IMG/VR virus record: IMGVR_UViG_3300021401_000005
Coordinates: 1 to 64,000 of that record
Length of the DNA stretch: 64,000 nt
Strand: one strand, 5' to 3'
Source: a virus
Below are positions 1 through 64,000 of the stretch, in pieces (position 1 is the first letter of the stretch; every line of letters starts with the position of its first letter). A program made the position numbers and the translations under genes. The notes under the pieces are model-generated. The model searched no databases. It saw only the letters and a list, made by a program, of their open reading frames with translations, and was not told the origin of the DNA.

Positions 1-108
1 GGGGGAGGGTGAAGGAGCGCCCCTTCGCTTCAGTTTAAGCTTAAGGCCACTGTTCAAAATATGGTGTGTTGGCTGTGGGAGTATCGTGTTGAGTTTGTAC
101 TATCAAAT

Positions 109-133
109 GGACAAGAAAGTGCGAATATTGTCC
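109..133. promoter_or_regulatory. Inverted repeat just upstream of first gene
   Basis: GGACAA (109-114) and TTGTCC (128-133) form a 6-bp inverted repeat with 13 bases between, ending one base before the ATG at 135. It could be an operator or a leader hairpin for the terminase operon. Nothing else is recognisable in bases 1-108. Confidence 0.3.
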
Positions 134-134
134 A

Positions 135-350
135 ATGACGCAAGATGAGGCGATAGCGGTTTTGGACAGGATTTCGCTGAATGAGGCGATTCCGGTTGCG
201 GAGGCGGTTTTGATGTTGAGGGACTGGAAAGCGCAGAAACTGGCTTCTGGGGAGATAATTGATGTTTTGCGACGATTACGTCCGGTTGATGTTTTGGCGG
301 TAATGGCGTTTGCGGAGCGGAAGCTAGCGCGGCGCAACCGGCCGAGGTGA
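135..350 (+). CDS. Small hypothetical protein upstream of terminase
   Basis: A 71-residue, mostly helical, mildly basic-ended protein whose stop lies 3 bases before the ATG of the small-terminase candidate, so the two are probably co-transcribed. I recognise no domain. The + strand is purine-rich in the way of the coding strand of its neighbours, which is why I prefer it to the reverse-strand reading frames over the same bases. Its position next to terminase suggests a packaging or regulatory accessory role, but that is inference only. Confidence 0.55.
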   Translation: MTQDEAIAVLDRISLNEAIPVAEAVLMLRDWKAQKLASGEIIDVLRRLRPVDVLAVMAFAERKLARRNRPR

Positions 351-353
351 TTG

Positions 354-938
354 ATGGTGGGGGACACGGGGAAGGGACCGAGGGCTCGGGCGAAGAAGGC
401 ACGGTCAGCTGACGAGGTTGCGGAGGCGGCGAAGGGGGCACGGGAGTTGGAGCTAGCGATTGAGCGGATGGCGGCGAATGGATTGACGCCGCAGGAGATC
501 AGTTTGCTGACGGACATTCGGCCGGACCGGCTGTACCGGCGTTACAAGGACTGCATGTTGAAAGGGGGCGCCAGAAGGACCAACGAGGTTGCGGAGGCGG
601 CGTTCAACATGGCGGTAGGTGGGCCGGACCGGAACTGGCGTCAGGCGGACGCGAGCATGAACAAATTTTGGCTTGAGAGGCGTGGTGGTCCGATTTGGGC
701 GCCACCGAAGCCGGACGATGAGCGCGGTCCGGACTTGTCACGGCTGAGTGTTCCGCAGCTAATTGAACTTGAGAGGGCGTTGCGGCCGCTCGCCAGGAAT
801 CCGGTGCTGATTGATGCCGAGGTCGAACCTACCGAGCCACGAGGCGATCGTAGCGGAGCTGATGCGGAGAGAGCTGGGGATCAGCTCGATGGAGGCGTCG
901 GCGAGCGTGTCGACGGTTCGGGAGCGGTGCCGGAATAG
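354..938 (+). CDS. Putative terminase small subunit
   Basis: Likely DNA-recognition subunit of the packaging motor. A helix-turn-helix-like stretch (GLTPQEISLLTDIRPDRLY) lies near residues 44-62 and is followed by a conserved-looking A-x-W...FWLERRGG segment often seen in small terminases that feed TerL. ATG 354 follows GAGGTG and is preferred to TTG 351. The last ~40 residues overlap the large-subunit gene by 125 bases and are low-complexity, so they may be overlap-derived. The call rests on context (directly before TerL) plus the HTH; the family is not certain. Confidence 0.65.
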   Translation: MVGDTGKGPRARAKKARSADEVAEAAKGARELELAIERMAANGLTPQEISLLTDIRPDRLYRRYKDCMLKGGARRTNEVAEAAFNMAVGGPDRNWRQADASMNKFWLERRGGPIWAPPKPDDERGPDLSRLSVPQLIELERALRPLARNPVLIDAEVEPTEPRGDRSGADAERAGDQLDGGVGERVDGSGAVPE

Positions 939-2472
939 CCTGATAAACTTCGTGGAGGAGGCGTGGCCGATTTTGGAGCCGCGCATGCCGTTCGTAAAAG
1001 GCCCCCTTGTTGAAGCTATCACAGAGCACCTCGAAGCCGTGACCGCCGGGATGATCACGCGGTTGCTGATCAATGTTCCGCCTGGGAGCGCGAAGAGCCT
1101 GCTTGTGTCGGTGCTGTGGCCGGCGTGGGAGTGGGGGCCCCGGGGTCTGACCAGCTATCGGTACATCAGTTCGAGCTTTGCGGAGAGCGCGTGCGTTCGC
1201 GATGTGCGGAAGATGCGGCTCCTCGTCACCAGCGATTGGTATGTTCGGCATTGGCCGCACGTTGAGCTGACCCGGGGCGGCGAATTAAGTTTTGAGAACA
1301 CATTGACCGGGACGCGGGACGGGGTTGCGTTCAGCTCGCTGACCTCGCGGCGCGGCGATCGGCTGATCCTCGACGACCCGCACAGCGTTGAGAAGGCGGA
1401 GAGCCCGAACGATCGCGAGAAGGCGACGCGGCGGTTTCGGGAGAGCGCGGTGAACCGTCTGAACGATCAGGCGAAGAGCGCGATTGTTGTGGTGATGCAG
1501 CGTCTGCACGAGGCGGACATCAGCGGGGTGATTCAGGAGTTCATGCCGGATTACGTTCAGCTGGTTTTGCCGATGGAATACGAGAGCGGGCGCCACTGCG
1601 AGACGGAGATCGGATTTTCGGATTGGCGGCGCTCGGAGGGGGAGCTGCTTTTCCCGCAGCGCTGGGGCCGCCAGGAGGTTGAGAACCTCAAGCGCGACAT
1701 GGACAAGTGGGCCTACGCCGGCCAGTACCAGCAGCGGCCTGCGCCGCGTGGGGGCGGGCTGTTTCCCTACACGGGGTGGGAGCTATGGCATCGCGGGATC
1801 GCGCTGACCTATGGGCGCAACGAATCGCAATATCCGGACTTCGACCTGATCATCGGCTCGCTGGATTCGGCCTACGGGACGAAGCAGGAGAACGACTATT
1901 CGGCGTTCATCGTTTTAGGGATTTGGACGAACCATTTCGGGGTTCAACAGGCCATGCTGATGGCGTGCTGGCAAAAGCGGCTGGCGTTGAACGAGCTGGT
2001 CGAGGAAGTGATCAAGAAGTGCCGCACATTGAAGGTCGACCGGCTGCTGATCGAGCTGAAGGCGTCGGGGATCTCGGTGGCGCAAGAGATCCAGCGGCTG
2101 ACCCGGGACGAGGAGTTCGCGATCCAGCGGATCGATCCCGGGAACATGGACAAGGTTTCGCGGGCGCACGCGCTGTCGCATCTGTGGGGCGAAGAGATGG
2201 CCGATGGTGGCTTCCGCAAGGGGGTGGTTTGGGCGCCTGGGCAGACGCAACCGAACGGGGCGGTTTGGCCGAGGGACTGGGCGGAATTGTGCATGAGCCA
2301 ATGCGCAAGTTTTCCAAAAGGAAAACACGACGACATCGTCGATGCGCTGTGTCAGGCGCTGAAGTTTTGCCGGGAGCGTGGTTTGCTGAAGAAGTCGGCG
2401 GAGGTCGCGTCGGAGGAATATCAAGAGCTGCTACAATCGCCGCTTCCCCCGATGCCTTTGTACCCCGTGTAG
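814..2472 (+). CDS. terL: Terminase large subunit (packaging ATPase-nuclease)
   Basis: Two-domain packaging motor. Walker A (NVPPGSAKS) is at about residues 87-95 and Walker B (RLILDDPHS) at 183-191. The C-terminal RNase H-like nuclease shows GSLDSAYG (Asp 351), a second Asp at 361, and KHDDIVDA near 504-511. Total length is 552 residues, normal for the family. ATG 814 follows TTG 811; a later ATG at 862 (MRRELG) is possible and would shrink the long overlap with the small subunit. It cuts concatemers and drives DNA through the portal encoded at 10859. Confidence 0.96.
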   Translation: MPRSNLPSHEAIVAELMRRELGISSMEASASVSTVRERCRNSLINFVEEAWPILEPRMPFVKGPLVEAITEHLEAVTAGMITRLLINVPPGSAKSLLVSVLWPAWEWGPRGLTSYRYISSSFAESACVRDVRKMRLLVTSDWYVRHWPHVELTRGGELSFENTLTGTRDGVAFSSLTSRRGDRLILDDPHSVEKAESPNDREKATRRFRESAVNRLNDQAKSAIVVVMQRLHEADISGVIQEFMPDYVQLVLPMEYESGRHCETEIGFSDWRRSEGELLFPQRWGRQEVENLKRDMDKWAYAGQYQQRPAPRGGGLFPYTGWELWHRGIALTYGRNESQYPDFDLIIGSLDSAYGTKQENDYSAFIVLGIWTNHFGVQQAMLMACWQKRLALNELVEEVIKKCRTLKVDRLLIELKASGISVAQEIQRLTRDEEFAIQRIDPGNMDKVSRAHALSHLWGEEMADGGFRKGVVWAPGQTQPNGAVWPRDWAELCMSQCASFPKGKHDDIVDALCQALKFCRERGLLKKSAEVASEEYQELLQSPLPPMPLYPV

Positions 2473-2489
2473 TCTGTGGTAATAGGTCG

Positions 2490-2559
2490 CGTGCGTGGCT
2501 GGGCGGGGCGAGGCGATGCCATGCGCGGCGACGCTAGGCTCGGCAAGGCGATCCAAGGC
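2490..2559 (+). repeat. GGCNN pentamer array 1 (3' of terminase)
   Basis: After the terminase stop the + strand becomes a run of GGC every about five bases (GGCTGGGCGGGGCGAGGCGA and onward). Bases 2521-2551 are an exact 31-base copy of 4340-4370 in array 3. The array runs directly into the hairpin at 2560. It encodes nothing convincing. Confidence 0.7.
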
Positions 2560-2587
2560 GGGGCTGGGGTCTTTGGACTCCAGCCCC
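2560..2587 (+). terminator. GC hairpin ending GGCNN array 1
   Basis: GGGGCTGG pairs with CCAGCCCC (8 bp, 12-base loop). It follows terminase and array 1 on the same strand, so it probably ends the packaging transcript, although there is no clear U-tract (ATTCAT follows). Confidence 0.55.
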
Positions 2588-2706
2588 ATTCATAGGCTGG
2601 AGGACCGGACGGTGCTAGCGACCTTGCGGACGCCCGTTGATTAAGCGGGGCTCCCGCCGATCCTCCGAGGCGACTGTACGCCTCCATCGTGGGAGAAAAA
2701 AGCGAC

Positions 2707-2976
2707 ATGAGCAAAGGCTGGCGCGTCCTTTCCGATCCGCGCGAGGTCATTCCGGAAGGCGATCTGATGTCGCACGGGGGCGGCCTCGATTGTCTCTGCA
2801 AGCCGCGCCTGGACGGCGCCGTGATCGTCCACCATGCTTTCGATCAACGGGAGGACGACGAGCATGGGGCTTTGGGCGCTGATCCGGATGGGGTGGCAGA
2901 GGCGCCAGCGGCGGCTCGACATGGAGGTGCTGTGGCCGGCCTGCCTGGAGGTGTCGCCGGATCTCGATCGCGCTAA
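2707..2976 (+). CDS. Conserved small phage protein (CxC...VIVHH type)
   Basis: The first ~50 residues match a widespread small phage/prophage protein pattern: W-x-V-[x]-P, H-G-G-x-D-C-L-C-K-P, then VIVHHAFDQRED. Function is unknown. ATG 2707 has GGGAG 14 bases upstream and two leader hairpins before it (GCGGG/CCCGC at 2645-2657; GAGGCG/CGCCTC at 2667-2684). The last ~37 residues lie over the next gene in another frame and are compositionally odd, so the natural protein may once have ended near DQREDDE. Confidence 0.65.
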   Translation: MSKGWRVLSDPREVIPEGDLMSHGGGLDCLCKPRLDGAVIVHHAFDQREDDEHGALGADPDGVAEAPAAARHGGAVAGLPGGVAGSRSR

Positions 2977-3076
2977 GGCGGTGTTTGCGGCGCACTGTCT
3001 TCACGATCTAGCCTGGACGTCGTTGGGCGAGGACGCGCTGTTCGCGTTCATCGATCGCCTGGAGGCGTATGACTAG
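2864..3076 (+). CDS. Small hypothetical protein
   Basis: 70 residues from ATG 2864 with a good ribosome site (GGGAGG, 2849-2854). The sequence (LWP.C.EV..DLD.A...F..H...D.AW..L) has the pattern of a folded helical protein. It overlaps the 3' part of the preceding gene and converges on the - strand gene whose stop lies at 3073. Probably co-expressed with 2707-2976; function unknown. Confidence 0.6.
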   Translation: MGLWALIRMGWQRRQRRLDMEVLWPACLEVSPDLDRAKAVFAAHCLHDLAWTSLGEDALFAFIDRLEAYD

Positions 3077-3339
3077 AGCGGATCGATATTGATGCTGTTC
3101 GCCTGCATGAGCCAGATGTCGATCTTCTGGCGGTCGTCCAGCTCGTCGACCATGCGGCGCAGCCGTTCGAGCACGCGCGCCTCGGCGCCTGGGGCGGCCT
3201 GCCAGGGTCCGGCGATCCATTGTCTTAGGTAACCCCTGATCGCCGCGACCTCGGCCGGCGTCAGTTCGTCCCGCGCGAGATAGGCCTCGACTGCTGGCCT
3301 CAAGACCCCGGACTGCTCGAACATCCAAAAACCGGGCAT
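3073..3339 (-). CDS. Conserved hypothetical protein (YLRQWI family)
   Basis: 88 residues. The core IRGYLRQWIAGPW and the end region (L.R.VD.L..R..ID.WL..A) match a small family common in proteobacterial chromosomes and prophages, of unknown function. The gene points left, away from the palindromic operator at 3360, so it is probably one arm of a divergent pair with 3456-4049. A second in-frame ATG at 3324 is an alternative start. Confidence 0.7.
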   Translation of the reverse strand: MPGFWMFEQSGVLRPAVEAYLARDELTPAEVAAIRGYLRQWIAGPWQAAPGAEARVLERLRRMVDELDDRQKIDIWLMQANSINIDPL

Positions 3340-3359
3340 GTCGGTAGATTGACCTAGTT

Positions 3360-3374
3360 TTGCATTTCATGCAA
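3360..3374. promoter_or_regulatory. Palindromic operator TTGCA-N5-TGCAA
   Basis: TTGCATTTCATGCAA is one of six perfect copies of TTGCA-N5-TGCAA, all intergenic. It sits between the - strand gene 3073-3339 and the + strand gene 3456-4049, as expected for a repressor site controlling both. Confidence 0.6.
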
Positions 3375-3384
3375 GTTGTGCTGG

Positions 3385-3444
3385 CGCTGCTAGGCTTGGC
3401 CGGGCCATGCTGGGCATGGCGATGCGGCGCGCGGCAAGGCAAGG
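3385..3444 (+). repeat. GGCNN pentamer array 2 (5' leader)
   Basis: A short GGC-every-five-bases tract lies between the operator at 3360 and the ribosome site AAGGAGAG (3441-3448) of the next gene. It would form the 5' untranslated leader of that mRNA. Unlike the other arrays it has no terminal hairpin. Confidence 0.55.
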
Positions 3445-3455
3445 AGAGTCGAAAA

Positions 3456-4049
3456 ATGGAAATACTGGTGCATATCAGCGGCGTTACACCGCTGATCCTC
3501 AATCGATTCAGCGACGAAGCAGCTCTAATTGCGAGCGGCGGAACGCGCGGCGCAAGCGCGGGTGCCGAACGCAAGACCCCGCTCGATATTTGCGAATCGA
3601 AGCTCTACCGGGGGCTCGATGGTAGGCTGATAATCCCGCAACCCAACTTGTTGCGCAGCCTTGTGGACGGTGGCCGATTTCACAAAGTCGGAAAGAAGCA
3701 AGTCACGACCAAAGAAGAGTCGATGATGTTCGCGTGCGTGGACATCGAGGGCGCCGAAATCGCCCTGATCCACAAACAGCCGTGGAAAGTCGACACGAGA
3801 CCTGTTGTGATTCCTAGCACAAAAGGGAGAATTTTGGCCCATCGGCCGATGTTCGATGATTGGAGGTTGGAATTTGTCGTCAGCCTCGACACGTCTATTT
3901 TAGGACCTGGGATTTTTCGATCGATTGTCGACGACGCCGGGAAGCGGGTGGGGCTTGGTGACTTCCGCCCAGCGCGGAAAGGCCCGTACGGGCGCTATCG
4001 CGTCGATCATTGGGCGGTCGTCGAACAGGCAATCGCCGAAGCCGCTTAG
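3456..4049 (+). CDS. Phage protein with RAMP-like glycine-rich end
   Basis: 197 residues, starting at ATG 3456 behind AAGGAGAG; the upstream in-frame codons are array sequence and not protein-like. The pattern GVTPLILNRF (residues 9-18), LIIPQPNLLRSLV (58-70), W..DTRPVVIP...GRI..HRP.F.DW (110-136) and VGLGDFRPARKGPYGRYRV (165-183) matches a family found in phages and mobile elements. The beta-rich layout with a C-terminal glycine-rich loop is reminiscent of RAMP/Cas7-type folds, but that is my inference. Function is unknown. It is flanked by GGCNN arrays on both sides. Confidence 0.75.
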   Translation: MEILVHISGVTPLILNRFSDEAALIASGGTRGASAGAERKTPLDICESKLYRGLDGRLIIPQPNLLRSLVDGGRFHKVGKKQVTTKEESMMFACVDIEGAEIALIHKQPWKVDTRPVVIPSTKGRILAHRPMFDDWRLEFVVSLDTSILGPGIFRSIVDDAGKRVGLGDFRPARKGPYGRYRVDHWAVVEQAIAEAA

Positions 4050-4496
4050 CGTGGCGCGGCGGGGCATGGCACGGCACGGCGGCGCGGGGCGAAGCGACGC
4101 GAGGATATTTTATTGATTAGGCGAGGCTGGGCTAGGCTTGGCGAGGCGGCGCGATGCAGGGCTCGGCACGGCGCGGCTCGGCGTTGCACGGCGAGGTGGG
4201 GCGCGGCACGGCAGGGCGCGGGCAGGGCTGGGCAAGGCTACGCTTTGCGAAGCGCGGCGCGGCAAGGCCCGGTTTGGCACGGCATGGCTTGGCGTGGCTT
4301 GGCGTGGCGTGGCTCGGCAGGGCATGGCGAGGCACGGCGATGCGCGGCGACGCTAGGCTCGGCAAGGCGAGGATATTTTATTGATTGAGCTTAGCGAGGC
4401 GCGGCATGGCCCTGCACGGCGCGGCGTTTCAGGGCTTGGTTGGGCTAGGCTTTGCGATGCAAGGCTAGGCACGGGCGGGCAAGGCGAGGCAAGGGA
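4050..4496 (+). repeat. GGCNN pentamer array 3 (about 450 bases)
   Basis: The longest array: GGC-led pentamers (GGCAC, GGCGC, GGCTC, GGCGA, GGCAA and others) with slips. Two identical 18-base A/T-rich inserts (GAGGATATTTTATTGATT) lie at 4101-4118 and 4369-4386. Bases 4340-4370 are identical to 2521-2551. Open frames here give only Arg/Gly/Ala low-complexity peptides, so I call it non-coding. Confidence 0.8.
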
Positions 4497-4516
4497 GGGG
4501 CGGCTTCGGCCGCCCC
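4497..4516 (+). terminator. UUCG-tetraloop hairpin ending array 3
   Basis: GGGGCGGC-TTCG-GCCGCCCC: 8 bp closed by a very stable UUCG loop, directly after array 3. It lies 4 bases from the stop of the convergent ribbon-helix-helix gene, so it may end transcripts from the left. Confidence 0.65.
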
Positions 4517-4520
4517 CTGG

Positions 4521-4736
4521 TCAGGTTTCCGGAACCTTGGTTGTCGCTGCCCGATAGGTAAAACCGCGTCCTTCTGGGGGTGGCTCTGGGCGCGGCACGA
4601 TGTACGCGCCGCGCGTTTCGTCGACTATTCGCCGGACCATATCGGACAGCGATGTCGCGCGCTTGGCTGCTTCCTGCTCAAGCCAGCCAATGGCTTCATC
4701 TGAGAATATGACGTTGAGTCTGTTTCCGCGTGCCAT
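4521..4736 (-). CDS. Ribbon-helix-helix DNA-binding protein
   Basis: 71 residues. N-terminal pattern NRLNVIFSDEAIGWLEQEAA.R..SLSDMVRRIVDE fits an Arc/CopG ribbon-helix-helix fold (strand residues 5-10, two helices to about 43), followed by a Pro-rich tail. It is divergent from the ParB-like gene at 4842 and could control that promoter, whose inverted repeat lies at 4820-4841. Confidence 0.75.
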   Translation of the reverse strand: MARGNRLNVIFSDEAIGWLEQEAAKRATSLSDMVRRIVDETRGAYIVPRPEPPPEGRGFTYRAATTKVPET

Positions 4737-4805
4737 ATCAGCATTCTAATGGCCGTGTGCCGGTCTCCGCAAGGCACGTGGAGATTATTTCCACAAGAAA
4801 AGCAC

Positions 4806-4841
4806 TTGACATGGCGGCAGGCGTGCCTAAATCTGCACGCC
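4806..4841 (+). promoter_or_regulatory. Promoter with overlapping inverted repeat
   Basis: TTGACA (4806-4811), 17 bases, AAATCT (4829-4834). The inverted repeat GGCGTGC (4820-4826) / GCACGCC (4835-4841) straddles the -10 and ends at the base before the ATG at 4842. Predicted transcription would start at or next to the ATG, implying a leaderless mRNA, with an operator that blocks the -10. Confidence 0.55.
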
Positions 4842-5762
4842 ATGGAATACCCCGTTCATCCCGCCTGCGCTCTTTGGCCCCGCCCGTCCGACGAGGAGGT
4901 GATGGCGCTCGCTGAGAGCATCAGGAGGGAGGGGCTCCACAATCCGATCTGGCTCTACGAGGGGGCGATCCTCGACGGCAAGACGCGCTTTGAGGCTTGC
5001 GGGATCGCGAGCGTCGAGCCGCGCTTCGAGATCTTCAGCGGCGATGACCCGGTTAGATTTACGATTAGCCAGAATCGTTTGCGGCGGCATATGCAGATCG
5101 GAGAATTGTTGCTCATCGTTGCGGCGCTTTGTAAGTTGCGGCAACATCTTCATGGAAGAAATAAGCACTTAAGCAGGCAAGGCCTCGCGAGACCTTGCCT
5201 CCAAGAAGAGAAGACCGCAGAAGAATTGGCTAAAGAAGCTGGCATTGGAAGATCGAACATCGTCGCAGCCAAGACAGTTCTTCAAAATGGGGAAGAAAAT
5301 GTCGTTGAAATGGTTCGTGCCGGTGCTGTTGGGGCGCAAAGCGCCGCTCGGTTCGTCAGGAATACGCCGCGCGAACAGCAACGCAACGCTACTGTGAACG
5401 ACGTAAAGCAGGCTCGCCATCGCGAGAACGATGGTCGTCGCCCCAAAAGAGACGTCCCGGTCTGGGGCAAACACAATCGCCCCGTCATCATTCCATCCAA
5501 GAAAACGCTGGCAGAGAGGAAGAAGCCACAACCCATGCTCACGATCCCTTCGCGGGACCTGACGGAGAGACTCGCTCCAATCATCAAGACGCTCAAACAG
5601 CAAAGCAAATGCAGCATGGCCACAGTGTCGTTTACGACGCTGGCCGTCCTAGCAGGCGAGCTGGAGCATCTCGTTGAGGAATGGACGAGTGGCGGAACGG
5701 GATCTGAGCGCACCCCAAATTCCGCCAACTCAATCGCGCTTAACGAAAGGAAAGCATTATGA
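4842..5762 (+). CDS. ParB/Srx-type nuclease-domain protein
   Basis: 306 residues. The N-terminal ParB-like core reads PSDEEVMALAESIRREGLHNPIWLYEGAILDGKTRFEAC (about residues 15-53, broken here only by description), then a DNA-binding helical part (TAEELAKEAGIGRSNIVAAK). Such proteins act in partition or as phage nucleases or regulators. ATG 4842 is chosen because the inverted repeat abuts it and upstream frame is not conserved-looking. It overlaps the next gene by ATGA. The stretch from ~5110 to 5640 is visibly richer in A/T codons than its surroundings. Confidence 0.8.
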   Translation: MEYPVHPACALWPRPSDEEVMALAESIRREGLHNPIWLYEGAILDGKTRFEACGIASVEPRFEIFSGDDPVRFTISQNRLRRHMQIGELLLIVAALCKLRQHLHGRNKHLSRQGLARPCLQEEKTAEELAKEAGIGRSNIVAAKTVLQNGEENVVEMVRAGAVGAQSAARFVRNTPREQQRNATVNDVKQARHRENDGRRPKRDVPVWGKHNRPVIIPSKKTLAERKKPQPMLTIPSRDLTERLAPIIKTLKQQSKCSMATVSFTTLAVLAGELEHLVEEWTSGGTGSERTPNSANSIALNERKAL

Positions 5763-6640
5763 GTGCTTTCACTTTGGAGAAGACCGAGACGCTGGCAGTC
5801 ACCAGCGAACTCGCTATCAAGGTCGCTACAATGACCGGCTCGGACACGGAGCGGGTCCTCGATGAGAAACGTGTAGACTACCTTCGCGGTCAAGTCATGG
5901 CCGGATTGGCGACGCCCTTTAGCTGGGCGTTTGCGATTCGTCCTGACGGGACCATCGTTCGCGTGAACGGACAGCACTCAAGCCATATGCTGTCCAGGCT
6001 CGATGGCGATATGCCGGAAGGCCTTACGGCGGTCATCTCGACCTATAAAGTCGACGATCGAGATGGCGAGGTCGCGCTGTTTCGACAGTTCGATCCTCGA
6101 CGCTCGTCGCGCTCGATTGCCGACGTCGCTGGTGCGTTTCAGGGCGTGGTTCCGCAACTGCGCAATGTGCCACGGGCATCAGCCAAAAAGGCGATTGAGG
6201 GGATCGCTTGGCATCTCAAGTACGTCGTTGGCTCGCCCGTGTCGAAGGGCGACGATGTCTACGACCTGTTCCATCGCCCTGAATACACTGAGTATCTGGT
6301 GTGGGTGGGTCACATGCTGTCCGACAAGACGCCGGAGCTGAAGAGGGCTTCGGTCCTGGCGGCGGTCTTCGCCACTTACGAGCGAGATCCGGGAGAGGCC
6401 AAGACGTGGTGGCATCAAGTGGCGCGCGGCGGCGAGGAGTTCGCTGATAAAGCGCCATCGACGGTCCTCGATAAATGGTTGCAGGAAGAGCGCAACCCCA
6501 AGCCCCGGCGGAAAACCGCCCTCTCGGACGCCAACCTCTATCAGGGTTGCGTGTTCGCCTGGAACGCCCAGCGCGATGGCAAGGGGACGATCGAGCGGAT
6601 CAATTACGACACCAAGAAGGGCTACTTCGAGGTCGCGTGA
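5759..6640 (+). CDS. Hypothetical protein with NGQHSS (DGQHR-like) motif
   Basis: 293 residues, translationally coupled to the ParB-like gene (ATGA). Around residues 60-115 it reads RPDGTIVRVNGQHSS...VISTYKVDDRDGEVALFRQFD..R, which recalls the DGQHR/ParB-like 'variable-G-Q-H' core of DndB-type proteins; I infer a distant relationship. The rest is helical (K.A..GIAWHLKYV...W...H) and unassigned. Paired with a ParB-like protein it may be a partition, defence or DNA-modification-linked unit. Confidence 0.7.
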   Translation: MSAFTLEKTETLAVTSELAIKVATMTGSDTERVLDEKRVDYLRGQVMAGLATPFSWAFAIRPDGTIVRVNGQHSSHMLSRLDGDMPEGLTAVISTYKVDDRDGEVALFRQFDPRRSSRSIADVAGAFQGVVPQLRNVPRASAKKAIEGIAWHLKYVVGSPVSKGDDVYDLFHRPEYTEYLVWVGHMLSDKTPELKRASVLAAVFATYERDPGEAKTWWHQVARGGEEFADKAPSTVLDKWLQEERNPKPRRKTALSDANLYQGCVFAWNAQRDGKGTIERINYDTKKGYFEVA

Positions 6641-6649
6641 GCGAAAAAG

Positions 6650-6669
6650 GGGGCCGCTTTCGCGGCCCC
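6650..6669 (+). terminator. Hairpin between two coupled genes
   Basis: GGGGCCGC-TTTC-GCGGCCCC with A5 before it and TGACTTTTC after it. It reads as an intrinsic terminator for the ParB-like operon, but the U-rich tail runs straight into the ribosome site of the next gene (GGAG, 6684-6687), so it is equally a 5' leader hairpin. Confidence 0.65.
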
Positions 6670-6693
6670 TGACTTTTCTGGATGGAGTCGAAA

Positions 6694-6900
6694 ATGAAAA
6701 CCTACAACGTCGAAGTTACCCGAGTAATGAAACAGACCGCCAACATCGAGGTCCAGGCCGAAGATGAGGATGAGGCGATAGAGAACGCCGAGGCCGAACT
6801 CTATACCCTCGAAGCTAGCGATTGGGACGACACGGAAGAGATCGAAGAGGCAGCGGTCGACGCCGACGGGGTCAGTGAACTGGTTGACGCGGAGGCCTAA
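6694..6900 (+). CDS. Small acidic protein (DpnD/PcfM-like N-terminus)
   Basis: 68 residues. MKTYNVEVTRVMKQTANIEV followed by AEDEDEAIENAEAE resembles the strand-strand-helix of DpnD/PcfM-like small phage proteins; the rest is very acidic. ATG 6694 is preferred to 6682 because GGAGTCGAAA precedes it, the same leader used at 3456, 8534, 43914 and 56537. Function unknown; an acidic DNA-mimic-like tail is notable. Confidence 0.7.
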   Translation: MKTYNVEVTRVMKQTANIEVQAEDEDEAIENAEAELYTLEASDWDDTEEIEEAAVDADGVSELVDAEA

Positions 6901-6930
6901 TCAGCCATCGACCGGCCGGATGCTTGTCCC

Positions 6931-7650
6931 ATGTCCGCCCGCGCGAGCAATGGTGGCTCGCACACTGACGAGGAATGGCGCGCGCAGCTGCGGCGCCAAT
7001 TTCACCGCTGCAATAATCCGTTCTGCATGTGCGATCTGCGGGCGGACGGCGTCGTTGTTCACCGAGATCACCTGATCCCGGTGACCAGCGGCGGCAAAGA
7101 CGACATTTCGAACATTCGAGCGATGTGCGCCCCGTGCAATTTGCGCAAGGGCGCGAAGGCGTGGCGCGTTTTCCTGGCCGAGGAACGCCTCGCGAGAACG
7201 TCCCGAAAGAATCGCGTGACGTTCCACCCCGTCTGGCCGATCGGCTCCGTCGTGCTGTTCACCGTAGGCCTGATCAAAGGCCTCGCATTCGGTCCGCTGG
7301 CGATTGTGTTCCTCGGCTTCGCCTGCTTGGCCTTATTCGGCCTTGGTTGGGTCTCCAGGCTGCTCAATGGTCTCTTAAGCCTCTGCCTCGTGCCGCTGAT
7401 CAGGTGGGCGTTGCGCGGCCCCCACGTCCAGCGCGTCGGCGTCGCGCTCGGCGCTTTGGTTATGGTGGTGCTGATGACCGGGGGAGACGCGCGGGTGAAC
7501 GACACTGGCCATGGCATGCGCCCCAAGCCGAGGCTTGAGGCCGGCCCCATCGCGATTTGGCGCGCGCCCGCGCTGCCGGCGAAAATACCGTGGCCGCCTA
7601 AGCGACCGTGGTATCTCGATCGACCATTCGGGACACGACCGACCGGGTGA
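6931..7650 (+). CDS. HNH endonuclease domain fused to membrane segments
   Basis: 239 residues. Residues 24-73 form an HNH module: C27, C32/C34, HRDH (44-47), N61, C66-x2-C69-N70 and K73. Residues ~103-160 contain two or more strongly hydrophobic helices, and 175-190 another. Free HNH nucleases are common in phages; a membrane-tethered one is unusual and could act at the envelope, for example on incoming DNA. Its 3' end converges on and overlaps the recombinase gene by 53 bases. Confidence 0.75.
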   Translation: MSARASNGGSHTDEEWRAQLRRQFHRCNNPFCMCDLRADGVVVHRDHLIPVTSGGKDDISNIRAMCAPCNLRKGAKAWRVFLAEERLARTSRKNRVTFHPVWPIGSVVLFTVGLIKGLAFGPLAIVFLGFACLALFGLGWVSRLLNGLLSLCLVPLIRWALRGPHVQRVGVALGALVMVVLMTGGDARVNDTGHGMRPKPRLEAGPIAIWRAPALPAKIPWPPKRPWYLDRPFGTRPTG

Positions 7651-8263
7651 ATGGCGTGCCGGTCGAACTGACATAGCCCAGGTTCGCCAGCGCCACCCGC
7701 ACCCCGTTCAGCGACTTGCCAGACTGGCGCAGTTCGCGCGCCATCGCGACCATCGCCGGGTCCATTTCGGTCCAGCTCTTGCGCCCCTCGCATTTGCCGG
7801 TCGAAGCCTTCTTGCGCGCCCTCGCCGCCTTGAGCTTGGCGACCGTCAATGCCCGGTCGAACTCGGCCACCGCGCCCAGGATCTGGCGGACCAGGGACGC
7901 CGTCGGCGTGTCCTCGACGAAGCTCGACGGCGAATCGACGGCGATCAGCTCGACGCCGAGATCCTGAAGCATTTTCCAGCCGGTCTCCTGCACCATGAGA
8001 TCGCGGGCGAAGCGGTTGGCGGTCTCGACGAGGATCGTCCGCACGCCGTTGCTAGCGATGCGTTGGAGCATGAGGCTGAAGCCCTCGCGCTGGGTGACCG
8101 GATCGGCGCCGGAGACGGCGGCGTCGTAGTATTCGCCGACGATCTCGATGTCGTTGCGCGCCGCATAGTCGCGGACGGCCTTCTCCTGGCGGGGGAGGCT
8201 GTCTTTGTCCGCGCCGACGTTGGTGGCCGACGAGGTTCTGAAGTAGGCGACGGCGTGTTTCAT
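7598..8263 (-). CDS. Serine recombinase (resolvase/invertase family)
   Basis: 221 residues from ATG 8263 (AGGAG upstream). Catalytic region AYFRTSS with Ser 11 after Arg 9, SLPRQ at 22-26, ETANRFARD (80-88) carrying the second arginine pair, then the long E helix (GAVAEFDRALTVAKLKAARA) and a short HTH tail. The size fits a small resolvase/invertase, not a large serine integrase, so it may resolve multimers or invert a segment; no crossover site was identified. Confidence 0.9.
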   Translation of the reverse strand: MKHAVAYFRTSSATNVGADKDSLPRQEKAVRDYAARNDIEIVGEYYDAAVSGADPVTQREGFSLMLQRIASNGVRTILVETANRFARDLMVQETGWKMLQDLGVELIAVDSPSSFVEDTPTASLVRQILGAVAEFDRALTVAKLKAARARKKASTGKCEGRKSWTEMDPAMVAMARELRQSGKSLNGVRVALANLGYVSSTGTPFTRSVVSRMVDRDTTVA

Positions 8264-8310
8264 GGTAGACTCCTGTTGGGACCTCGGTCCCTTCCTGTTG
8301 GCGATAGGTG

Positions 8311-8343
8311 GGCCGCCGCGCCTCCGCAGCGCGGCGGCCTTTT
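8311..8343 (+). terminator. Strong hairpin between two - strand genes
   Basis: GGCCGCCGCGC (8311-8321) pairs with GCGCGGCGGCC (8329-8339), followed by TTTT on the + strand. It lies 3 bases past the stop of the - strand gene 8346-8534, but the U-tract suits + transcription coming from 7650. A second small hairpin, GGGACC/GGTCCC, precedes the recombinase ribosome site on the - strand. Confidence 0.6.
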
Positions 8344-8345
8344 CG

Positions 8346-8534
8346 TTAGGTCGTCCTGCGCACGCTGACGCGGATTTTGCCGTCGGCGAACCTCGACTTG
8401 CCGGACTTGTTGAGGAAGGCCTTGCGGCCGAGGATCTCGGCGAGGCTGCGAACGTCGATCTCGACATCGACGTCGAACTCGACCAGCTCACCCTTGCGGG
8501 TGCGCCCTCGGATACCCTTTACAATCGTGTTCAT
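8346..8534 (-). CDS. Small hypothetical protein
   Basis: 62 residues. Pattern NTIVKGIRGRTRKGELVEFDVDVEIDVRSLAEILG looks like a small alternating-strand then helix fold with many charges. ATG 8534 follows AAGGAGTCGAAC and a leader hairpin CGGGCG/CGCCCG. Probably the first gene of a - strand unit with the recombinase, driven by the promoter at 8574-8602. Function unknown. Confidence 0.65.
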   Translation of the reverse strand: MNTIVKGIRGRTRKGELVEFDVDVEIDVRSLAEILGRKAFLNKSGKSRFADGKIRVSVRRTT

Positions 8535-8573
8535 GTTCGACTCCTTGGTTCGGGCGGTAGGTCGCCCGTCCTT

Positions 8574-8611
8574 CATATAGCACATACCGAGACAGGTTGC
8601 AAGATCTGCAA
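8574..8611 (-). promoter_or_regulatory. Promoter with palindromic operator at -35
   Basis: The operator TTGCAAGATCTGCAA is at 8597-8611. On the - strand its downstream half (TTGCAA) is a good -35, followed by exactly 17 bases and TATATG (8579-8574). The palindrome thus sits on the -35 of the promoter for 8346-8534. On the + strand TTGCAA-N16-TATCGT is a weaker opposite promoter. Confidence 0.6.
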
Positions 8612-8662
8612 ATCGCGGTATCGTGCAATCGGCTGGCCGTTTCGACCAAATCCGGACCAGCC

Positions 8663-8722
8663 CGGGCGGCTCTCTAAGCGGCTTCGCCCCCCGACGCATC
8701 GCGGATGGGGCCGCCCGCCTTT
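8663..8722 (+). terminator. Terminator-like hairpin fused to a ribosome site
   Basis: CGGGCGGC (8663-8670) pairs with GCCGCCCG (8710-8717), then CCTTTTTT, then GGAGG at 8726-8730. It looks like a terminator or attenuator placed directly before the start of 8735-9010. Confidence 0.5.
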
Positions 8723-8734
8723 TTTGGAGGAAAC

Positions 8735-9010
8735 ATGGCTGAACTTGATGAAGTTGCAGAACGGCTCACCCGCATGGCGCGGACGATCGGCCGGGTTGTG
8801 GGGATCGATGTCGAGGTGGTGAAAAACGGCAATCGGCTGATCTTCGTCGACGTCGACGGCGAGCCGGTCTCGAATGACGGGGACGAAGTTATCGCGACGA
8901 CCTTGGAGGAGATCACGGCGGGCAAATTTCTTGATGACTTTGCCGCCCGGGCGTTCCGGGCGGGTATGGTCCTCCGGTATCAGCAGATCGAGCGAGACAG
9001 GACTCCATGA
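8735..9010 (+). CDS. Small hypothetical protein
   Basis: 91 residues, starting at ATG 8735 behind GGAGGAAAC. Helix (LDEVAERLTRMARTIG) then strands (VDVEVVKNGNRLIFVDVDGEPV) and a C-terminal helix. It resembles the next gene product in layout (both end with F.A..FRA-type helices), so they may be diverged relatives. Function unknown. First gene of a tightly overlapping run to 10330. Confidence 0.65.
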   Translation: MAELDEVAERLTRMARTIGRVVGIDVEVVKNGNRLIFVDVDGEPVSNDGDEVIATTLEEITAGKFLDDFAARAFRAGMVLRYQQIERDRTP

Positions 9011-9327
9011 GCGAGCACCAGCTCCGTCAGCAAAGCAAGGTCCGCAGCTCGTTCGAGGTGCGGCCGATCCTCGACGCGGTCGCCGCTGAGATCGGCAAGC
9101 TGCACGGCGTTGTGCTCGGCGTCTCGCACACGGCTGAGGGATTGTTTTTCATCAACGGCATTGGCGCGATCGTGCAGGACGGCCCGGTCCACATTCTCGC
9201 TTGCAGCGACGAGGAGATCGCGACCGGCGAGTTCTTGAAGTACTTCACGCCGAGATGCTTCTTCGCCGCGCTGTGCGAGCGGTTCGCGCAAGAGTACGTC
9301 CGTCAGAAGATGGGCGGCGTCAATTGA
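9007..9327 (+). CDS. Small hypothetical protein
   Basis: 106 residues, ATGA overlap with the gene before. Residues 20-60 (ILDAVAAEIGKLHGVVLGVSHTAEGLFFINGIGAIV) suggest a small alpha/beta fold; the C-terminal half has FLKYFTPRCFFAALCERFA. No domain recognised. Confidence 0.65.
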   Translation: MSEHQLRQQSKVRSSFEVRPILDAVAAEIGKLHGVVLGVSHTAEGLFFINGIGAIVQDGPVHILACSDEEIATGEFLKYFTPRCFFAALCERFAQEYVRQKMGGVN

Positions 9328-9605
9328 GCGACGATTCCAGTGATCAAGCGCTTGAGGCGCAACGCCTCGTCGAATCGATCCGGCAGTTTCTCGCCGGGAA
9401 AGGGGGGGCCGTGCAAAGCGCGGCGCTCGCGGATTTGGTCAGTATATGGTTGGCCGGAATGTTTGTCGTCGGTAACCCCAAGGCGACCGAGGCGATGCGC
9501 GATGAGCATTTGGCCGTGTTCATGAGGACGGTGCTGGACCTGATTCCGATCAATGAGGAATTGATCACCAAGCCGATGCTTGAACGGAAGCTGAAGACGC
9601 AATGA
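9324..9605 (+). CDS. Small helical hypothetical protein (TTG start)
   Basis: 93 residues from TTG 9324, which overlaps the previous stop as TTGA. All-helical pattern (ALEAQRLVESIRQFLAGKGG, LADLVSIWLAGMFV, RDEHLAVFMRTVLDLI). No domain recognised. An upstream in-frame start would bury the N-terminus in the previous gene. Confidence 0.65.
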   Translation: MSDDSSDQALEAQRLVESIRQFLAGKGGAVQSAALADLVSIWLAGMFVVGNPKATEAMRDEHLAVFMRTVLDLIPINEELITKPMLERKLKTQ

Positions 9606-9868
9606 GCGGCAATTATTGGCAGAAGCTGGCGCAGACCAAGGTCGCCGATCTGCCCCGGCTATGTTGGAGCTGTGAGTTTTGGCTTCCTGAAATCAATTGG
9701 GACGTTAACCCTCCGGAAGAAAAGGAGATCGGAGGGTGTCACAGGTTTCCGCCGACGAGGGCAACGCTATTGGCTGGCGGCGAATCAGCGTTCCCGCGTA
9801 CTTGGGAAGGGGACGGTTGCGGCGAATGGCGCGTTGGGCTGCCCCAGGCGCGGGCGGTGCAGAAGTGA
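9602..9868 (+). CDS. Cys-containing small phage protein
   Basis: 88 residues, ATGA-coupled. CWSCEFW near residue 21, GGC at ~44 and GCGEW near 73 provide four or five cysteines in a zinc-site-like layout, with CHRFPP typical of a small phage protein group of unknown role. Confidence 0.65.
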   Translation: MSGNYWQKLAQTKVADLPRLCWSCEFWLPEINWDVNPPEEKEIGGCHRFPPTRATLLAGGESAFPRTWEGDGCGEWRVGLPQARAVQK

Positions 9869-10149
9869 AGCTGCCCAAGCTCGGCCCGACCGGCGACTTC
9901 CCGCACGGTAAGCTGTTCGGCGACGATCAGGGCGGCATCAATGTCGCGCTCCGCCGCTTCACCGCTCCGGACGGTCGCCGTATGGTGCGGATCGATTTCG
10001 GCAAGCCGGTCGATTGGCTGGCGCTGCCGCGCGAGCAGGCGTTAGCGTTCGCTGCGGTGATCGCGCACTTTGCCGGGGAGGAAGACGATGCCGAAGATCT
10101 GGGAAGACGCGGTCCGAGCGATCCGGAAGGCGAGTCCGAACGTCAATGA
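9865..10149 (+). CDS. Small hypothetical protein (GTG start)
   Basis: 94 residues from GTG 9865 (GTGA overlap). Pattern LPKLGPTGDFPHGKLFGDDQGGINVALRR...VRIDFGKPVDWLALPREQALAFAAVIA is well folded-looking and recurs in alphaproteobacterial phages as an uncharacterised protein. The last ~20 residues overlap the next gene. Confidence 0.65.
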   Translation: MKLPKLGPTGDFPHGKLFGDDQGGINVALRRFTAPDGRRMVRIDFGKPVDWLALPREQALAFAAVIAHFAGEEDDAEDLGRRGPSDPEGESERQ

Positions 10150-10330
10150 GTACGCAGTGGCGACGAGCGCCCTCCAAAAGGCGGGCGAATTGAAGCCGGG
10201 GACTCGCGAAGCGACCAAGCTCGGGACCAAGCGCGGCAAGATGAGCCGCAAAGAGCGACACGCGAAGCCGCTGGCGGTCGGCGGCGCGGCGAAAGGGCCG
10301 TCACTGGGGAGAGCTGCGCGTCCCTCTTGA
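10088..10330 (+). CDS. Small basic protein with K-x-PS-x-GRA tail
   Basis: 80 residues from ATG 10088 (GGGAGG upstream). N-terminal AVRAIRKASPNVNEYAVATSALQKAGELKPGT is a common small phage pattern. The tail GGAAKGPSLGRAAR is nearly repeated in the proteins at 17176 (GGAAKAPSLGRAGR) and 23715 (KKPSAGRAAR), suggesting a shared virion-associated motif. Function unknown. Confidence 0.7.
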   Translation: MPKIWEDAVRAIRKASPNVNEYAVATSALQKAGELKPGTREATKLGTKRGKMSRKERHAKPLAVGGAAKGPSLGRAARPS

Positions 10331-10469
10331 CGTCAACTGCCATCCCTGCGCGAACTCCGCCACCGAGATGGCGGACTTCTGACGGCGGACCGGCAGCAAG
10401 CGAGCCATGGGAGGGGCACCGCCCGGTCCGTCTCTTGGCGTCCCCTCCCGCCCAACCGGGAGAAAGCCC

Positions 10470-10841
10470 ATGGCCCAAGCCCCTCAACGCCCAACGCATC
10501 AGTCGCAGAGTCAGCAACGCTCCCACCCCGCTCCCACCCCGCCACCGCGCCATCCAGCACAGGGGCCGCCCGCCCGAGCCGGCGTTCCCCAGCGCGATCA
10601 GCAGCCGCGCCCGGAACCCGAGGACGAAGCGCCCCCCGAGAAGATCCTCGAAAAGGACGAAGCCCTGGCGCTCTTCCGCGCCGGCCACCGGCTGAAGAAA
10701 GCGGGCGACCCGCCAAACAAGTGGATCGCGGCGTCGCGGATACACGGCGTGATGGTCTTGTGCTACCCAATGGACGAAGAGATCGAGAAGGGCATCATGG
10801 ACCAAGAGTTGGTCCTCGCGGATGATCTTCCACAATCTTGA
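10470..10841 (+). CDS. Proline/glutamine-rich protein before portal
   Basis: 123 residues from ATG 10470 (GGGAGAAA upstream). The N-terminal half is Pro/Gln/Arg low-complexity; residues ~58-123 (KILEKDEALALFRAGHRLKKA, IHGVMVLCYPMDEE) look folded. Likely the first gene of the head operon. Long - strand open frames across this region are codon shadows. Confidence 0.65.
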   Translation: MAQAPQRPTHQSQSQQRSHPAPTPPPRHPAQGPPARAGVPQRDQQPRPEPEDEAPPEKILEKDEALALFRAGHRLKKAGDPPNKWIAASRIHGVMVLCYPMDEEIEKGIMDQELVLADDLPQS

Positions 10842-10858
10842 TCTGAACGGGGTCGGCG

Positions 10859-13615
10859 ATGGCCGGGTTTGGCGGATTGGGTGCGATAAGACTCCCGCCG
10901 TCAGCCATCGATGGCAGCGTAGACGACCCCGACGACCTCTCGACCCGCTTCGCGCCGAAGACTATCGACCTCGACGCTGACGACGGCGACATCGACTACG
11001 ACAAGGCGACCAAGATCGAGACCGAAGACGGTGGCGTCATCGTCTATGTCGGCCCCAGGCGCATCCCGAAAGAGGATACCGAGTTCGGCGACAACCTTGC
11101 CGAGGTGCTCGGCGACTCTGAGCTGAACGGGATCGCCGACGATCTCCTGCGGCTGATCGAACAAGACAACGAATCACGCCGCGAGTGGCTCGACACGCGC
11201 GCTCGCGGCATGGAGCTGATGGGCCTTCGCATCGAGTCGATGCGCTCGTCCGGTTCTGACGGCTCCGCGCCGCTCGAAGGCCAGTCCCAGGTCCGGGCTA
11301 CGCTACTGGCGGAAGCGGTAATCCGTTTCGGCGCCAACGCTTTCGCCGAGCTGTGCCCCACTGACGGGCCAGCCAAGGTCTCCGAAGACACATCGGGCTC
11401 GACTGAAGATCTCGACGACCTTTCCGACGCGCTTGAGCACGATCTCAATCACTATCTGACCACCACCGACAAGCCGTGGGTCCCTGACACAGACCAGATG
11501 CTCCTCCGTGTGGGGCTCGACGGTTGTACCTTCAAGAAAGTCTATCATGACCCGATCCTCCGGCGGCCGATCTCACGCGCCGTGTTCGGCGACGATCTGA
11601 TCGTCAACAATAGCGCGACCTCGATCTACGACGCAGGCCGCATCACGCACCGCTCATTCATGCGCCCGTCGATGATCCGCCGCATGCAGCTCGTCGGGGC
11701 CTATCGCGATGTCCCGCTCAACGATACCGGCTTCATCGAAAAGGGACCGATGGAGCTTCAGGCCGAGCAAATCTCCGGCGTTCGCCGCTTCGACAGCTGG
11801 GAGAAGGACGACCGCGATCACGAGATCTTGGAATGCTACTGCGAACTGGACCTACCGGGGTTCGAGCACGAGACGGATGGCGAGCCGGACGGCTTGGCGG
11901 TCCCCTACAAGGTGGCGATCCACAAGGAGACAAGAACAGTCCTTGAGCTGAGAAGGAATTGGAACGAAGACGATGAGATGTGTTTGCCGAAAACGTATTT
12001 CGTACAGTATCCATTCATTCGCGGGTTCGGATTTTATGCTATTGGCCTAAGTCATCTTCTTGGAAATATTACGAACGGCATCACGGCTGCTTGGCGAGAG
12101 ATCGTCGATGCTGGCATGTTCGCCAACTTTCCAGGCCTTTTAGTTGCGAAGGGCGCGGCTAGACAGAATAACAACATATTCAGAGTTCCGCCAGGGGGTT
12201 CGGCCGAAGTCGAGACCGGCGGCCTGCCAATCCAGCAAGTGGCGATGGGCTTGCCTTACCGATCGCCAGACTCGGTCTGGGTCGGCTTCGTTCAGCAGCT
12301 GAACCAAGAGGGGAAGAGCCTCGGCGGCACGGCCGAGATCATGGTCGGCGAAGGCCGCCAGGACGCGCCGGTCGGGACGACCCTCGCCCTCATCGAGCAG
12401 GCGATCAAACCGCTCATGGCGACGCACAAGAGGCTGTGCGCGGCGCAGAGCGACGAGCTTCAGCTCCTATGCGAGCGCTTCCGCGAAGATCCGGAGGCGT
12501 TTTGGCGCTCGAACAAGCGTTCCGCCTACGACTGGGATGAGCAAGTCTTCCAGCAGGCCTTGAACACGAGCGAAATTGTCACGCGCGCGGACCCGAATAC
12601 GGCCTCGCATCTCCAGCGAATGTTGAGGAATGCCGCCCTCTACCAGATGGCGAAGGACGAACCGAGCGCTTTCAACGTCGCTACGATTCGTAAACTCTGC
12701 ATTCGGGGAATCGGCTTCGCGAACCCTGATCAATTTTTAAATCCGATGCCCTCCGGCCCGCCGCCGGACCCGAAAGCCCAGGCCGCGATGCTAACCGGGC
12801 AGGCGGCGATGATGGATGCGCAGACACGGGCCGGTCAGCTCCAGCTCGACATGCGCGACAAGCCGATGGACGACCAGCAGCACCAAGTCGATGCGCAAGT
12901 GAAGATGGCGACGTCGAAGATGGCGCTCCAGAAGCAGCAGCTCGCCACCCATACCGCTGGTTTCCAGGCCCAAAACGAGGCCCGGAAGCCACAGATGGAG
13001 GCGCAGAAGCAGCAGCACGAGGCCCAACAGAGCCAGCTCGACCGCGCGCACGACACCGCGAAGCAATTGCGCGACCAAGCGCACGAGATGAGCCTGGAAA
13101 GAGGCGGCTGGGCGCACGAAGACGCCCGGGAGATGAGGGGTCAACAGCACGAGGCCCAAATGGGCCAGCAAGAGCAGATGCACGACCGCGTTATGGGCGC
13201 GCAGCAGCAGCGATTCGACGCTGTGCGGGACATGCAGGGGCGGCAATTCGACGCCGCGAACGCACAGCAGGACCGCGCGCACGAAGACCAGATGGGTCAG
13301 CGCGAACAAGCCATCGAATCGCAGCGCGAAGAGCGCGGCCGGCAGCACGAAGAGCAAATGACCGACCGCTCGCAGCAGCACGAACGCGTCATGGGCCAGC
13401 AACAGGCCCGGGCGAAGATCCAAGAGGTGAAAGCGAGGCCTCAACCGCAGCGCACGAACGGTTCTGGCTCAGATCGGCAGAAGCGGGCGAGCGGCGGCTC
13501 GGTCCATGATGGAATCGACACGCCCTACGGTTTCGCGCGGCGCGCGCCGGACGGAAATCACTACGTGCAACATCCAAAAACGGGCCAGTACTTCAAGATA
13601 ACGAGGCGCAAATGA
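10859..13615 (+). CDS. Portal protein with long Gln/His-rich tail
   Basis: 918 residues. Residues ~70-640 are a podovirus-type portal: SQVRATLLAEAV..FGANAFAELCP, SIYDAGRITHRSFM, HEILECYCELDLPGFE and WVGFVQQLN.EGKSLGGTAEI are typical. Residues ~650-880 are a repetitive Gln/His/Glu/Arg helical region (QQHEAQ, RAHEDQM, QREQ), presumably a coiled barrel. The end (GYAF-like ARRAPDGNHYVQHPKTGQYF) is compact. It forms the dodecameric DNA channel. Bases ~11932-12190 use noticeably more A/T-ending and AGA/AGG codons than the rest. Confidence 0.9.
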   Translation: MAGFGGLGAIRLPPSAIDGSVDDPDDLSTRFAPKTIDLDADDGDIDYDKATKIETEDGGVIVYVGPRRIPKEDTEFGDNLAEVLGDSELNGIADDLLRLIEQDNESRREWLDTRARGMELMGLRIESMRSSGSDGSAPLEGQSQVRATLLAEAVIRFGANAFAELCPTDGPAKVSEDTSGSTEDLDDLSDALEHDLNHYLTTTDKPWVPDTDQMLLRVGLDGCTFKKVYHDPILRRPISRAVFGDDLIVNNSATSIYDAGRITHRSFMRPSMIRRMQLVGAYRDVPLNDTGFIEKGPMELQAEQISGVRRFDSWEKDDRDHEILECYCELDLPGFEHETDGEPDGLAVPYKVAIHKETRTVLELRRNWNEDDEMCLPKTYFVQYPFIRGFGFYAIGLSHLLGNITNGITAAWREIVDAGMFANFPGLLVAKGAARQNNNIFRVPPGGSAEVETGGLPIQQVAMGLPYRSPDSVWVGFVQQLNQEGKSLGGTAEIMVGEGRQDAPVGTTLALIEQAIKPLMATHKRLCAAQSDELQLLCERFREDPEAFWRSNKRSAYDWDEQVFQQALNTSEIVTRADPNTASHLQRMLRNAALYQMAKDEPSAFNVATIRKLCIRGIGFANPDQFLNPMPSGPPPDPKAQAAMLTGQAAMMDAQTRAGQLQLDMRDKPMDDQQHQVDAQVKMATSKMALQKQQLATHTAGFQAQNEARKPQMEAQKQQHEAQQSQLDRAHDTAKQLRDQAHEMSLERGGWAHEDAREMRGQQHEAQMGQQEQMHDRVMGAQQQRFDAVRDMQGRQFDAANAQQDRAHEDQMGQREQAIESQREERGRQHEEQMTDRSQQHERVMGQQQARAKIQEVKARPQPQRTNGSGSDRQKRASGGSVHDGIDTPYGFARRAPDGNHYVQHPKTGQYFKITRRK

Positions 13616-13902
13616 GCGAACCACTCGATCCCAATGAAGCGGCCACCCTTTTCTATTCGGGCTCGCCGATGGCGTTCGTCGCGGTCCCCACCGAGAGCTT
13701 CGTCTGCGGCCAATGGATGGGCCAGCGCGCCCTGGTCATGCCGATTCCGTTCGACGATCCTGTCGCCTACTTCACCGAACACCCGGTGATGCTCTACGAC
13801 CCCGATTCCGTGCCGTCCGGGCCTGCCGTCTCGGCGACAATCACGGCTGGTGCCCCCTACGCCACGGCTCCAAAGGAGAGGAAACATGGTCGCGCTCGTT
13901 AA
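13612..13902 (+). CDS. Small head-module protein
   Basis: 96 residues, ATGA-coupled to portal. Residues 10-75 (ATLFYSGSPMAFVAVPTESFVCGQWMGQRALVMPIPFDDPVAYF) recur as a small conserved protein next to portal in related phages; function unknown. Its end contains ITAGAPY, encoded by a 22-base segment repeated at 14156. Confidence 0.65.
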   Translation: MSEPLDPNEAATLFYSGSPMAFVAVPTESFVCGQWMGQRALVMPIPFDDPVAYFTEHPVMLYDPDSVPSGPAVSATITAGAPYATAPKERKHGRAR

Positions 13903-14177
13903 TGGACAATCTGTTGATCTGACCGTCGCCTACACCGATTCTGGAGGTGCGAGCGCCCCCGCGCCTGGGGCGGTGACTTGGTCGTCGTCTGACGACTCGA
14001 TCGCTACCGTCGAAGCCAATCCGGACGATGACACTCAGGCGACGGCGGTCTCGGTCGCGGAGGGCGTTGCGACGATCACCGCCGAGTCCGGCGGGATCGA
14101 GACCACCGAGGATGTCGACGTCTCTGCTAGCGAGGCTGTGGCGACTGAGGGCGCCATCACGGCTGGTGCCCCCTACG
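13840..14177 (+). repeat. 22-base direct repeat pair
   Basis: ATCACGGCTGGTGCCCCC plus TACG occurs at 13840-13861 and again at 14156-14177. In both genes it is read in frame as ITAGAPY, so a coding segment was copied between adjacent genes. Confidence 0.75.
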
Positions 14178-14284
14178 ATACGAGTCTGCCGGGAGCGCAG
14201 GGCAGCCGTCTGCCGGGTCAGCAGCCGAAGGCTCCGGCGCCTCCCCGGCAAGTTGTGCGGACAACGACTACCCAGCGTAGGTAA
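13886..14284 (+). CDS. Bacterial Ig-like (BIG2) domain protein
   Basis: 132 residues from ATG 13886 (AAAGGAGAGGAAAC upstream). Residues 5-85 carry a BIG2-like core: VDLTVAYTDSGG, VTWSSSDDSIATVE, GVATITAES. Such domains decorate capsids or necks and bind surface polysaccharide. The C-terminal tail is Pro/Gln/Arg-rich and contains ITAGAPY. Confidence 0.75.
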   Translation: MVALVNGQSVDLTVAYTDSGGASAPAPGAVTWSSSDDSIATVEANPDDDTQATAVSVAEGVATITAESGGIETTEDVDVSASEAVATEGAITAGAPYDTSLPGAQGSRLPGQQPKAPAPPRQVVRTTTTQRR

Positions 14285-16743
14285 TGGTTGACGATCTCGG
14301 CGACTACGACGTCGACCCGGTCGAGGGAAATCCCTTTGGCTCGATGGCGTCGTCGCCGAACGATTTCGACGTCGCGCCGGTCGATCACGATCCTTTCGCT
14401 GGCGCTGGCGGAACCCCGGCGCCAGACCAGTTCGAGCTAGCGTCGAGGCAGCCCGAAGCCACGCCGTCGAGCGCTGGCGGTCCGCCCTTGGACCCTGGCG
14501 ATCGGCAAGACCTGATCCGGACTGTCTACGGCGAAGCCGCCGGCGAGCCCGCGCTCGGCCAAGCGGCAATCGCCCACGCCATCCTCAACCGCGTCCGAGC
14601 TGGTGGCTACGGCCAGGGCATTGCTGGCGTCGTCCACGCCCCGGCTGCGGGCGTGAACCCGAAGTTCGGGTATCATGAGTTCAGCCCCTGGAACACGGGC
14701 CGCGCCACGGAAGGCAATCCCGTCGCGCAGAACCTCTCGCCGAAAGACCCGGCTTATGCGCGGATCGGCGACATCGTCGACAAGTCCTATTCGGGTCTCA
14801 TACCCGATCCGACGCACGGCGCGACGCACTATTATGGGCGAATGCCGCACCCGCCGTCATGGGCGCCGCCGCTCGCCGCGCTGAACAAGGTCAGGATCGG
14901 CGGCCAGACCTTCGTCGGTGGCGCGGAAGGCCCAGGTCGAACGCCGATCCAGACTGCCGGCGGCTACGCGGGCGGTGGCCCGGTGCAGATGAACGCGGAC
15001 TTGCAGCGGCGTCTTGCGATGATAACGCGGCCTCGACACGGGTTCGCCGACGGTGGCGATCCGGACCAGCCCGCGCCAGATGATGCGGCTCCCGCCATCA
15101 TGGGCCACGTCGCAGCGACGCCAGACCCCAATCAGCCAATGACGGCGCGCTACCTCGAAACCCGTCCGCAGGGATCGATCGCGCCTTACGACCCGTCATG
15201 GGGCGAGCGGATTCAGCAGGGCGTCAGCGAAGCGGGGCAGGCGCTCGGTCAGCCTGCTCAAGGTGCTGAGCGCCTAGGCGAGGCGGTGCGGACCGGCGCG
15301 GAGATGGTGCCCATCTCCGGCAACATCCTGTCTGGCAACGAAGCCTATCGCGACGTCCAGTCTGGCAATTACGGCTCTGCGGCGCTGAGCACGCTCGCCG
15401 CCTTTCCGATCCCCGGCGCAACCGCCGAGGAGGGCGCAACGCGCAGTGTCTTGCGTCACGCTGACGAGGCTTTCCCCGAGGGGCGGATCGCCACGGCGGT
15501 GCCGTCCAACAAGGCGCTCGTCGATTCGGCGCACGCCTCGAACGATCGGACCATCAGCTTCGACACCATGCGAGCCGACCCTGTCATGTACGGCAAGACT
15601 GCCGATCTCATTCGCAGCATGCCCGACATCCAGCTCCCGCCGAATGCCACCGACGACGAGGTGCATCAGGCGTTCATCGCTCACGCCAAGAGCAACATTT
15701 TGGCGCTGCACGACGCTGTCCCTGACGACATCCGAGGCGGCTCGCAACAGTGGTACGACGGGGCCAACCAGATCGCGGGCGATCGGGCGCAGCGGTTCAA
15801 TCGCCCGCTCGAAAACGTCGCGGGCGTCTATGCCGCGCTCTCCCCGAAAATGGACTGGTTCAAGAACGTCAGCCTCGGCGACCGGCTGATGGACATCATG
15901 CACAACCAGAAATGGTCTGGCTTTACTCCCGAGATGGATGCCTGGGTCGCCAATCGCTACGGCGGCAGCCAAGTGCCGGCCGACGTCAAGGCCGCCACTG
16001 CTTATGCGAACCTCAAGGCCAAGATGGGCCAAGGCCAGATGCTCGGCGATCTCTCTGACCCGATCGAGCAAGCGCACTTCGTCCGCGCCTATGACGAAGC
16101 GCACAACCCTCGCGGCTACAACATCGTCAATCCCGATGGCTCGTTCGCAGGCCCAGCCATGACCGGGAAAGGCGAGGAAGGCGAAGTCGGTTGGGCCGGG
16201 TTCAACGCGATGGCGAACGCCATCAAGTCATTCAACGCACAAGACATGACGACGGTCTCGAAAGCGATGGGCGACCGGCACAAGGTGCGCTCGTTCTACA
16301 ACAACATCGTCGCGCCGAACTCGCTCGCTGGCGATGTCACTGCCGACACGCACGCTATCGCCGCCTCGCACTTGCGACCCTTCTCGCTCGCTGACGAAGA
16401 GGTGACTAACGGTCTTGGAAGCACTGGACCGAAGTCAGGCGAAACCGGCGCCAAAGGGCTCTATGGACTCTACGCCGATGCTTATCGGCAGGCGGCGGCC
16501 GAGCGCGGGATTCTACCGCGCCAGATGCAATCGATCACTTGGGAGGCGCTGCGCGGCCTGTGGACCCCGGCAGAGAAGCGCAGCGCTTCCATCAAGCAGG
16601 GGGTCGAGGATTCGTGGAACGCCTACGGGGGGCGCAACGGCCTGACACTGCCGCAAGTCCAACAGCGGCTGATCGGAACGCCGTCGCGCATCAGGGCACC
16701 GTCTTGGCACACGGGCGCCGCCGGGGAGGAGCTGGAGCCCTAG
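14284..16743 (+). CDS. Virion protein: SleB-type hydrolase plus C-terminal enzyme-like domain
   Basis: 819 residues. Residues ~75-210 are a SleB/CwlJ-type cell-wall hydrolase (RTVYGEAAGEP..GQAAIAHAILNRV, FSPWNTG, ATHYYGRMPHPPSW). The middle is Gly/Pro-rich with short hydrophobic stretches. Residues ~390-800 are a conserved phage domain ending K(V)RSFYNNI..P....DVTADTHAIAA and QSITWEALRGLW. The 'FYNNI...D-T-H' signature recalls HhH-GPD glycosylase-like folds, but this is inference. Probably ejected at infection to open peptidoglycan. Confidence 0.8.
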   Translation: MVDDLGDYDVDPVEGNPFGSMASSPNDFDVAPVDHDPFAGAGGTPAPDQFELASRQPEATPSSAGGPPLDPGDRQDLIRTVYGEAAGEPALGQAAIAHAILNRVRAGGYGQGIAGVVHAPAAGVNPKFGYHEFSPWNTGRATEGNPVAQNLSPKDPAYARIGDIVDKSYSGLIPDPTHGATHYYGRMPHPPSWAPPLAALNKVRIGGQTFVGGAEGPGRTPIQTAGGYAGGGPVQMNADLQRRLAMITRPRHGFADGGDPDQPAPDDAAPAIMGHVAATPDPNQPMTARYLETRPQGSIAPYDPSWGERIQQGVSEAGQALGQPAQGAERLGEAVRTGAEMVPISGNILSGNEAYRDVQSGNYGSAALSTLAAFPIPGATAEEGATRSVLRHADEAFPEGRIATAVPSNKALVDSAHASNDRTISFDTMRADPVMYGKTADLIRSMPDIQLPPNATDDEVHQAFIAHAKSNILALHDAVPDDIRGGSQQWYDGANQIAGDRAQRFNRPLENVAGVYAALSPKMDWFKNVSLGDRLMDIMHNQKWSGFTPEMDAWVANRYGGSQVPADVKAATAYANLKAKMGQGQMLGDLSDPIEQAHFVRAYDEAHNPRGYNIVNPDGSFAGPAMTGKGEEGEVGWAGFNAMANAIKSFNAQDMTTVSKAMGDRHKVRSFYNNIVAPNSLAGDVTADTHAIAASHLRPFSLADEEVTNGLGSTGPKSGETGAKGLYGLYADAYRQAAAERGILPRQMQSITWEALRGLWTPAEKRSASIKQGVEDSWNAYGGRNGLTLPQVQQRLIGTPSRIRAPSWHTGAAGEELEP

Positions 16744-16955
16744 CCCCGCTCCACCCGCTGCCAAGGCTCCGGCAGCTCGGCCTCGTCCTCGGCCGTCCAC
16801 GGCTTCGGCGTATCGCCGCCCCAGTTCAGGTCGATCCACGTCTGCCGGGTGAGCGGCAGGCCGTTCTTGATCATGTAGGCCAGCATCGGGTTGTGCTGGG
16901 CCGCGTGGAGCAGCTCCGGGTCGACTCGTCGTTGGGTCTGCTGGATTTGGGCCAT
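16740..16955 (-). CDS. Conserved small hypothetical protein
   Basis: 71 residues; NPMLAYMIKNGLPLTRQTWIDLNW is a motif found in many small alphaproteobacterial and phage proteins of unknown role. ATG 16955 has AGGAGGCTGGG before it. Its stop overlaps the stop of the + gene in a shared CTAG (16740-16743). Confidence 0.75.
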   Translation of the reverse strand: MAQIQQTQRRVDPELLHAAQHNPMLAYMIKNGLPLTRQTWIDLNWGGDTPKPWTAEDEAELPEPWQRVERG

Positions 16956-16974
16956 CCCAGCCTCCTATTGGAAT

Positions 16975-16997
16975 GGGGCGGGACCTAAGCCCCGCCC
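16975..16997 (-). terminator. GC hairpin in leader of 16740-16955
   Basis: GGGGCGGG / CCCCGCCC with a 7-base loop (ACCTAAG on the + strand). On the - strand it follows GGCNN array 4 and precedes the ribosome site. Its + strand sequence closely resembles the - strand of the hairpin at 50170-50198. Confidence 0.6.
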
Positions 16998-17075
16998 CCC
17001 GCGCCTGCCTTGCCGTGCCATGCCGGACCGAGTCCAGCCTCGCCCAGCCAAGCCGCGCCTTGCCACGCCTCGGTG
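16998..17075 (-). repeat. GGCNN pentamer array 4 (- strand)
   Basis: On the - strand: AGGCGTGGCAAGGCGCGGC and onward, in GGC-led pentamers. It lies between the operator at 17080 and the hairpin at 16975, in the 5' leader of the - strand gene. Confidence 0.6.
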
Positions 17076-17079
17076 CGAT

Positions 17080-17094
17080 TTGCACCAACTGCAA
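17080..17094. promoter_or_regulatory. Palindromic operator TTGCA-N5-TGCAA
   Basis: TTGCACCAACTGCAA lies between the divergent genes 16740-16955 (-) and 17176-18222 (+). An ATTGCAAT palindrome follows about 25 bases to the right. Confidence 0.6.
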
Positions 17095-17175
17095 GATAAG
17101 AGCCCTTTCGCCCAATTGCAATCGGCGCCATAAACTCACGCCGTTGAAAGGCTGGACCCGAACGAGGGTCAAGCC

Positions 17176-18222
17176 ATGGGCCAATATTCACAGAAGTCGT
17201 TCACGACCGACAAATTGAAAAAATTTGCGGTCAGTGGCAACAACGGCAGCAACGGCGACAAAGCCGAGGCGGCCGACGATTACGGGCGGAAAGCCGCCAA
17301 ATCGAGCGATTCTTCGGCCTTCGCCACGGGCGGGGCGGCGAAGGCGCCATCGCTTGGTCGCGCCGGCAGAGCTGGCGGCGGCCGGGTTGCGCGCGCCGAG
17401 GGCGGCAGGACGCGCGACCTCAGCAAGCTCACCGACGGCGGCCCGGAATCCTATGGCGACCGGCCTCTCATTCGCGCCAAGGGCGGCCGAATCGGGAAGC
17501 AGCTCGGCGGCGCTCTGCCACAAGGGACGCCCCCTGGCTTGGCCGCGCCGCCCCCGGCGGGCCAGATCCCTGGCCTGCCTGGGCTGGGGCGCAAGAAGGG
17601 CGGCCGGGTCGGGCGCTGGAAGGGCGGCCCGTCGTATGACCGGCTCGGCCAGAAAGACGCTATGGCCTCGGACGCCCCCGGTTACGGGGAGGACATCCCT
17701 GGTGGCCGAGAATACTACGACTTCATTCGCGGTGGTCTCGGCACCTCGAAGATCGGAGCGCCGCGAGGCCAAGGCGGCATTGGCTCCGATGAGACCGCTG
17801 AGCCAACGGACCAGCGTCGTGGCGGCCGGGTCGGCCGCGCGCATGGCGGACGCACCAAGGGCAAGGGCAAGACCGTCGTCAACGTCATCGTCGGCGGCCA
17901 CGGCGATCAGCAGCAGCCCCCGCCGCCGCCCGTCATGCCGCATCCAGCGATGCCGCCGCCTCCACCTCCGCCGCAGGCCGCGCCACCGAAGCCGCCGATG
18001 CCGATGGGCATGCCTATGATGCCTCCCGGCGCCATGGGCGGCGCTCCGCCGATGGGCATGCCGCCCCCAGGAGGCGGAGGCATGCCTCCTGGGATGCCGC
18101 CTCCCGGCATGGGCCGCGCTCACGGCGGCCGGATCAACGAGAGATTCGGCGCGGCGTCCGGCCAGGGCCGGATGGAGAAGGCGCGTCGCGAGAACGATGG
18201 AAAGGTGAAGTTGGCCGAATGA
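17176..18222 (+). CDS. Gly/Pro-rich virion-associated protein with GGR motifs
   Basis: 348 residues. Repeated basic GGR blocks (RAKGGRIGKQLGG, KKGGRVGRWKGG, RRGGRVGRAHGGR, AHGGRINERF) are separated by Pro/Met/Gly-rich linkers; residues ~55-75 carry GGAAKAPSLGRAGR. There is no globular domain I recognise. Similar GG[RK][VI] blocks recur in the proteins at 23715 and 35367. Likely a head-interior, DNA-associated or assembly protein. The Met/Pro/Gly run at ~250-310 is extreme. Confidence 0.65.
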   Translation: MGQYSQKSFTTDKLKKFAVSGNNGSNGDKAEAADDYGRKAAKSSDSSAFATGGAAKAPSLGRAGRAGGGRVARAEGGRTRDLSKLTDGGPESYGDRPLIRAKGGRIGKQLGGALPQGTPPGLAAPPPAGQIPGLPGLGRKKGGRVGRWKGGPSYDRLGQKDAMASDAPGYGEDIPGGREYYDFIRGGLGTSKIGAPRGQGGIGSDETAEPTDQRRGGRVGRAHGGRTKGKGKTVVNVIVGGHGDQQQPPPPPVMPHPAMPPPPPPPQAAPPKPPMPMGMPMMPPGAMGGAPPMGMPPPGGGGMPPGMPPPGMGRAHGGRINERFGAASGQGRMEKARRENDGKVKLAE

Positions 18223-18452
18223 GCATGTTCGTGAACAGCGAATCGGACGATCGCACCATCAACAACGACGTCAGGCATCAGTACCGAGTTCTCACTGATG
18301 CCGAGAAGACGATCATGGTCCGCATCAAGGACGAGGGCGCGCTGTTTCTGGCGATGATCGATTCCGTCATCCCGCAAGGCCGGGAGAACTCGCTCGCTAA
18401 GACGAAGATCGAGGAGGCCGTCATGTGGGCCGTCAAAGGGCTCACGAAATAG
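18219..18452 (+). CDS. Acb2/Tad1-family candidate (cyclic nucleotide sponge)
   Basis: 77 residues, ATGA-coupled. The pattern YRVLTDAEKTIMVRIKDEG..F..MIDS......RENSLAKTKIEEAVMWAVKGLT matches the helical hairpin family that includes anti-CBASS Acb2 and related anti-Thoeris proteins. Known members bind cyclic di- and trinucleotides or gcADPR and so silence CBASS or Thoeris. The family is recognised from pattern; ligand binding is not shown. Its place inside the head operon is usual for this family. Other members may have no anti-defence role. Confidence 0.7.
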   Translation: MSMFVNSESDDRTINNDVRHQYRVLTDAEKTIMVRIKDEGALFLAMIDSVIPQGRENSLAKTKIEEAVMWAVKGLTK

Positions 18453-18677
18453 ATGGACGCGACCTCAGTCTTCCTCGCCAACAAGCTGATCGAGCGCATC
18501 GAGGCCAAGCAGAAGGAAATGTTGCGTCCGCTGATCAACGGCGCGGCGACTGACTTCCCCGACTACAAAAAACGCGCCGGATACCTTGAGGCGCTTGGTC
18601 ACGTCATCGACTGGATTGGCGAAATCAGCGCCGAAGAAGACGAACACGGAAGAGGCCCAATTGCCCGCGCATCATAG
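18453..18677 (+). CDS. Small helical phage protein
   Basis: 74 residues, starting immediately after the previous stop. FLANKLIERIEAKQKEMLRPLINGAATDFPDYKKRAGYLEALGHVIDWI is a conserved small protein near scaffold genes in related phages. Function unknown; mostly helical. Confidence 0.65.
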   Translation: MDATSVFLANKLIERIEAKQKEMLRPLINGAATDFPDYKKRAGYLEALGHVIDWIGEISAEEDEHGRGPIARAS

Positions 18678-19068
18678 AATCGTAACCCTCCATCTGGAGG
18701 ACCCGCGAGACACTATCTGGAACGGTTGCGGCGAGGATCTCGGCAAGGTCGAGCCCTTCAACCAACAGGTGCTCGTCGCGACCTATATCCGCCCCGCCAC
18801 GCGCACCGCGAGCGGCCTGGAGATCGCCGAAGAGGCGGTCGATGAGGATCGCTATCAAGGCAAGATCGGCATGGTCTTGAAGAAGGGGCCGCGCGCTTTC
18901 GTCGATGACGGTCCGGTCCAGTTTTATGGCCAGAATGTTGAGCCTGGGGACTGGGTGGTCTTCCGGGGTTCTGACGGCCTCAAGAGCATGATCGGCTCCC
19001 GCGAGGTCCGGTTCATTCCCGACGTTTTCATCAAGGCGAAAATCGATCACCCGGACGCGGTATTCTGA
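18661..19068 (+). CDS. GroES-like co-chaperonin domain protein
   Basis: 135 residues from TTG 18661 (GGAAGAGG upstream). Residues ~30-115 follow the Cpn10 layout: PFNQQVLVATYIRP...SGLEIAEEA..E....GKIGMVLKKGP, GDWVVFRGSDG and a final REVRFIPDVFIKAKI. T4 gp31-like proteins use this fold to help capsid protein folding with host GroEL; here it lies just upstream of scaffold and capsid genes. Confidence 0.75.
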   Translation: MPAHHRIVTLHLEDPRDTIWNGCGEDLGKVEPFNQQVLVATYIRPATRTASGLEIAEEAVDEDRYQGKIGMVLKKGPRAFVDDGPVQFYGQNVEPGDWVVFRGSDGLKSMIGSREVRFIPDVFIKAKIDHPDAVF

Positions 19069-20129
19069 TGCCACGAGAGACGGACGACCCCGAGCAGGCG
19101 ACGCACTTCGGCGCGCTGATCGACGAACCGGACGACGATCTCTCGCCGGAGGAGCGATTAGAGCCGAAAACCGTCGTTGTCGGCGGCGCGCCGGTCCGCA
19201 AGGGCGACAAAAAGCCCACGCCGGCCGAGGTAGACTCGCCGATGCGGGCGTCGCCGGAGCCCCCGCCGGAGGATGAGGGCGTCCTTGAGCTGAAGCGCCA
19301 GCTCGCCAACCAGCAAAGTATGACGGCGCGCGCGGCCCAAGTGGCCCAGGCCGAGCACCAGCGGCGCATCCAGGCCGAACGCGGCCTAACCCAGTCGAAT
19401 GTGCAGATGGTCGACGCCGCGATCGAGGCGGCGAAGCGCGATTCCGAACAGGCGCGAGCCTACTTCCAGGGCGCGCTCGATCGCGGCGACCACAAGGGCG
19501 CGTCCGAGGCCCAGGTCCTGCTCTCCGACGCCCGAGCCAACCTTCTGCGGCTGATGGAGATGCGCGAAGGCGTCGTCGCCGAGGCGCAGCAGCAGCCACA
19601 GCAGCAGCCGCAGCCGAGGCAGGCGCCGCAACCGCAGCGCCAGTACACGGACCCCAGCCAGCTGATGCAGGCCAACGTCCAAAACCTCTCCGGCCACCTC
19701 GACCGAACCGGCTTCCCGAAGAGCGCTGCGTGGATCAGGTCCCACCCCGAGGCGGTCAAGGATCAGGCGGCGATCGACTCGGTCGACGGCGCGCACAACG
19801 CTGCCGTCAAGACGTTCAAATTGATCCCCGAAACAGACGCCTACTTCGACAAAATCGAGGAGCTGCTTGGCGCAGGAGAAGACCGACAGATGGGACCACA
19901 GACGCGCCAGGGCCAGCGCCAGATGGGCCAGTTGCAGCGAAACATGGCCGCGCCGGCCCGCGCCGAAGCGCCAAGCTTGCGCACCGGCCGCACGCGCGGC
20001 ACGGCGGTCGCGCTCACCGCTCGCCAGCGTGAGCATGCCCGCGACGTCCTCGGCATGAGCGACGACGAGTACGCGGCCGAGCTGCTCGACGCTCAGTCGC
20101 GAGGCAAAATGTTGGGAGCCCGCTCATGA
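19068..20129 (+). CDS. Scaffolding protein (putative)
   Basis: 353 residues, TGATG overlap. Acidic N-terminus, central Gln/Ala-rich coiled coil (~80-200: LKRQLANQQSMTARAAQVAQ), C-terminal basic segment with RQREHARDVLGMSDDEYAAEL. The composition and position before capsid genes fit a scaffold; sequence identity to a named family is not evident. Confidence 0.65.
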   Translation: MPRETDDPEQATHFGALIDEPDDDLSPEERLEPKTVVVGGAPVRKGDKKPTPAEVDSPMRASPEPPPEDEGVLELKRQLANQQSMTARAAQVAQAEHQRRIQAERGLTQSNVQMVDAAIEAAKRDSEQARAYFQGALDRGDHKGASEAQVLLSDARANLLRLMEMREGVVAEAQQQPQQQPQPRQAPQPQRQYTDPSQLMQANVQNLSGHLDRTGFPKSAAWIRSHPEAVKDQAAIDSVDGAHNAAVKTFKLIPETDAYFDKIEELLGAGEDRQMGPQTRQGQRQMGQLQRNMAAPARAEAPSLRTGRTRGTAVALTARQREHARDVLGMSDDEYAAELLDAQSRGKMLGARS

Positions 20130-20698
20130 CCCTTCGTACCAACGGCGACGAGGAGCCGGCCGGCTTCATGGGTGCTAGGCGTCCAGGCATCCGAACTGAA
20201 GAAGAAGCCCGCCCTGGCTACGTCGACCACGCCGAGCGTGCGCGGCTTAGGATCTCCGAGCTGCGCGCCCAGTACGGCGATCTCGATGACGAGGGAGATG
20301 GCGATCTCTACCTCGACCGCTTCTATGCCGAAGCGCCTCCCGGCTGGACCTATGAGTGGAAAACCCACACGGTCTTCAATAAGACGTTCCCCCATTACAC
20401 GAACCAGCTGCTTAGGAGTGGTTGGTCGCCGGTTCCGGCCAACCGCCACCGCGAGCTTCTGTATCCTGAATACACGGATGAGTCCGTGATTCTGGACGGC
20501 CTTATGTTGATGGAAAGGCCTAAAGAACTGACTGATCGGCGCAGGATGCGCGAGCGCATCAAAGCGACCGAGCAAGTAAGGACGTCCGAGGCGAAGTTGG
20601 TTGAGGCGCCACCCGGGACGGCGCCACGCGATCAGCATCGGAAAACGCATCCTCGGGTGGGGTCCACCGTGGGTCCCATAGGCATTCCCGACGACTAG
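20126..20698 (+). CDS. Conserved virion-module protein (GWTYEWK family)
   Basis: 190 residues, ATGA-coupled. GWTYEWKTHTVFNK..PHY...L...GW.PVPA.RH, then MLMERPKELTDRRRMRERIKATEQV is a pattern I recognise from podovirus head operons; role unknown. Its last ~55 residues are partly duplicated just downstream (20701-20832). Confidence 0.7.
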   Translation: MTLRTNGDEEPAGFMGARRPGIRTEEEARPGYVDHAERARLRISELRAQYGDLDDEGDGDLYLDRFYAEAPPGWTYEWKTHTVFNKTFPHYTNQLLRSGWSPVPANRHRELLYPEYTDESVILDGLMLMERPKELTDRRRMRERIKATEQVRTSEAKLVEAPPGTAPRDQHRKTHPRVGSTVGPIGIPDD

Positions 20699-20700
20699 CC

Positions 20701-20832
20701 TTGACAGATCGCCGAATCTTGCGCGAGAAACTGAACCGCCACCGACAAGTGCGTAATTCGGAGCCTCGCGAGCATCGGAAAGCGCAAACTCCGGACGGGC
20801 AACACCGTCGGCCCATGGCATTCCCGACTTAG
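20701..20832 (+). pseudogene. Degenerate tandem copy of the 20126-20698 C-terminus
   Basis: From TTG 20701 to TAG 20830-20832 the + strand reads LTDRRILREKLNRHRQVRNSE..., which aligns with LTDRRRMRERIKATEQVRTSE of the preceding gene. DNA similarity continues through AGCATCGGAAA and GGCATTCCCGAC to the stop. A middle segment is missing. It is a decayed partial duplication, or possibly a still translated 43-residue peptide. Confidence 0.65.
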
Positions 20833-20940
20833 GCGGTAGGTGAGGGTGCGGCGCTCGTGCTCTCGCTTGAAAGACTGCAAGTCACGTCCGGCGCTCGGTG
20901 TGACGAACCCTGAAATCCCGCAATCGCGGAAGGGATCGTC

Positions 20941-21540
20941 ATGGCCAATACGAATGCGCCTTTCGGCTTCGCTGACTCACACCGCCTCGGCGCCGCCGTC
21001 AATTATCAGATGTCCCGCCGCTGGATCTCGGCCAGCAACCCCACTCCCATTTTCACGGGCGATCCAATCGTCCAGCTCTCGACCGGCTACATCGCCCAGG
21101 CCGCCCCTAGCGGGACCCAGATCGGCGGCATCTTTGTCGGTTGCGAGTATATGTCGGCGTCGCAGAAGAAGTGGATCGCCGTCCCGTATTGGCCTGGGAA
21201 CGACGCGGTCCTGAGTGGCTCCGGCTTCGACGTCCAGGCGAAAATCATTGACGATCCGCTGACCGTCTTCAGGGTTCAGGGCAACGGCTCGATCACGCTC
21301 GCGATGGTGGGCATGAACGGCCAGTTTGCGATCGGCACGGGCAATACGGTGAGCGGCAGATCGGGCGCGACGCTCGATGTGGTGACCAACATACCCGCTG
21401 TGACGGCGGGCTTCCCGTTCCGCATCATCGACCTCGTTCGGGACCCGCCGGGGAGCCAGGGGGCGGATCTGACGACGCCCTACAATTGGGCCTACGTCAC
21501 CTTCAATAATCAGGATTACAAATCCCTAACGGGCATCTGA
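20941..21540 (+). CDS. Head decoration or minor capsid protein
   Basis: 199 residues. MANTNAPFGFADSHRLGAA...Y....I.......IFTGDPIVQL and GGIFVGCEYM...W...PYWPGN match a conserved protein always beside the capsid gene in related phages, probably an outer-capsid or minor capsid protein. Ribosome site GAAGGGAT; a small hairpin CCGC-AATC-GCGG (20918-20929) lies in the leader. Confidence 0.7.
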   Translation: MANTNAPFGFADSHRLGAAVNYQMSRRWISASNPTPIFTGDPIVQLSTGYIAQAAPSGTQIGGIFVGCEYMSASQKKWIAVPYWPGNDAVLSGSGFDVQAKIIDDPLTVFRVQGNGSITLAMVGMNGQFAIGTGNTVSGRSGATLDVVTNIPAVTAGFPFRIIDLVRDPPGSQGADLTTPYNWAYVTFNNQDYKSLTGI

Positions 21541-21554
21541 GGAGGATCTGACCG

Positions 21555-22469
21555 ATGGCTGTCTCAGTCGCCCAGGCTTATGACCTCCTGTTTCCCGGCC
21601 TCCGAAAGGTGGCGGGGCAGTACAAGGACATCGACCGGATTTATCCGAAAATCTATAAGGTCGATAAATCCAACATGTCCGTGGAGCGCACCGCCTCGAT
21701 GCGCTTCCTCGGCCTCGCTGCACTGAAGAACGAGGGCGGACCGACCACTTTCGATAATCAGGCCGGCGAGAGGTACGTCTATAACCAGTACCACAAGGAA
21801 ATCGGCCTCGGGTACGCCTTCACCCGAAAGATGATCGACGACAATCTGTACAAGAGACAATGGCAGCCATCGAACCTCGGGCTGCAAAAGTCTTTCAATC
21901 AGACCAAGGAAATCTACGGGGCTTATCCCCTCAACAACGCGACGGTTTACGACCCCACGATCTTAGGGGATCAGCAACCGCTTTGCTCGCTCAATCATCC
22001 TATCGACACGGGCGTCGTTCCCAACCGCTTCGCCGTCGACATGGATCTGAACGAGGCCTCGCTGCTCAGCGCCCAGGCCTCGATTCGCGGCTTGTTCCGC
22101 GACAACGCCGGCCTCCGCATGCAGGCCCGCGCCCGCAAGCTGGTCGTCCCCATCGCGCTCGAACCGATCGCCATCCGGCTGCTAAGAACAGTCTTGCGTC
22201 CTGGCACCAGCGACAATGACGTCAACGCAATTCCGGAGACCTCTGGAGGTATTCCCGATGGTCATCTGGTGCATGATTACCTGACATCGCCGACAGCTTG
22301 GTTCGTAATGACGGATCAAGAAGGCTTGCTATACTTGCAGCGAGTGTCATTTGAGCTTGATATGCAAGTGGACTTTACTAGCGACAACTTGCTTGTGAAG
22401 GGTTACGAGCGCTATAGCTTCGGCTATTTCGACTTCAGAGCGATCTGGGGTTCGTTCCCTACCCAATAA
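21555..22469 (+). CDS. Major capsid protein
   Basis: 304 residues behind GGAGGATCTGACCG. SMRFLGLAALKNEGGPTTFDNQAGERYVYNQYHKEIGLGYAFTRKMIDDN and PLCSLNHP..... match gpT/HK97-type head proteins of this phage class. The C-terminal third (from ~22184) is more A/T-rich with AGA/TTG codons, like the island in portal; it reads QEGLLYLQRVSFELDMQVDFTSDN, a normal capsid C-terminus. Confidence 0.88.
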   Translation: MAVSVAQAYDLLFPGLRKVAGQYKDIDRIYPKIYKVDKSNMSVERTASMRFLGLAALKNEGGPTTFDNQAGERYVYNQYHKEIGLGYAFTRKMIDDNLYKRQWQPSNLGLQKSFNQTKEIYGAYPLNNATVYDPTILGDQQPLCSLNHPIDTGVVPNRFAVDMDLNEASLLSAQASIRGLFRDNAGLRMQARARKLVVPIALEPIAIRLLRTVLRPGTSDNDVNAIPETSGGIPDGHLVHDYLTSPTAWFVMTDQEGLLYLQRVSFELDMQVDFTSDNLLVKGYERYSFGYFDFRAIWGSFPTQ

Positions 22470-22483
22470 ACTGAGGAAATACG

Positions 22484-23704
22484 ATGGCCAAGGAAACATT
22501 TACCGGGCCAATCCTCGTCCTCGGTGGGCTGGCTGGCGGTCCTAGCGGCGGGCAACCGAGGGAATATTCGGACGAGATCGGCCCCTCGCTGTTCTGGGGC
22601 GGCTACGGGATTCCTGCGACCGGCGCGGTTGCCAGCAAGGATAAAACCGGCCCGGGGACGATCCCCTGCATCACCGGGGCGAGCCCGATCAAGACGGTCA
22701 GCGTGCCCGTGACCCCCGGCGCAGCCGCGCTAACCACCGCCGCCAATGCCGTCGCCGGCACGCCCTTGCCGAACCTGACGACTTACAACGCTGGCCGCGC
22801 GCCCGTTCCGGCCCTCGTCGGCGGCCAGACGGTGAACGCCATCGCCTTGGACATGGGCATCGACACGGCCACCTTCCAAACGGCTGGAACGGTGACGCTG
22901 GCGGTCGCCGCCAACGCATGGCGCTATTCGAGACCCGGCATGTGGCTGGCGCTGCTCAACGGCGGCGTTGCCGGCGCGTGCTTCTTCACCCAGGTCCGGT
23001 CCGTCAACCTCGCCACGGGCGTGATCACCGTCTCCCCCGCGCCGACAAGCGCGAACAATGCGACCGGCCAGATCTCGTTCACCAGCCGCTTCAACCCGAA
23101 CAGCTACGGCTTCCCGGCGCCGACCGGCGTGTCGGGCGAAGCGCCCGCCGGGAGCGCGCGCATCAGCATTCCGGAGATGGGCAACGGGCGCGGCGTCGGC
23201 GTGACGGGCGTCGCGGGCGGCACGGGTGGCCCCGTCCTGATCCAGGGCGTCGATGTTTTCGGCGCGCCCACCAGCGAAATCATCGTCGCCGGGGCCGGCG
23301 CGGGCACGACCTGGGGCAAGAAAACCTACGACGTGTTCATCTCGGCGACGCCGCAGTTCACCAACGCCGCCAACTATACCGTCGTCACCTCCGACCTCAT
23401 CGGCTTGCCGATTACCCTGCTCGGGCCGAGCGGCCTCTATGCGGTGATCTTCGGCGCCACGACGGAACCAGCGGCGGATTACACCATCGTCCCCGGCGAC
23501 CTGACCTTCCCGGCCACGCAAACGACCGGCGATCCGCGTGGCGGCATTCAAGTCACCGCCAATGGTCCGGCGGCTGCGCCTGGAACGCCGCTCGTCCTCG
23601 ACGGCACGACCGTGCTCCAGATTTGGCAGATACTGGACCCGCTCCAAGTCGCGCTTGCGACCACGACCAATCCCGGTCCATTGCTGGGCGTGCCATCGGT
23701 TTAA
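22484..23704 (+). CDS. Virion structural protein, beta-rich
   Basis: 406 residues behind GAGGAAATACG. Gly/Ala/Thr-rich with alternating hydrophobic residues throughout and internal GVTGVAGGTGGPVLIQGVDVFG-type strands. Its position right after the capsid gene suggests a head-fibre, decoration or neck component. No named family recognised. Confidence 0.65.
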   Translation: MAKETFTGPILVLGGLAGGPSGGQPREYSDEIGPSLFWGGYGIPATGAVASKDKTGPGTIPCITGASPIKTVSVPVTPGAAALTTAANAVAGTPLPNLTTYNAGRAPVPALVGGQTVNAIALDMGIDTATFQTAGTVTLAVAANAWRYSRPGMWLALLNGGVAGACFFTQVRSVNLATGVITVSPAPTSANNATGQISFTSRFNPNSYGFPAPTGVSGEAPAGSARISIPEMGNGRGVGVTGVAGGTGGPVLIQGVDVFGAPTSEIIVAGAGAGTTWGKKTYDVFISATPQFTNAANYTVVTSDLIGLPITLLGPSGLYAVIFGATTEPAADYTIVPGDLTFPATQTTGDPRGGIQVTANGPAAAPGTPLVLDGTTVLQIWQILDPLQVALATTTNPGPLLGVPSV

Positions 23705-23714
23705 GGAGGCTTCG

Positions 23715-24098
23715 ATGCGAGGCGAATCGGGTCGCAGTAATCGGGCGTCTGGCGGCAGCGCGCTCAAGAAGCAGTCAGCCAAGCATGTCGTGCGTGAGGC
23801 GAAAGGCGCCCATCCGCACAACGAGCCTGACGACGCCACCTCGCGCGGCGATGGACCGATCTTCCGCGCCAAGGGCGGCAAGGTGAAGAAATTCGCCGAC
23901 GGCGGCGCGCTCAAGCGGGCCTTCGGCGGCGCAACGATCGGCGGCGGCGGCAAGAAGCCCTCGGCAGGGCGAGCCGCTCGCGCACGCGGCGGCGGCGTCG
24001 GCGCGGATCTGCATCCCAAAACGCACGAGGGTGGCTCCGGACCGAAAGGCCGCAAGATCATGAGCGATTCGGAGAAAGAACCCGAGGACTGCAACTAA
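23715..24098 (+). CDS. Small basic Gly-rich protein with GGKV motif
   Basis: 127 residues from ATG 23715 (AAGGAGG). Contains RAKGGKVKKFADGGALKRAFGG and KKPSAGRAARARGGGV, i.e. the same motif types as 17176 and 10088. Highly basic and flexible, so perhaps nucleic-acid binding or a scaffold-anchoring tail protein. Function unknown. Confidence 0.65.
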   Translation: MRGESGRSNRASGGSALKKQSAKHVVREAKGAHPHNEPDDATSRGDGPIFRAKGGKVKKFADGGALKRAFGGATIGGGGKKPSAGRAARARGGGVGADLHPKTHEGGSGPKGRKIMSDSEKEPEDCN

Positions 24099-24172
24099 TT
24101 CGGAGAGACGCCCGCGACTTTTGTCGAACCGGCAGCCCAGCCTCTCAACACCCGGGCGTCTATATCCGCATA

Positions 24173-24200
24173 CGCCGCCCTCCAAGGCGGCGTTTTCTTT
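24173..24200 (+). terminator. Intrinsic terminator after capsid operon
   Basis: CGCCGCC-CTCCAA-GGCGGCG then TTTTCTTT: a textbook terminator. AGGAGAG, the ribosome site of the next gene, starts at once after it (24201), so the next gene needs read-through or antitermination. Confidence 0.85.
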
Positions 24201-24211
24201 AGGAGAGTTGA

Positions 24212-24550
24212 ATGCGCCCGATCTCAGTGACCCAGGCAGGCGTAGGCGCATCGCAAATGGTGCGCTTGGATGAGTGGGCGGACGCGCCAGTCGGCATTCA
24301 GGTCTCGATCCTCGCGGGCTCGCCAACCTTCACGGTCCAACATTCGTTCGACGACCCGAATGACTTGATCAATCCCGTGCCTGTGGGGAGCATGTTCTGG
24401 GATACAGGGCTCGTCCCGGCTGGAGCTGTCGGCGGGACGGCGGGTCTGACCTTCTCGATAGCGACCGCGCCGCTCTGGATGAGGCTCAACGTGACCGCAG
24501 CGGGCACGGCCAAGATGGTCGTCACGCAATACAATGTCGTTGAGGGATGA
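24212..24550 (+). CDS. Tandem sandwich-domain paralogue 1
   Basis: 112 residues. First of three adjacent related proteins, sharing V.L..WA....GIQV...G...F.V..SFDDPNDLINPVPVGSMFWD, then AGTA.L.F.I..AP.WMRL.....G......Q. Probably a small beta-sandwich decoration, neck or fibre-base protein. Confidence 0.7.
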   Translation: MRPISVTQAGVGASQMVRLDEWADAPVGIQVSILAGSPTFTVQHSFDDPNDLINPVPVGSMFWDTGLVPAGAVGGTAGLTFSIATAPLWMRLNVTAAGTAKMVVTQYNVVEG

Positions 24551-24551
24551 T

Positions 24552-24989
24552 GTGCGCGCGATCACCGCCGTCGTGAGTCCGGGATCAGCCAACCTTCAGG
24601 CGATGATCCGCATGGACAATTTCGCGACGGCGGTCCTCGGCGGCCAAATCATCGCCTCGGGCGGCGCCACGTATCAGCTCAGACATTCGTGCGACGACCC
24701 GAACGACCTCGTGAATCCGGTGCCGGTCAACTCGATGTTCTGGGACAACTCGCTCCTGCCAACCGAGATGCAGCCCACTCCCGCGACCGCGAGCGGCAGC
24801 TTTCAGATAATGGCCACGCCGTTGTGGTTCAGGCTTCTCCTCGTCAATGGGCAAGGCTCGGTGCGCTTGACGCTGCTTCAGGTGGGCGAGCACAGCCACT
24901 CGAACATCACCCAAGGGCCGTTCGCGCCGGCTGGTACTGTCGACGATGAGGTGCCCGAAGGCTCGAACTTTAGGGCGATGATGAAATGA
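24552..24989 (+). CDS. Tandem sandwich-domain paralogue 2
   Basis: 145 residues from GTG 24552, chosen because MRAITAV then matches MRALTAI of the third copy; ATG 24534 in frame is possible. Shares SCDDPNDLVNPVPVNSMFWD and IMATPLWFRLLLVNGQGSVRL with its neighbours. Confidence 0.7.
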   Translation: MRAITAVVSPGSANLQAMIRMDNFATAVLGGQIIASGGATYQLRHSCDDPNDLVNPVPVNSMFWDNSLLPTEMQPTPATASGSFQIMATPLWFRLLLVNGQGSVRLTLLQVGEHSHSNITQGPFAPAGTVDDEVPEGSNFRAMMK

Positions 24990-25942
24990 GGGCGCTCACC
25001 GCCATCGCGACTCCAGCAGCGCCATCGCCGATGGTCTGCCTCGATTCGTGGGCGGGTTCGATGCTGGGCGTTCAGGTCGTCCCATCGGGTGGCGCGCAAT
25101 TCACGATTGACTACAGCTTCGACAACCCGAATGACTTGATCTCGCCCGTTCCAGCTGGGTCCATGTCCTTCGACAGCTCGATGGTTCCGGCTGGGGCAGT
25201 TGGCGGGGCGGCTAGCGTAAGCTTTCAGATCCCGGCCGCGCCGATCTGGGGGCGGCTAAGGCTTCTGAACGGTTTGGGTCAGGTGCGCGCGGTCTTTCTC
25301 CAGCCAGGAAAGCGCGCCTATCCGCCCGCCGTTAGCGGGGCGCCTCCGGTTGTCACTTCGGTCTGGAGCCCCTCGGACGCCGCCGCCAATGGCATGACGC
25401 TCACCAATGGCGGGCTGACGGTGACGCCGTCTGGTTTTGTTGGCAATCAAGCCATACGGGGAAGTATAAGTCATAACACTGGCAGGTATTATGTTGAATT
25501 TTTGACCACTGTAGCGGCGGTAAATGGGAATATGATGTTTGGAATGGCCGATACAACTTTCAATGCGGCCGATCAATATCCAGGATCGAATGGAATTTCT
25601 TTTGGTTTCCAATTGGCTGGAGCAACCTATCAGACGGCTGGTTTTACCGCTCACTTCACTCCTACAGCGACGCCAAATGCCAATGATGTGTTTGCGTTTG
25701 CGGTGGATTTTGATGCTGGCGCAGTCTGGATGGCTTTAAACAATGTTTGGTATGGCGAAGGCAATCCAACCGTTGGTATTGGAGTAAATCCGACCATGAC
25801 TATGAGTGCAGCGCCTGCTCTTGGCGCTGCACTTTTTCCTGCTTTGGGATTTTACGGGTCAAGCCAAGGCGTCTGGACCCTTCAGCCGACCGCCGCCAGC
25901 CAGAAGTACGCCCCGCCAACCGGGTTCAGCCGATGGGGATGA
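24986..25942 (+). CDS. Paralogue 3 fused to SPRY-like domain
   Basis: 318 residues, ATGA-coupled. Residues 1-110 are the third copy of the tandem domain (SFDNPNDLISPVPAGSM); residues ~135-318 look SPRY/concanavalin-like: GRYYVEFLTTVA..GNMMFGMADT, SFGFQLAG, DVFAFAVDFDAGAVWM, LFPALGFY. The SPRY part is encoded by clearly more A/T-rich DNA (about 25440-25830), so it was probably acquired separately. Likely a receptor-facing or decoration protein. Confidence 0.75.
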   Translation: MRALTAIATPAAPSPMVCLDSWAGSMLGVQVVPSGGAQFTIDYSFDNPNDLISPVPAGSMSFDSSMVPAGAVGGAASVSFQIPAAPIWGRLRLLNGLGQVRAVFLQPGKRAYPPAVSGAPPVVTSVWSPSDAAANGMTLTNGGLTVTPSGFVGNQAIRGSISHNTGRYYVEFLTTVAAVNGNMMFGMADTTFNAADQYPGSNGISFGFQLAGATYQTAGFTAHFTPTATPNANDVFAFAVDFDAGAVWMALNNVWYGEGNPTVGIGVNPTMTMSAAPALGAALFPALGFYGSSQGVWTLQPTAASQKYAPPTGFSRWG

Positions 25943-25946
25943 TCTG

Positions 25947-26654
25947 ATGAGCAACGGCGTCGTTCAGCCGAGCAATACGAGCGGCAGCTTCGGCTTCTTC
26001 CCTTCGCTGGGCGAGGTCACGCTCAACGCCCTCTCGCGCATCCGGATTCGCGGCCCGATGGTGCTCGCCGAGCACCTCCACCAAGCCTGGATGGAGGCGA
26101 ACCTTCTACAGGTCGAGTGGTCGAACAAAGGCCCCAATCTCTGGAAGGTCACCGAGCAAGTCATCGAGACGGTTCCGGGCGTGCCGACCTATCCGATCCC
26201 GAGCACGACGATCATGGTGCTCAACGTCACGATCGGCACCGGAGACCCGCCGAACGAGACCGAGCTGACCATCACGCCGATGACGCGGCAAGAGTACACG
26301 ATGCAGCCGAACAAGTTGCAGCAAGCGAGGCCGACGACGTTCTGGTTCGACCGCACGATCTCGCCGACGATCACGCTCTGGCCCTGCCCGAATCAGGTCT
26401 TCAACATGCATGTGTGGAGCTTCGGTCAGCAGATGGACGCGATGCAACGCGGTGCGATGCAGCTCGACGTTCCCTATCGTTGGCTCGATGCGGCGGCGGC
26501 CGGCCTCGCCTACCGACTCGCGATGCATTACGCCAATGATCTCGAAGCGCAGCGCAAAGCGCAGTCGGATGACGCCTATCAGGCCGCCGCGACGCAGGAC
26601 ACGGAGACCGGATCGATCTACGTTCTGCCGATGATCCAGGGCTACTACGATTGA
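25947..26654 (+). CDS. Head-tail adaptor or neck protein
   Basis: 235 residues from ATG 25947. TLNALSRIRIRGPMVLAEHLHQAWMEANLLQVEWSNKGPNLW, then PTTFWFDRTISPTITLWPCP and YRWLDAAAAGLAYRLAMHYA fit a conserved podovirus connector-type protein (gp4/gp11-like role by analogy). A second adaptor-like gene lies at 29858. Confidence 0.7.
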   Translation: MSNGVVQPSNTSGSFGFFPSLGEVTLNALSRIRIRGPMVLAEHLHQAWMEANLLQVEWSNKGPNLWKVTEQVIETVPGVPTYPIPSTTIMVLNVTIGTGDPPNETELTITPMTRQEYTMQPNKLQQARPTTFWFDRTISPTITLWPCPNQVFNMHVWSFGQQMDAMQRGAMQLDVPYRWLDAAAAGLAYRLAMHYANDLEAQRKAQSDDAYQAAATQDTETGSIYVLPMIQGYYD

Positions 26655-26665
26655 GGTAGGACCAG

Positions 26666-27043
26666 ATGGGGTACGCGAGCCAATCCGGCCGAGCCATCAC
26701 CAACCCCGGAGCGCCACGCGCCTTCGGCGTCTGCGATCGGTGCGGCATTTGGTACAACCTCCACAGGCTCGGCTATCAGTACGAGTGGCAAGGCACCCAG
26801 CTCATCAATACGCGCATGCGCGTCTGCTACCTGTGCAAGGATCGCCCGAATCCGCAGATGAAGGCGAAGGTCGCGCCGCCTGATCCGGTGCCCGTGTACG
26901 ATCCGCGCCCCGAGAATTTCATCGCCAGCCGCTTCGATCCGGCGCCCGTCTCGGGGAACCCGCTCACCACGCAGCAGCAGCCTCCGCCACGGTTCCGGCC
27001 GATCATGACCGAAGGCAGCGCCGACGCGATCGCGATCGAATAG
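26666..27043 (+). CDS. Zinc-ribbon virion-module protein
   Basis: 125 residues. GVCDRCGIWYNLHRLGYQYEWQG...NTRMRVCYLCKD has two Cys pairs (CxxC...CxxC) typical of a small conserved podovirus head-tail protein; the Pro-rich C-terminus is flexible. Confidence 0.75.
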   Translation: MGYASQSGRAITNPGAPRAFGVCDRCGIWYNLHRLGYQYEWQGTQLINTRMRVCYLCKDRPNPQMKAKVAPPDPVPVYDPRPENFIASRFDPAPVSGNPLTTQQQPPPRFRPIMTEGSADAIAIE

Positions 27044-27051
27044 GGGGCTCC

Positions 27052-29643
27052 ATGAACAAGCGCGTCCTGCCTCCGACCGTTCCCGATCCGGCTGCGCCGT
27101 CGTCGCCGATCGAAGGCGTGCCTGGACCCGCTACCTGGGACCCTGGCCAAGCGCCGCAGAACACGACGCCGATCTCGGAGCTGCCGCTAGCCGGCGCGCT
27201 CCAGGGTCCCGAATTGATGGCGGTGGTTCAGGGCGGGATCACTGCTCAGACATCGATTGCGCAGCTCATTCGGTTCGTCGAAATGCCGACGCCGATCGCG
27301 GTGGGGCTGGGCGGCACGGGCACCGCGTCTCTCCCGCCGAACAGCGTGCTTCTCGGCGGCGTGACCCAAGTCGGCGTGATCTTACCGCAGACGAACGGCT
27401 CGGTGCTCGTCAGCGGCGTGGGGCCGCATTGGACGCCGGCCGGCGCTGCCGGCCAGTTTTTGCAAAGCCAGGGCGCGGGGAACGATCCGATCTGGTCGGC
27501 GATAGCGGGGATTCCCGGGCCTGCGGGACCGACTGGGCCGCAGGGGGCGACCGGCGCGCCAGGGCCGCAAGGTTCTCCGGGTCTTGCGGGGCCGCCAGGA
27601 GCGCAAGGACTGCCCGGGCCGCAGGGCTCGACCGGCTTGACCGGCGCGCAAGGGCCGACCGGCGCGCAAGGACCGCCAGGGGCCACCGGGCCGCAGGGGC
27701 CGACTGGGCCGGAGGGCGCCGATGGTCAGAGCGCGGTCATCATCGGCGAGTTCGGCGCATCCAAGACGCCGGCCAATCTGCCAGCCAACGGTATCATTCC
27801 GGCGAACTGGGACGCTGCTGGCGTTCCGCCTGCGCAAATTACGATGGGGCTCAGCCAAGCTCTCGTTTACACGGTCAATGAGAACATCTGGGTCTATGTC
27901 GGCACGAGCGTTGTCTCGGCCGGATGGATTGACATTGGAGCTGCGGAGGGTCCTGCGGGGCCGACCGGGCCGCAGGGGCCGGCCGGCGCGACTGGGTCGA
28001 CTGGGCCGCAGGGGGCGACTGGGCCGCAGGGGGCGACTGGGCCGACGGGACCTACCGGGCCGACAGGTCCGCAAGGGCCGACCGCTGTGTCAACCAATGC
28101 GGGCAATCAGGCCACGCTTGGGACCGATAGCCTGACGTATGTTCCCCTCGGCGCCGGGGTTAACCCAGGCGCCGCTACGCCGCTCATGGACGGGACGGCG
28201 TCGGTCGGGTCGTCAGCGCTCTATTCGAGACAGGATCACGTTCACCCGAGCGATACATCGCGCTACGCCGCTTCCAACCCGTCCGGCTTCCAGACGGCTG
28301 CGCAAGTCACAGCTTCGCTCGGCAACTATCTGCCGCTGTCGGGCGGCACGGTCTCGGGTGGCACCGCCTTCACCGCCGGGATCATTCTCGCAGGCCCCAC
28401 CAATCTCAACCTTGGCGGCGGCTCGGCGGGACAGGTTCTAACCGCCACTGGCACCGGCGCCCTGCTGTCGTGGGGCGCTGTTGTGCCCGCCGCCTCGACC
28501 ACCACGCCGTTGGTGGCTAGTGGGGCGGGGGCGATCGGCTCCTTGGCCACCTCTTTCGCGCTCGCCGATCATGTCCACCCAGCGCAGACCGTTTCGGCCG
28601 GCGATACTACGGACATCGCTTATTTCGGCGATGGGTCGGACGGCGCGGTCAGCATCACCACCACGGTCGCACTGACCCGCGACATGTACTATTCGAGCCT
28701 GACGATCAGCGGCGCGGGCATCCTGCAAACAAATGGTTGGCGGGTGTTTGTTTCTGGCGTGCTCGACCTTTCATCGGCGGGCGCGGGCGCGATTTTCCCT
28801 ACAACCTTACCGTCGACTGTTGGAGGCAACGGCGGCAGTCCGACAGGGGGGACCGGTGGGCTGAATAGGCAAGGACAATGGTTCACAAGTGTGTCGGGCG
28901 GTGTGGGTGGCGCAGGTTCCAGCACCGCTAACGGCAACGGTACTGCGGGAGGCTTGGTTACCCCGCCAAATAGCATCACAGGTTGTCTCGGCGGCGCGGG
29001 CGGCGTTGGCGGCGTTGGCGGATCACCTGGGATCGGGGGGGCTCCAGGGAACGGTGGCGCCATGAACTACACTTTGGGTCGCCTTCGTTATCCAACGGTT
29101 TTCCCCCTTTATCCCATCAGCAGCAGCCCCGCCCCTACGTATTGTGGCGGCCTTCCCGGTTCGGGTGGCGGCGGGGGCGGCAGCCCCAATGGTGTATCCA
29201 GTCAAGGGGGCGGAGGGGGCGGAGGGGGCGCGGGTGGCGTTCTCTTCATCTGGGCGCGCACCATCAATCGCGGCGTAGGGACAGCGGCGGGAGTGATCAA
29301 TCTGTCGGGTTTCAATGGCGGCAACGGTGGCGCTGTCGCCAATAGCGGTGGAGGCGGCGGAGGGGGTGGAGGCGGTGGCGGGGTTTATCTCGTTTTCCGG
29401 TTCTTGACCGGGACGCCTGTAGCCAATGCGATCAATCTGTCGGGCGGCAATGGCGGCAACGCCGGAACCGGGACTGCTGCTGCTCAAGGGCAAGGCGGTG
29501 CGGGCGGCAGCGCTGGGACTTTGACGATGTGCAATATCGCTGCTGACACGGTGACGGCGCAAATCGGATCGCCGGGGAGTCCGCCAACCGGCACCGGCAG
29601 TGTGACCGGCGGCTTGGGCGGCGTGGGCTTGTTCACCCTATGA
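27052..29643 (+). CDS. Tail fibre: collagen-like repeats and Gly-rich tip
   Basis: 863 residues. Two collagen-type G-x-y runs (about residues 152-220 and 300-345) flank a small globular part ([19 protein letters not shown]). Then two [21 protein letters not shown] trimer-hinge motifs, an ADHVHP-to-beta segment, and a C-terminal ~280 residues made largely of GG-x-GG blocks ([27 protein letters not shown]). The tip resembles the polyglycine-helix sandwich of some phage adhesins. Probable host receptor binder. Confidence 0.85.
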
Positions 29644-29861
29644 GCACGATCACCGACATGTATGGCCGGGAGATCACCATTCAGACGGGCGTCGTGACGC
29701 AGACGATGGAGGGCGCTGTAACTGAGGATGTCTACTCGCTCGATGGCGTCGATGTCTGGCTTCCGGCCGGGACGCCTCAGAATGTTGCTTTGCAGACGAT
29801 CGAGGCGATGGCCCCGGATTGGTGGACGACGCCAGAGCCGGATCAAGGGCTGCCGTCGTGA
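29640..29861 (+). CDS. Small protein after fibre gene
   Basis: 73 residues, ATGA-coupled. Pattern VDVWLPAGTPQNVALQTIEAMAPDWW suggests a compact alpha/beta fold; possibly a fibre chaperone or assembly partner, by position only. Confidence 0.6.
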   Translation: MSTITDMYGREITIQTGVVTQTMEGAVTEDVYSLDGVDVWLPAGTPQNVALQTIEAMAPDWWTTPEPDQGLPS

Positions 29862-30658
29862 GCTACACCTACGCCAGCTTCCAGAAGGCGCTCGCGCTGG
29901 AGATGATCATCCCCAACGCCAACGTGAGCGATCCGAACTTCGTCGCCATCCTGCCGACCATCGTCGATTACGCCGAGCAGCGCATCTATCGCGAACTCGA
30001 CCTCCTGGCCACCCAGGTGGTGCAATGGTTCGCCATGACCCCGAACTCGCGCGCGCAGAGCTTCGCGGCTAGCAGTTCCGTCTACGCCAATCATACCCCG
30101 GCGCAGCAAATCCTCGTCGTTGAGCGGGTCCGGGTGATGCCTCCCACCGCGACCCCTGGCGGCGGCTTCAATCAGGGCGGCGAGCCGCTTACTCCGAGCA
30201 GCATGGATTATCTCGACGCCGTCTACAGCGGCATCTTCCCGGCCCCAGGCCCGACCGGGCGGCCTGTAAAGTTTTCGCAGCGCGACGATCAGACGATCGT
30301 CTTCGGCCCCACGCCGGATCAGGCCTATTTCTTCGACATCCAGGGTGAAGCGCGCCCGGTGCCGCTCTATAGCGCCGCGCCTGGAGACGGCTCGCAGACG
30401 ACGTTCCTGACGACGGTCCTGCCCGATCTCTTCCTCGCAGGCGCGATGATCGCGGCGTCCGGCTATCGTCACAACTTCGGCGCTCAGTCCGACGATCCGC
30501 GCATGGCGCTGAGCTGGGAGAGCCAGTACATGGAGCTGCTCCTTTCCGCGAAGACGGAAGAGGTGCGCAAGCGGTTCCTCGGCTGGCAGCAAATGTCATC
30601 GCGCAGCGGACCGGCGAGTGCAGGCGGAGCCGCGCCCCCGGCGCCAGCTGGGGGATGA
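29858..30658 (+). CDS. Adaptor/tail tubular-like protein
   Basis: 266 residues from GTG 29858 (GTGA overlap). NFVAILPTIVDYAEQRIYRELDLLAT, then beta-rich REARPVPLYSAA and WESQYMELLLSAKTEEVRKR is a recognisable phage adaptor pattern (Gp16/gp11-type role by analogy). Pro/Ala tail. Confidence 0.75.
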   Translation: MSYTYASFQKALALEMIIPNANVSDPNFVAILPTIVDYAEQRIYRELDLLATQVVQWFAMTPNSRAQSFAASSSVYANHTPAQQILVVERVRVMPPTATPGGGFNQGGEPLTPSSMDYLDAVYSGIFPAPGPTGRPVKFSQRDDQTIVFGPTPDQAYFFDIQGEARPVPLYSAAPGDGSQTTFLTTVLPDLFLAGAMIAASGYRHNFGAQSDDPRMALSWESQYMELLLSAKTEEVRKRFLGWQQMSSRSGPASAGGAAPPAPAGG

Positions 30659-30661
30659 GCT

Positions 30662-33600
30662 TTGCCCTTCTTGACCGTCAAGATTCAGCCTGGGGTCAAG
30701 ACCATCGCGACCCCGACGCTGCTCAACGCGAACATCGTCGCCTCAAACTTGATCCGCTGGCGCGGCGGCCTGCCCGAGAAGTACGGCGGCTGGATGAATT
30801 TCTTCACCAACCTAGGCCCGGGCGGCGGCCCGGGCGCCGCCACCCTTCCGGGTATCGTCCGCGACATGTGCGCCTGGGCGGACCTCGACACCATCAACCA
30901 CCTCGCGCTTGGCGGAACCAATGGCTTGACAGCCCTGACGCCAAACGCGGCGGGAGGGCCGCCGACGGTGGGCGATATCGCGCCGCGCTACGTGCTGACC
31001 ACGAGCACGACTGCGATCACGACCGATGGGTCGACCTTTTCGTCATACGCTCTAGACGCATCACCGCCAGGAAGCATGACTATCACCCTTGCTGGCAACG
31101 TAGCCGCGTCGGTGCAAGTCGGATGGCGCGTTCGCTGCTTTGGCTCCAGCGCAGGGGGCCCCCTTGGCCCCACGTTCGCGATCCCGCAGGGGACAGTCGT
31201 CACCGCGATAGCCCTGGCGCCTCCGCCCGGAGGCGGCGGCGACGTGACGACAATCACTTTAAGCCAGCCAGTTGCGCCAGGGTTTCCTGGGGTAGCGGGC
31301 GCTCCTGGGCCAGGGGTGGAGCAAGCCGCTGAGATTGTTTTCGACAGCCCCGCGACAATCATCACGTTCACCGACCCCAGCATGCCATCGGGGTTCAACA
31401 CCCACTGCTCGATCCAGGTTCTGAACCACGTCTGGCTCGGCGACGGGCAGATCCTGTTGGGGACATATCCGGTACAAACCGTCACGCAGGGTTTGAGCGG
31501 GGTCTTCACGATCGCCGCGCCGCCGGGGTGGTTTTACTGTGCCACGCCGGCCGTGCTGAGTCTCCAACTAACTAACGGCGTCGCCGGCCCACCAGAGGGG
31601 ATAGGCACCTTCCCTTACACACTGAACATTGGCGGCAGCGGCGGCTACAACATCGCAACGGTCGGCATAGTGCCATATCAGGCGGGCGGCACGCTCGCTA
31701 TCGCAGCGCCGACGACCTTTGGCGGGGTCAATTTTGAGGGGCAGTTTTACGCGATCACGGCGCTCGACGTGGGGCAAAACATTCCAATGAACACCGGGCG
31801 AAGTTTCGCCTTCAGCCTACCCAATCCCCCCAGTGCAAACGGCAACGTGAACGAAGGCAATCTCGTCAGCCCGCAAATCGCGGAGATTATTTACTGGCTT
31901 TCGGAGCCGCCCGTAGGCACGGCGCACAACGCGCGCGGCGCGCTCGGCGGGAATCCTTACCCGCCTCTCTACGGCAGTGCGGACTATGGAGCGCGCTGGG
32001 TCGGCGGTGTCACCAGTGACGACTGGTCGCTCGCCAACTTCGGCTCGACGCTCCTATCGAGCCCGCTCAATGGGCCACTGTTCCAGTGGGACCCGACGGC
32101 GGGCGTTCCGAACTCGGCCGCGATCGGCGGCGCGCCCACCACTTGCGCGGGCTTTTTTGTCGGCATGCCCGAGCAGCAGATCATTGTTTACGGGGCAAGC
32201 TACGATCAGGTGCAGGACCCTCTGCTCGTCGCGTGGTGCGACAACGCCAACTACAACGTTTGGATTGCCAATACCGACAATCAGGCTGGGACGTTTCGGC
32301 TGTCGCGCGGAAGCAAGATTGTCGGCGGCATCCAGGGGCCGCAGCAGGCGATGCTGTGGACCGATGTCGGTCTCTGGGTGATGAGTTACATCGGATATCC
32401 GGATGTGTTCGGGTTCAATGAGGTGGCGCAGGGATGCGGGCTGATCGGCAAGCACGCCGTCGCGGTCTACGGCCCCCAGGTGTTCTGGATGGGACGCGAC
32501 GCCTTCTGGGTTTACGCTAACGGCGCGGCGCAGCGGCTCCCGTGCGATGTGTGGGACGTCATCGTCAAGAACCTCAACAATACGCGAAACACCAACGGGG
32601 ATTACGTCTATTGGGGCCACATTCGCGGAGCCGCGAACTCGGACTATGACGAAGTCGCGTGGCACTTCCCCTCACAGGCCGCGACGGACGGCGAGAACGA
32701 CAGCTTCGTCAAATTCAATACGGTCACCGGGGAATGGGACTATTCGATCTCGACCCCGCAACAAGGCATGGTCGGCAATACGCCGGTCCGGATAACCGAG
32801 TGGACCGACCACAATATTTTCGGTCACCCGCTCTCGGTGATGCTTGGCCACACCGTCATAACCGGGGTGGCCTCCATCGGAGGCCTCGCAGGCGCAACCA
32901 CTTTCTCGCTCGTTGGGGGGCTGCCCGCAGGCGTTCTCGTCGGGATGACTATCGCCGACCTCACCAACCCGGCTGCGATTACGGCTGGGACCCAGTTGTC
33001 CATCGTCACGACCCAAGTGACTTTGAGCCTGCCTTTGACGGCAAACGTGCCTGTCGGGAGTTTGATTACCTTTGTGGCGCCAAGCGGCTATCCGTCCATG
33101 ACCGTGGCCACGAGCGCGGCGAGTGCTTCTGGATCATCCGTTCTGATCTTCACTACCAATCTGGCGGGGCTCGCTGTCGGCTGGGAGGTCTTTGCTTTCG
33201 CTGGCGCGATAGCAACCGCGACCACGGTAAGCAGCTTCATCGCGTCGCAGATCACGGTGAGCGAGCCTTTGGCGGCGAATGTCTCGGCTGGCGACACGAT
33301 CCAGTTCACCGGCTGGAACTCATCGGTGATGCAGCATGAAATGGGAATGGACGCCAACGGCTCGCCCATCAATTGGATGGTCCAGACCGGCTTCTTCATG
33401 CTCAGCGACGGCGAGGACAAAGTCTTCGTCGACTATATGCTGCCCGACTTCCTATGGCGGCGGTGGCAACAGCCGCAGTCCACCAGCGCCACAGTCGAGA
33501 TCACGCTCTACACCGCCGATGAGCCGGACGATCCGACTGACCCGTGGATCGCCTACGGGCCTTTTGTGGTGACCAACGCCTCCGGGGGCGTCGAGGTCCG

Positions 33601-33706
33601 ATGCAGAGGCCGATACTTTTTCGCCTTGATCCAAGGCAATGACCTTGGATCGTTCGTCCGGTTGGGCGGCATCAAGTTTCGCTTTGCACCTGACGGGCGC
33701 AATTAG
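30662..33706 (+). CDS. Large tail protein (tail tubular B-like)
   Basis: 1014 residues from TTG 30662, 4 bases after the previous stop. N-terminus PGVKTIATPTLLNANIVASNLIRWRGGLPEKYGGW is typical of podovirus nozzle/tubular proteins. The middle contains beta-rich repeats (VITGVASIGGLAG.TTFSLVGGLPAG and related, twice), the C-terminus a compact W-rich fold (LPDFLWRRWQQPQ). Probably the tail nozzle. Confidence 0.8.
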   Translation: MPFLTVKIQPGVKTIATPTLLNANIVASNLIRWRGGLPEKYGGWMNFFTNLGPGGGPGAATLPGIVRDMCAWADLDTINHLALGGTNGLTALTPNAAGGPPTVGDIAPRYVLTTSTTAITTDGSTFSSYALDASPPGSMTITLAGNVAASVQVGWRVRCFGSSAGGPLGPTFAIPQGTVVTAIALAPPPGGGGDVTTITLSQPVAPGFPGVAGAPGPGVEQAAEIVFDSPATIITFTDPSMPSGFNTHCSIQVLNHVWLGDGQILLGTYPVQTVTQGLSGVFTIAAPPGWFYCATPAVLSLQLTNGVAGPPEGIGTFPYTLNIGGSGGYNIATVGIVPYQAGGTLAIAAPTTFGGVNFEGQFYAITALDVGQNIPMNTGRSFAFSLPNPPSANGNVNEGNLVSPQIAEIIYWLSEPPVGTAHNARGALGGNPYPPLYGSADYGARWVGGVTSDDWSLANFGSTLLSSPLNGPLFQWDPTAGVPNSAAIGGAPTTCAGFFVGMPEQQIIVYGASYDQVQDPLLVAWCDNANYNVWIANTDNQAGTFRLSRGSKIVGGIQGPQQAMLWTDVGLWVMSYIGYPDVFGFNEVAQGCGLIGKHAVAVYGPQVFWMGRDAFWVYANGAAQRLPCDVWDVIVKNLNNTRNTNGDYVYWGHIRGAANSDYDEVAWHFPSQAATDGENDSFVKFNTVTGEWDYSISTPQQGMVGNTPVRITEWTDHNIFGHPLSVMLGHTVITGVASIGGLAGATTFSLVGGLPAGVLVGMTIADLTNPAAITAGTQLSIVTTQVTLSLPLTANVPVGSLITFVAPSGYPSMTVATSAASASGSSVLIFTTNLAGLAVGWEVFAFAGAIATATTVSSFIASQITVSEPLAANVSAGDTIQFTGWNSSVMQHEMGMDANGSPINWMVQTGFFMLSDGEDKVFVDYMLPDFLWRRWQQPQSTSATVEITLYTADEPDDPTDPWIAYGPFVVTNASGGVEVRCRGRYFFALIQGNDLGSFVRLGGIKFRFAPDGRN

Positions 33707-33717
33707 GGAGAAGGGCT

Positions 33718-34065
33718 ATGGCCGACATCGGCGCGGGCGACCTCCAGACGCTGATCTCGACGTTGCAGAACAGCAACAAGCAGTCCGGCCATATCATCAA
33801 AGCCATCGAAGGGGTCGGCAGTTCGTTGGCCAGCTCTTTGAGCGGCAGTATCGGTACGAGCGTCGCCCAAGCCGTCTCTCAAGCCCTCGCCTCCGCGAGC
33901 GCGGCCCAAAGCGCTGTCACGCCCATGAGCGCGCGGGTGACGGCCGAGCCCTCGTTCGGAGCCACGACAGAGGGCGGGCCTCTCCCGGCTGAGCCGGACG
34001 GCTACATCACCATCACCATTCCTGGCGTCGGGGATCGCTTCATCCCCTATTACTCGGCGGGGTAG
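33718..34065 (+). CDS. Small Ser/Ala-rich virion-module protein
   Basis: 115 residues behind AGGGAGAAGGGCT. N-terminal amphipathic helix (LQTLISTLQNSNKQSGHIIKAIEGVGSSLASSL), then Ala/Ser-rich and a short strand end (GYITITIPGVGDRF). Role unknown. Confidence 0.6.
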   Translation: MADIGAGDLQTLISTLQNSNKQSGHIIKAIEGVGSSLASSLSGSIGTSVAQAVSQALASASAAQSAVTPMSARVTAEPSFGATTEGGPLPAEPDGYITITIPGVGDRFIPYYSAG

Positions 34066-34070
34066 GCCTC

Positions 34071-34784
34071 ATGCCCGGTTACAATCCATCGTCAATTAGA
34101 ATCCAGCGCATGCTTGGCGCGACGGCGCCTATCCGCCCGCCGAAGATGCCGAAACCGATGTCGACGCCGAAGTTCGGCCCCGGGATCAGCGATCGGATGC
34201 TGATGCGGCCAGGGCGCGCCGACGGCGGCGGCATCACCGACAGTCCCGCCTCACCCTTCGCGGGCGGCATCATGTCGACCGGCGCGGGCCGCGCCGACGA
34301 CGTCCCGATGCATGTCCCGAACGGGGCCTATGTCATGCCAGCCTGGGCGGTCAGCCATCTCGGCGAGGGGAACACCATCAACGGCATGAGCCAATTGAAG
34401 ATGATGTTCGGCAGTCCGTGGGGCGCGCCAAAGACGCCGTTCGGCGCTCCGAGCCCCGCGCTTTCGGTCGGCAAGGGCGTCCCCATGCCGCATCCGAAGC
34501 CTCCGCCCATGCACTTCCAACCACCGAATTTCTACCCACAGGGCATGTCGGCGGAGAACCCGGCGCTGAGCGACAAGCAGAAGCACGGCGGTGCGGCGGT
34601 CGGCGGTGGGGGAGCGATCCCGATCAACGCGAGCGGCGGCGAGTTCGTGATCGACCCGGACGAGGTTGCGAGAATCGGGGACGGCAACGTCAATAAGGGA
34701 CACAAGGTCCTCGACTTGTGGGTCATGAAGTTGAAGAAAGAGGCAGCCGACACGCTCAAGAAGCTCCCCGGTCCGGCGAAATAG
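34071..34784 (+). CDS. Conserved Pro/Gly-rich virion protein (GGEFVI type)
   Basis: 237 residues. Low-complexity Pro/Met/Gly N-terminus; conserved core INASGGEFVIDPDEVARIGDGN and end KVLDLWVMKLKKEAADTLKKLPGP. This signature is common in internal or tail-tip genes of podoviruses; function unknown. Confidence 0.65.
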   Translation: MPGYNPSSIRIQRMLGATAPIRPPKMPKPMSTPKFGPGISDRMLMRPGRADGGGITDSPASPFAGGIMSTGAGRADDVPMHVPNGAYVMPAWAVSHLGEGNTINGMSQLKMMFGSPWGAPKTPFGAPSPALSVGKGVPMPHPKPPPMHFQPPNFYPQGMSAENPALSDKQKHGGAAVGGGGAIPINASGGEFVIDPDEVARIGDGNVNKGHKVLDLWVMKLKKEAADTLKKLPGPAK

Positions 34785-34794
34785 GAGGCGAGGC

Positions 34795-35361
34795 GTGAAA
34801 GAGTTCTCGCGCGAGCACGAAGCCGAGCTGCGGGACACGCCGCCGCGCACCCCGATCCGCTTAGCCGATGACGACGACGAGCTGGGCATCCTCGACATGT
34901 GTCGGCTGATGCACCGAGAGCAGCCCTATCACCCGCTCAACGTCGGCAAGGTGGCGGCGATGATCAGGCTCGCCATCCATCAGGGGCCGGAGCGGCGTGG
35001 CATCCTCGGCGTGATCGGCGAGCGCGACCATCTCCGGGGCGCGATCTTCCTGCTGATCGAACCAATCTGGTACTCGGACGACTGGCAGCTGCTTGAGTTT
35101 TTCAATTACGTGCGGCCGGAATATCGGCGCGAGGGCTACGCCCAAGATCTCATAGCCTACGCCAAGCGGTGCAGCGATCAGATCGGCATCGACCTCACCA
35201 TCGGCGTGTTCTCGAACATCCGGACCGCCGCGAAGATCCGCCTCTATCGCCGCTGGGTCCCGCAGTTCGGCGCGTTCTTCTGTTACGCGCCCCCGAACCG
35301 GAAACCGTTTATCGATCGCCTCGCTGAAATGACGCCCGTGAACAAAGTCGCGGCGGAGTAG
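34795..35361 (+). CDS. GNAT-type acetyltransferase-like protein
   Basis: 188 residues from GTG 34795 (AGGAGGCGAGGC). Residues ~70-165 follow the GNAT core: GVIGERDHLRGAIFLLIEPI (strands), WQLLEFFNYVRPEYRREGYAQDLIAYAKR (R-x-x-G-x-A CoA loop and helix), LTIGVFSN. Phages of this class often carry such a gene between tail genes; substrate unknown. Confidence 0.75.
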   Translation: MKEFSREHEAELRDTPPRTPIRLADDDDELGILDMCRLMHREQPYHPLNVGKVAAMIRLAIHQGPERRGILGVIGERDHLRGAIFLLIEPIWYSDDWQLLEFFNYVRPEYRREGYAQDLIAYAKRCSDQIGIDLTIGVFSNIRTAAKIRLYRRWVPQFGAFFCYAPPNRKPFIDRLAEMTPVNKVAAE

Positions 35362-35366
35362 CAACC

Positions 35367-38300
35367 ATGGGCTCGAAGGGCGGCACCACTCAGCAGACAT
35401 CGACGCAATCCTCGTCGGGTCCCCCGCCCCAGGTCCTGGCCGAGTATCAAGGCCTCGTCGACCGCGCGACCAACGTCGCGAACCAACCCTATCAGCCCTA
35501 CCAGGGCGAACAGGTCGCCCCGCTGGCGTCCCAAACGCTTCAGGGGCTTGGCCAGATCGGGCAGTACGCCAACGCGGCCCAACTTCCCTTATTTGGAGCG
35601 AGCGCGGGCACCTCCCAGGCAATGCAATCGGCGACGGACGAAGCTCTGGGCTCGGCTGGCGCAGCATCGGGCATGACTGGGAATGTGGCGAACGCGGCCA
35701 TGGGCATGACCGAAGCCGCCGCCGCGCCCGTCAACGCGGAGCAATTCCAGGGCCAAAGTTCGCTCCAGCCTTTTATGAACCCGTACACGTCCGATGTTGT
35801 CCAGGCGACCCAGAACGAGTTCAATAATCAGAACCAACAGCAGGCACAGTTTCTCAACAGCGCGAACATAAGTTCAGGCGCGTTCGGCGGCGACAGGGCT
35901 GGCGTCAGCCAGGGGATTCTGGCCAATCAGCAGCAGCTCGCCGAAGCGCCGACGATCGCCGGCTTGAACCAAGCCAACTTCACCCAGGCCATGCAGGACT
36001 GGCAGCAGCAGCAAGGGGTGAACCTCGGGGCAGCGCAAGCGAATCGCAGCGCCTTGATGGGCGCCGCGAACCAGTACGGAAACCTCGGCCTGACTGCCGC
36101 CAACCAGATTGGGAACCTCGGCCTAAACGCCGCGCAAGAAGTCGGGAATGTCGGCCTAGCCGGGTCGAACCAGATGGGGCAGATCGGCCTGTCTGAGCAG
36201 CAAGCAGGGCTTCAGGGCGGCCAAGCGCAGATCCAAGCCGGCACGATCCCGCAGACCGAACAGCAGGCGATCGATACCGCCGCCCAGAACATGTACCAGA
36301 CTGGGCAATCGTATCCGTTCACCACCACCGGCTGGCTCGGCAACATCATCGAGGGAACCGGAAGCCTCTCCGGCGGCCAGGGCTCCAGCACCACGACCTC
36401 TCCTGGGCCGAACGCGATCACTCAGGGGCTCGGCGCGGCCTCGCAAGGCGTTGGGCTCCTGGGCAGCATAATGTCGCTCTCCGACGAGCGCGCGAAGGAG
36501 AACATCGAGCCGATCGGCGAGACCTACGACAATCAGAAAATCTACAGGTACAACTTCAAGGGTGACCCGCGCACCCAGATCGGCTTGCTGGCGCAAGAAG
36601 AGGCCTATCACCATCCAGGCAGCGTCCAGCGGATCGGCATGGGCGATCTGCTTGGCATCGACTACGGCGGCGCGACCGAAGACGCGGCCGATCGCGGTCA
36701 CTTTGCCTCTGGCGGCGCGCCGCCGGCGAGCATGGCGGGGCTGGGCGCCATGGGCGGGATGGGCGGCGGCGGCGCGATGTCTCCGGGCTCGGATCTCATG
36801 TTTAGCGGCGATCCTGGCGCGCGGATGGGCATGGGCACGTTCGCTCTCATGGGCGGCTCCAATGTCCGTCCGGAACCGACTACGGCCATGTCGCGTCCGC
36901 CTGGGTGGGAGCCTCCATATCAGCCTGCGCCGCAGGCGCCTCCGCCGCAGCAGAATTTGCCACAGTCTTCGTTTCGCCAGTTGCAGCAGTATGGTCTTAG
37001 CGGAGGCGAGGCCCGCCCGAGCTTCCAAGGCGGCGGCACGGCCATCACTACCCCAGAGGAAGCCATTCCGATCGGCACGAGCGGCCAGTCCAGCTACACC
37101 CAAGGCTGGCAGCCGGGGGATCTCCTGAACCCTGCCGCTGGTGTATCCGAGGCGTTGTTCGGCGAGGCGACGGCGGGGTCGAAGACCCCCTACTACGGGC
37201 TGGATCTCGACCAGCTGAACGCGATCGGCGGCGGGCAATGGATGCCGCCGGACACCAACGCGCCGCAGCCGGACTATGGGAACCTCCAGAACTCGCCGCA
37301 GTTCGGCGCGGCCGAGAAGTCGCTCTCGGGCCTGTTCGGCCCCGGCTACACGCCGGGATCGACCGGCGCTCCGCCTGCGACATCTCCGGTGGCCGCCGCC
37401 GCCGCCAAGCCCGCCGCGCAACAGCAACCAGCGGGGCATTGGCAATCAGTTGGCGGGACGACCACTGGCGGTGCAGCCGGGGGCGAAAACCTGGGCATGG
37501 GCGCTCAGATCGGAAACGTCTTTCAAAATGAATGGGTGCCCGACCCGGCCGTGTCGACCGTAGCGGCCACCGCCGCGCCGGGGCTCGCGACGGGAAAAGC
37601 AGACGGCGGAGGAGTGAGCATGAGATCCGGCTTCCAGCGCGGCGGCTTCCCGCAATTCACCACCTACCAGCCGACCGCGAACCCGGCGCGCACCCCGCCG
37701 ACCTATACCGCGCTCGATCTCTCGCACATGTTCGGCGGCGGGCAGCAGCCGCAGCAAGCGCCGCGCGCCATCCAGATCCAGCGCCAGCTCGGGCAGGCGC
37801 GCGCCCAGGCGGCGGCCCAGCGTGGCATCGTGCGGCCTCGCGTCATCGCCCCGGACCCGGTGACCGGCCAGCATCACGACATCACCCCGCCCGACCATCC
37901 TTCGACCGCGCGCTATCCCGGCTGGCCGACTCCTGGGCCGGGAAACGCAACCCCTGATGGCTTGCCGATGAGGCCGCCAGCGCGGGTGCCGCTCCAGACC
38001 TCGCCGAACGCCTTTCCTGGGGGCGTGGCCAATCCGACCATTCCGTCTTCGCGCGGCGGCGGCATGGGCTTCCCGAGTTTGGGCATGGTGCCCGCAGCGG
38101 CGGCTGGCACGCCACCGGGACCGCTGGCCTCGGCGTCGTGGTGGGGCGGTTTGCCGAAGGAGGAACTGCCTTCGAGATCTCGTGGCCTGACAACGGTCGC
38201 GCCGCCGCTTGATGGCACGCAGGAATGGAACAAGCCTTCGGCCGAGGTCGAGAGCCCCCGCGAGAGCGCCGAATTTTCAGAGGCGGGGCGACCGCTGATG

Positions 38301-41300
38301 GCGCCGAGGCTCATTGGCGCCGATCCTGGCGGGCAGCACACTTTGCTAGGGCCGCACTCGATGCAGGCGCTCCCGCCGCCGTCCGGCGACGAAGCGCCCA
38401 TGCACAGTGGCTGGGACGTCGACCTCCCGGGCGTCTTCCGAGGCGGTGGCCACGGGATCGCCGCCGAGGCGCGCGGCGGGCGGGTTCCTCGCTACTACGG
38501 AGGCCGGATCGGCCGCGATGACGGCGGCTCGATCCCGATCGGCGGTGGCGCGGGCAACGTCATGGAGGCACCCACTGGCACCCCTGCCTCGCCCGATCTC
38601 AGCGATATCGATTGGAACTCGATCTTCGGCGGGGACCCAGGCCAGGGAGCGGTTAGGACGCCGGACTTCTCCGCGCTTCCCGATGATACGTTCGATCTCG
38701 GCGGCGGCTCTCCGCAGCGCGCCCAGATCGATCCGCGAGCTGTCGCCCAAGCGCCTAGCTTCCAGGGCGCAAGCGGGGGCGGAGGCGGCGGCCCTCACTT
38801 TACCCAGGTCTCCAACATGGGCGGGCCGCCGATCTCCGCGCTTGACCTCTCGGGCCACTACACGCCGACCACCGGCAACGCGCGCGGCGCAACCTATGTC
38901 CCGGGAGCCGGCGGCGCAGCTGGCGCAGGGATCAGCCCGAACGCGCGCGCTGAAGCGCCGGAGCACCCAGCGATTGCGGTGGCGCGCCATATCGCCAGCA
39001 GAGCGCACGCGGCAGGATTCGCGGCGGGCCACGCGGCGGGGAGAGGGGCGTCGGGGAGAATCATCCCGACCCAGATGGGGCCGGAGGGGGTAGCCAGTCC
39101 GAGGCCCTACGGGCCACAGCTGTCCACGAACCCCACCCAGATGGGGCCGGAGGGGGTAGCGAATTATCAGGGCGGCGGCGGCGTCATGGGCTCCTCGCCC
39201 GTCATGAACGCGGGCGCCTACACCCCGCAGGGCGAGGGCGTGACAGGCCAGACCTCGCAGGGTCGAGGCATGGGGTTCGGCGATCTGTTCGGCGGCGGCG
39301 ACCGCGCTGGCTTCCAAACCGGCGGAGAGGCCGGGGTCGATCCGTTCCTGGCGGCGATTGACGCCGCCGTGACGCAGGGGCCGAGAGGACAAGGCCCGCC
39401 CCAGGCGCCCCAGGCGCCCAAGCCGCCGGAGCCGCCGGGGCAGGGGCAGCAACCGGGAGGCGACCTCGGCAAGAACATCCAGAGCCTTACCAGCGGTATC
39501 AAAGGCCTCGGCGGCCAATCGCAAGGCGGGGGCGGGGGCGGGGACGGCTCATCGGGCCTGACCGGCGGCGACCCGAGTGACCTCTCCGGAGGCTGGGGCG
39601 ACATGGCGGGCACGCCGAATATGGACGACGCCTCGCTCGGTCTGTCCATGGGCGATGATTTCGGCTTTGCGATGGGAGGTGGCGTGGGGCTTGGCTCCCT
39701 ACGCGGTGGCTTTTCCGATGGCGGGACGCCGGACCTCGATGCGCTCGATGCCGAGGTTGCAGGGGCTCCGCCCCCTGGCCAAGTAGCGGCCGCTCCCGCG
39801 ACGGGCGCAGGCAAAGGAGGCGGAGGCGGGAACGTCTCTGACCTCATCAATCAGAATTTCGGCAATCGAGCGGGATACGCCTCGACGATCTCCTCGCTCG
39901 AAAGCAGCATGGGCAAGAACTATGTCGGCGACGGCGGCTCGTCCTTCGGGCCGTACATGCTGCACTACGGCGGGGTCAGTCAGAAGTATCCGCACCCCGG
40001 TCTCGGTGATGAGTTCACCAAGCAGACCGGCCTCGATGCGCGCGATCCGTCGACCGTGCCGCAACAGATCAAATTCGTTGCGGATTACACCGCCGCGCAC
40101 GGCTGGCACGATTGGTCGACGAAGGCCCAAGCCGACAAGCTAACGGGCGGCGCGCCGACTGCGGTGGCCGGCGCTGATGTCCCGTCTGCGGCAGCTCAGC
40201 CCGCGCAGGCGAGCACGGAAGCCTACGGCGGCGGCTTCCAGATTCCTCCTGGCCAGGGCAGTCCGCCTCCTGGGCAGCTGAACCGGGCCAATCTTCAGGC
40301 GCCCACCATGGGCGACGAGATCCGGCACGATCCGTTCGGCTACATGATGACGGTCGGCGCGGGGATGATGGCTTCGCGCTCGCCGTGGCTCGGCGTGGGG
40401 ATCGGCGAAGGCTTCGAGGCCGGGAACAAATACCTCCAGTCGCAGAAAGAGCTGGAGAAGAGCTGGGGCCAGACGCAGGCGCAGATCAACAACCTGTCGC
40501 AGGAAGCGCGCGATCATGGCGCGGACGCGGATCTGAAGGCCCAGCAGCTCCAGACTGCGTCGCTGATGAACAAGCTCATGATTGAGAGGATGCGCCAGAA
40601 AGGTCTGATCCCCGGCGGGACCAGCGGCGCGCCCTCGCCAGCGCCCACAGGAGGCCCAGGACAGGGCCTCCAGCCTACCCAGCCCCTTACGACCCTCGGC
40701 GGCGGCTCGGGCTCCAGCGGGGCTCCTAGCGGCCCCAGCGCGCCATCCGGAGGTGCCGCCGCTCCTTCCGGTCCGGCTCCTGCGGACCCAGATGCGGCCC
40801 CGAGGATCGAGGACGACCCGCTCTACAAGCAGGCCCAGGATCTATACACGAAGGCTCAAGACGCGGAACTCGACGACAGATTGATGGGCACGCACACGGC
40901 CGAGGATATGCGGGCACAGGCTAAGGAGCTGAGCGACGCCGCGCAGAAGAATTTCGAGAAAACCTCGGCCCCCTACGGCGCGAAAATCGAAGCGCAAAAG
41001 GCTGGCTTTACCGAGTACCAGAAGAGGGCTGACGAGTTCACTGGCGACTATCAGAGCAATGTCGAGATGCTTCAGCAGCTCGGGAAGATCTACCAGCACT
41101 ATCGATCCGGAACCGGCGCGGGAGACATCGGCGAAATTCAGGGCTTCGCCGATCGCTTCGGCCTCGGCGGTGTTCTGCCGCAGGGGTGGGACAAGGCCGG
41201 TTATGACGCCGCCATGAAGACGGCGGTCGATGCCGCCTTCCAAAAGATGCAGTCCAGCGGAGCTAACAAGGCGCCCAGGTCCATCATGCAAGAGGCGTTG

Positions 41301-41636
41301 ACGACTTCGCCGACGCCAACCAACGATCCGGCAGCCAACTGGAAGATCATCACCGAGACCCTGGCGCGGCTCAAATACAGCAAGGAGATGATGGACTCGG
41401 TCATGGGGAGCGGTTCACTCAACGTTACCAAGGCTGAGAACGCCTGGATGAAGACACACGCCTCGCTTGATCCCTATCGGTCCGAGGCGCGCAAGAACAC
41501 GCCAGTGTTCATGGGCATGACGCCTGACACCTATGCTCAAGTCACCGGCGCCAAGCTGGAGAAGGCCAAAGATGGTCGAGTTTTCGACCGCGAGAGCGGC
41601 AAGGTGTGGGACGCGAAGGGCAACCCGTTGAACTAA
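35367..41636 (+). CDS. Giant virion protein with S74-like and lysozyme-like domains
   Basis: 2089 residues. N-terminal helical/Gln-rich region (~1-330) with NLGLTAANQIGNLGL-type repeats. Near residue 371 an S74-like signature, SDERAKENIEPIGET...IYRYNFKGDP..QIGLLAQE. Long Pro/Gly linkers with GG[RK][VI] blocks. Around 1490-1590 a lysozyme-like domain: ISSLESSMGKNY, SSFGPYMLHYGG, GLDARDPSTVPQQIKFVADYTAAHGWHDW. The C-terminal ~250 residues form a coiled helical domain. Likely an ejected internal protein that may self-cleave at the S74-like site. Confidence 0.8.
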   Translation: MGSKGGTTQQTSTQSSSGPPPQVLAEYQGLVDRATNVANQPYQPYQGEQVAPLASQTLQGLGQIGQYANAAQLPLFGASAGTSQAMQSATDEALGSAGAASGMTGNVANAAMGMTEAAAAPVNAEQFQGQSSLQPFMNPYTSDVVQATQNEFNNQNQQQAQFLNSANISSGAFGGDRAGVSQGILANQQQLAEAPTIAGLNQANFTQAMQDWQQQQGVNLGAAQANRSALMGAANQYGNLGLTAANQIGNLGLNAAQEVGNVGLAGSNQMGQIGLSEQQAGLQGGQAQIQAGTIPQTEQQAIDTAAQNMYQTGQSYPFTTTGWLGNIIEGTGSLSGGQGSSTTTSPGPNAITQGLGAASQGVGLLGSIMSLSDERAKENIEPIGETYDNQKIYRYNFKGDPRTQIGLLAQEEAYHHPGSVQRIGMGDLLGIDYGGATEDAADRGHFASGGAPPASMAGLGAMGGMGGGGAMSPGSDLMFSGDPGARMGMGTFALMGGSNVRPEPTTAMSRPPGWEPPYQPAPQAPPPQQNLPQSSFRQLQQYGLSGGEARPSFQGGGTAITTPEEAIPIGTSGQSSYTQGWQPGDLLNPAAGVSEALFGEATAGSKTPYYGLDLDQLNAIGGGQWMPPDTNAPQPDYGNLQNSPQFGAAEKSLSGLFGPGYTPGSTGAPPATSPVAAAAAKPAAQQQPAGHWQSVGGTTTGGAAGGENLGMGAQIGNVFQNEWVPDPAVSTVAATAAPGLATGKADGGGVSMRSGFQRGGFPQFTTYQPTANPARTPPTYTALDLSHMFGGGQQPQQAPRAIQIQRQLGQARAQAAAQRGIVRPRVIAPDPVTGQHHDITPPDHPSTARYPGWPTPGPGNATPDGLPMRPPARVPLQTSPNAFPGGVANPTIPSSRGGGMGFPSLGMVPAAAAGTPPGPLASASWWGGLPKEELPSRSRGLTTVAPPLDGTQEWNKPSAEVESPRESAEFSEAGRPLMAPRLIGADPGGQHTLLGPHSMQALPPPSGDEAPMHSGWDVDLPGVFRGGGHGIAAEARGGRVPRYYGGRIGRDDGGSIPIGGGAGNVMEAPTGTPASPDLSDIDWNSIFGGDPGQGAVRTPDFSALPDDTFDLGGGSPQRAQIDPRAVAQAPSFQGASGGGGGGPHFTQVSNMGGPPISALDLSGHYTPTTGNARGATYVPGAGGAAGAGISPNARAEAPEHPAIAVARHIASRAHAAGFAAGHAAGRGASGRIIPTQMGPEGVASPRPYGPQLSTNPTQMGPEGVANYQGGGGVMGSSPVMNAGAYTPQGEGVTGQTSQGRGMGFGDLFGGGDRAGFQTGGEAGVDPFLAAIDAAVTQGPRGQGPPQAPQAPKPPEPPGQGQQPGGDLGKNIQSLTSGIKGLGGQSQGGGGGGDGSSGLTGGDPSDLSGGWGDMAGTPNMDDASLGLSMGDDFGFAMGGGVGLGSLRGGFSDGGTPDLDALDAEVAGAPPPGQVAAAPATGAGKGGGGGNVSDLINQNFGNRAGYASTISSLESSMGKNYVGDGGSSFGPYMLHYGGVSQKYPHPGLGDEFTKQTGLDARDPSTVPQQIKFVADYTAAHGWHDWSTKAQADKLTGGAPTAVAGADVPSAAAQPAQASTEAYGGGFQIPPGQGSPPPGQLNRANLQAPTMGDEIRHDPFGYMMTVGAGMMASRSPWLGVGIGEGFEAGNKYLQSQKELEKSWGQTQAQINNLSQEARDHGADADLKAQQLQTASLMNKLMIERMRQKGLIPGGTSGAPSPAPTGGPGQGLQPTQPLTTLGGGSGSSGAPSGPSAPSGGAAAPSGPAPADPDAAPRIEDDPLYKQAQDLYTKAQDAELDDRLMGTHTAEDMRAQAKELSDAAQKNFEKTSAPYGAKIEAQKAGFTEYQKRADEFTGDYQSNVEMLQQLGKIYQHYRSGTGAGDIGEIQGFADRFGLGGVLPQGWDKAGYDAAMKTAVDAAFQKMQSSGANKAPRSIMQEALTTSPTPTNDPAANWKIITETLARLKYSKEMMDSVMGSGSLNVTKAENAWMKTHASLDPYRSEARKNTPVFMGMTPDTYAQVTGAKLEKAKDGRVFDRESGKVWDAKGNPLN
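39069..39160 (+). repeat. 26-base direct repeat pair in giant gene
   Basis: The 26 bases at 39069-39094 recur exactly at 39135-39160, spaced 66 bases. Both are read as TQMGPEGVA, so a 22-residue unit has been duplicated in frame within a linker. Confidence 0.85.
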
Positions 41637-41637
41637 G

Positions 41638-43395
41638 ATGGCCAACGACACCAACCCTGACCTGACCATCCCCGATCAATCCGAAACGACGCCCTATGTC
41701 CCATCAGCTGGGGCGCCGCCTGTGGCAGCGCCGCCCGTGGCAGCGGGGTCAACTGATCTTCCTGCCCCTTCGGAAACGACGCCCTATGTCCCAGGGGCGC
41801 CGAAACCTGGGGCGGCGCCAGTTACGGCAGGCGGGGTGGCCGCGCAGTTCGGCCGGGGCGCTGAATCCGCGCCCTATCACGTCGCCGGGACGCCGGTCGA
41901 TCTCGGCACCACGGTGCATGACGTGGTGAATAACCCGAAATTCTGGAGCGTTTTCGGCCCCGGAGTGTCGTTCAGCGATATGCCGAAGCGCGATCAGCCC
42001 GTCGTTGGTGGCTCCGACTGGCTAATGCAGCAGGCCGGGGAGAAAATCAGCCCGCAGCTCAACCCCAACAATTACCCACCGCAGAACGAGGCGGAGCGCC
42101 TCGCGCGAAGCGCAGGCGACGTCGGAACGCAAGCGCTGATGGGTCGAGGCATCTTTGCTGGGGTCGGGGCATTAAGGGGCGTGCCGTCGTCAATCAGCAT
42201 CGGCAGACAGCTCGCGGGCGCTGGGGTTGGCGGGATGGGAGGCGGATTCGGCGGTGTGGCGGGGCGCGACGCCGCGTCCAAGGCCATCGATCTCTATCCC
42301 AACTTTCGCGCGCAGCACCCCGACGCAGCCCAGACGATCGAGACCGCCAGCGGTTTTGTCGGTGGCGGCGTTGGCGGCCTGACTGGTTCCGGCATCGCCA
42401 ACCGCTTCGGGGCTCCTGGCGGTGCGCCTGCGGCTAGCCAGTCTCCCAAGGAATTGGAAACGATCGCCAAGAACCAATACACGACCGCGAATAATATCCC
42501 GGCAAACTTCACGCCGTCAGGGGTCGCCGCCTGGGCCAATTGGCACTTGCAGAACCTCTACAAGAACTATGGATCGGCGGATATTGGCCCGGTTGTGTCG
42601 CGGCTGAATAAGCTCGCCAATCCTCCGGCGAATGCCGTTCATGTTCCGCTAAAAGAGCTAACTTCCCTCGATGACGATCTCGGCGGGGTCGGTAAAATTC
42701 TTCCCGGCGGCGTGGATAAGTTGCGTTCGGCCGCCGCAGACACGCAACGCTCGATCAAAGGTTTCATCCGGAACCCACCACCAGGGACCATCCACTCGGG
42801 TGATCCCATTTTGGCCGCGCAAACTTACAAGACGGCTGACGCAAATTTCGGCGCGGCTAGGCGAGGCCAGAAGTTAGCGGACATCCAGACGGACGCCGCG
42901 CTGCCGGGGAGACCTTCGGCGCGAGCGCAAGTCACGAATCTTGTTCGCCCGAGCGTGATCGACAAGCAGTTACGTGGGTTCCCAGATGAAGACAGACAAA
43001 GTCTGACCGAGTACGCCCACGGAACGCCGCTCGGGAATGCCCTAGAGAATTTTGCTGGGCCAGCTGGCGGTCATGGCGGGAGCGGCGCCTTTGGGGCGCT
43101 ATACCCAGTGATCGAGGGCGCGAAAGTCGGCGGCGAATTGGGGCACCATATAGGCGGCCTGCCCGGTCGGGTTATCGGCGGCACGCTTGGTGCTTTTGCT
43201 TACCCCGCCGCAAAGGGGATCGCGCGGCGAGCCGCAAACTGGCGGCAGCCCCAACTCAGCCCGATCATCCAGCAAACAATGTCCAGGGCGCCGGGTTACC
43301 AAACTCCCACGCCCGCCTCGCCGTTCCGGACTGCGGTTCCAGTCGGCCTTGGCGCTCTCAGTGGTCTCGCGGATCAAGAGGGCGACGGTCAATGA
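41638..43395 (+). CDS. Ejection/internal virion protein, hydrophobic
   Basis: 585 residues. N-terminal repeats ETTPYVP (twice), then several Gly/Ala hydrophobic stretches (LMGRGIFAGVGALRG, QLAGAGVGGMGGGFGGVAG, GFVGGGVGGLTGSG) that could insert in membranes, and a C-terminal helical/Gly region (HHIGGLPGRVIGGTLGAFAYP). Fits podovirus ejection proteins that span the envelope. Its 3' end overlaps the - strand gene by 7 bases. Confidence 0.65.
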   Translation: MANDTNPDLTIPDQSETTPYVPSAGAPPVAAPPVAAGSTDLPAPSETTPYVPGAPKPGAAPVTAGGVAAQFGRGAESAPYHVAGTPVDLGTTVHDVVNNPKFWSVFGPGVSFSDMPKRDQPVVGGSDWLMQQAGEKISPQLNPNNYPPQNEAERLARSAGDVGTQALMGRGIFAGVGALRGVPSSISIGRQLAGAGVGGMGGGFGGVAGRDAASKAIDLYPNFRAQHPDAAQTIETASGFVGGGVGGLTGSGIANRFGAPGGAPAASQSPKELETIAKNQYTTANNIPANFTPSGVAAWANWHLQNLYKNYGSADIGPVVSRLNKLANPPANAVHVPLKELTSLDDDLGGVGKILPGGVDKLRSAAADTQRSIKGFIRNPPPGTIHSGDPILAAQTYKTADANFGAARRGQKLADIQTDAALPGRPSARAQVTNLVRPSVIDKQLRGFPDEDRQSLTEYAHGTPLGNALENFAGPAGGHGGSGAFGALYPVIEGAKVGGELGHHIGGLPGRVIGGTLGAFAYPAAKGIARRAANWRQPQLSPIIQQTMSRAPGYQTPTPASPFRTAVPVGLGALSGLADQEGDGQ

Positions 43396-43667
43396 GGCAA
43401 GACGAGGAACAGTGCTCCGAGGATGGAGCAGAGAACGACGGCGACACTCGCGAGTACTGTCAAGTCATGCTTTCGCTCGGCTGCGGTTGGACGATGGGCG
43501 GAAATCCTCGCGTCGCGGGCCGACCGGACTATCATAGCGATGACGGAAATTACCCCCACGAGCGTCACCCAAAAGATCGCCCAAAGCACCACGCCTAACG
43601 CGCCGCCACCCACCGCAAGGGCGAGCGAAAACATCATCGTGAAAAACAGGACCCACAAGCTTGCCAT
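43389..43667 (-). CDS. Small membrane protein, three TM segments
   Basis: 92 residues from ATG 43667. Hydrophobic helices at ~2-24 (LWVLFFTMMFSLALAVGGGA), 26-47 and 68-90, with a short basic loop (RSARDARISAHRP). Holin-like topology; next to another membrane gene and not far from the endolysin, so a lysis role is possible but unproven. Confidence 0.65.
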   Translation of the reverse strand: MASLWVLFFTMMFSLALAVGGGALGVVLWAIFWVTLVGVISVIAMIVRSARDARISAHRPTAAERKHDLTVLASVAVVLCSILGALFLVLPH

Positions 43668-43671
43668 CGCC

Positions 43672-43914
43672 CTATCTCCCCAGCTTCTCGTTGGGCAAGG
43701 TGATGATGATCGGCTGCGGGGCGGGTTGATGGGCATTCAAGTAGGTCACGATCACGCCGCCAATGACGCCTCCGGCGACAAGGAGACTGACCATAAGAGC
43801 CGCGAACTGAATGCGGTACTTGCGCGGCTCGAAAATAATTTCTTGGGTTTTGCGCGCGATGTCTGTGCGGATTTGCTCGCGCCGCAATTCGTCCGCGTGG
43901 TCGGCTAGGCTCAT
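43672..43914 (-). CDS. Small single-TM protein
   Basis: 80 residues from ATG 43914 (AGGAGTCGAAACC). Cytoplasmic charged helix (HADELRREQIRTDIARKTQEI), one TM (~37-60), short Pro-rich outer tail. Could be an antiholin or spanin-like partner of 43389-43667. Its promoter carries the 43953 operator. Confidence 0.6.
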   Translation of the reverse strand: MSLADHADELRREQIRTDIARKTQEIIFEPRKYRIQFAALMVSLLVAGGVIGGVIVTYLNAHQPAPQPIIITLPNEKLGR

Positions 43915-43952
43915 GGTTTCGACTCCTGTAGGCCACCCAAATATAGCGTGAT

Positions 43953-43967
43953 TTGCACGAACTGCAA
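43953..43967 (-). promoter_or_regulatory. Palindromic operator on a -35 element
   Basis: TTGCACGAACTGCAA. On the - strand its first half (TTGCAG) is followed by 16 bases and TATATT, a plausible promoter for 43672-43914 that a repressor bound here would block. Confidence 0.65.
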
Positions 43968-43969
43968 GA

Positions 43970-44293
43970 TCAGCCCTCGCGCCGCTGCCGCGCTTTCGCC
44001 TCAAGCCGCTCCGCTCGGCGGATCATGCCCGCAGCCCTTGCTCTCAATGACTGGGCTTCATGCTCCAAAATATCAGGGGCCAATTCCTCGGCCAAATAGC
44101 GCTCGCCGTCGAAGGCAAGCATCAGCTGGTCCGGATCGTTCAGCTCAATTGCGATCAGCTGACGCAGTCGGACCCGACCCAGGCGCTCGCGGGTTTTTTC
44201 CGGAAGGGCTTCCCAGACTGCGTCCTCAAGTGGGACGGCGCGGTGGACATCGGCAACGGCATCTTTGATCAGGTCCGAGATCCGGTCGCTCAT
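43970..44293 (-). CDS. Hypothetical helical protein
   Basis: 107 residues, highly charged and helical (RISDLIKDAVADVHRAV, LDAVWEALPEKTRERLGRVRLRQLI, EHEAQSLRARAAGMIRRAERLEAKARQ). It is divergent from 44379-44720 across the iteron-like cluster. Function unknown. Confidence 0.6.
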   Translation of the reverse strand: MSDRISDLIKDAVADVHRAVPLEDAVWEALPEKTRERLGRVRLRQLIAIELNDPDQLMLAFDGERYLAEELAPDILEHEAQSLRARAAGMIRRAERLEAKARQRREG

Positions 44294-44306
44294 CGGTCAT
44301 GCTCAC

Positions 44307-44376
44307 TTATCGTTTCGTTATGGTCCCGTTTATCGTAATGGCATGACGATAAGCAAGGCCGATAAAGGGACGATAA
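44307..44376. promoter_or_regulatory. Cluster of five TTATCGT/ACGATAA sites
   Basis: TTATCGT at 44307-44313 and 44330-44336, ACGATAA at 44346-44352 and 44370-44376, and a 6/7 match (CCGATAA) at 44359-44365. Sites 2 and 3 form a perfect inverted repeat. They lie between divergent genes, just before ATG 44379: either iterons of a replication origin or operators for the downstream protein. Confidence 0.65.
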
Positions 44377-44378
44377 GC

Positions 44379-44720
44379 ATGCCTCGTGGATTAGGTAGGG
44401 TGCAGTTGGCGATCGTTGAGCGACTCCGGCTCGCGTCGGAAAGGAAGCTCGGCCGCTTCGTGGAAGATCAGACTCCAGTTCAGCTGGCGTGTCACATCTA
44501 TGGGTATGAGGAGCCCCGAGAGGTCACTGACAATCAGCTGCAAGCGATCCGGAAGGCGCTCAGATCTCTGTTGCGGTACTCGATCGTTACGACCCTCGAT
44601 TACCGATCGCCAGAAGGCGAGCGGAGATACCAGCTCCACAAACGTGCGCTGTCGAGCCGCAAGCTTAAGCCGCGAGGGGATGGGCCGCCGAAGCCGAGTG
44701 GCCTGAAGGTCGTCAAATGA
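44379..44720 (+). CDS. Winged-helix-like DNA-binding protein
   Basis: 113 residues from ATG 44379, preceded by AAAGGGA; in-frame ATG 44343 would place the start inside the repeat cluster. GRVQLAIVERLRLA, PVQLACHIYGYEEPREVTDNQLQAIRKALRSLLRYSIVTTLDYRSPEGERRYQLH follows a winged-helix plan (recognition helix ~54-69, wing ~72-88). Might bind the ACGATAA sites as initiator or autoregulator. Confidence 0.65.
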   Translation: MPRGLGRVQLAIVERLRLASERKLGRFVEDQTPVQLACHIYGYEEPREVTDNQLQAIRKALRSLLRYSIVTTLDYRSPEGERRYQLHKRALSSRKLKPRGDGPPKPSGLKVVK

Positions 44721-44823
44721 GAGGGGATCGGTGATCTCGCGCGTTGACGGTAGCCCGGGCGTCATCGAATCGTGCTACTCGCAAGGCGCTGAAAGGGAAG
44801 AAACCCCCCAAAGGAGAAACGTA

Positions 44824-45489
44824 ATGGCAAGAGGAAAGCAATTAGTCTGGATTACCCCCGTTCATTTTGATCATGCAGGACGCCCCGTCGATCCCGATTA
44901 CGGCGTCGATGAAGGCGTTGACCCAGGATACGGCATTCCGGGCGGCGGTCGCCCTCCTCACGTCGGCAACCGGCCTCCTGGCTCTTGGGGCGGGTTCCCT
45001 GGCCATCCTGACCAGGGGCTTCCCGGCGGCGGCTGGGGCGGTCGCCCGGTCGATCCGGGCTACGGCGTCGAGGGCGGCGGCGAGGCGGGTCAGCTCCCGG
45101 TCTTCCCGGTCGATCCCGAGCACCCGGATCAGGGTTTGCCGCCGGAAGTGCCACCGGGCATTCCGGAGCTTCCCCCAGGCACTATCTGGCCGCCGCTGCC
45201 GCCCAGCATTCCCGCCGGCAAGGCGATTGCTGTGGTCTGGATTTCCGGCGTCGGCTCGCGCTACGCGGTGATCGACATTCCGGAGCGCCCGGTCGATCCG
45301 GGCTACGGCGTCGGCGAAGAGCATCCGGACCAAGGCTTGCCTCCGACACGCCCTCGTCCGCCGACCGCAGGCCAACCCTTGCCCCCGACCGGCCGCCCGC
45401 CGCGTCCTGGCCAAGGCCTGCCCCGCCCGCCAGGAGCCCCGCCGCGTCCGGATCAGGGCTTGCCTCCGACGGCCCAGCCGAAGCGGTAA
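44824..45489 (+). CDS. Pro/Gly repeat protein (HPDQGLP repeats)
   Basis: 221 residues from ATG 44824 (AAAGGAGAAACGT). A repetitive protein with RPVDPGYGV-like (about four) and HPDQGLP-like (about seven) units around a short folded piece (AIAVVWISGVGSRYAVIDI). Similar HPxQGLP proteins occur in alphaproteobacterial phages; function unknown. No signal peptide. Confidence 0.65.
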   Translation: MARGKQLVWITPVHFDHAGRPVDPDYGVDEGVDPGYGIPGGGRPPHVGNRPPGSWGGFPGHPDQGLPGGGWGGRPVDPGYGVEGGGEAGQLPVFPVDPEHPDQGLPPEVPPGIPELPPGTIWPPLPPSIPAGKAIAVVWISGVGSRYAVIDIPERPVDPGYGVGEEHPDQGLPPTRPRPPTAGQPLPPTGRPPRPGQGLPRPPGAPPRPDQGLPPTAQPKR

Positions 45490-45539
45490 ACACCGCCGAA
45501 TCGCTGAGGTCTCTCGCGCAGGGGCAGTAGGCGATTAAA

Positions 45540-45587
45540 GCGGCGGCGGCGCGTACCTCCCACGGCGCCGCCGCTGCCGACCTTTTT
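45540..45587 (+). terminator. Terminator after repeat protein gene
   Basis: GCGGCGGCG (45540-45548) pairs with CGCCGCCGC (45566-45574); TTTTT follows at 45583-45587. Separates 44824-45489 from the exported-protein cassette. Confidence 0.6.
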
Positions 45588-45653
45588 ACGTCGAAATTGC
45601 GACGGATTTGGCGCCCCGTGCGAGTGAGTGTTATCAAACTGTGTTTGTAGAGT

Positions 45654-45670
45654 TGTAGGGGGGACCTACA
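45654..45670. promoter_or_regulatory. Inverted repeat upstream of PEP-CTERM gene
   Basis: TGTAGG-N5-CCTACA, 22 bases before ATG 45692, in the A/T-rich leader of the cassette. Candidate operator or hairpin; no confident promoter elements assigned. Confidence 0.35.
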
Positions 45671-45691
45671 GCTGAAACACGGGATGATGTA

Positions 45692-46348
45692 ATGCACAAG
45701 CTTCTTTTGTCCGCCGCGATGCTCGCTGCGATCGGCGTTTCGCCCGCTCATGCGACGCTGCAAATCGAGATCTTCGATAATGGGACGCTGATCGACAACG
45801 TCACGGGAATCACCACGGGCGCGGCGAGCCTCACCACCAACGACGCCAACTTCGCCAACATCACCATCAACGCGCAGGGCTCACCCATCCTGCCCAATGC
45901 GGACCTGTCCAGCGTCACGCTCGACGCCACCGCTTCGGCCGGCTTCACGGGCTCGCACGAACTGACGTTTGACGTCATTCAAAGCGCCGTGGCTGGGACC
46001 GGGAACACGCAATCGACCTTCACGGTCAACGGGCTGGTCAACGATCCCGGCCCGACAACCGAGCGCACGTTCGCAGATGGCGTGCTGCTCGCCTCGCACA
46101 CGTTCCCTGTCGGGCTGCTTGACGGCTCTTTTGGCCCGGTCTCGGCAGCGACTGGTGCATTCACCGAGGATGAAATCCAATTCGCCGTCGACTTCACGGC
46201 AGCGAGGCAATCGTTCGGCGGTTCGGCCCAGCTAACGACTAGCATTCCAGAGACGAAGACCTGGGCGATGATGCTGCTCGGCTTCGGCCTGATGGCGTTC
46301 CTTGGTGTCAGGAAGTCCCGCAAGGACAGGTTGGCCGCATTCGCATAG
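45692..46348 (+). CDS. PEP-CTERM exported protein 1
   Basis: 218 residues. N-terminal signal peptide (MHKLLLSAAMLAAIGVSPAHA). Middle is a beta-rich Thr/Asn/Ala domain. C-terminal sorting signal: SIPETKTWAMMLLGFGLMAF then basic VRKSRKDR, i.e. the P-E-x motif, TM helix and basic tail of exosortase (EpsH-type) substrates. In the host it would be exported, cut by exosortase and placed on the surface or in exopolysaccharide. No exosortase is visible here, so the host's would be used. Confidence 0.85.
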   Translation: MHKLLLSAAMLAAIGVSPAHATLQIEIFDNGTLIDNVTGITTGAASLTTNDANFANITINAQGSPILPNADLSSVTLDATASAGFTGSHELTFDVIQSAVAGTGNTQSTFTVNGLVNDPGPTTERTFADGVLLASHTFPVGLLDGSFGPVSAATGAFTEDEIQFAVDFTAARQSFGGSAQLTTSIPETKTWAMMLLGFGLMAFLGVRKSRKDRLAAFA

Positions 46349-46392
46349 GGGCGGGCGTAGGGCTGGGGCTTTTTCAACGAAATTTATCAATT

Positions 46393-46415
46393 CCGGACGC
46401 TCTATTTGCGTCCGG
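46393..46415 (+). terminator. Perfect hairpin after PEP-CTERM gene 1
   Basis: CCGGACGC-TCTATTT-GCGTCCGG, 8 bp, with no U-tract after it. Sits in the leader of the next exported-protein gene; terminator or mRNA-stabilising stem. Confidence 0.45.
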
Positions 46416-46459
46416 ATTCCGGGGCGACGGCTTCGCCCATTAAAGGCATGGGTGACACT

Positions 46460-46747
46460 ATGAAGCGCATTCTTCTGGCAACGGTTGCATTGTTTGCTCT
46501 CGCGGATGTGGCTTACGCCGCTTCGGCTGCGGTCGGCGCGGCCACGTCCACGTCCAGCGTGGTCACGGTCGGGCGCGGTGCTGGTTCGGCCAGCAATGCC
46601 TCGGCCGGTCTTGGCGTTGGCGTTTCCCGCCCCGGCGTTACGGTCGGCTTCGGCGCCGCGACCACCAACTCGGCAGGCGCGAGCGTTGGCCATGCGGCCA
46701 CCTTCACCACCGGCTCGGCGTTTGGCGCAGGCGCGGGCGTTCACTAA
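46460..46747 (+). CDS. Exported Gly/Ala/Ser/Thr-rich protein
   Basis: 95 residues from ATG 46460 (in-frame ATG 46448 possible). Signal peptide MKRILLATVALFALADVAYA; the mature part is low-complexity Gly/Ala/Ser/Thr/Val, with repeated VGxG and SAGA-type units. Surface or matrix protein, function unknown. Confidence 0.7.
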   Translation: MKRILLATVALFALADVAYAASAAVGAATSTSSVVTVGRGAGSASNASAGLGVGVSRPGVTVGFGAATTNSAGASVGHAATFTTGSAFGAGAGVH

Positions 46748-46760
46748 GCCGTCGTCAAAC

Positions 46761-46797
46761 AGCCCCCGCTCCCAAGACCGGGCGGGGGCTTTCTTCT
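46761..46797 (+). terminator. Intrinsic terminator
   Basis: AGCCCCCGC / GCGGGGGCT (9 bp, 12-base loop), then TTCTTCTCTC. Clear terminator between two exported-protein genes. Confidence 0.85.
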
Positions 46798-46817
46798 CTC
46801 TCATGGAGGGCGATGTG

Positions 46818-47180
46818 ATGAAGCGATACGCACTTTTATTTCTGGGCATGACGCTGGCCGCGTCAGCCGCCACTGCCGGGTCAGTCAGTCTGCCTAAGCC
46901 TGGAGCGGCGCCGACTGCGGCAGGCCAGGGCGTCACCACCAATATCGGCGGCGGCACGGCAGTTGGCCATACGCCGACGATCTCGATCTCGACCTCGGCT
47001 GGCGCAGGAGCGAATCCAACGGCAAGCGCCTTTGGCAATTCGGCGGCGAGCAACCCAGGCAACGGCACGTCGCGGGCGGGCGCAGTGGCGCTGACCTCGG
47101 CGTCTGGCACGGGCGCAGGCGGCGCAGCCGCAGCGGTCGGCGCTGGCAATGTCAGCAATGGAGCGACGACCACGCACTGA
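46818..47180 (+). CDS. Exported Gly/Ala/Ser/Thr-rich protein
   Basis: 120 residues from ATG 46818 (GGAGGGCGATGTG). Signal peptide MKRYALLFLGMTLAASAATA; mature part Gly/Ala/Ser/Thr/Asn-rich without cysteines. Compositionally akin to 46460-46747. Confidence 0.7.
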   Translation: MKRYALLFLGMTLAASAATAGSVSLPKPGAAPTAAGQGVTTNIGGGTAVGHTPTISISTSAGAGANPTASAFGNSAASNPGNGTSRAGAVALTSASGTGAGGAAAAVGAGNVSNGATTTH

Positions 47181-47190
47181 GGAGGGAGCG

Positions 47191-47559
47191 ATGAAACGAT
47201 TGGGAATTGCGCTGGGCGCTGTCGCTCTGGCTAGCGCCGCTTACGCGCAGGACATCACCCGCGTCTTGCCCAACGGCTCGACGCTGACCATCGACAAGTC
47301 GCCGGGGACGATCACCGTGTCGAAGCAAGGCGTGTCGAATAGTGGCCGGGAGGTGTCGTGGTCGCGCACCAGAACCGACGCTGGCACGGTGTCGGCCAGC
47401 TCCACCGCATCAGCGACCGGCACGCACTTCGCTTATGCGAAGGCCACTGCCAGCACGTCGGAGAGGGTGACGCCGAGTGGTAAGGATATCGGCATTGCCA
47501 AAGCCCGCGCAGTGGCGATTGGCAATCTCACCACTTCAACTTCGGCGGTCACCAAGTAG
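47191..47559 (+). CDS. Exported Ser/Thr/Ala-rich protein
   Basis: 122 residues from ATG 47191 (GAGGGAGCG). Signal peptide MKRLGIALGAVALASAAYAQ; then DITRVLPNGSTLTIDKSPGTITVSK, a short beta segment, and Thr/Ser/Ala-rich sequence. Third member of the exported set. Confidence 0.7.
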   Translation: MKRLGIALGAVALASAAYAQDITRVLPNGSTLTIDKSPGTITVSKQGVSNSGREVSWSRTRTDAGTVSASSTASATGTHFAYAKATASTSERVTPSGKDIGIAKARAVAIGNLTTSTSAVTK

Positions 47560-47580
47560 GCTGGTTCACGGGGATGAGCC

Positions 47581-48336
47581 ATGCGCAAAGCCGTCCAGTA
47601 TCCCTTGGCATTCGGCGCGCCGATGCTGGGGATGCTGCTGCTCATCGATACGGTTGCTGAACCAGAATCGCTCGTCCGTCGCGCGCGGCAGATGGCCGAC
47701 GACCTTGCATCGGCCGTCACCAAGGTAATCACCAAAGCCAGCTATCCCCACATGCCGTGGCCGCCCGCCGTGGTCGCCAAACTCAAGCCAATCGATCCTG
47801 ACGACGTTCAAAAGAACGACAAGCACTTATTTTGGCGCACGGTGTACGACACCAACGAAATCCATCGCGTTGAGGCCGATCCGCCGCCAGCAATGAATTT
47901 CAACACTTCGGTGGCTCAGCCGCCGTTGCCGCCAACGGTTACTTTCAACGATGGCGGCTCTTCGTCGGGCGGCGGCGCGACCGACTCGACCACGCCTTGC
48001 ATGACGGCGATGGTCGGTGGCGTCTGCCCCGTGCCATGCTCATCGAATGATATTTCTCTGTTGTGCGAGGAAAAGAAGGTGGACACCGCCGCTGCCGATC
48101 TCTCCCCGGCCTTGCAGAAGCTGCTTGGCTTTGATGATCCCGGCGCCCCAGTGATCGGCGATCCGCCGCATGTCGGCGGCATTGGCGGCTTCGCAGGGGG
48201 TGGCGGCGGCGGCGCAGGCGGCGCAGGCACCATCCCCGAGCCGTCCACATGGGTGATGCTGATCTTTGGCTTTGGGCTGATGGCATGGATGAGTCGACGC
48301 TCCATCGCGCGGCGGGCTTCTTCGTCAATGGACTGA
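47581..48336 (+). CDS. PEP-CTERM exported protein 2
   Basis: 251 residues. N-terminal hydrophobic anchor/signal (YPLAFGAPMLGMLLLIDTV); four cysteines in the middle (CMTAMVGGVCPVPC, LLCEE); Gly-rich linker; then the canonical PEP-CTERM signal TIPEPSTWVMLIFGFGLMAW with SRRSIARRAS. The GFGLMA run is shared with protein 1. Predicted exosortase substrate. The 3' end overlaps 48285-48455. Confidence 0.88.
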   Translation: MRKAVQYPLAFGAPMLGMLLLIDTVAEPESLVRRARQMADDLASAVTKVITKASYPHMPWPPAVVAKLKPIDPDDVQKNDKHLFWRTVYDTNEIHRVEADPPPAMNFNTSVAQPPLPPTVTFNDGGSSSGGGATDSTTPCMTAMVGGVCPVPCSSNDISLLCEEKKVDTAAADLSPALQKLLGFDDPGAPVIGDPPHVGGIGGFAGGGGGGAGGAGTIPEPSTWVMLIFGFGLMAWMSRRSIARRASSSMD

Positions 48337-48455
48337 TCGCGCTCGCGCTCAGCATGCTGATCTGGAGATTGACCGGCAACGTCCTGGGCTGGGCAGTCCT
48401 GTTCGGCCCAGGCGCCGCGCTCGTGATCCGGGGCATTGCCTTGCTGGTTCTCTGA
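48285..48455 (+). CDS. Small two-TM protein, holin-like
   Basis: 56 residues from ATG 48285, overlapping the PEP-CTERM gene by 52 bases in another frame. Two TM helices (~11-29, 33-55: GLIALALSMLIW; VLGWAVLFGPGAALVI) with short ends. Position before the endolysin suggests holin or antiholin. It is short enough that its reality is not certain. Confidence 0.5.
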   Translation: MDESTLHRAAGFFVNGLIALALSMLIWRLTGNVLGWAVLFGPGAALVIRGIALLVL

Positions 48456-48461
48456 TCGTTC
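48447..48461. promoter_or_regulatory. Candidate LexA-type site GTTC-N7-GTTC
   Basis: GTTC-TCTGATC-GTTC matches the direct-repeat SOS box known from alphaproteobacteria, about 90 bases before the endolysin ATG. It overlaps a hairpin TCGTTCT-CGA-AGAACGA (48456-48472). A match this short is expected by chance a couple of times in a window this size. Confidence 0.35.
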
Positions 48462-48550
48462 TCGAAGAACGAATCGCGAATGGGGACAACCGTCATCGGT
48501 CTATGGCATAAGCATGTCGGGCTAGCCGTTCGGCAGTGGGAGAATCCCCC

Positions 48551-49222
48551 ATGCCGTATGATCGTAAGCACTTCTTCGACACGGTCCGAAAGGATCTCTT
48601 TCGCGGCAACCTGACCCAGTCTCAGGTCGACGGGATGAACTATCTCCTCGAAGTGTGGGAGCTGCATTTCGAGGCGGCCAATCCGCGCGACGGCACCAAC
48701 TGGCTGGCCTACGCCCTGGCGACTTTCTTTCACGAAACCGCTGAGACGATGCAGCCGATCGAGGAATACGGCAAAGGCTCCGGCAAGAGCTACGGCCAGC
48801 CGGCGGGGCCGCATGGCCAGCGATATTACGGGCGCGGCCACGTCCAGCTCACCTGGGAAGAAAATTACAAAAACGGCCAGAAATTCCTCAAAGACCGCTA
48901 CAACGTCCACGCCAACATCCACCCTGAAGCGCATCTGATGCTGCACCCGCAGACGTCAGCCCTGGTCAGTTATGACGGGATGATTCATGGCTGGTTCACG
49001 GGAGTCGGGTTGCCCAAATACTTCAATGCGACGGTCGAGGACCCGCGCAACGCGCGCCGGATCGTCAACGGCACCGACAAGATGGACCTCATCGCTGGCT
49101 ACTATTCCAAGTTCAAGAAGGCGCTGAAACAGGTGCCTGCGGCGCCGCCGCTAGAAGAGGCTGAGCTGCCTGGGCTTCCCGAGTGCCCGTGCATGCCCGA
49201 GCCGACAGCGACGACCTCCTAA
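48551..49222 (+). CDS. Endolysin, GH19 chitinase/lysozyme family
   Basis: 223 residues from ATG 48551 (GGGAG 10 bases upstream). GH19 fold: LAYALATFFHETAET carries the catalytic-type Glu 62, YYGRGHVQLTWEENY (92-106) is the family signature. No signal peptide, so export would rely on a holin. Cys-containing tail (PECPCMPEP). Cleaves peptidoglycan at lysis. Confidence 0.9.
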   Translation: MPYDRKHFFDTVRKDLFRGNLTQSQVDGMNYLLEVWELHFEAANPRDGTNWLAYALATFFHETAETMQPIEEYGKGSGKSYGQPAGPHGQRYYGRGHVQLTWEENYKNGQKFLKDRYNVHANIHPEAHLMLHPQTSALVSYDGMIHGWFTGVGLPKYFNATVEDPRNARRIVNGTDKMDLIAGYYSKFKKALKQVPAAPPLEEAELPGLPECPCMPEPTATTS

Positions 49223-49228
49223 AATGAG

Positions 49229-49450
49229 ATGGCGCATGTCAGCGGCATCATCGCGATCTGCGGCGCGCTGGCGATCCTTGGGGTTTTTGCGGCGATGGAC
49301 TTCTATGCGGTGCGCCAATGCTTCTCGCTAGCGCACAGCGGGATCGCCCAGACCGAGCTGTGCGCGCCGGAGCACATCTTCCGGACCGCGCTAGAAATCG
49401 GGGGGATGGCGATCGGCATGTACGGCGTCGCCCGCGTGATGAAGTCGTGA
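49229..49450 (+). CDS. Small two-TM protein of lysis cluster
   Basis: 73 residues. TM ~4-25 (GIIAICGALAILGVFAAMDF) and ~52-68 (ALEIGGMAIGMYGVA), loop with two cysteines. Coupled to the next membrane gene by GTGA. Holin or auxiliary lysis protein by context. Confidence 0.65.
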   Translation: MAHVSGIIAICGALAILGVFAAMDFYAVRQCFSLAHSGIAQTELCAPEHIFRTALEIGGMAIGMYGVARVMKS

Positions 49451-49755
49451 GCCCTGGCGATCTGATCAACGCGCCGCCGTCGCCCAAAGTTCTCGATTAT
49501 CCAGGCGCCATGGGGATCGGGATCGGCATCGTATTCACGGCGGCCTTGCTGTTCGTCGCCGGCAAGTTCGATCCGACCCACGGCACGCTGACGATCTCGA
49601 TCTTGGTGACGGTTTCGTTTTTCGCGGTCGTCGCAGTGTGCCTGTTCTATACAATCCCCGTGGACGAAGCGACGTCGATGGTCATCGGCGCGCTGGTCGC
49701 AGCGTTCGGCGCCGTGGTGGCGCATTGGCTTGGTCGCCCGAGGGATAAGCCATGA
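49447..49755 (+). CDS. Holin candidate, three TM segments
   Basis: 102 residues from GTG 49447. TM helices at ~20-37 (GIGIGIVFTAALLFVAG), 48-67 (ISILVTVSFFAVVAVCLFY) and 76-95 (MVIGALVAAFGAVVAHWLG), short charged tail: the size and layout of a class I holin next to the endolysin. Confidence 0.7.
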   Translation: MSPGDLINAPPSPKVLDYPGAMGIGIGIVFTAALLFVAGKFDPTHGTLTISILVTVSFFAVVAVCLFYTIPVDEATSMVIGALVAAFGAVVAHWLGRPRDKP

Positions 49756-49934
49756 GCCTGGGAACCCTCCTCCTCATCATCCTGATCATCATCCTGATTG
49801 GAGGCGTCGGCCCGCGCTTCTACTCCGGCGCACCCTGGCAACCGGGCTACGGCTTTGGCAACGGCGGCATCAGCCTGATCGGCATCCTGCTGATCATCGT
49901 CGTCGTCTTGCTGCTGACAGGCAGGCTAGGCTAG
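49752..49934 (+). CDS. DUF3309-family small membrane protein
   Basis: 60 residues, ATGA-coupled. Two hydrophobic segments (LLLIILIIILIGG; LIGILLIIVVVLLL) around PWQPGYGFGNGG match the DUF3309 family of proteobacteria. Function unknown. Its stop codon's last base is the first base of the CRISPR-like repeat. Confidence 0.8.
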   Translation: MSLGTLLLIILIIILIGGVGPRFYSGAPWQPGYGFGNGGISLIGILLIIVVVLLLTGRLG

Positions 49935-49963
49935 TTTCGATCCACGCCCCTCTGCGGGGCGAC
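49934..49963 (-). CRISPR. Solitary type I-C-like CRISPR repeat
   Basis: Read on the - strand: GTCGCCCC, loop GCAGA, then GGGGCGTGGATCGAAAC. This has the 5' GTCGC, the stem CGCCCC/GGGGCG and the 3' GTGGATTGAAAC-type end (one change, T to C) of type I-C repeats (30 bases against a usual 32). There is no second copy or spacer series here and no cas gene. Phage-borne solitary repeats of this kind are known to act as RNA anti-CRISPRs; this one is a candidate. Confidence 0.65.
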
Positions 49964-49977
49964 TCGGTTTTAAAAGA

Positions 49978-50083
49978 GGGAGACCGCGCTTCCGTAGGAG
50001 GTAAAAATCTATTGAAGGCGGTCTCCCGAAGTGCCCCCAGGCGAGGCGGCGCCGGGGGCAAAGCCGGGTTGTGGGACCCGGCT
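49978..50083 (+). ncRNA. Multi-hairpin element beside the CRISPR-like repeat
   Basis: Three strong stems in a row: GGGAGACCGC/GCGGTCTCCC (49978-50027, extended by CTTC/GAAG) showing a full ribosome-site sequence TAGGAGGT in its loop; TGCCCCC/GGGGGCA (50032-50060, inner GGCG/CGCC); AGCCGGGT/ACCCGGCT (50062-50083). A TTG after the TAGGAGGT could open a 39-codon frame to 50131. On the - strand the first stem is followed by TCTTTT, so it could be a terminator that way. Structured RNA or attenuated mini-gene; identity unknown. Confidence 0.5.
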
Positions 50084-50113
50084 CAATTCGCGTGTAACGC
50101 AAATTTGAACAAT

Positions 50114-50128
50114 TTGCACGTTCTGTTT
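50114..50128. promoter_or_regulatory. Degenerate TTGCA-N5-TGCAA site
   Basis: TTGCACGTTCTGTTT equals the reverse complement of the operator at 56694 except for two of the last three bases (CAA to TTT). It is embedded in an A/T-rich inverted repeat, CAAATT/AATTTG. Perhaps a decayed operator. Confidence 0.3.
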
Positions 50129-50169
50129 TAGCGCTAGGCCTGGGAAAAATTACCTAACCGCGTTGAGAA

Positions 50170-50198
50170 GGAGGGGCGGGTTAGGTGCCCGCCCCTCC
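50170..50198 (-). terminator. Strong hairpin ending GGCNN array 5
   Basis: GGAGGGGCGGG / CCCGCCCCTCC, 11 bp perfect, with TTCT after it on the - strand. It would end the transcript coming from 50306-56537 after array 5. Loop and stem resemble the + strand of 16975-16997. Confidence 0.7.
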
Positions 50199-50300
50199 TA
50201 AATGCACGGCCTGCCACGCCTGCCGTGCCTTGCCGAGCGACGCCGCGCCTAACCGCGCCATGCCGCGCCGAGCCCAGCTCTGCCATGCCTGCCACAGCTT
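50199..50300 (-). repeat. GGCNN pentamer array 5 (- strand)
   Basis: On the - strand this is a GGC-led pentamer tract (GGCATGGCAGAGCTGGGCTC and onward) between the stop of 50306-50671 and the hairpin. No protein-like frame. Confidence 0.65.
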
Positions 50301-50305
50301 ATGCC

Positions 50306-50671
50306 TTACCCTTCAAGCGAAATCAACATGTCCGCGATGCTGTAGGCCGTGTCCGCGTCCTTCGTCGACCAGTCGCTGATCGGGCTCTCGCCCCGCCGAT
50401 GGATCGCCAGCGCGACCATGAGAATGGCATCTCGCCGCGCCTCGGAGCGCTTCTTGGCATTGCCGTTGGCGGCGGCGGCGATGCCGTGGTCTGCGTCGCC
50501 CAGGATCTCCTTTTCGCTTGGCGGGATGGCGCCGAGCATGCGCTTGAAGGCGGGGATCTCGCGCGTGGGCTCGCGCGTCGGGGTTGCGGGGATGCCGACG
50601 CCGGCGCCGGCGCGAACCTCGGCTTGTCCTTCGATGGTGGGTCGCCACGTCTGGTTCAACTCGTCACTCAT
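50306..50671 (-). CDS. Hypothetical helical protein
   Basis: 121 residues from ATG 50671 (AAGGAGCAACTGAA). Last gene of the long - strand operon. Residues ~40-118 (AFKRMLGAIPPSEKEILGDADHG, SEARRDAILMVALAIHRRGESPISDWSTKDADTAYSIADMLI) look helical and globular. No family recognised. Confidence 0.65.
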   Translation of the reverse strand: MSDELNQTWRPTIEGQAEVRAGAGVGIPATPTREPTREIPAFKRMLGAIPPSEKEILGDADHGIAAAANGNAKKRSEARRDAILMVALAIHRRGESPISDWSTKDADTAYSIADMLISLEG

Positions 50672-50943
50672 TTCAGTTGCTCCTTTAGCTTGTTGAGGCC
50701 CCTGGCCCGGTCAGGGTCTTCGGCGGGCGGCTCGTCATCGAGCTTCCAAGTCGGCGGCAGCTTGACGATCTCGACCTTCCAGTCGTGGTCTTGCTCCTCG
50801 GCCCGATGGACGAGGGGCTGCGGCGCATAGGCGGTGAAGCAGCGTTGCGGAAAAGGGTAGTGCCAGATGCTGTGCATGCGACATGCGGCGGCCGGGTCCG
50901 TCGCCAGTGTGATGGCGATCACAGCCAGGGCCGCGCGCCTCAT
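50668..50943 (-). CDS. Small exported protein (CR.HSIWHYPFPQRC)
   Basis: 91 residues from ATG 50943. Signal-like N-terminus MRRAALAVIAITLATDPAAA followed by CRMHSIWHYPFPQRC, then charged C-terminus. Cys right after the predicted cleavage point hints at a lipoprotein, though the lipobox is poor. Small exported proteins with a C-R-x-(Y/H)-S-x-W motif occur in many phages; spanin-like role possible. Confidence 0.65.
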   Translation of the reverse strand: MRRAALAVIAITLATDPAAACRMHSIWHYPFPQRCFTAYAPQPLVHRAEEQDHDWKVEIVKLPPTWKLDDEPPAEDPDRARGLNKLKEQLK

Positions 50944-51485
50944 GCTCCACCTAGAGCTTGGAGAACCTGGGCGAACGAATGGTTTCCCTCTTGCACATTG
51001 CCGTGCGTCTTCTCCAGCCACTCGCCATTGTCCATCATGTACGGCGGAACCAGCACCATCCCGTTCTCGTTGTCGAAGCGGACGAGGCCGACGAATCCCG
51101 TGCGCCGGATCAGCCACGCCCGCAGCGCGGGATCGCGATGGGCGTCAGGAAATTTCGGGTCAACCCAGATCTGGACGGCGGGGATTTTGATCTCGCCGAG
51201 CTTGGGGTCCTGTGCCGTGACGAAGTCGGGCATGATATCAATTACACAATGACTGCGGTCAGGGCGGCTCAGATCGCCCGTGTCTTCGCCTTGCAGCCAA
51301 ATGCAATTCCATAGGCCGCACTCCCACGGGAACCCTTTCTCGGGCTTGTGGTAGACCTGACAGCCTGAGTGGCGTTGGAATTTGCAGCGCGTGTTCGCTG
51401 GCTTGTTGAGGCCCTTCACGGGCAAGAGCTTGCAACATAAGTTGCAGTCACCGCACTCACGCCTCTGACGCGAGACAATTTTCAT
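50940..51485 (-). CDS. YkgJ-type Cys-cluster protein
   Basis: 181 residues, coupled to the next gene. N-terminal CGDCNLCCK, then CKFQRHSGCQVY.KPEKGFPWECGLW.C: the CxxCxxCC...C...GC..Y..R..P..C signature of the YkgJ putative zinc/iron-binding family. Biochemical role unknown; phage copies are common. Confidence 0.8.
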   Translation of the reverse strand: MKIVSRQRRECGDCNLCCKLLPVKGLNKPANTRCKFQRHSGCQVYHKPEKGFPWECGLWNCIWLQGEDTGDLSRPDRSHCVIDIMPDFVTAQDPKLGEIKIPAVQIWVDPKFPDAHRDPALRAWLIRRTGFVGLVRFDNENGMVLVPPYMMDNGEWLEKTHGNVQEGNHSFAQVLQALGGA

Positions 51486-51526
51486 CGACTCATTCCTTGT
51501 TGGGGGCTAGGCGCGCCCCCGTTAGC

Positions 51527-52081
51527 TCACTCGCTGATGTCGCCGAGCATGACGCCGCGAAAGGCGTCGTGGCGCGCGGGGACGCAATTGCAGAAGTCGA
51601 GCATCGGCGTGATCTGCTGAGCCTGCATCCTAGCCTGCGCCGCCTGCGCCGCCTCCGCCCCCGCCTGCGCCGCCTGCGAGTTCAGCGCGTTCATCAATCG
51701 CCGCTGCGTCGTCTCATCCATCTGTCTGGCGACCAGAGGCCTACCCACGCCCACCGTCAGAGGCCCGCCGGCCCCGCCGCCCGTGACCATGATCTGCGGC
51801 GGCATTTCGGTGATGTACCGCCGCGCCAAGAGATCGCGCTCCAGGCGATGGCGCATCTCCTGCGCATGAATCTGGGCTTGAAGCCGCCTGTTCTCGTCGA
51901 GCAACTCATCGACCCGGCGTTCCTCGTCGAGTAGCTCATCGACCCGGCGTTCCAGCGCATCGATCCTCGCATCGTACTCGGCGAGACTGAGCGTCGGCTC
52001 TGGCTCTGGGTCCGGTCTCGGCCCCTCAAACCGGGCGAGTATCGCGGTCGAAACGAACGCGAGCATGTCTGTGAGTGTCAT
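51527..52081 (-). CDS. Coiled-coil protein with internal repeat
   Basis: 184 residues. Short hydrophobic N-terminus, then coiled coil (~33-80) containing the duplicated decapeptide RRVDELLDE(E/N), then Gly-rich and Ala/Gln-rich regions and a Cys-containing end (DFCNCVPA). No family recognised; could be a phage structural or host-interaction protein. Confidence 0.65.
   Translation of the reverse strand: MTLTDMLAFVSTAILARFEGPRPDPEPEPTLSLAEYDARIDALERRVDELLDEERRVDELLDENRRLQAQIHAQEMRHRLERDLLARRYITEMPPQIMVTGGGAGGPLTVGVGRPLVARQMDETTQRRLMNALNSQAAQAGAEAAQAAQARMQAQQITPMLDFCNCVPARHDAFRGVMLGDISE
51891..51950 (-). repeat. 30-base tandem duplication
   Basis: Two 30-base units, 51891-51920 and 51921-51950, differ at four positions and encode the repeated RRVDELLDE decapeptide in the coiled coil. 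Confidence 0.85.
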
Positions 52082-52338
52082 TAGGCCTCTCCCTCTTCAA
52101 ACAGATCCATCGTCTGCGGGACGACGAACTTCGACTTCACGCCTAGCGCATCGAACTCGTTCCATTCCAGGCGCATGAAGGCATCTCCGGCAGGCTCGCC
52201 TCGCGCCTTGGGGATCGTGCAATAGGCCCGAATCCCCCAGCTCTTCACCGTATTGACCACGAGGATACAGCGGAACCAGTGCGCCGGTCCGTCCTCGTTA
52301 ACTTGAATCAGGTCACCTTCCGAAACCTCTTTGCGCAT
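52081..52338 (-). CDS. Conserved small phage protein
   Basis: 85 residues. VSEGDLIQVNEDGPAHWFRCILVVNTVKSWGIRAYCTIP...GDAFMRLEWNEFDALG is a recurring small phage protein of unknown role, with an SH3-like strand pattern. Overlaps both neighbours slightly. Confidence 0.7.
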   Translation of the reverse strand: MRKEVSEGDLIQVNEDGPAHWFRCILVVNTVKSWGIRAYCTIPKARGEPAGDAFMRLEWNEFDALGVKSKFVVPQTMDLFEEGEA

Positions 52339-52558
52339 TGGGCGCGTCCTTCAGCTGTCGTTCCTCCAGCGCGTCGAGCCGCGCTATCAGCCATCCAATC
52401 TCCCGGCGATATTCCCGGATCGCGTTCAGCGTTAGGGTGACGTTCTTCTTCGTCTTGAGCGCGTACCAAGCGCCGAGCCCTACGGCGATCAGGATCACGA
52501 TCTGCATCACGGCAGTGGCGAGTTGGAGCCACGCGATCATTGGATCGACTCGATCCAT
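52313..52558 (-). CDS. Small single-TM protein
   Basis: 81 residues from ATG 52558 (in-frame ATG 52540 also possible). One TM (~12-32, TAVMQIVILIAVGLGAWYAL) then a charged helix (EYRREIGWLIARLDALEERQLK). Type of small phage membrane protein often near lysis or early genes. Confidence 0.65.
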   Translation of the reverse strand: MDRVDPMIAWLQLATAVMQIVILIAVGLGAWYALKTKKNVTLTLNAIREYRREIGWLIARLDALEERQLKDAPNAQRGFGR

Positions 52559-52749
52559 CGGATGACCGCAGGCGAATCATCGCTCATGGCGTGCATTGTA
52601 CCGGCCAAGATCTGAGCGTGGTGGACCTTCATGTCCTGCCGGCGGTTGACCTCGATGCCGATCAGGCTGACCGCGTGCTGGAGATCCCCGGCGCGCGCCA
52701 GCTCCAAGGCGCGCCTCTTCAGATCGGCGAGCCACTCCTCCTTGGTCAC
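52537..52749 (-). CDS. Small helical protein downstream of recT
   Basis: 70 residues from GTG 52749 (GTGA overlap with the recT stop). TKEEWLADLKRRALELARAGDLQHAVSLIGIEVNRR suggests helical repeats. Unknown role; co-expressed with recombination genes. Confidence 0.65.
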   Translation of the reverse strand: MTKEEWLADLKRRALELARAGDLQHAVSLIGIEVNRRQDMKVHHAQILAGTMHAMSDDSPAVIRWIESIQ

Positions 52750-53993
52750 CGCGCGCCCACCTTGTCGGCGACGTTGCGCCATGCCTTGAGCTGGGCCAGG
52801 GAGATCCGCGCCATTTCATCTGGGGGTAATTCGTTTACCCAGCGCTCCAGCTCGGGACGGCCTTTCTTGGCCATGTCCGCGCCGCGCTCTTCGACCGGCG
52901 GCGTCAGCAGAAGATCGGGGGCGGAACCACCGGGAGCCGGCGCGGGGGTTTGCGATGCTCCCGGTGGCGCCTGTGAGCCGGGAGAGTGGCGCCCTTCCGG
53001 CTCTGGCGGCGCGCGGTGCGAAGGCGCGCCATCCGGGGCGGGGGGGATCTCCGCCCTGGATTCGAGAGGTTGCGCGGCCCCCTCGTCTCCGGCGCCTACT
53101 CCGGAGATGTCATGGGGGGCCGCGCGTTCCTGCGACAGGGGAGTCGACACCCGGTCAGCAGAACCAAATTCACCAGTCTCGGGATCGACTCCGACGAGAA
53201 GCTCTAGGCGGTCATCGAGTACGCTCGGCGCTTGAATACGGTCGGCGCGATCTCGCTCGACATTATATAGCTCATCGTCGCGCGATAACAAACCCATGAT
53301 GTCGCTGGACATCGGCAATTGCTTGGCGTGCCTCCTCGCGATCGTCTTTTTCGCCATCTCGTCGAAGCTCTTGCGCCACGCGGGCGAGAACTCGCCCTTG
53401 CGGTTCTTCCGCGCATACGTGTCGCGCACCAGCTCGACCTCGGCGCGCGTCATGACGTCCCGGCTTTTGTCGCCGCCTCTGATTTTGGCGACCGAATAGA
53501 CGTGGGTCAGGAGCCCGTGGTCGAGATGCCGGCGCAGGCGCTTGTTGTAATCCTCGTCGGTTTCGCCGTCGGCGCGCACCAGCTCCGGCGCCATGTAGGG
53601 CTTGTGCTTGATGAACGGATCATCGCCCAGCTCGTAGTCGAAGAAGTCTTTGGCGTGGACCGCCGTAACGTCCCAGCTGGTCACCTCGCCAGAGCGGCGG
53701 ACCTTCTTCCGGACGCCCGCCACCATTGGCATCCATGTCACTTGGCCGTCGAAGGGCACGAGCGCGCCGTCGTGGCCGTCAGGCAGGAGCCCATCGCTCG
53801 CCGCCTTCATGGCCGCGTTCATCAGGCTGCGCCGATTGCAGTTGAGCAGATTGGGGTCGAGGTTGATCGCCGTCATGATGACGCGGACGAACTTCTTGGG
53901 ATCGACGCCAGACCCGGTTAGCGCCGCCTCGAACTGGGTCATCCGCTGGCCCAGCTCCTGCGGGATCGTAAGCTCCTTAGACTCCGCCATCAT
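52746..53993 (-). CDS. recT: RecT-type single-strand annealing protein
   Basis: 415 residues. Residues ~10-260 follow RecT: FVRVIMTAINLDPNLLNCNRRSLMNAAMKAASDGLLPDG.DGALVPF.....WMPMVAGVRKKV, TRAEVELVRDTYAR, SFDEMAKKTIARRHAKQLP. The C-terminal ~150 residues are Pro/Ala/Gly-rich with a short folded end. Anneals single strands produced by the adjacent exonuclease. Confidence 0.92.
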   Translation of the reverse strand: MMAESKELTIPQELGQRMTQFEAALTGSGVDPKKFVRVIMTAINLDPNLLNCNRRSLMNAAMKAASDGLLPDGHDGALVPFDGQVTWMPMVAGVRKKVRRSGEVTSWDVTAVHAKDFFDYELGDDPFIKHKPYMAPELVRADGETDEDYNKRLRRHLDHGLLTHVYSVAKIRGGDKSRDVMTRAEVELVRDTYARKNRKGEFSPAWRKSFDEMAKKTIARRHAKQLPMSSDIMGLLSRDDELYNVERDRADRIQAPSVLDDRLELLVGVDPETGEFGSADRVSTPLSQERAAPHDISGVGAGDEGAAQPLESRAEIPPAPDGAPSHRAPPEPEGRHSPGSQAPPGASQTPAPAPGGSAPDLLLTPPVEERGADMAKKGRPELERWVNELPPDEMARISLAQLKAWRNVADKVGAR

Positions 53994-54930
53994 CGACTCC
54001 CTTGACCGAAACTTGCGGGTATTGCGTCGCCTTCACGGTATATGATTTCTTCTTCACAACCTTCACCGTCACCACGCGCGAACCGCAGCGCGCGCCAGGA
54101 GCGTTGGCCAGCTTGGTCATGATTCGCGCGTCGAGGATCTTGCGCTGATCCGTCGCGTCGGCACCCGCCTTCTCAACTTGCTTGAGCTGCGCTCTGTCGT
54201 TCAGGATCTCGCGGAACTCGACGTCGGGCGTGAGATCGATGATCGGCCCGGTGCCCTCCTCGTAGAGATCGAAGACCACCTTGCGGTCGCGGCCGAAGTC
54301 CGGATCGTAGGGGTCTCCCTCGGCCACCCGGCGCCATAGCTCGCCGGTCAGATCCTCGATCTTGTGGATAAGGTGCGGCTTGAGCGGGATGTCGATGTAG
54401 ACGACCTCGATGCCGCCATCGCCCAGCTTCATCGCGGCCACGCCGGCCCAGCTGGCGCCGGTCAGATAGGCTTCAATCGAGGCCTGGACGGCCACCCAGG
54501 TGGGCACCGCAATGTTGCCGTGCTCGTCATGCCAGCGGCGCTTGAAGGCGAACTGGCCGACGGTTTTGATCTGCACGATGCCAGCACCCCCATAGGCGGC
54601 GTCCTCTGGCCGGACCGCCCTAGCGTCCGGCGTGCAGCCGATCCGGGTCTCGTCGTCCCAGAAATAGTGGTCGCTCTTGTCGAGCTTCCAGCTCGGATAA
54701 TCCTCGCGCAGGATGTCGACGACGACCGGCTCGAACCGGCGCCCGCGCCGCAGCGTCGGGTTGTCTTCCTCATCGGGGAGCTTGCCGCTCTTCGCCGCCC
54801 AGAGCTTAAATGGAGTCCAGTACGGGTGAATATCGGGGCCAAATAGGCCCGCCGCTTCCGACGCATTCACATTGCTGCGGCGCCTCGCTAACCATTGCTC
54901 GCGAGAGGTTATGGGCCAGCTGTGAATCAT
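53977..54930 (-). CDS. YqaJ/lambda-type exonuclease
   Basis: 317 residues. ITSREQWLARRRSNVNASEAAGLFG, NPTLRRGRRFEPVVVD, IGCTPDARAV (metal Asp) and GIVQIKTVGQ (E/Q-x-K active-site region) fit the YqaJ recombinase-nuclease fold. It digests duplex ends 5'-3' for RecT, which overlaps its 3' end by 17 bases. Confidence 0.9.
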   Translation of the reverse strand: MIHSWPITSREQWLARRRSNVNASEAAGLFGPDIHPYWTPFKLWAAKSGKLPDEEDNPTLRRGRRFEPVVVDILREDYPSWKLDKSDHYFWDDETRIGCTPDARAVRPEDAAYGGAGIVQIKTVGQFAFKRRWHDEHGNIAVPTWVAVQASIEAYLTGASWAGVAAMKLGDGGIEVVYIDIPLKPHLIHKIEDLTGELWRRVAEGDPYDPDFGRDRKVVFDLYEEGTGPIIDLTPDVEFREILNDRAQLKQVEKAGADATDQRKILDARIMTKLANAPGARCGSRVVTVKVVKKKSYTVKATQYPQVSVKGVDDGGV

Positions 54931-55178
54931 CGACGGGGCCTCTGATTTAGCCGCTGCTCTTTCCGAGTTGCCCCATGGATAGTTTTGGCGGCGGCGGCGC
55001 GCTCAAGCATGAGGCAGCCGCAGGATTGAGTGGTGCCTGACCTCAAGCGATCTTTCCGCGTCGTTTTCTGCCCGCCGCAATCACAACGACAGACAGCGAG
55101 GATGCGCCTCCCATCGCCTTGAAGCTCGATGACAGTGAGTCGTCCGAACCGGCGACCTATCAAGCTTTCAGGGATCAC
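54927..55178 (-). CDS. Zinc-finger-like small phage protein
   Basis: 83 residues from GTG 55178. IGRRFGRLTVIEL......CRCDCGGQKTTRKDRLRSGTTQSCGCL has four or five Cys in the layout of a phage zinc ribbon often found alone or beside HNH/AP2 domains. Probably DNA-binding. Confidence 0.75.
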   Translation of the reverse strand: MIPESLIGRRFGRLTVIELQGDGRRILAVCRCDCGGQKTTRKDRLRSGTTQSCGCLMLERAAAAKTIHGATRKEQRLNQRPRR

Positions 55179-55447
55179 GCGTGGCCCTCTGTTTCGGGCT
55201 GGCCCTCGAACCGGGCGATCATCTCCTTGAACAGCGTCACGATGTCGCGTCGGTCAGCGCCATTGCTGATGAAGTTCGCCCGTCCCTCGTGATCGGCGAA
55301 GGGAAACACGAGAAGGACGAATCCGGTCTTGCGGTCCTTGCCCTTGGCTTTGCCATTGAACATCTCATCGAGAGCGCCCGCCATCGCGTTCATCATCTCG
55401 ATGTATTCTGGCTCGATCGGCCCGTCGCCGAGTGAATGCTTAACCAT
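55175..55447 (-). CDS. Conserved small phage protein
   Basis: 90 residues from ATG 55447 (GGAGAAGG before it); ATG 55468 in frame would give an ATGA overlap instead. LGDGPIEPEYIEMMNAMAGALDEMFNGKAKG..R.TGFVLLVFPF......ANFISNGADRRDIVTLFKEMIARFEGQP is a common early phage protein of unknown function. Confidence 0.75.
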   Translation of the reverse strand: MVKHSLGDGPIEPEYIEMMNAMAGALDEMFNGKAKGKDRKTGFVLLVFPFADHEGRANFISNGADRRDIVTLFKEMIARFEGQPETEGHA

Positions 55448-55464
55448 CGGCCTTCTCCGATATT

Positions 55465-55782
55465 TCATCGCTGGAAAACCGTGACGCGGATAAAGGAATC
55501 CGGCCCGCGCATGCGCCGGACCCAATCGGCGAAGCTCTCGCCCTCCGGACAGAAGCCGTGGATGAAGTGCTCTTCGTTGCAGCGCTTGATCTCTGCGAGG
55601 CCGCGCTCCGCGCACTTGGGACAATAGGAATACGAGCCGAACAGGAAGCCGCCGCTCTCCGGCCGGTTCGTCCAATCCTGGCTGCAAATATCGCAGACGA
55701 CCGTGGCGCCGATCAGAACCTTGGTTCCCGGCTCGGCGAAGGCCTTCGACCATTTGCCATGCAGATCGTCAGGTATTGTCAT
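55465..55782 (-). CDS. Zinc-ribbon small protein
   Basis: 105 residues. VVCDICSQDW...YCPKCAERG gives a CxxC...CxxC ribbon; the C-terminal part (FCPEGESFADWVRRMRGPDSFIRV) is conserved-looking. Unknown role in the early operon. Confidence 0.7.
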   Translation of the reverse strand: MTIPDDLHGKWSKAFAEPGTKVLIGATVVCDICSQDWTNRPESGGFLFGSYSYCPKCAERGLAEIKRCNEEHFIHGFCPEGESFADWVRRMRGPDSFIRVTVFQR

Positions 55783-56203
55783 CGACCTTCACCGCGCGCG
55801 TTTTCTGGTTGACGAGGTATTTCCGGACCGCCGCCCGATGCCCGATTTCGGCGTCGTCCCAAGACGAATAACGCTCCTGACAGAGCGTCTCGGGGACTGG
55901 CTCCGGCGGGCCGCCGCAGAAGCTCATCGTCCGGCCCTCTTGCTGGAAAGCCATGGTCTCGAACAGAAGCGGCGGCCCCTTGCCCAAGTGCCAGCGATGA
56001 TCGAGGCCCATGAACACCGTCGAAACCCACTTAGTCGCGTTGCCGCTCCACCAGAGGCTTCGATGCGCAGGCTCCTCCAGCCACCGGCCCCACTTGTGCA
56101 TGCTGTAGCAGGGGATTGGCGTGTGCCCGTCCTCGCCGCCCAGGATGTATTGGCCGAGCCACGGAAGGTCAGGAAAATCATCCAGCATGCGCCGCTTCGG
56201 CAT
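55769..56203 (-). CDS. Conserved hypothetical phage protein
   Basis: 144 residues. TKWVSTVFMGLDHRWHLGKGPPLLFETMAF..... CQERYSSWDDAEIGH is a signature seen in many proteobacterial phages, function unknown. Overlaps both neighbours. Confidence 0.75.
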   Translation of the reverse strand: MPKRRMLDDFPDLPWLGQYILGGEDGHTPIPCYSMHKWGRWLEEPAHRSLWWSGNATKWVSTVFMGLDHRWHLGKGPPLLFETMAFQQEGRTMSFCGGPPEPVPETLCQERYSSWDDAEIGHRAAVRKYLVNQKTRAVKVDDNT

Positions 56204-56537
56204 CGTTTAGGCTCCACAATCCACCGTCCGAGCGGATCTTCCCCTCTTTCCGCCACTTGGCGATCAGGCCGTTCAGCGAAGATTCGGCGAACCCGGCAAT
56301 CCCGAGGGCCTGTCGCAGCTCGCCCCAGCGCTTAGGTCCAGTCTTCAGGGCGCCGTGGAGGATTTCGCCTGACGACACATAAATACCCACCGCTGCCTTT
56401 TTGGGCGGCTCGATCGCTGCAACCTCCTCGACCGGCCAGACCTTCAGGTCCGGGTCCCACTGGGCGCCCTTGAACGCGGCATCGATGATGGCGGCCAGAC
56501 GGTCCCCGCTGACTGTCACCTGAATGCGGTATTTCAT
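56178..56537 (-). CDS. Early hypothetical protein, first of - operon
   Basis: 119 residues from ATG 56537 (AGGAGTCGAAA). N-terminal strand-rich part MKYRIQVTVSGDRLAAIIDAA; C-terminal ~65 residues resemble a winged helix (LRQALGIAGFAESSLNGLIAKWRKEGKIRSDGGLW). May be a regulator of the recombination operon. Divergent from the repressor at 56763. Confidence 0.7.
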   Translation of the reverse strand: MKYRIQVTVSGDRLAAIIDAAFKGAQWDPDLKVWPVEEVAAIEPPKKAAVGIYVSSGEILHGALKTGPKRWGELRQALGIAGFAESSLNGLIAKWRKEGKIRSDGGLWSLNDAEAAHAG

Positions 56538-56693
56538 TTTCGACTCCTGCGGGGGACGACCCTGACTGGGGCCGCCCCCCGACCTCCCGTGGATCGGCCA
56601 GCTATTGGCGCGCGCCTTAGCGGCCTGCCTCGCTGCCGTTCCCGACGCCAGCGCTCGATTCGGCCGAACAGCTAACCGATGGGCGAATCCATC

Positions 56694-56756
56694 TTGCAGA
56701 ACGTGCAAGACGCGGTCAAATGGAATTTGCATCGACCGCAACTCGCGCGCTATCCT
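56694..56756. promoter_or_regulatory. Two operators and promoter of the repressor gene
   Basis: O1 TTGCAGAACGTGCAA (56694-56708) is perfect; O2 TTGCATCGACCGCAA (56727-56741) has one mismatch in its right arm. O2's TTGCAT serves as -35, then 18 bases and TATCCT (56751-56756), 6 bases before ATG 56763, so the repressor mRNA is nearly leaderless and should be autoregulated. O1 suits control of the divergent operon. Confidence 0.65.
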
Positions 56757-56762
56757 GCGGCG

Positions 56763-56990
56763 ATGCGCTTGAGCGAATATCTGGCCAAGAACGAAATGAA
56801 CCCCGAGCAATTCGCGGCGAAGGTGGGCGTCCACCCGACCACGATCTATCGACTGCTCTCGGGCGCGACCATCCCCAAGCGCCAAAACCTTAAGAAAATC
56901 ATGGCGGCGACCGAGGGCGAGGTCGATATCAGTGATCTGATGTTTGCTGTCTCCTCCCAGTCGAAACCCGATGCCAAGGAGGCAGTATGA
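56763..56990 (+). CDS. Cro/CI-type HTH repressor
   Basis: 75 residues from ATG 56763. MRLSEYLAKNEMNPEQFAAKVGVHPTTIYRLLSGATIPKRQNLKKIMAATEGEV is a complete lambda-repressor-like HTH (recognition helix about residues 26-34). No dimer/cleavage domain, so Cro-like. Two TTGCA-N5-TGCAA sites precede it; I infer that it binds them genome-wide. Confidence 0.85.
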   Translation: MRLSEYLAKNEMNPEQFAAKVGVHPTTIYRLLSGATIPKRQNLKKIMAATEGEVDISDLMFAVSSQSKPDAKEAV

Positions 56991-57427
56991 CCGAGCGACC
57001 GAACGGGCCAACCCAAGAGGAAACAGAGGAAGTCGTCCAAGCGATCGAGGGGTACATGGCGGACCTTCAGTCCGAGAAATCCCTCTATATGTCCCGGTGC
57101 AAGCCGATCCACGAGGCGATCAAGGACACCATCGAGGATGCGGTCAAAACCAAGGGGTTCGACAAAAAAGCGTTGAAGGTGGGCGTCAAGCAGCGCGAAT
57201 TTCTCCGCAAAATGGAGAAGCTTGAAAACGAGCTGGACGAGGTCACCCAGCACGCGCTCGACCGGCTCCAGCTCCACCTCGGGACGTTCGTTGATTCGCC
57301 GCTCGGCAGGGCGGCCATGGATGCGGCAAGGGCTGGCACGGTGCGGCGCCCGCGTAAGAGGCGCGATCCCATCGAGGAGCTGGTGCGCGAGGACGAGCCG
57401 CCGGAAGACGCCGCCGCCGCCGAATAG
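56987..57427 (+). CDS. GapR/DUF2312-like DNA-binding protein
   Basis: 146 residues, ATGA-coupled to the repressor. EVVQAIEGYMADLQSEKSLYMSRCKPIHEAIKDTIEDAVKTKGFDKKALK..VK.REFLRKMEKLENELDE echoes the coiled-coil of GapR, an alphaproteobacterial protein that binds overtwisted DNA ahead of forks. The C-terminal extension is charged. A phage version might organise or replicate phage DNA. Confidence 0.7.
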   Translation: MTERPNGPTQEETEEVVQAIEGYMADLQSEKSLYMSRCKPIHEAIKDTIEDAVKTKGFDKKALKVGVKQREFLRKMEKLENELDEVTQHALDRLQLHLGTFVDSPLGRAAMDAARAGTVRRPRKRRDPIEELVREDEPPEDAAAAE

Positions 57428-57436
57428 CTGGCGGCC

Positions 57437-57994
57437 ATGCCCAAAATCCTCGCCATCGATGCGGCGACGCAATGCGGCCTTGCTTCCGGCGAGGCCGGAG
57501 AAATTCCACGGCTCGGAACCGAACAGTTTGGGGATAGCGGGGACAACCAGCTGGAGGTTGGCGCCCGGTGCTTGAGATGGATCGCCCATCGGCTGACAGA
57601 TGACCGTCCGGATGAAATTTGGATGGAGGAACCGTTGCCGTTTGGGGGGAAGGAAGGCCAATCGAGCGCGGCGTCCCGCCTCCGGCTTACCGGGCTCGTC
57701 ATGGTCATCGGCTCAGCCGCGCGCCTCAAGGGCGTACCCGTACACATGGTCCGGATCACGACGGCCCGCAAAGGCTTCATCGGCCATGGCGGGCTCAAGC
57801 GCGAGATCGCCAAGAAGCGCTCGCGCGCCATGTGCCGGTTGCTCGGCTGGAACCCGATGAACGACGACGAGGCGGACGCGGGCTGCATCTTCTGGTTCGC
57901 CAGCCTCGCCCACGGCAAGGCGCCGCTGATCTCCAAGCTGATGCACAAGCAGTGCGTCGAGGTTGTTCCGTTCCGACGGCGGGTGGCCGCATGA
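57437..57994 (+). CDS. RuvC-like Holliday junction resolvase
   Basis: 185 residues. RNase H-fold signatures: KILAIDAATQCGLA (Asp 8), IWMEEP (Glu 64/65), SAASRLRLTGLVMVIG, and DDEADA (Asp 144-Asp 147) at the end of the core. Resolves junctions or flaps during replication and packaging. Confidence 0.85.
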   Translation: MPKILAIDAATQCGLASGEAGEIPRLGTEQFGDSGDNQLEVGARCLRWIAHRLTDDRPDEIWMEEPLPFGGKEGQSSAASRLRLTGLVMVIGSAARLKGVPVHMVRITTARKGFIGHGGLKREIAKKRSRAMCRLLGWNPMNDDEADAGCIFWFASLAHGKAPLISKLMHKQCVEVVPFRRRVAA

Positions 57995-58212
57995 TCGACG
58001 CCGAATGGCACGCCATGCGCAAACGCTATGAGGCGTTTCTCGCCACCGATCTGGGCAAGCTCTATCGCGCTTACGATCACGCGACCATCGACTATTGGCG
58101 GCGCGACGGCGACGACAGCATCTCCCCAGCGCGGCTAAGGGAGCTTGACCAGATCTGCCGGGAGAAGACCAACGCCTTCGTCGCCAAGCTGATGGAACTG
58201 GCGAATGTCTGA
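57991..58212 (+). CDS. Small hypothetical protein
   Basis: 73 residues, ATGA-coupled. Helical (EWHAMRKRYEAFLATDLGKLYRAYDHATIDYWRR, LRELDQICREKTNAFVAKLMEL). Unknown. Confidence 0.65.
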   Translation: MIDAEWHAMRKRYEAFLATDLGKLYRAYDHATIDYWRRDGDDSISPARLRELDQICREKTNAFVAKLMELANV

Positions 58213-58534
58213 CGCGCCCGTCATCGACCACAGGGCCGAAGAGGAGGAGGCCAAGGACCGGAAGCGCGAGGCGATGCTTTGCTTCATCCGCGACGTGCTC
58301 ATCGAGAGCGCCTGCGGCCTACGCACCGGCTTCGAGGCCAACAGCTTCCTCTACTGCCAGAGCAAAGAGGGCAAGGCCCAGCTGAAGCGCGTCGTCGCCA
58401 TGGAGGCGGCGGCCGACGTGTTCACGCACATCGTCGGCCAATGGCAGAATGTCGATCAGAAGCACCCGCGCCAAGACTGGGTGAAGACGATCGCCAAGCA
58501 GGCGATGGCGACGTTCATCGAGGCGTTCCGATGA
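58205..58534 (+). CDS. Hypothetical protein
   Basis: 109 residues. Acidic start, then helical core REAMLCFIRDVLIESACGLRTGFEANSFLYCQSKEGKAQLKRVVAMEAAADVFTHIV. No family recognised; part of the coupled replication operon. Confidence 0.65.
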   Translation: MSDAPVIDHRAEEEEAKDRKREAMLCFIRDVLIESACGLRTGFEANSFLYCQSKEGKAQLKRVVAMEAAADVFTHIVGQWQNVDQKHPRQDWVKTIAKQAMATFIEAFR

Positions 58535-58713
58535 CGATGCCCAAAGAGGTCTGGCAGTGGGAAAGCAGGCCACTGACGCGCAAGCAGGCTGAGCTATTCC
58601 AGCCACGCGGCGCGTCGCGCAAACCGTCCCAGGTCTACGACCGGGATGCGGTGAGGGAATATCTGAGCGGCAAGATCAGCCGCGAGGAGATGCTGAGACG
58701 AATAAGAAGTTGA
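58531..58713 (+). CDS. Small DNA-binding-like protein
   Basis: 60 residues, ATGA-coupled. RPLTRKQAELFQPRGASRKPSQVYDRDAVREYLSGKISREEMLRRI has an excisionase-like layout of helix, wing and helix, but too little for a firm call. Confidence 0.6.
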   Translation: MTMPKEVWQWESRPLTRKQAELFQPRGASRKPSQVYDRDAVREYLSGKISREEMLRRIRS

Positions 58714-58747
58714 ACTTAGCGCCCAATTCGGAAGGCGGACCGAGCGA

Positions 58748-59944
58748 ATGGCGCGTGCAAGTAGAGCCGAATGGGAGAACTGGATCGCGCTCGCTCGAAC
58801 GCGGGACATCCATGACGTCGCCGTCGAGCATGGCGCGCACCTAAAGCGCGAGGGCCACGAATGGATCGGCCCCTGCCCGATCTGCGGCGGCCGAGACCGC
58901 TTCGCCGTCAATCAGCAAAAGCGGATCTTCAATTGTCGAGGCGCCGGCGAAGGCACCTATGGCGCGGGCGACAACATCAATCTCGTGATGCATGTCGTCG
59001 GCTGCGACTTCATCGAGGCGGTCGAGCGCATCACCGGCACGCCGCGCCCGGATCGGACCCGCGACGAGAACGCGGACGAGCGCAAGAAACGAGAGCTACG
59101 GCACGCCGCGCTGGCGACCGAATATGCCCGCCGGGAGGCAGAAGAGCGGGCCGCGCTGGAGGCCAAGGCGGCGGCGGACGAGGCCAAGGTCGCCGACGTC
59201 ATCAAGCGCGCCAAGCCGCTCGACGGGACAACCCACGCGGACGCTTACATGCGCGAGACGCGCGGCCTGACCCCGCCGCGTTGGCTCACGGGCGATCTCC
59301 GGTTTGTGGCGTCCCTTGATTATTGGGGGGCGGGCGACAACGGCTCCAACGAGCCCGTTCTCCTCGCCAGCGTACCAGCTCTGATCGCCATAATCCGAGA
59401 CGCGCTCGGCGACGTCATCGGCATCTCCCAGACCTATCTCGACCCCAACGAGCCCCGGAAATGGACGCCAACCGGGAGCCCGCGAAACAGCCCGAAGAAA
59501 ATTCGCGGCAAGAAACACGGCGGCATGATCCGTCTCGGGCGTCCGGCCGAGACGATCGCGATAGCGGAGGGCTGGGAGAATGCGCTCGCTTGGTATCAGC
59601 TCGGGCTCGGCCCCGAAGAGGTGATGCTGGCCGCCGCAGTCGACCTGGGGAACCTCGCCGGCCGCGCGACCGGCCAAATCGCCCATAAGACGCTAGTCGA
59701 TCCGGAAGGGCGGCCCAGGCGTATGCCCAACGGCAAGCCAGACCCGAAGGCTCCAGGCCTCATCCTGCCGCAGGGCATCCGCTCCGTGATCATCATCGCC
59801 GACACCGATTCCGAGAGCTACGCCACGGCAGGGCTTCTCGCGGTCGCGGTGCGCCGTTTCCAGGCGCAGGAACTCAACGTCGAGATCAGCTGGCCGCCGG
59901 CCGGCAAGGATTACAACCAAATTTTGCTGGAGGAGAGTCGATGA
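58748..59944 (+). CDS. DNA primase (zinc-binding plus Toprim)
   Basis: 398 residues. CHC2-type zinc region with CPICGGRDRF (C43, C46) and IFNCRG (C63), linker helices, then Toprim with ETIAIAEGWENALAW (catalytic Glu ~275) and VIIIADTDSES (~350, DxD). Makes primers for phage replication; paired with the helicase next door. Confidence 0.9.
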   Translation: MARASRAEWENWIALARTRDIHDVAVEHGAHLKREGHEWIGPCPICGGRDRFAVNQQKRIFNCRGAGEGTYGAGDNINLVMHVVGCDFIEAVERITGTPRPDRTRDENADERKKRELRHAALATEYARREAEERAALEAKAAADEAKVADVIKRAKPLDGTTHADAYMRETRGLTPPRWLTGDLRFVASLDYWGAGDNGSNEPVLLASVPALIAIIRDALGDVIGISQTYLDPNEPRKWTPTGSPRNSPKKIRGKKHGGMIRLGRPAETIAIAEGWENALAWYQLGLGPEEVMLAAAVDLGNLAGRATGQIAHKTLVDPEGRPRRMPNGKPDPKAPGLILPQGIRSVIIIADTDSESYATAGLLAVAVRRFQAQELNVEISWPPAGKDYNQILLEESR

Positions 59945-59950
59945 GCCCAC

Positions 59951-59965
59951 TTGCACGAACTGCAA
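59951..59965. promoter_or_regulatory. Palindromic operator before helicase gene
   Basis: TTGCACGAACTGCAA, identical to the 43953 site, 16 bases upstream of ATG 59982. It would let the repressor control the helicase separately from the primase. Confidence 0.6.
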
Positions 59966-59981
59966 ATGCCGGGGTAGGCTG

Positions 59982-61307
59982 ATGACCGTCTACCCCGCCG
60001 TTCTGGAGCACCCGGTCGGGATCGAGTCGGGCACCGATTTCCTCAAGCGCATCGCCTTCATTTTTGAGGAGCCGGTCCGCAGCAAGTTTGGAGCTTTGTA
60101 CTTGGACCAGCTCGACGATCCTGGCCCGGAGCACAATTGGCTGGTAGCTGGCTGGCTCGCCGCTAACGAGGTTTCCGTGGTCGCCGGGGCCTCGCGCTCG
60201 GGCAAGTCATTTCTCGCCCTCGAAACCGGGTTATGCGTCGCCGAGGCGCGCCCGCTCTTTGGCTTGAAGGTCAAGCATGGCGCGGTGGTCTATCAAGCGG
60301 GCGAGGGCGCGATAGGCGTCAAAAAGCGGTTGCGTGCTTGGCGCCAGCATCACGGCCGGATCTGGACCCGTGAGACGCCGTTCGTCTTGTTGCAGCGGCC
60401 GATCGATATCTATCACTCCACCGAAGACGTCGATTCGCTGATCGCCGAGATCTTAGCTCATGCCAAGGTTTTCGAGGACCCGCTCCGCCTCGTCGTCATC
60501 GATACGCTCGCGACCGCAACCCCAGGCGCCGATGAGAACTCGGGCCGGGACATGTCGACGGTTCTCGGGAATGTCGCGCGAATCAGCGACAAGTGCGGTT
60601 GTCACGTCATGCTCGTCCACCACCTCAACGCGGCGGGCGGCAAGCTGCGCGGCCACACATCGGTCTACGCGAATGTTGGCCAAGTGATCTTGGTCGAGCG
60701 CGACGAGGAAACCGGAATCAGGACGGTCAAGCTCGACAAACAGAAAGACGACGAAGACGGCAAGACGATGAAATTCGAGCTGATGCAGATCACGATCGGC
60801 GTCGATGAGGACGGCGAGAAAATCACGTCATGCGTCTGCCTGCCGGTCGGCGAGAAGGACGCCGTCAGGCGCGAGGAGGAGCTGAAGGGCTTCCGCCTCA
60901 ACAAGACCCAAGAGGTGTTTATGCAGGCCTTCTTCGACTGCGAGCGCCGATATGGCACCCCGGTGCCCCGAGAGGTTTCCTTGCCTGTCTATGTGCGTTC
61001 TCTGGCCCCGTGGGAGGACGTCAAGCGGATCTATGGCGACATGAGCCCATCTGATGCGCTGACGCCGGACCAGCAGACCACCGCAGAGGCGGAGATCGCC
61101 GACAGGCGCTGGAGGGAAACCATGAAGAAACGGATTCAGCGGATGCGCGAGGACTTGGAGGCGCTGGGCGTCCTGGGCGTCGTGCGCCACGAGGGAAAGA
61201 CCTCAGTGTACTGGACCGGCAAGCCGCTCCGCGCGTTTCCCGAAACACAACCCCGCCAGAAGCCCGAGAGTGAAGACTCGGAGCCCGTGGCTGACGTGGA
61301 TTTTTGA
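59982..61307 (+). CDS. RepA/AAA-type replicative helicase-loader
   Basis: 441 residues. RecA-fold ATPase: Walker A GASRSGKS (69-76), LVVIDTLATAT (Walker B, ~170-180), HVMLVHHLNAAGGKLRGHTSVY, then a C-terminal winged-helix-like end. Typical RepA-like helicase of plasmids and phages. ATG 59982 is preferred, though other starts are possible. Confidence 0.88.
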   Translation: MTVYPAVLEHPVGIESGTDFLKRIAFIFEEPVRSKFGALYLDQLDDPGPEHNWLVAGWLAANEVSVVAGASRSGKSFLALETGLCVAEARPLFGLKVKHGAVVYQAGEGAIGVKKRLRAWRQHHGRIWTRETPFVLLQRPIDIYHSTEDVDSLIAEILAHAKVFEDPLRLVVIDTLATATPGADENSGRDMSTVLGNVARISDKCGCHVMLVHHLNAAGGKLRGHTSVYANVGQVILVERDEETGIRTVKLDKQKDDEDGKTMKFELMQITIGVDEDGEKITSCVCLPVGEKDAVRREEELKGFRLNKTQEVFMQAFFDCERRYGTPVPREVSLPVYVRSLAPWEDVKRIYGDMSPSDALTPDQQTTAEAEIADRRWRETMKKRIQRMREDLEALGVLGVVRHEGKTSVYWTGKPLRAFPETQPRQKPESEDSEPVADVDF

Positions 61308-61308
61308 T

Positions 61309-61533
61309 ATGGCGCGCAAGACAATCCCGGCCGCCGAAGAGGTGCAGTGGATGGGCCTGTGCCCGTGCGGCTGCGGCTCGTTCAAGGCCGTGCTGGTCGA
61401 CGCGAACGACAAGTGCATCGCCACGTTTGGATGGGACCGCGAGGGCTGGGTGGCGTTCACGGCCGGCGTGATCCGGCAGATTGATGGAGAGTCGATGGAT
61501 GGCACGATCTGCCCAAGCCACACGGCGCATTGA
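61309..61533 (+). CDS. Small Cys protein
   Basis: 74 residues from ATG 61309. GLCPCGCGSFKAVL has three closely spaced Cys, and TICPSH at the end adds a fourth: a likely zinc site. Unknown. Confidence 0.65.
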   Translation: MARKTIPAAEEVQWMGLCPCGCGSFKAVLVDANDKCIATFGWDREGWVAFTAGVIRQIDGESMDGTICPSHTAH

Positions 61534-61937
61534 TGGGTGAGAAGAAACGGCGCGGCGGCGGTCTGCACGAGCGGATCAACGCGCGCCTTCACGCGCCCGA
61601 CCATCGTATGCCCCCGTCCGCCTGTCTTGAGTGCGGCAAGCTGCTCGACTGCGCCTCGGTCACCGACGGCGAGGATGTCGCGCCCCATCCCGGTGCGATC
61701 TCGATCTGCTTCTCTTGCGGCCACATCCAAGCTTTTGGCGACGATCTGAGGTTCCGGCCACTCACCGACGAGGAAATCTACGACATCGCCGGCCATCCAG
61801 AGATCGTCATGGCTGGAACCGTGCTCGCGCCCTGGCGCGAGCTATACGAGCAACGGGACGCGCTCACCGAGAAGGAAATCGAGGCGCGCTTGACCATCAT
61901 CATCAAGGCGATGGCCAAAGCCGAGAGGAGCCGCTGA
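61533..61937 (+). CDS. Zinc-ribbon-like hypothetical protein
   Basis: 134 residues from ATG 61533 (TGATG overlap). ACLECGKLLDCAS......ISICFSCGHIQAF gives CxxC and CxxC pairs. C-terminal part helical. Unknown. Confidence 0.7.
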   Translation: MGEKKRRGGGLHERINARLHAPDHRMPPSACLECGKLLDCASVTDGEDVAPHPGAISICFSCGHIQAFGDDLRFRPLTDEEIYDIAGHPEIVMAGTVLAPWRELYEQRDALTEKEIEARLTIIIKAMAKAERSR

Positions 61938-62146
61938 TGATGGGTCCAGGCAGATACGACGACGAAGCCACGAAGGTCATGGAAGCCACCAAAGCCAACG
62001 GCGTGATCGTCATCGTGATCGGCGGCAACAAGGGCGAAGGCTTTGCCTGTCAGGCGACGCTGGAGGTCACACACGCCTTGCCTTCGATGCTGAGACATAT
62101 CGCCGATCAAATCGAGGCCGACTTCAATACGGGAGATCACCATTGA
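61937..62146 (+). CDS. Small hypothetical protein
   Basis: 69 residues. NGVIVIVIGGNKGEGFACQATLEVTHALPSMLRHIADQIEAD is a recurring short phage protein (strand-loop-helix). Unknown. Confidence 0.65.
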   Translation: MMGPGRYDDEATKVMEATKANGVIVIVIGGNKGEGFACQATLEVTHALPSMLRHIADQIEADFNTGDHH

Positions 62147-62427
62147 ACGACGAGACCCCGAAAGAGGCTCCTCATCCCTTCCCGCGATCGGTCGAGGCGT
62201 TCGAGGAGGTTCTCAAGCGCGCGCACGACGCTACGATCGCCGCCTTCGCTGTGCTGACCATCGACCCCGCCGGCATCGTTAAGTGGACTTGGCATTTTGG
62301 CGCCCGCCCGCAAACGGACCTGATCGGCGGCCTCGAATGTATGCGGTGGACGATTGTCACCAAAGCCATGCAGCCGGTCGAGCCGCCGCCGCCGATACCG
62401 GACCCGCCGACCAACGTGCGCCAATGA
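62143..62427 (+). CDS. Small hypothetical protein (TTG start)
   Basis: 94 residues from TTG 62143 (TTGA overlap). GIVKWTWHFGARPQTDLIGGLECMRWTIV suggests a small folded core; Pro-rich end. Unknown. Confidence 0.65.
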   Translation: MNDETPKEAPHPFPRSVEAFEEVLKRAHDATIAAFAVLTIDPAGIVKWTWHFGARPQTDLIGGLECMRWTIVTKAMQPVEPPPPIPDPPTNVRQ

Positions 62428-62633
62428 AAACGCCGCACGACGAGAAGTTGAAGGCGACGATTCACGAGTGCCAATGCTCGATTGACGAGATCGAGGCCTA
62501 CATCAACGATTTGAGAAGTCGACATGGAACTGTGGAAGCTCAAGCGCCTGAGACAGTGCGAGCATTGCCCTTGGAGAAAGGCGACAAACCCCCACGACAT
62601 CCCAAACGGCTACACCGAAGAGCGGCACCGTAA
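62424..62633 (+). CDS. Small hypothetical protein
   Basis: 69 residues, ATGA-coupled. The first ~35 residues (DEKLKATIHECQCSIDEIEAYINDL) look real; the end overlaps the next gene by 110 bases and reads Pro/Arg-rich, so it may be overlap-derived. Confidence 0.5.
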   Translation: MKTPHDEKLKATIHECQCSIDEIEAYINDLRSRHGTVEAQAPETVRALPLEKGDKPPRHPKRLHRRAAP

Positions 62634-62883
62634 CCTCAAGGAGACGATCGCGGCGGACCCCATGGCTTCGCTCGCCGCCTACCTCGAAGGGCGCGAGATG
62701 AAGATTATGGCGTGTCACGAAATGCAGGACACGCATTGCGTCGGGTGGCTCAACCATCAGCTCGGCCCCGGCAACAATGTGCAGCTGCGCCTGCACATGC
62801 GCGGCTGCACCAACGCCAAGGCTATTCGCCTGCGGGGTCCCCAGCACCTGACGTTTGAGGATACCTTGCCGCCCGACGCTTGA
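62524..62883 (+). CDS. Cys/His-containing hypothetical protein
   Basis: 119 residues. RQCEHCPWRKATNPHDIPNGY, EMKIMACHEMQDTHCVGWLNHQ and MRGC resemble DUF6283-type phage proteins with a CxxC...C...H-C metal site. Unknown role. Confidence 0.7.
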   Translation: MELWKLKRLRQCEHCPWRKATNPHDIPNGYTEERHRNLKETIAADPMASLAAYLEGREMKIMACHEMQDTHCVGWLNHQLGPGNNVQLRLHMRGCTNAKAIRLRGPQHLTFEDTLPPDA

Positions 62884-63001
62884 GCGTGTCAGCGAGCGCG
62901 GCCTTGGCCGTCATAAATGATCGGTAATAGCCAAGGACGCAGTAGCCCTCACTGAGGACGTAGGTCCAGCCAACGATAGACTTGAACTTTGTGATGCGCA
63001 T
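62822..63001 (-). CDS. Possible small antisense-strand gene
   Basis: 59 residues from ATG 63001 on the - strand; KFKSIVGWTYVLSEGYCVLGYYRSFMTAKAALADTLKR looks like a compact folded peptide. It overlaps + strand genes at both ends but fills the only gap between them. Uncertain. Confidence 0.4.
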   Translation of the reverse strand: MRITKFKSIVGWTYVLSEGYCVLGYYRSFMTAKAALADTLKRRAARYPQTSGAGDPAGE

Positions 63002-63521
63002 GGGGGAATCGTTGGGCAAGCGATCGACTTTCGCGAGGGTCGAGAGAGATCTCTACCAGACGCCCGTGGAGGCCGTCAGGCCACTGCTGCGCTGGCTCAA
63101 GCCGCAAACCCCGTTCATCGAGCCATGCTGCGGCGAAGGGGCGCTGGCGGGCATCCTAGAGGCTTCTGGGCACCGTCTCGTTGGCAGCTTCGATCTGCCG
63201 ACTGACGCGCGCTCTCACTCCTACAGCCCCTATTCGGTGCCTGGAGTGATCTTCATTACGAATCCCCCCTTCTGGGGGAGGCCCAAGGAGCTGCACCCGC
63301 TGATCGAAAACTTGTCGGATCAGGCGCCAACATGGCTCCTGATGTCGGCCGATTGGCTTTTCAACCAAACGTCCGGCCCCCTCGTCGCCAAGCGGCTGCG
63401 CCGGGTTGTCGCGATCGGCCGCGTCAAGTGGATCGAAGGATCGCCCCATGTCGGTAAGGACAATTGCGCGTGGATGCTGTTTTACAAGCACGGGCGCCGC
63501 GCCACATTCATCGGGCGATGA
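63000..63521 (+). CDS. DNA N6-methyltransferase-like protein
   Basis: 173 residues from ATG 63000 (TTG 62982 possible). FIEPCCGEGALAGIL (SAM-binding) and FITNPPFWGRP (NPPF catalytic motif) in methylase order; WLLMSADWLFNQ and KWIEGSPHVGKDNCAWMLF complete the core. Small for the family, with no recognition domain, as in phage orphan enzymes. Confidence 0.8.
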   Translation: MGESLGKRSTFARVERDLYQTPVEAVRPLLRWLKPQTPFIEPCCGEGALAGILEASGHRLVGSFDLPTDARSHSYSPYSVPGVIFITNPPFWGRPKELHPLIENLSDQAPTWLLMSADWLFNQTSGPLVAKRLRRVVAIGRVKWIEGSPHVGKDNCAWMLFYKHGRRATFIGR

Positions 63522-63533
63522 TATGACTGGGGC

Positions 63534-63773
63534 ATGGACTCGGCCGCAACGCTGGCTCACGACCTCTCGCCACGCGAGCGCGAATGCCTGCTGTGGGTTG
63601 CGCGCGGCAAGACCTATGCGGAAGCCGCGCTGATTATTGGAATGTCGTTCGGCTCGGTGAAAACCTACCTCGACAATGCGCGCTACAAATTGAATTGCGC
63701 CACCCTGGCCCAGGCGACAGCCAAGGCGGTCACCCTTGGCATTTTCACCGCTGACGATCTGGCAGGGCGCTAG
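63534..63773 (+). CDS. LuxR-type HTH regulator
   Basis: 79 residues. LSPRERECLLWVARGKTYAEAALIIGMSFGSVKTYLDNARYKLNCATLAQATAKAVTLG is a complete LuxR/GerE helix-turn-helix with no sensor domain. Likely a phage transcription regulator. Its stop shares CTAG (63770-63773) with the convergent gene. Confidence 0.85.
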   Translation: MDSAATLAHDLSPRERECLLWVARGKTYAEAALIIGMSFGSVKTYLDNARYKLNCATLAQATAKAVTLGIFTADDLAGR

Positions 63774-64000
63774 CCCAGCTTGAGCGCCTTAGCGCGCTCG
63801 CGCACTTCCTTCGCAAAGATCCACCAGTTCTCGTCCTGCGGCAGGCTGGCGACATAGCTCAACTTGAATCTTTGATGATACTTACGCGCAAACTCATCGT
63901 CGCCTGTCGCATGCGCCAGGAGCGCGAGCGCGAGTTGAGCTGGGCCGCTTCCGCCGTAACCCCACTCGAAACCGTCAGGGGAGTGGTTGTCGAGGTCGAG
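63770..64000 (-). CDS. DUF6166-like protein (partial, off right edge)
   Basis: The last 76 codons of a - strand gene whose start is beyond the window. It reads NHSPDGFEWGYGGSGPAQLALALLAHATGDDEFARKYHQRFK then ends ...KALKLG-stop. The SP-x-GF-x-WGYGGSGPAQLALA signature is that of DUF6166 proteins, function unknown. Confidence 0.8.
   Translation of the reverse strand, partial: LDLDNHSPDGFEWGYGGSGPAQLALALLAHATGDDEFARKYHQRFKLSYVASLPQDENWWIFAKEVRERAKALKLG

Follow-up and report, generated by a model that had tools for sequence, protein, structure and literature searches.

A three-hairpin RNA element with two conserved loops between two convergent operons in a group of soil-type phages

The stretch of viral DNA analysed in this work (hereafter the window, that is, 64,000 nt representing positions 1 to 64,000 of the IMG/VR record IMGVR_UViG_3300021401_000005, whose whole length is 73,765 bases) raises the question of what a small intergenic segment rich in hairpins might do. 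The record carries terminase, portal, RecE and RecT genes and belongs to a tailed phage, and the segment sits between the end of a lysis operon (plus strand) and the end of a recE/recT operon (minus strand), the two operons being convergent. An earlier note on this DNA had described three perfect or near-perfect stems at 49964-50133, and both direct reading and an inverted-repeat search recovered all of them: 49978-49987 pairs with 50018-50027 (10 of 10 positions, with an inner helix CTTCC/GAAGG), 50032-50038 with 50054-50060, and 50062-50069 with 50076-50083 (8 of 8). Equally present are the full anti-16S match that had been placed in the loop of the first stem, namely TAGGAGGT at 49995-50002, a motif occurring twice in the 64 kb, and the TCTTTT said to follow this stem when the minus strand is read. 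The claim that the segment lies in the longest non-repeat gene-free tract could not be confirmed, since, on a rough gene call, the gap (49935-50305, 371 bases) is one among several of similar size in the window and its right part is repeat-like. The features discussed below are collected in Table 1, where hairpins are numbered along the minus strand.

Table 1. Features of the hairpin element, of its surroundings and of other parts of the window (positions are those of the window; a dot marks a feature without strand).
Feature	Position	Strand	Basis or remark
Three-hairpin non-coding RNA, ~125 nt	49968..50094	-	Covariance model R1 and covariation; putative 5' end ~50090, putative 3' end ~49968
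First hairpin (third stem of the earlier note)	50062..50083	-	Hexaloop CCCACA at 50070-50075
Second hairpin, C/G-rich	50032..50060	-	Inner part varies; 5 outer pairs retained in almost every copy
Third hairpin (first stem of the earlier note)	49978..50027	-	Loop ATTTTTACCTCCTACGG; anti-Shine-Dalgarno ACCTCCT at 49996-50002
U tract, terminator-like, TCTTTTAAAA	49968..49977	-	After the third hairpin
Box AAAACAGAACGTGCAAA upstream of the RNA; putative promoter or regulator-binding site	50113..50129	-	Core GTGCAAA
Dyad TAGG...CCTA	50135..50156	.	Upstream of the box
Type I-C-like CRISPR repeat, solitary	49934..49963	-	crRNA sense GTCGCCCCGCAGAGGGGCGTGGATCGAAAC; single copy
TTG frame, 39 codons	50012-50131	+	Read directly
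Small helical protein gene, conserved	50306-50671	-	No Pfam or PHROG match
Predicted secreted proteins with PEP-CTERM-like tails, e.g. IPEPSTWVMLIFGFGLMAW	45692-46348, 47581-48336	+	In a phage genome
tRNA-Thr call	7876-7968	+	ARAGORN; lies within the resolvase gene 7598-8263 (-), in antisense

Some of these features lie apart from the element. The tRNA-Thr call is possibly a false one or the remnant of an integration site. Gene-free tracts of a repeat with a pentamer period, GGCNN or its complement, occur at 2497-2561, 3388-3452, 4048-4497 and 50205-50300; the last of them, together with a perfect 12-bp hairpin at 50169-50199, is an addition of the window with respect to its close relative L007, in which the end of the neighbouring gene follows the element directly. 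Prophage terminases with identities of at most 59% were found in the order of Xanthobacter.

Relatives were sought in IMG/VR by means of the upstream lysis protein, of the neighbouring minus-strand proteins and of the linear motif of the element itself. Ten distinct copies were obtained (the window, L007, L002, L063, L060, L101, L125, L067, L068 and L281); in addition, L003 and L004 are identical to L002, L129 is identical to L101, and L062 is a close, truncated variant of L060. In the copies with readable flanks the element lies between the end of a lysis or other plus-strand gene and that of a gene resembling 50306-50671 on the opposite strand. The latter protein thus adjoins the RNA in relatives with a readable flank, and one further contig (L284) harbors the protein gene without any match to the element; the predicted structure of the protein is helical (mean pLDDT 65.7) and gave no further insight. 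In phages whose lysis protein belongs to a different gene order, of which L008 to L034 were examined, the element was not found, a search of genome contigs with the lysis protein returned no relatives, and a DNA-pattern scan for the box plus the loop outside the clade yielded 25 new contigs, none of which matched the covariance model. Annotated phages and plasmids contained no homologue, and neither did 385 genomes sampled from one alphaproteobacterial class; the family is thus restricted, to date, to a single group of soil-type phages.

Do the hairpins persist in these copies beyond what chance would give? A covariance model (R1) built from seven copies matches all ten, including the three that were not used in building it, which score 27.1 (L068), 24.4 (L067) and 29.3 bits (L281) at the syntenic place (E ~1e-4 to 1e-7). 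When the seven copies were aligned with MAFFT, independently of any structure, the consensus had three hairpins and two-sided change in 8 of its 32 pairs. For a chosen set of 27 pairs in the seven-copy alignment, 99.5% of the cells are paired versus 94.4% after shuffling, and two-sided changes number 13 versus 4.5. Adding L067 and L068 brings two-sided change to 12 of the 27 pairs (3.9 in shuffles, 0-4 when slid), counts that are biased towards the model, to which this alignment had been fitted. The three hairpins are predicted in all copies except L068, where the middle helix is rearranged and the second hairpin seems to be absent or rearranged. The compensatory changes on which the earlier note had made its idea of a multi-hairpin RNA depend are therefore to be seen in the relatives, and they speak for a conserved element of the RNA type. 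No Rfam family reached the gathering score in the window, where only a CRISPR repeat model appeared below threshold (E up to 5), and none was matched in the relatives. We conclude that the element is a structured RNA conserved within one phage group, its structure being better kept than chance would allow, and that it is a new family within a known kind, the phage-encoded small RNAs, without a match in the libraries searched.

A second question concerns the strand. Compared with its dinucleotide shuffles, the segment 49930-50135 folds better on both strands, with z = -3.65 for the plus and z = -7.09 for the minus strand. The z-score favours the minus strand in every one of the ten copies, most widely in L067 (-5.3 vs -1.3). 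The consensus energy is -53.4 kcal/mol on the minus strand versus -40.7 kcal/mol on the plus strand, and the covariation term -2.61 versus -0.44 kcal/mol. Read on the minus strand, the non-Watson-Crick cells comprise 16 G-U versus 1 A-C, the single A-C pair (in L068) being the one that would suit the plus strand; these counts come from few, related sequences and from an alignment (A7) fitted to the minus-strand structure, and, the cells not being independent, the nominal p of 0.0003 should be read as indicative only. Taken together, the active strand is likely the minus one. There the motif TAGGAGGT reads ACCUCCU, an anti-Shine-Dalgarno sequence, so that the strand evidence turns against the plus-strand “ribosome site” of the earlier note.

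On the opposite assumption, the plus strand would be active and the element would form the 3' untranslated region of the lysis operon, exposing TAGGAGGT as a possible decoy for the 30S subunit or for a GGA-binding regulator. In its favour, the last gene of the lysis operon in L002, L060 and L063 is followed, directly behind its stop codon, by the stem that carries the motif, which is a full anti-16S match; however, the plus-strand fold compares worse with shuffles in every copy, the G-U/A-C balance stands at 1:16 against it, and in the plus-strand prediction the motif is partly paired with CTTCC. We consider this reading improbable.

The plus strand has also been credited with a gene. The ribosome site followed by a TTG frame that the earlier note had pointed out survives as far as the motif and the frame themselves are concerned, both being present in the window, and fails as a shared gene start. 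An open frame behind a strong Shine-Dalgarno motif might suggest that a 39-codon protein starting from TTG 50012 accounts for the conservation; nevertheless, an indel interrupts it in L007, whose sequence is 97% identical otherwise, it is frameshifted in L002, and a standard start codon after the motif is missing in L002, L060, L063 and L101. Because of the broken frame in L007 and of the missing start codons in the relatives, the motif must be conserved without coding use. The frame as a conserved gene is refuted for the relatives examined, and this protein is hardly credible as the reason for the conservation.

If neither a protein nor the plus strand explains the element, what has been kept constant in it? 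All ten copies share the hexaloop CCCACA without a single change, over a first hairpin in which 5 of the 8 pairs show two-sided change and the pairs closing the loop vary (GGGU/ACCC, GGAG/CUCC, CGAG/CUCU). In the third hairpin the 14-nt loop TTTACCTCCTACGG is kept in the seven closer copies over a stem changing from A-U to G-C and from U-A to C-G; its core UUUACCUCCUACGG, which is fixed in the same 7 of 10 copies, complements the Shine-Dalgarno sequence and matches the 3' end of the 16S rRNA. In the remaining three the long stem is retained with a different, pyrimidine-containing loop; the exact anti-Shine-Dalgarno sequence is missing there, and only related pyrimidine runs are found (CCUCUCCU in L281, ACUCC in L068, GCCUCG in L067). 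Judging from these comparisons, fixed loops over changing stems are the pattern that would be expected of an RNA binding through its loops, and they exceed what a terminator would need. Because two loops are conserved, the element appears to be more than a terminator, which supports the idea that it does not match a terminator-only design.

The bearing of termination on the element deserves to be weighed in its own right. The U tract comprises 4-5 T in the window, L007, L002 and L063, and 3 T in L060, L101 and L125, and it is lacking in L067, L068 and L281. Termination at the U tract is plausible in the window, the feature itself not being conserved across copies. A purely intrinsic terminator was rejected as an explanation, since a GC-rich stem plus U tract is not kept across the relatives (4-5 T in 4/10, 3 T in 3/10, none in 3/10). 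A broader version of the idea is the main rival of the reading that we favour: the GC-rich hairpins might form a structured 3' end, or insulator, common to the two convergent operons, which would terminate transcripts coming from one side or from both and protect their 3' ends from exonucleases with no role in trans. This would fit the compact relatives, where the stop codons of both operons border the element directly, the U tract following the third hairpin on the minus strand in several copies, and the repeat hairpin of the window, which, read on the plus strand with the adjoining GGTTTT, resembles a terminator. However, an invariant hexaloop under changing stems and a conserved 14-nt loop would be needless for a plain terminator, the hairpins persist in the three copies devoid of a U tract, and L068 possesses its own plus-strand terminator-like hairpin with TTTTCTTT ahead of the element. 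We regard the insulator as a serious contender, albeit a somewhat unlikely one.

As to the other end of the RNA, the core of the upstream box is present in all copies (as ATGCAAA in L068). At a distance of 15 to 17 bases past the box most copies show a TA-rich hexamer (TTACAC, TTACAT, CTATAG, CTATAT or CTATGAT), which in the window is the TTACAC of 50092-50097. A scan with the sigma-70 consensus found no convincing promoter, and sigma-54 and EcfG promoters were discarded by eye, the spacing being wrong; a repeated phage promoter was likewise dismissed, the box being single-copy in the window. A regulated promoter at the box is our guess. The dyad lying farther upstream is found in most relatives with varying arms (~12 pairs at most, in L060) and was not seen in L068; it may be an operator or an extra hairpin. 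In L281 (~3180-3200) the box is palindromic, TTTGCACGTTGTGCAAA, which suggests a putative operator for a dimeric regulator.

The same box and dyad, together with the palindrome of L281 and with a ParB-like gene that lies in another part of the phage and matches HTH_ParB weakly, might also speak for a DNA element, i.e., a replication origin or a partition or recombination site whose inverted repeats would act as DNA. Nevertheless, loops that stay conserved, and changes that G-U pairing tolerates, are what a single-stranded RNA would show rather than duplex DNA, and a box in single copy argues in the same direction; this explanation is, in our opinion, very improbable.

The reading that we favour, with a confidence that stays a little short of even, is that of a ~125-nt phage non-coding RNA, made from the minus strand (50094 to 49968) and acting via two exposed loops. 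According to this model, transcription would proceed from 50094 to 49968 and the product would fold into the three hairpins; in the clade of the window, the last hairpin plus TCTTTT may also stop the transcript. The working parts would most likely be the invariant CCCACA and, in the closer relatives, the anti-Shine-Dalgarno UUUACCUCCUACGG. The latter might pair with the Shine-Dalgarno regions of phage or host mRNAs and in this way lower their translation, as the corresponding loops of the alpha-r14/NfeR1 RNAs do. Among the mRNAs of the phage, the best matches to the loop are ordinary Shine-Dalgarno sites, the strongest being that of the ParB-like gene at 4902, and only 3 of 86 starts exceed the 1% background, so that phage targets were not convincing; no specific target stands out because any anti-Shine-Dalgarno sequence matches many start sites.

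A remaining issue concerns the solitary CRISPR repeat beside the element. It is intergenic, it adopts the hairpin fold of a repeat, many alphaproteobacterial array repeats have exactly its arms, and, among the loci listed, type I-C repeats with the same arms occur almost only in Alphaproteobacteria; an array with these arms (L168) adjoins Cas3c, Cas5c, Cas8c, Cas4c and Cas1c, that is, a type I-C system. The possibility that repeat and hairpins are conserved together is not borne out, since the other copies keep the hairpins without the repeat: only the window and L007 possess the repeat, which is inserted there between a stop codon and the hairpins (2 of 10 copies, versus 10 of 10 for the hairpins). 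Its crRNA sense lies on the strand of the proposed RNA, 14 nt downstream of the third hairpin, so that read-through would make an RNA anti-CRISPR (Racr), and the repeat could be one produced in this manner. For solitary repeats, the SRUFinder criteria are an identity of at least 90% and a bit score of at least 41.1 (PMC10651486). Against the best of a limited set of 70 repeats, the global identity is 90.6% in the window and 93.8% in L007, with 36-40 bits; as these scores fall below the cut-off, the repeat is a Racr candidate only. Single matches to the type I-C repeat pattern GTTTCAATCCACGCCCC...GGGGCGAC were also observed in L051, L053, L054, L055 and L056, in unrelated surroundings, and might be further solitary repeats.

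It is conceivable, even though we find it quite doubtful, that the new RNA family retunes or attacks translation via its anti-Shine-Dalgarno and CCCACA loops and has been extended in two phages, by read-through past its weak terminator, to a type I-C repeat mimic that would titrate the Cas5c/Cascade of the host. The solitary repeat beside it illustrates concretely how an RNA anti-CRISPR could gain a promoter, namely by landing directly behind an existing RNA gene. To our knowledge, few structured RNAs supported by covariation have been described from phages of soil Alphaproteobacteria.

The element can be compared with three known systems. The repeat at 49934-49963 resembles the Racrs in being solitary and intergenic, with type I-C arms and a repeat-hairpin fold (PMC10651486), whereas the three-hairpin RNA is no repeat mimic, and the repeat lies behind the RNA and in two phages only. 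The c4 RNA of P1/P7, an example of the phage regulatory RNAs that occlude ribosome-binding sites, is likewise a phage-borne structured RNA with complementary sequences in its loops (reviewed in PMC12197685); it differs in having one known target, the ant mRNA, and its sequence and fold are unrelated to those of the element. The closest likeness concerns the alpha-r14/NfeR1 RNAs, which include NfeR1 of Sinorhizobium meliloti and SmelA075/SmelA099 and which silence mRNAs through three hairpins with CCUCCUCCC loops (PMC10746234, PMC3927594). Three hairpins (predicted here in 9 of 10 copies), an unpaired anti-Shine-Dalgarno loop, diverging stems with a steady loop and a probably alphaproteobacterial host are common to both. 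In contrast, the phage-encoded element carries the anti-Shine-Dalgarno sequence in one of three loops, as UUUACCUCCUACGG instead of CCUCCUCCC, and exposes CCCACA in another; with one such loop only, a different motif and no Rfam model matched, it was not assigned to the alpha-r14/NfeR1 family. By analogy, mRNA silencing by pairing at the translation start, as in that family, might be its mode of action. Should the RNA act as proposed, it would represent a phage counterpart of the host's own anti-Shine-Dalgarno small RNAs, the two loops giving the exact bases on which this can be tested.
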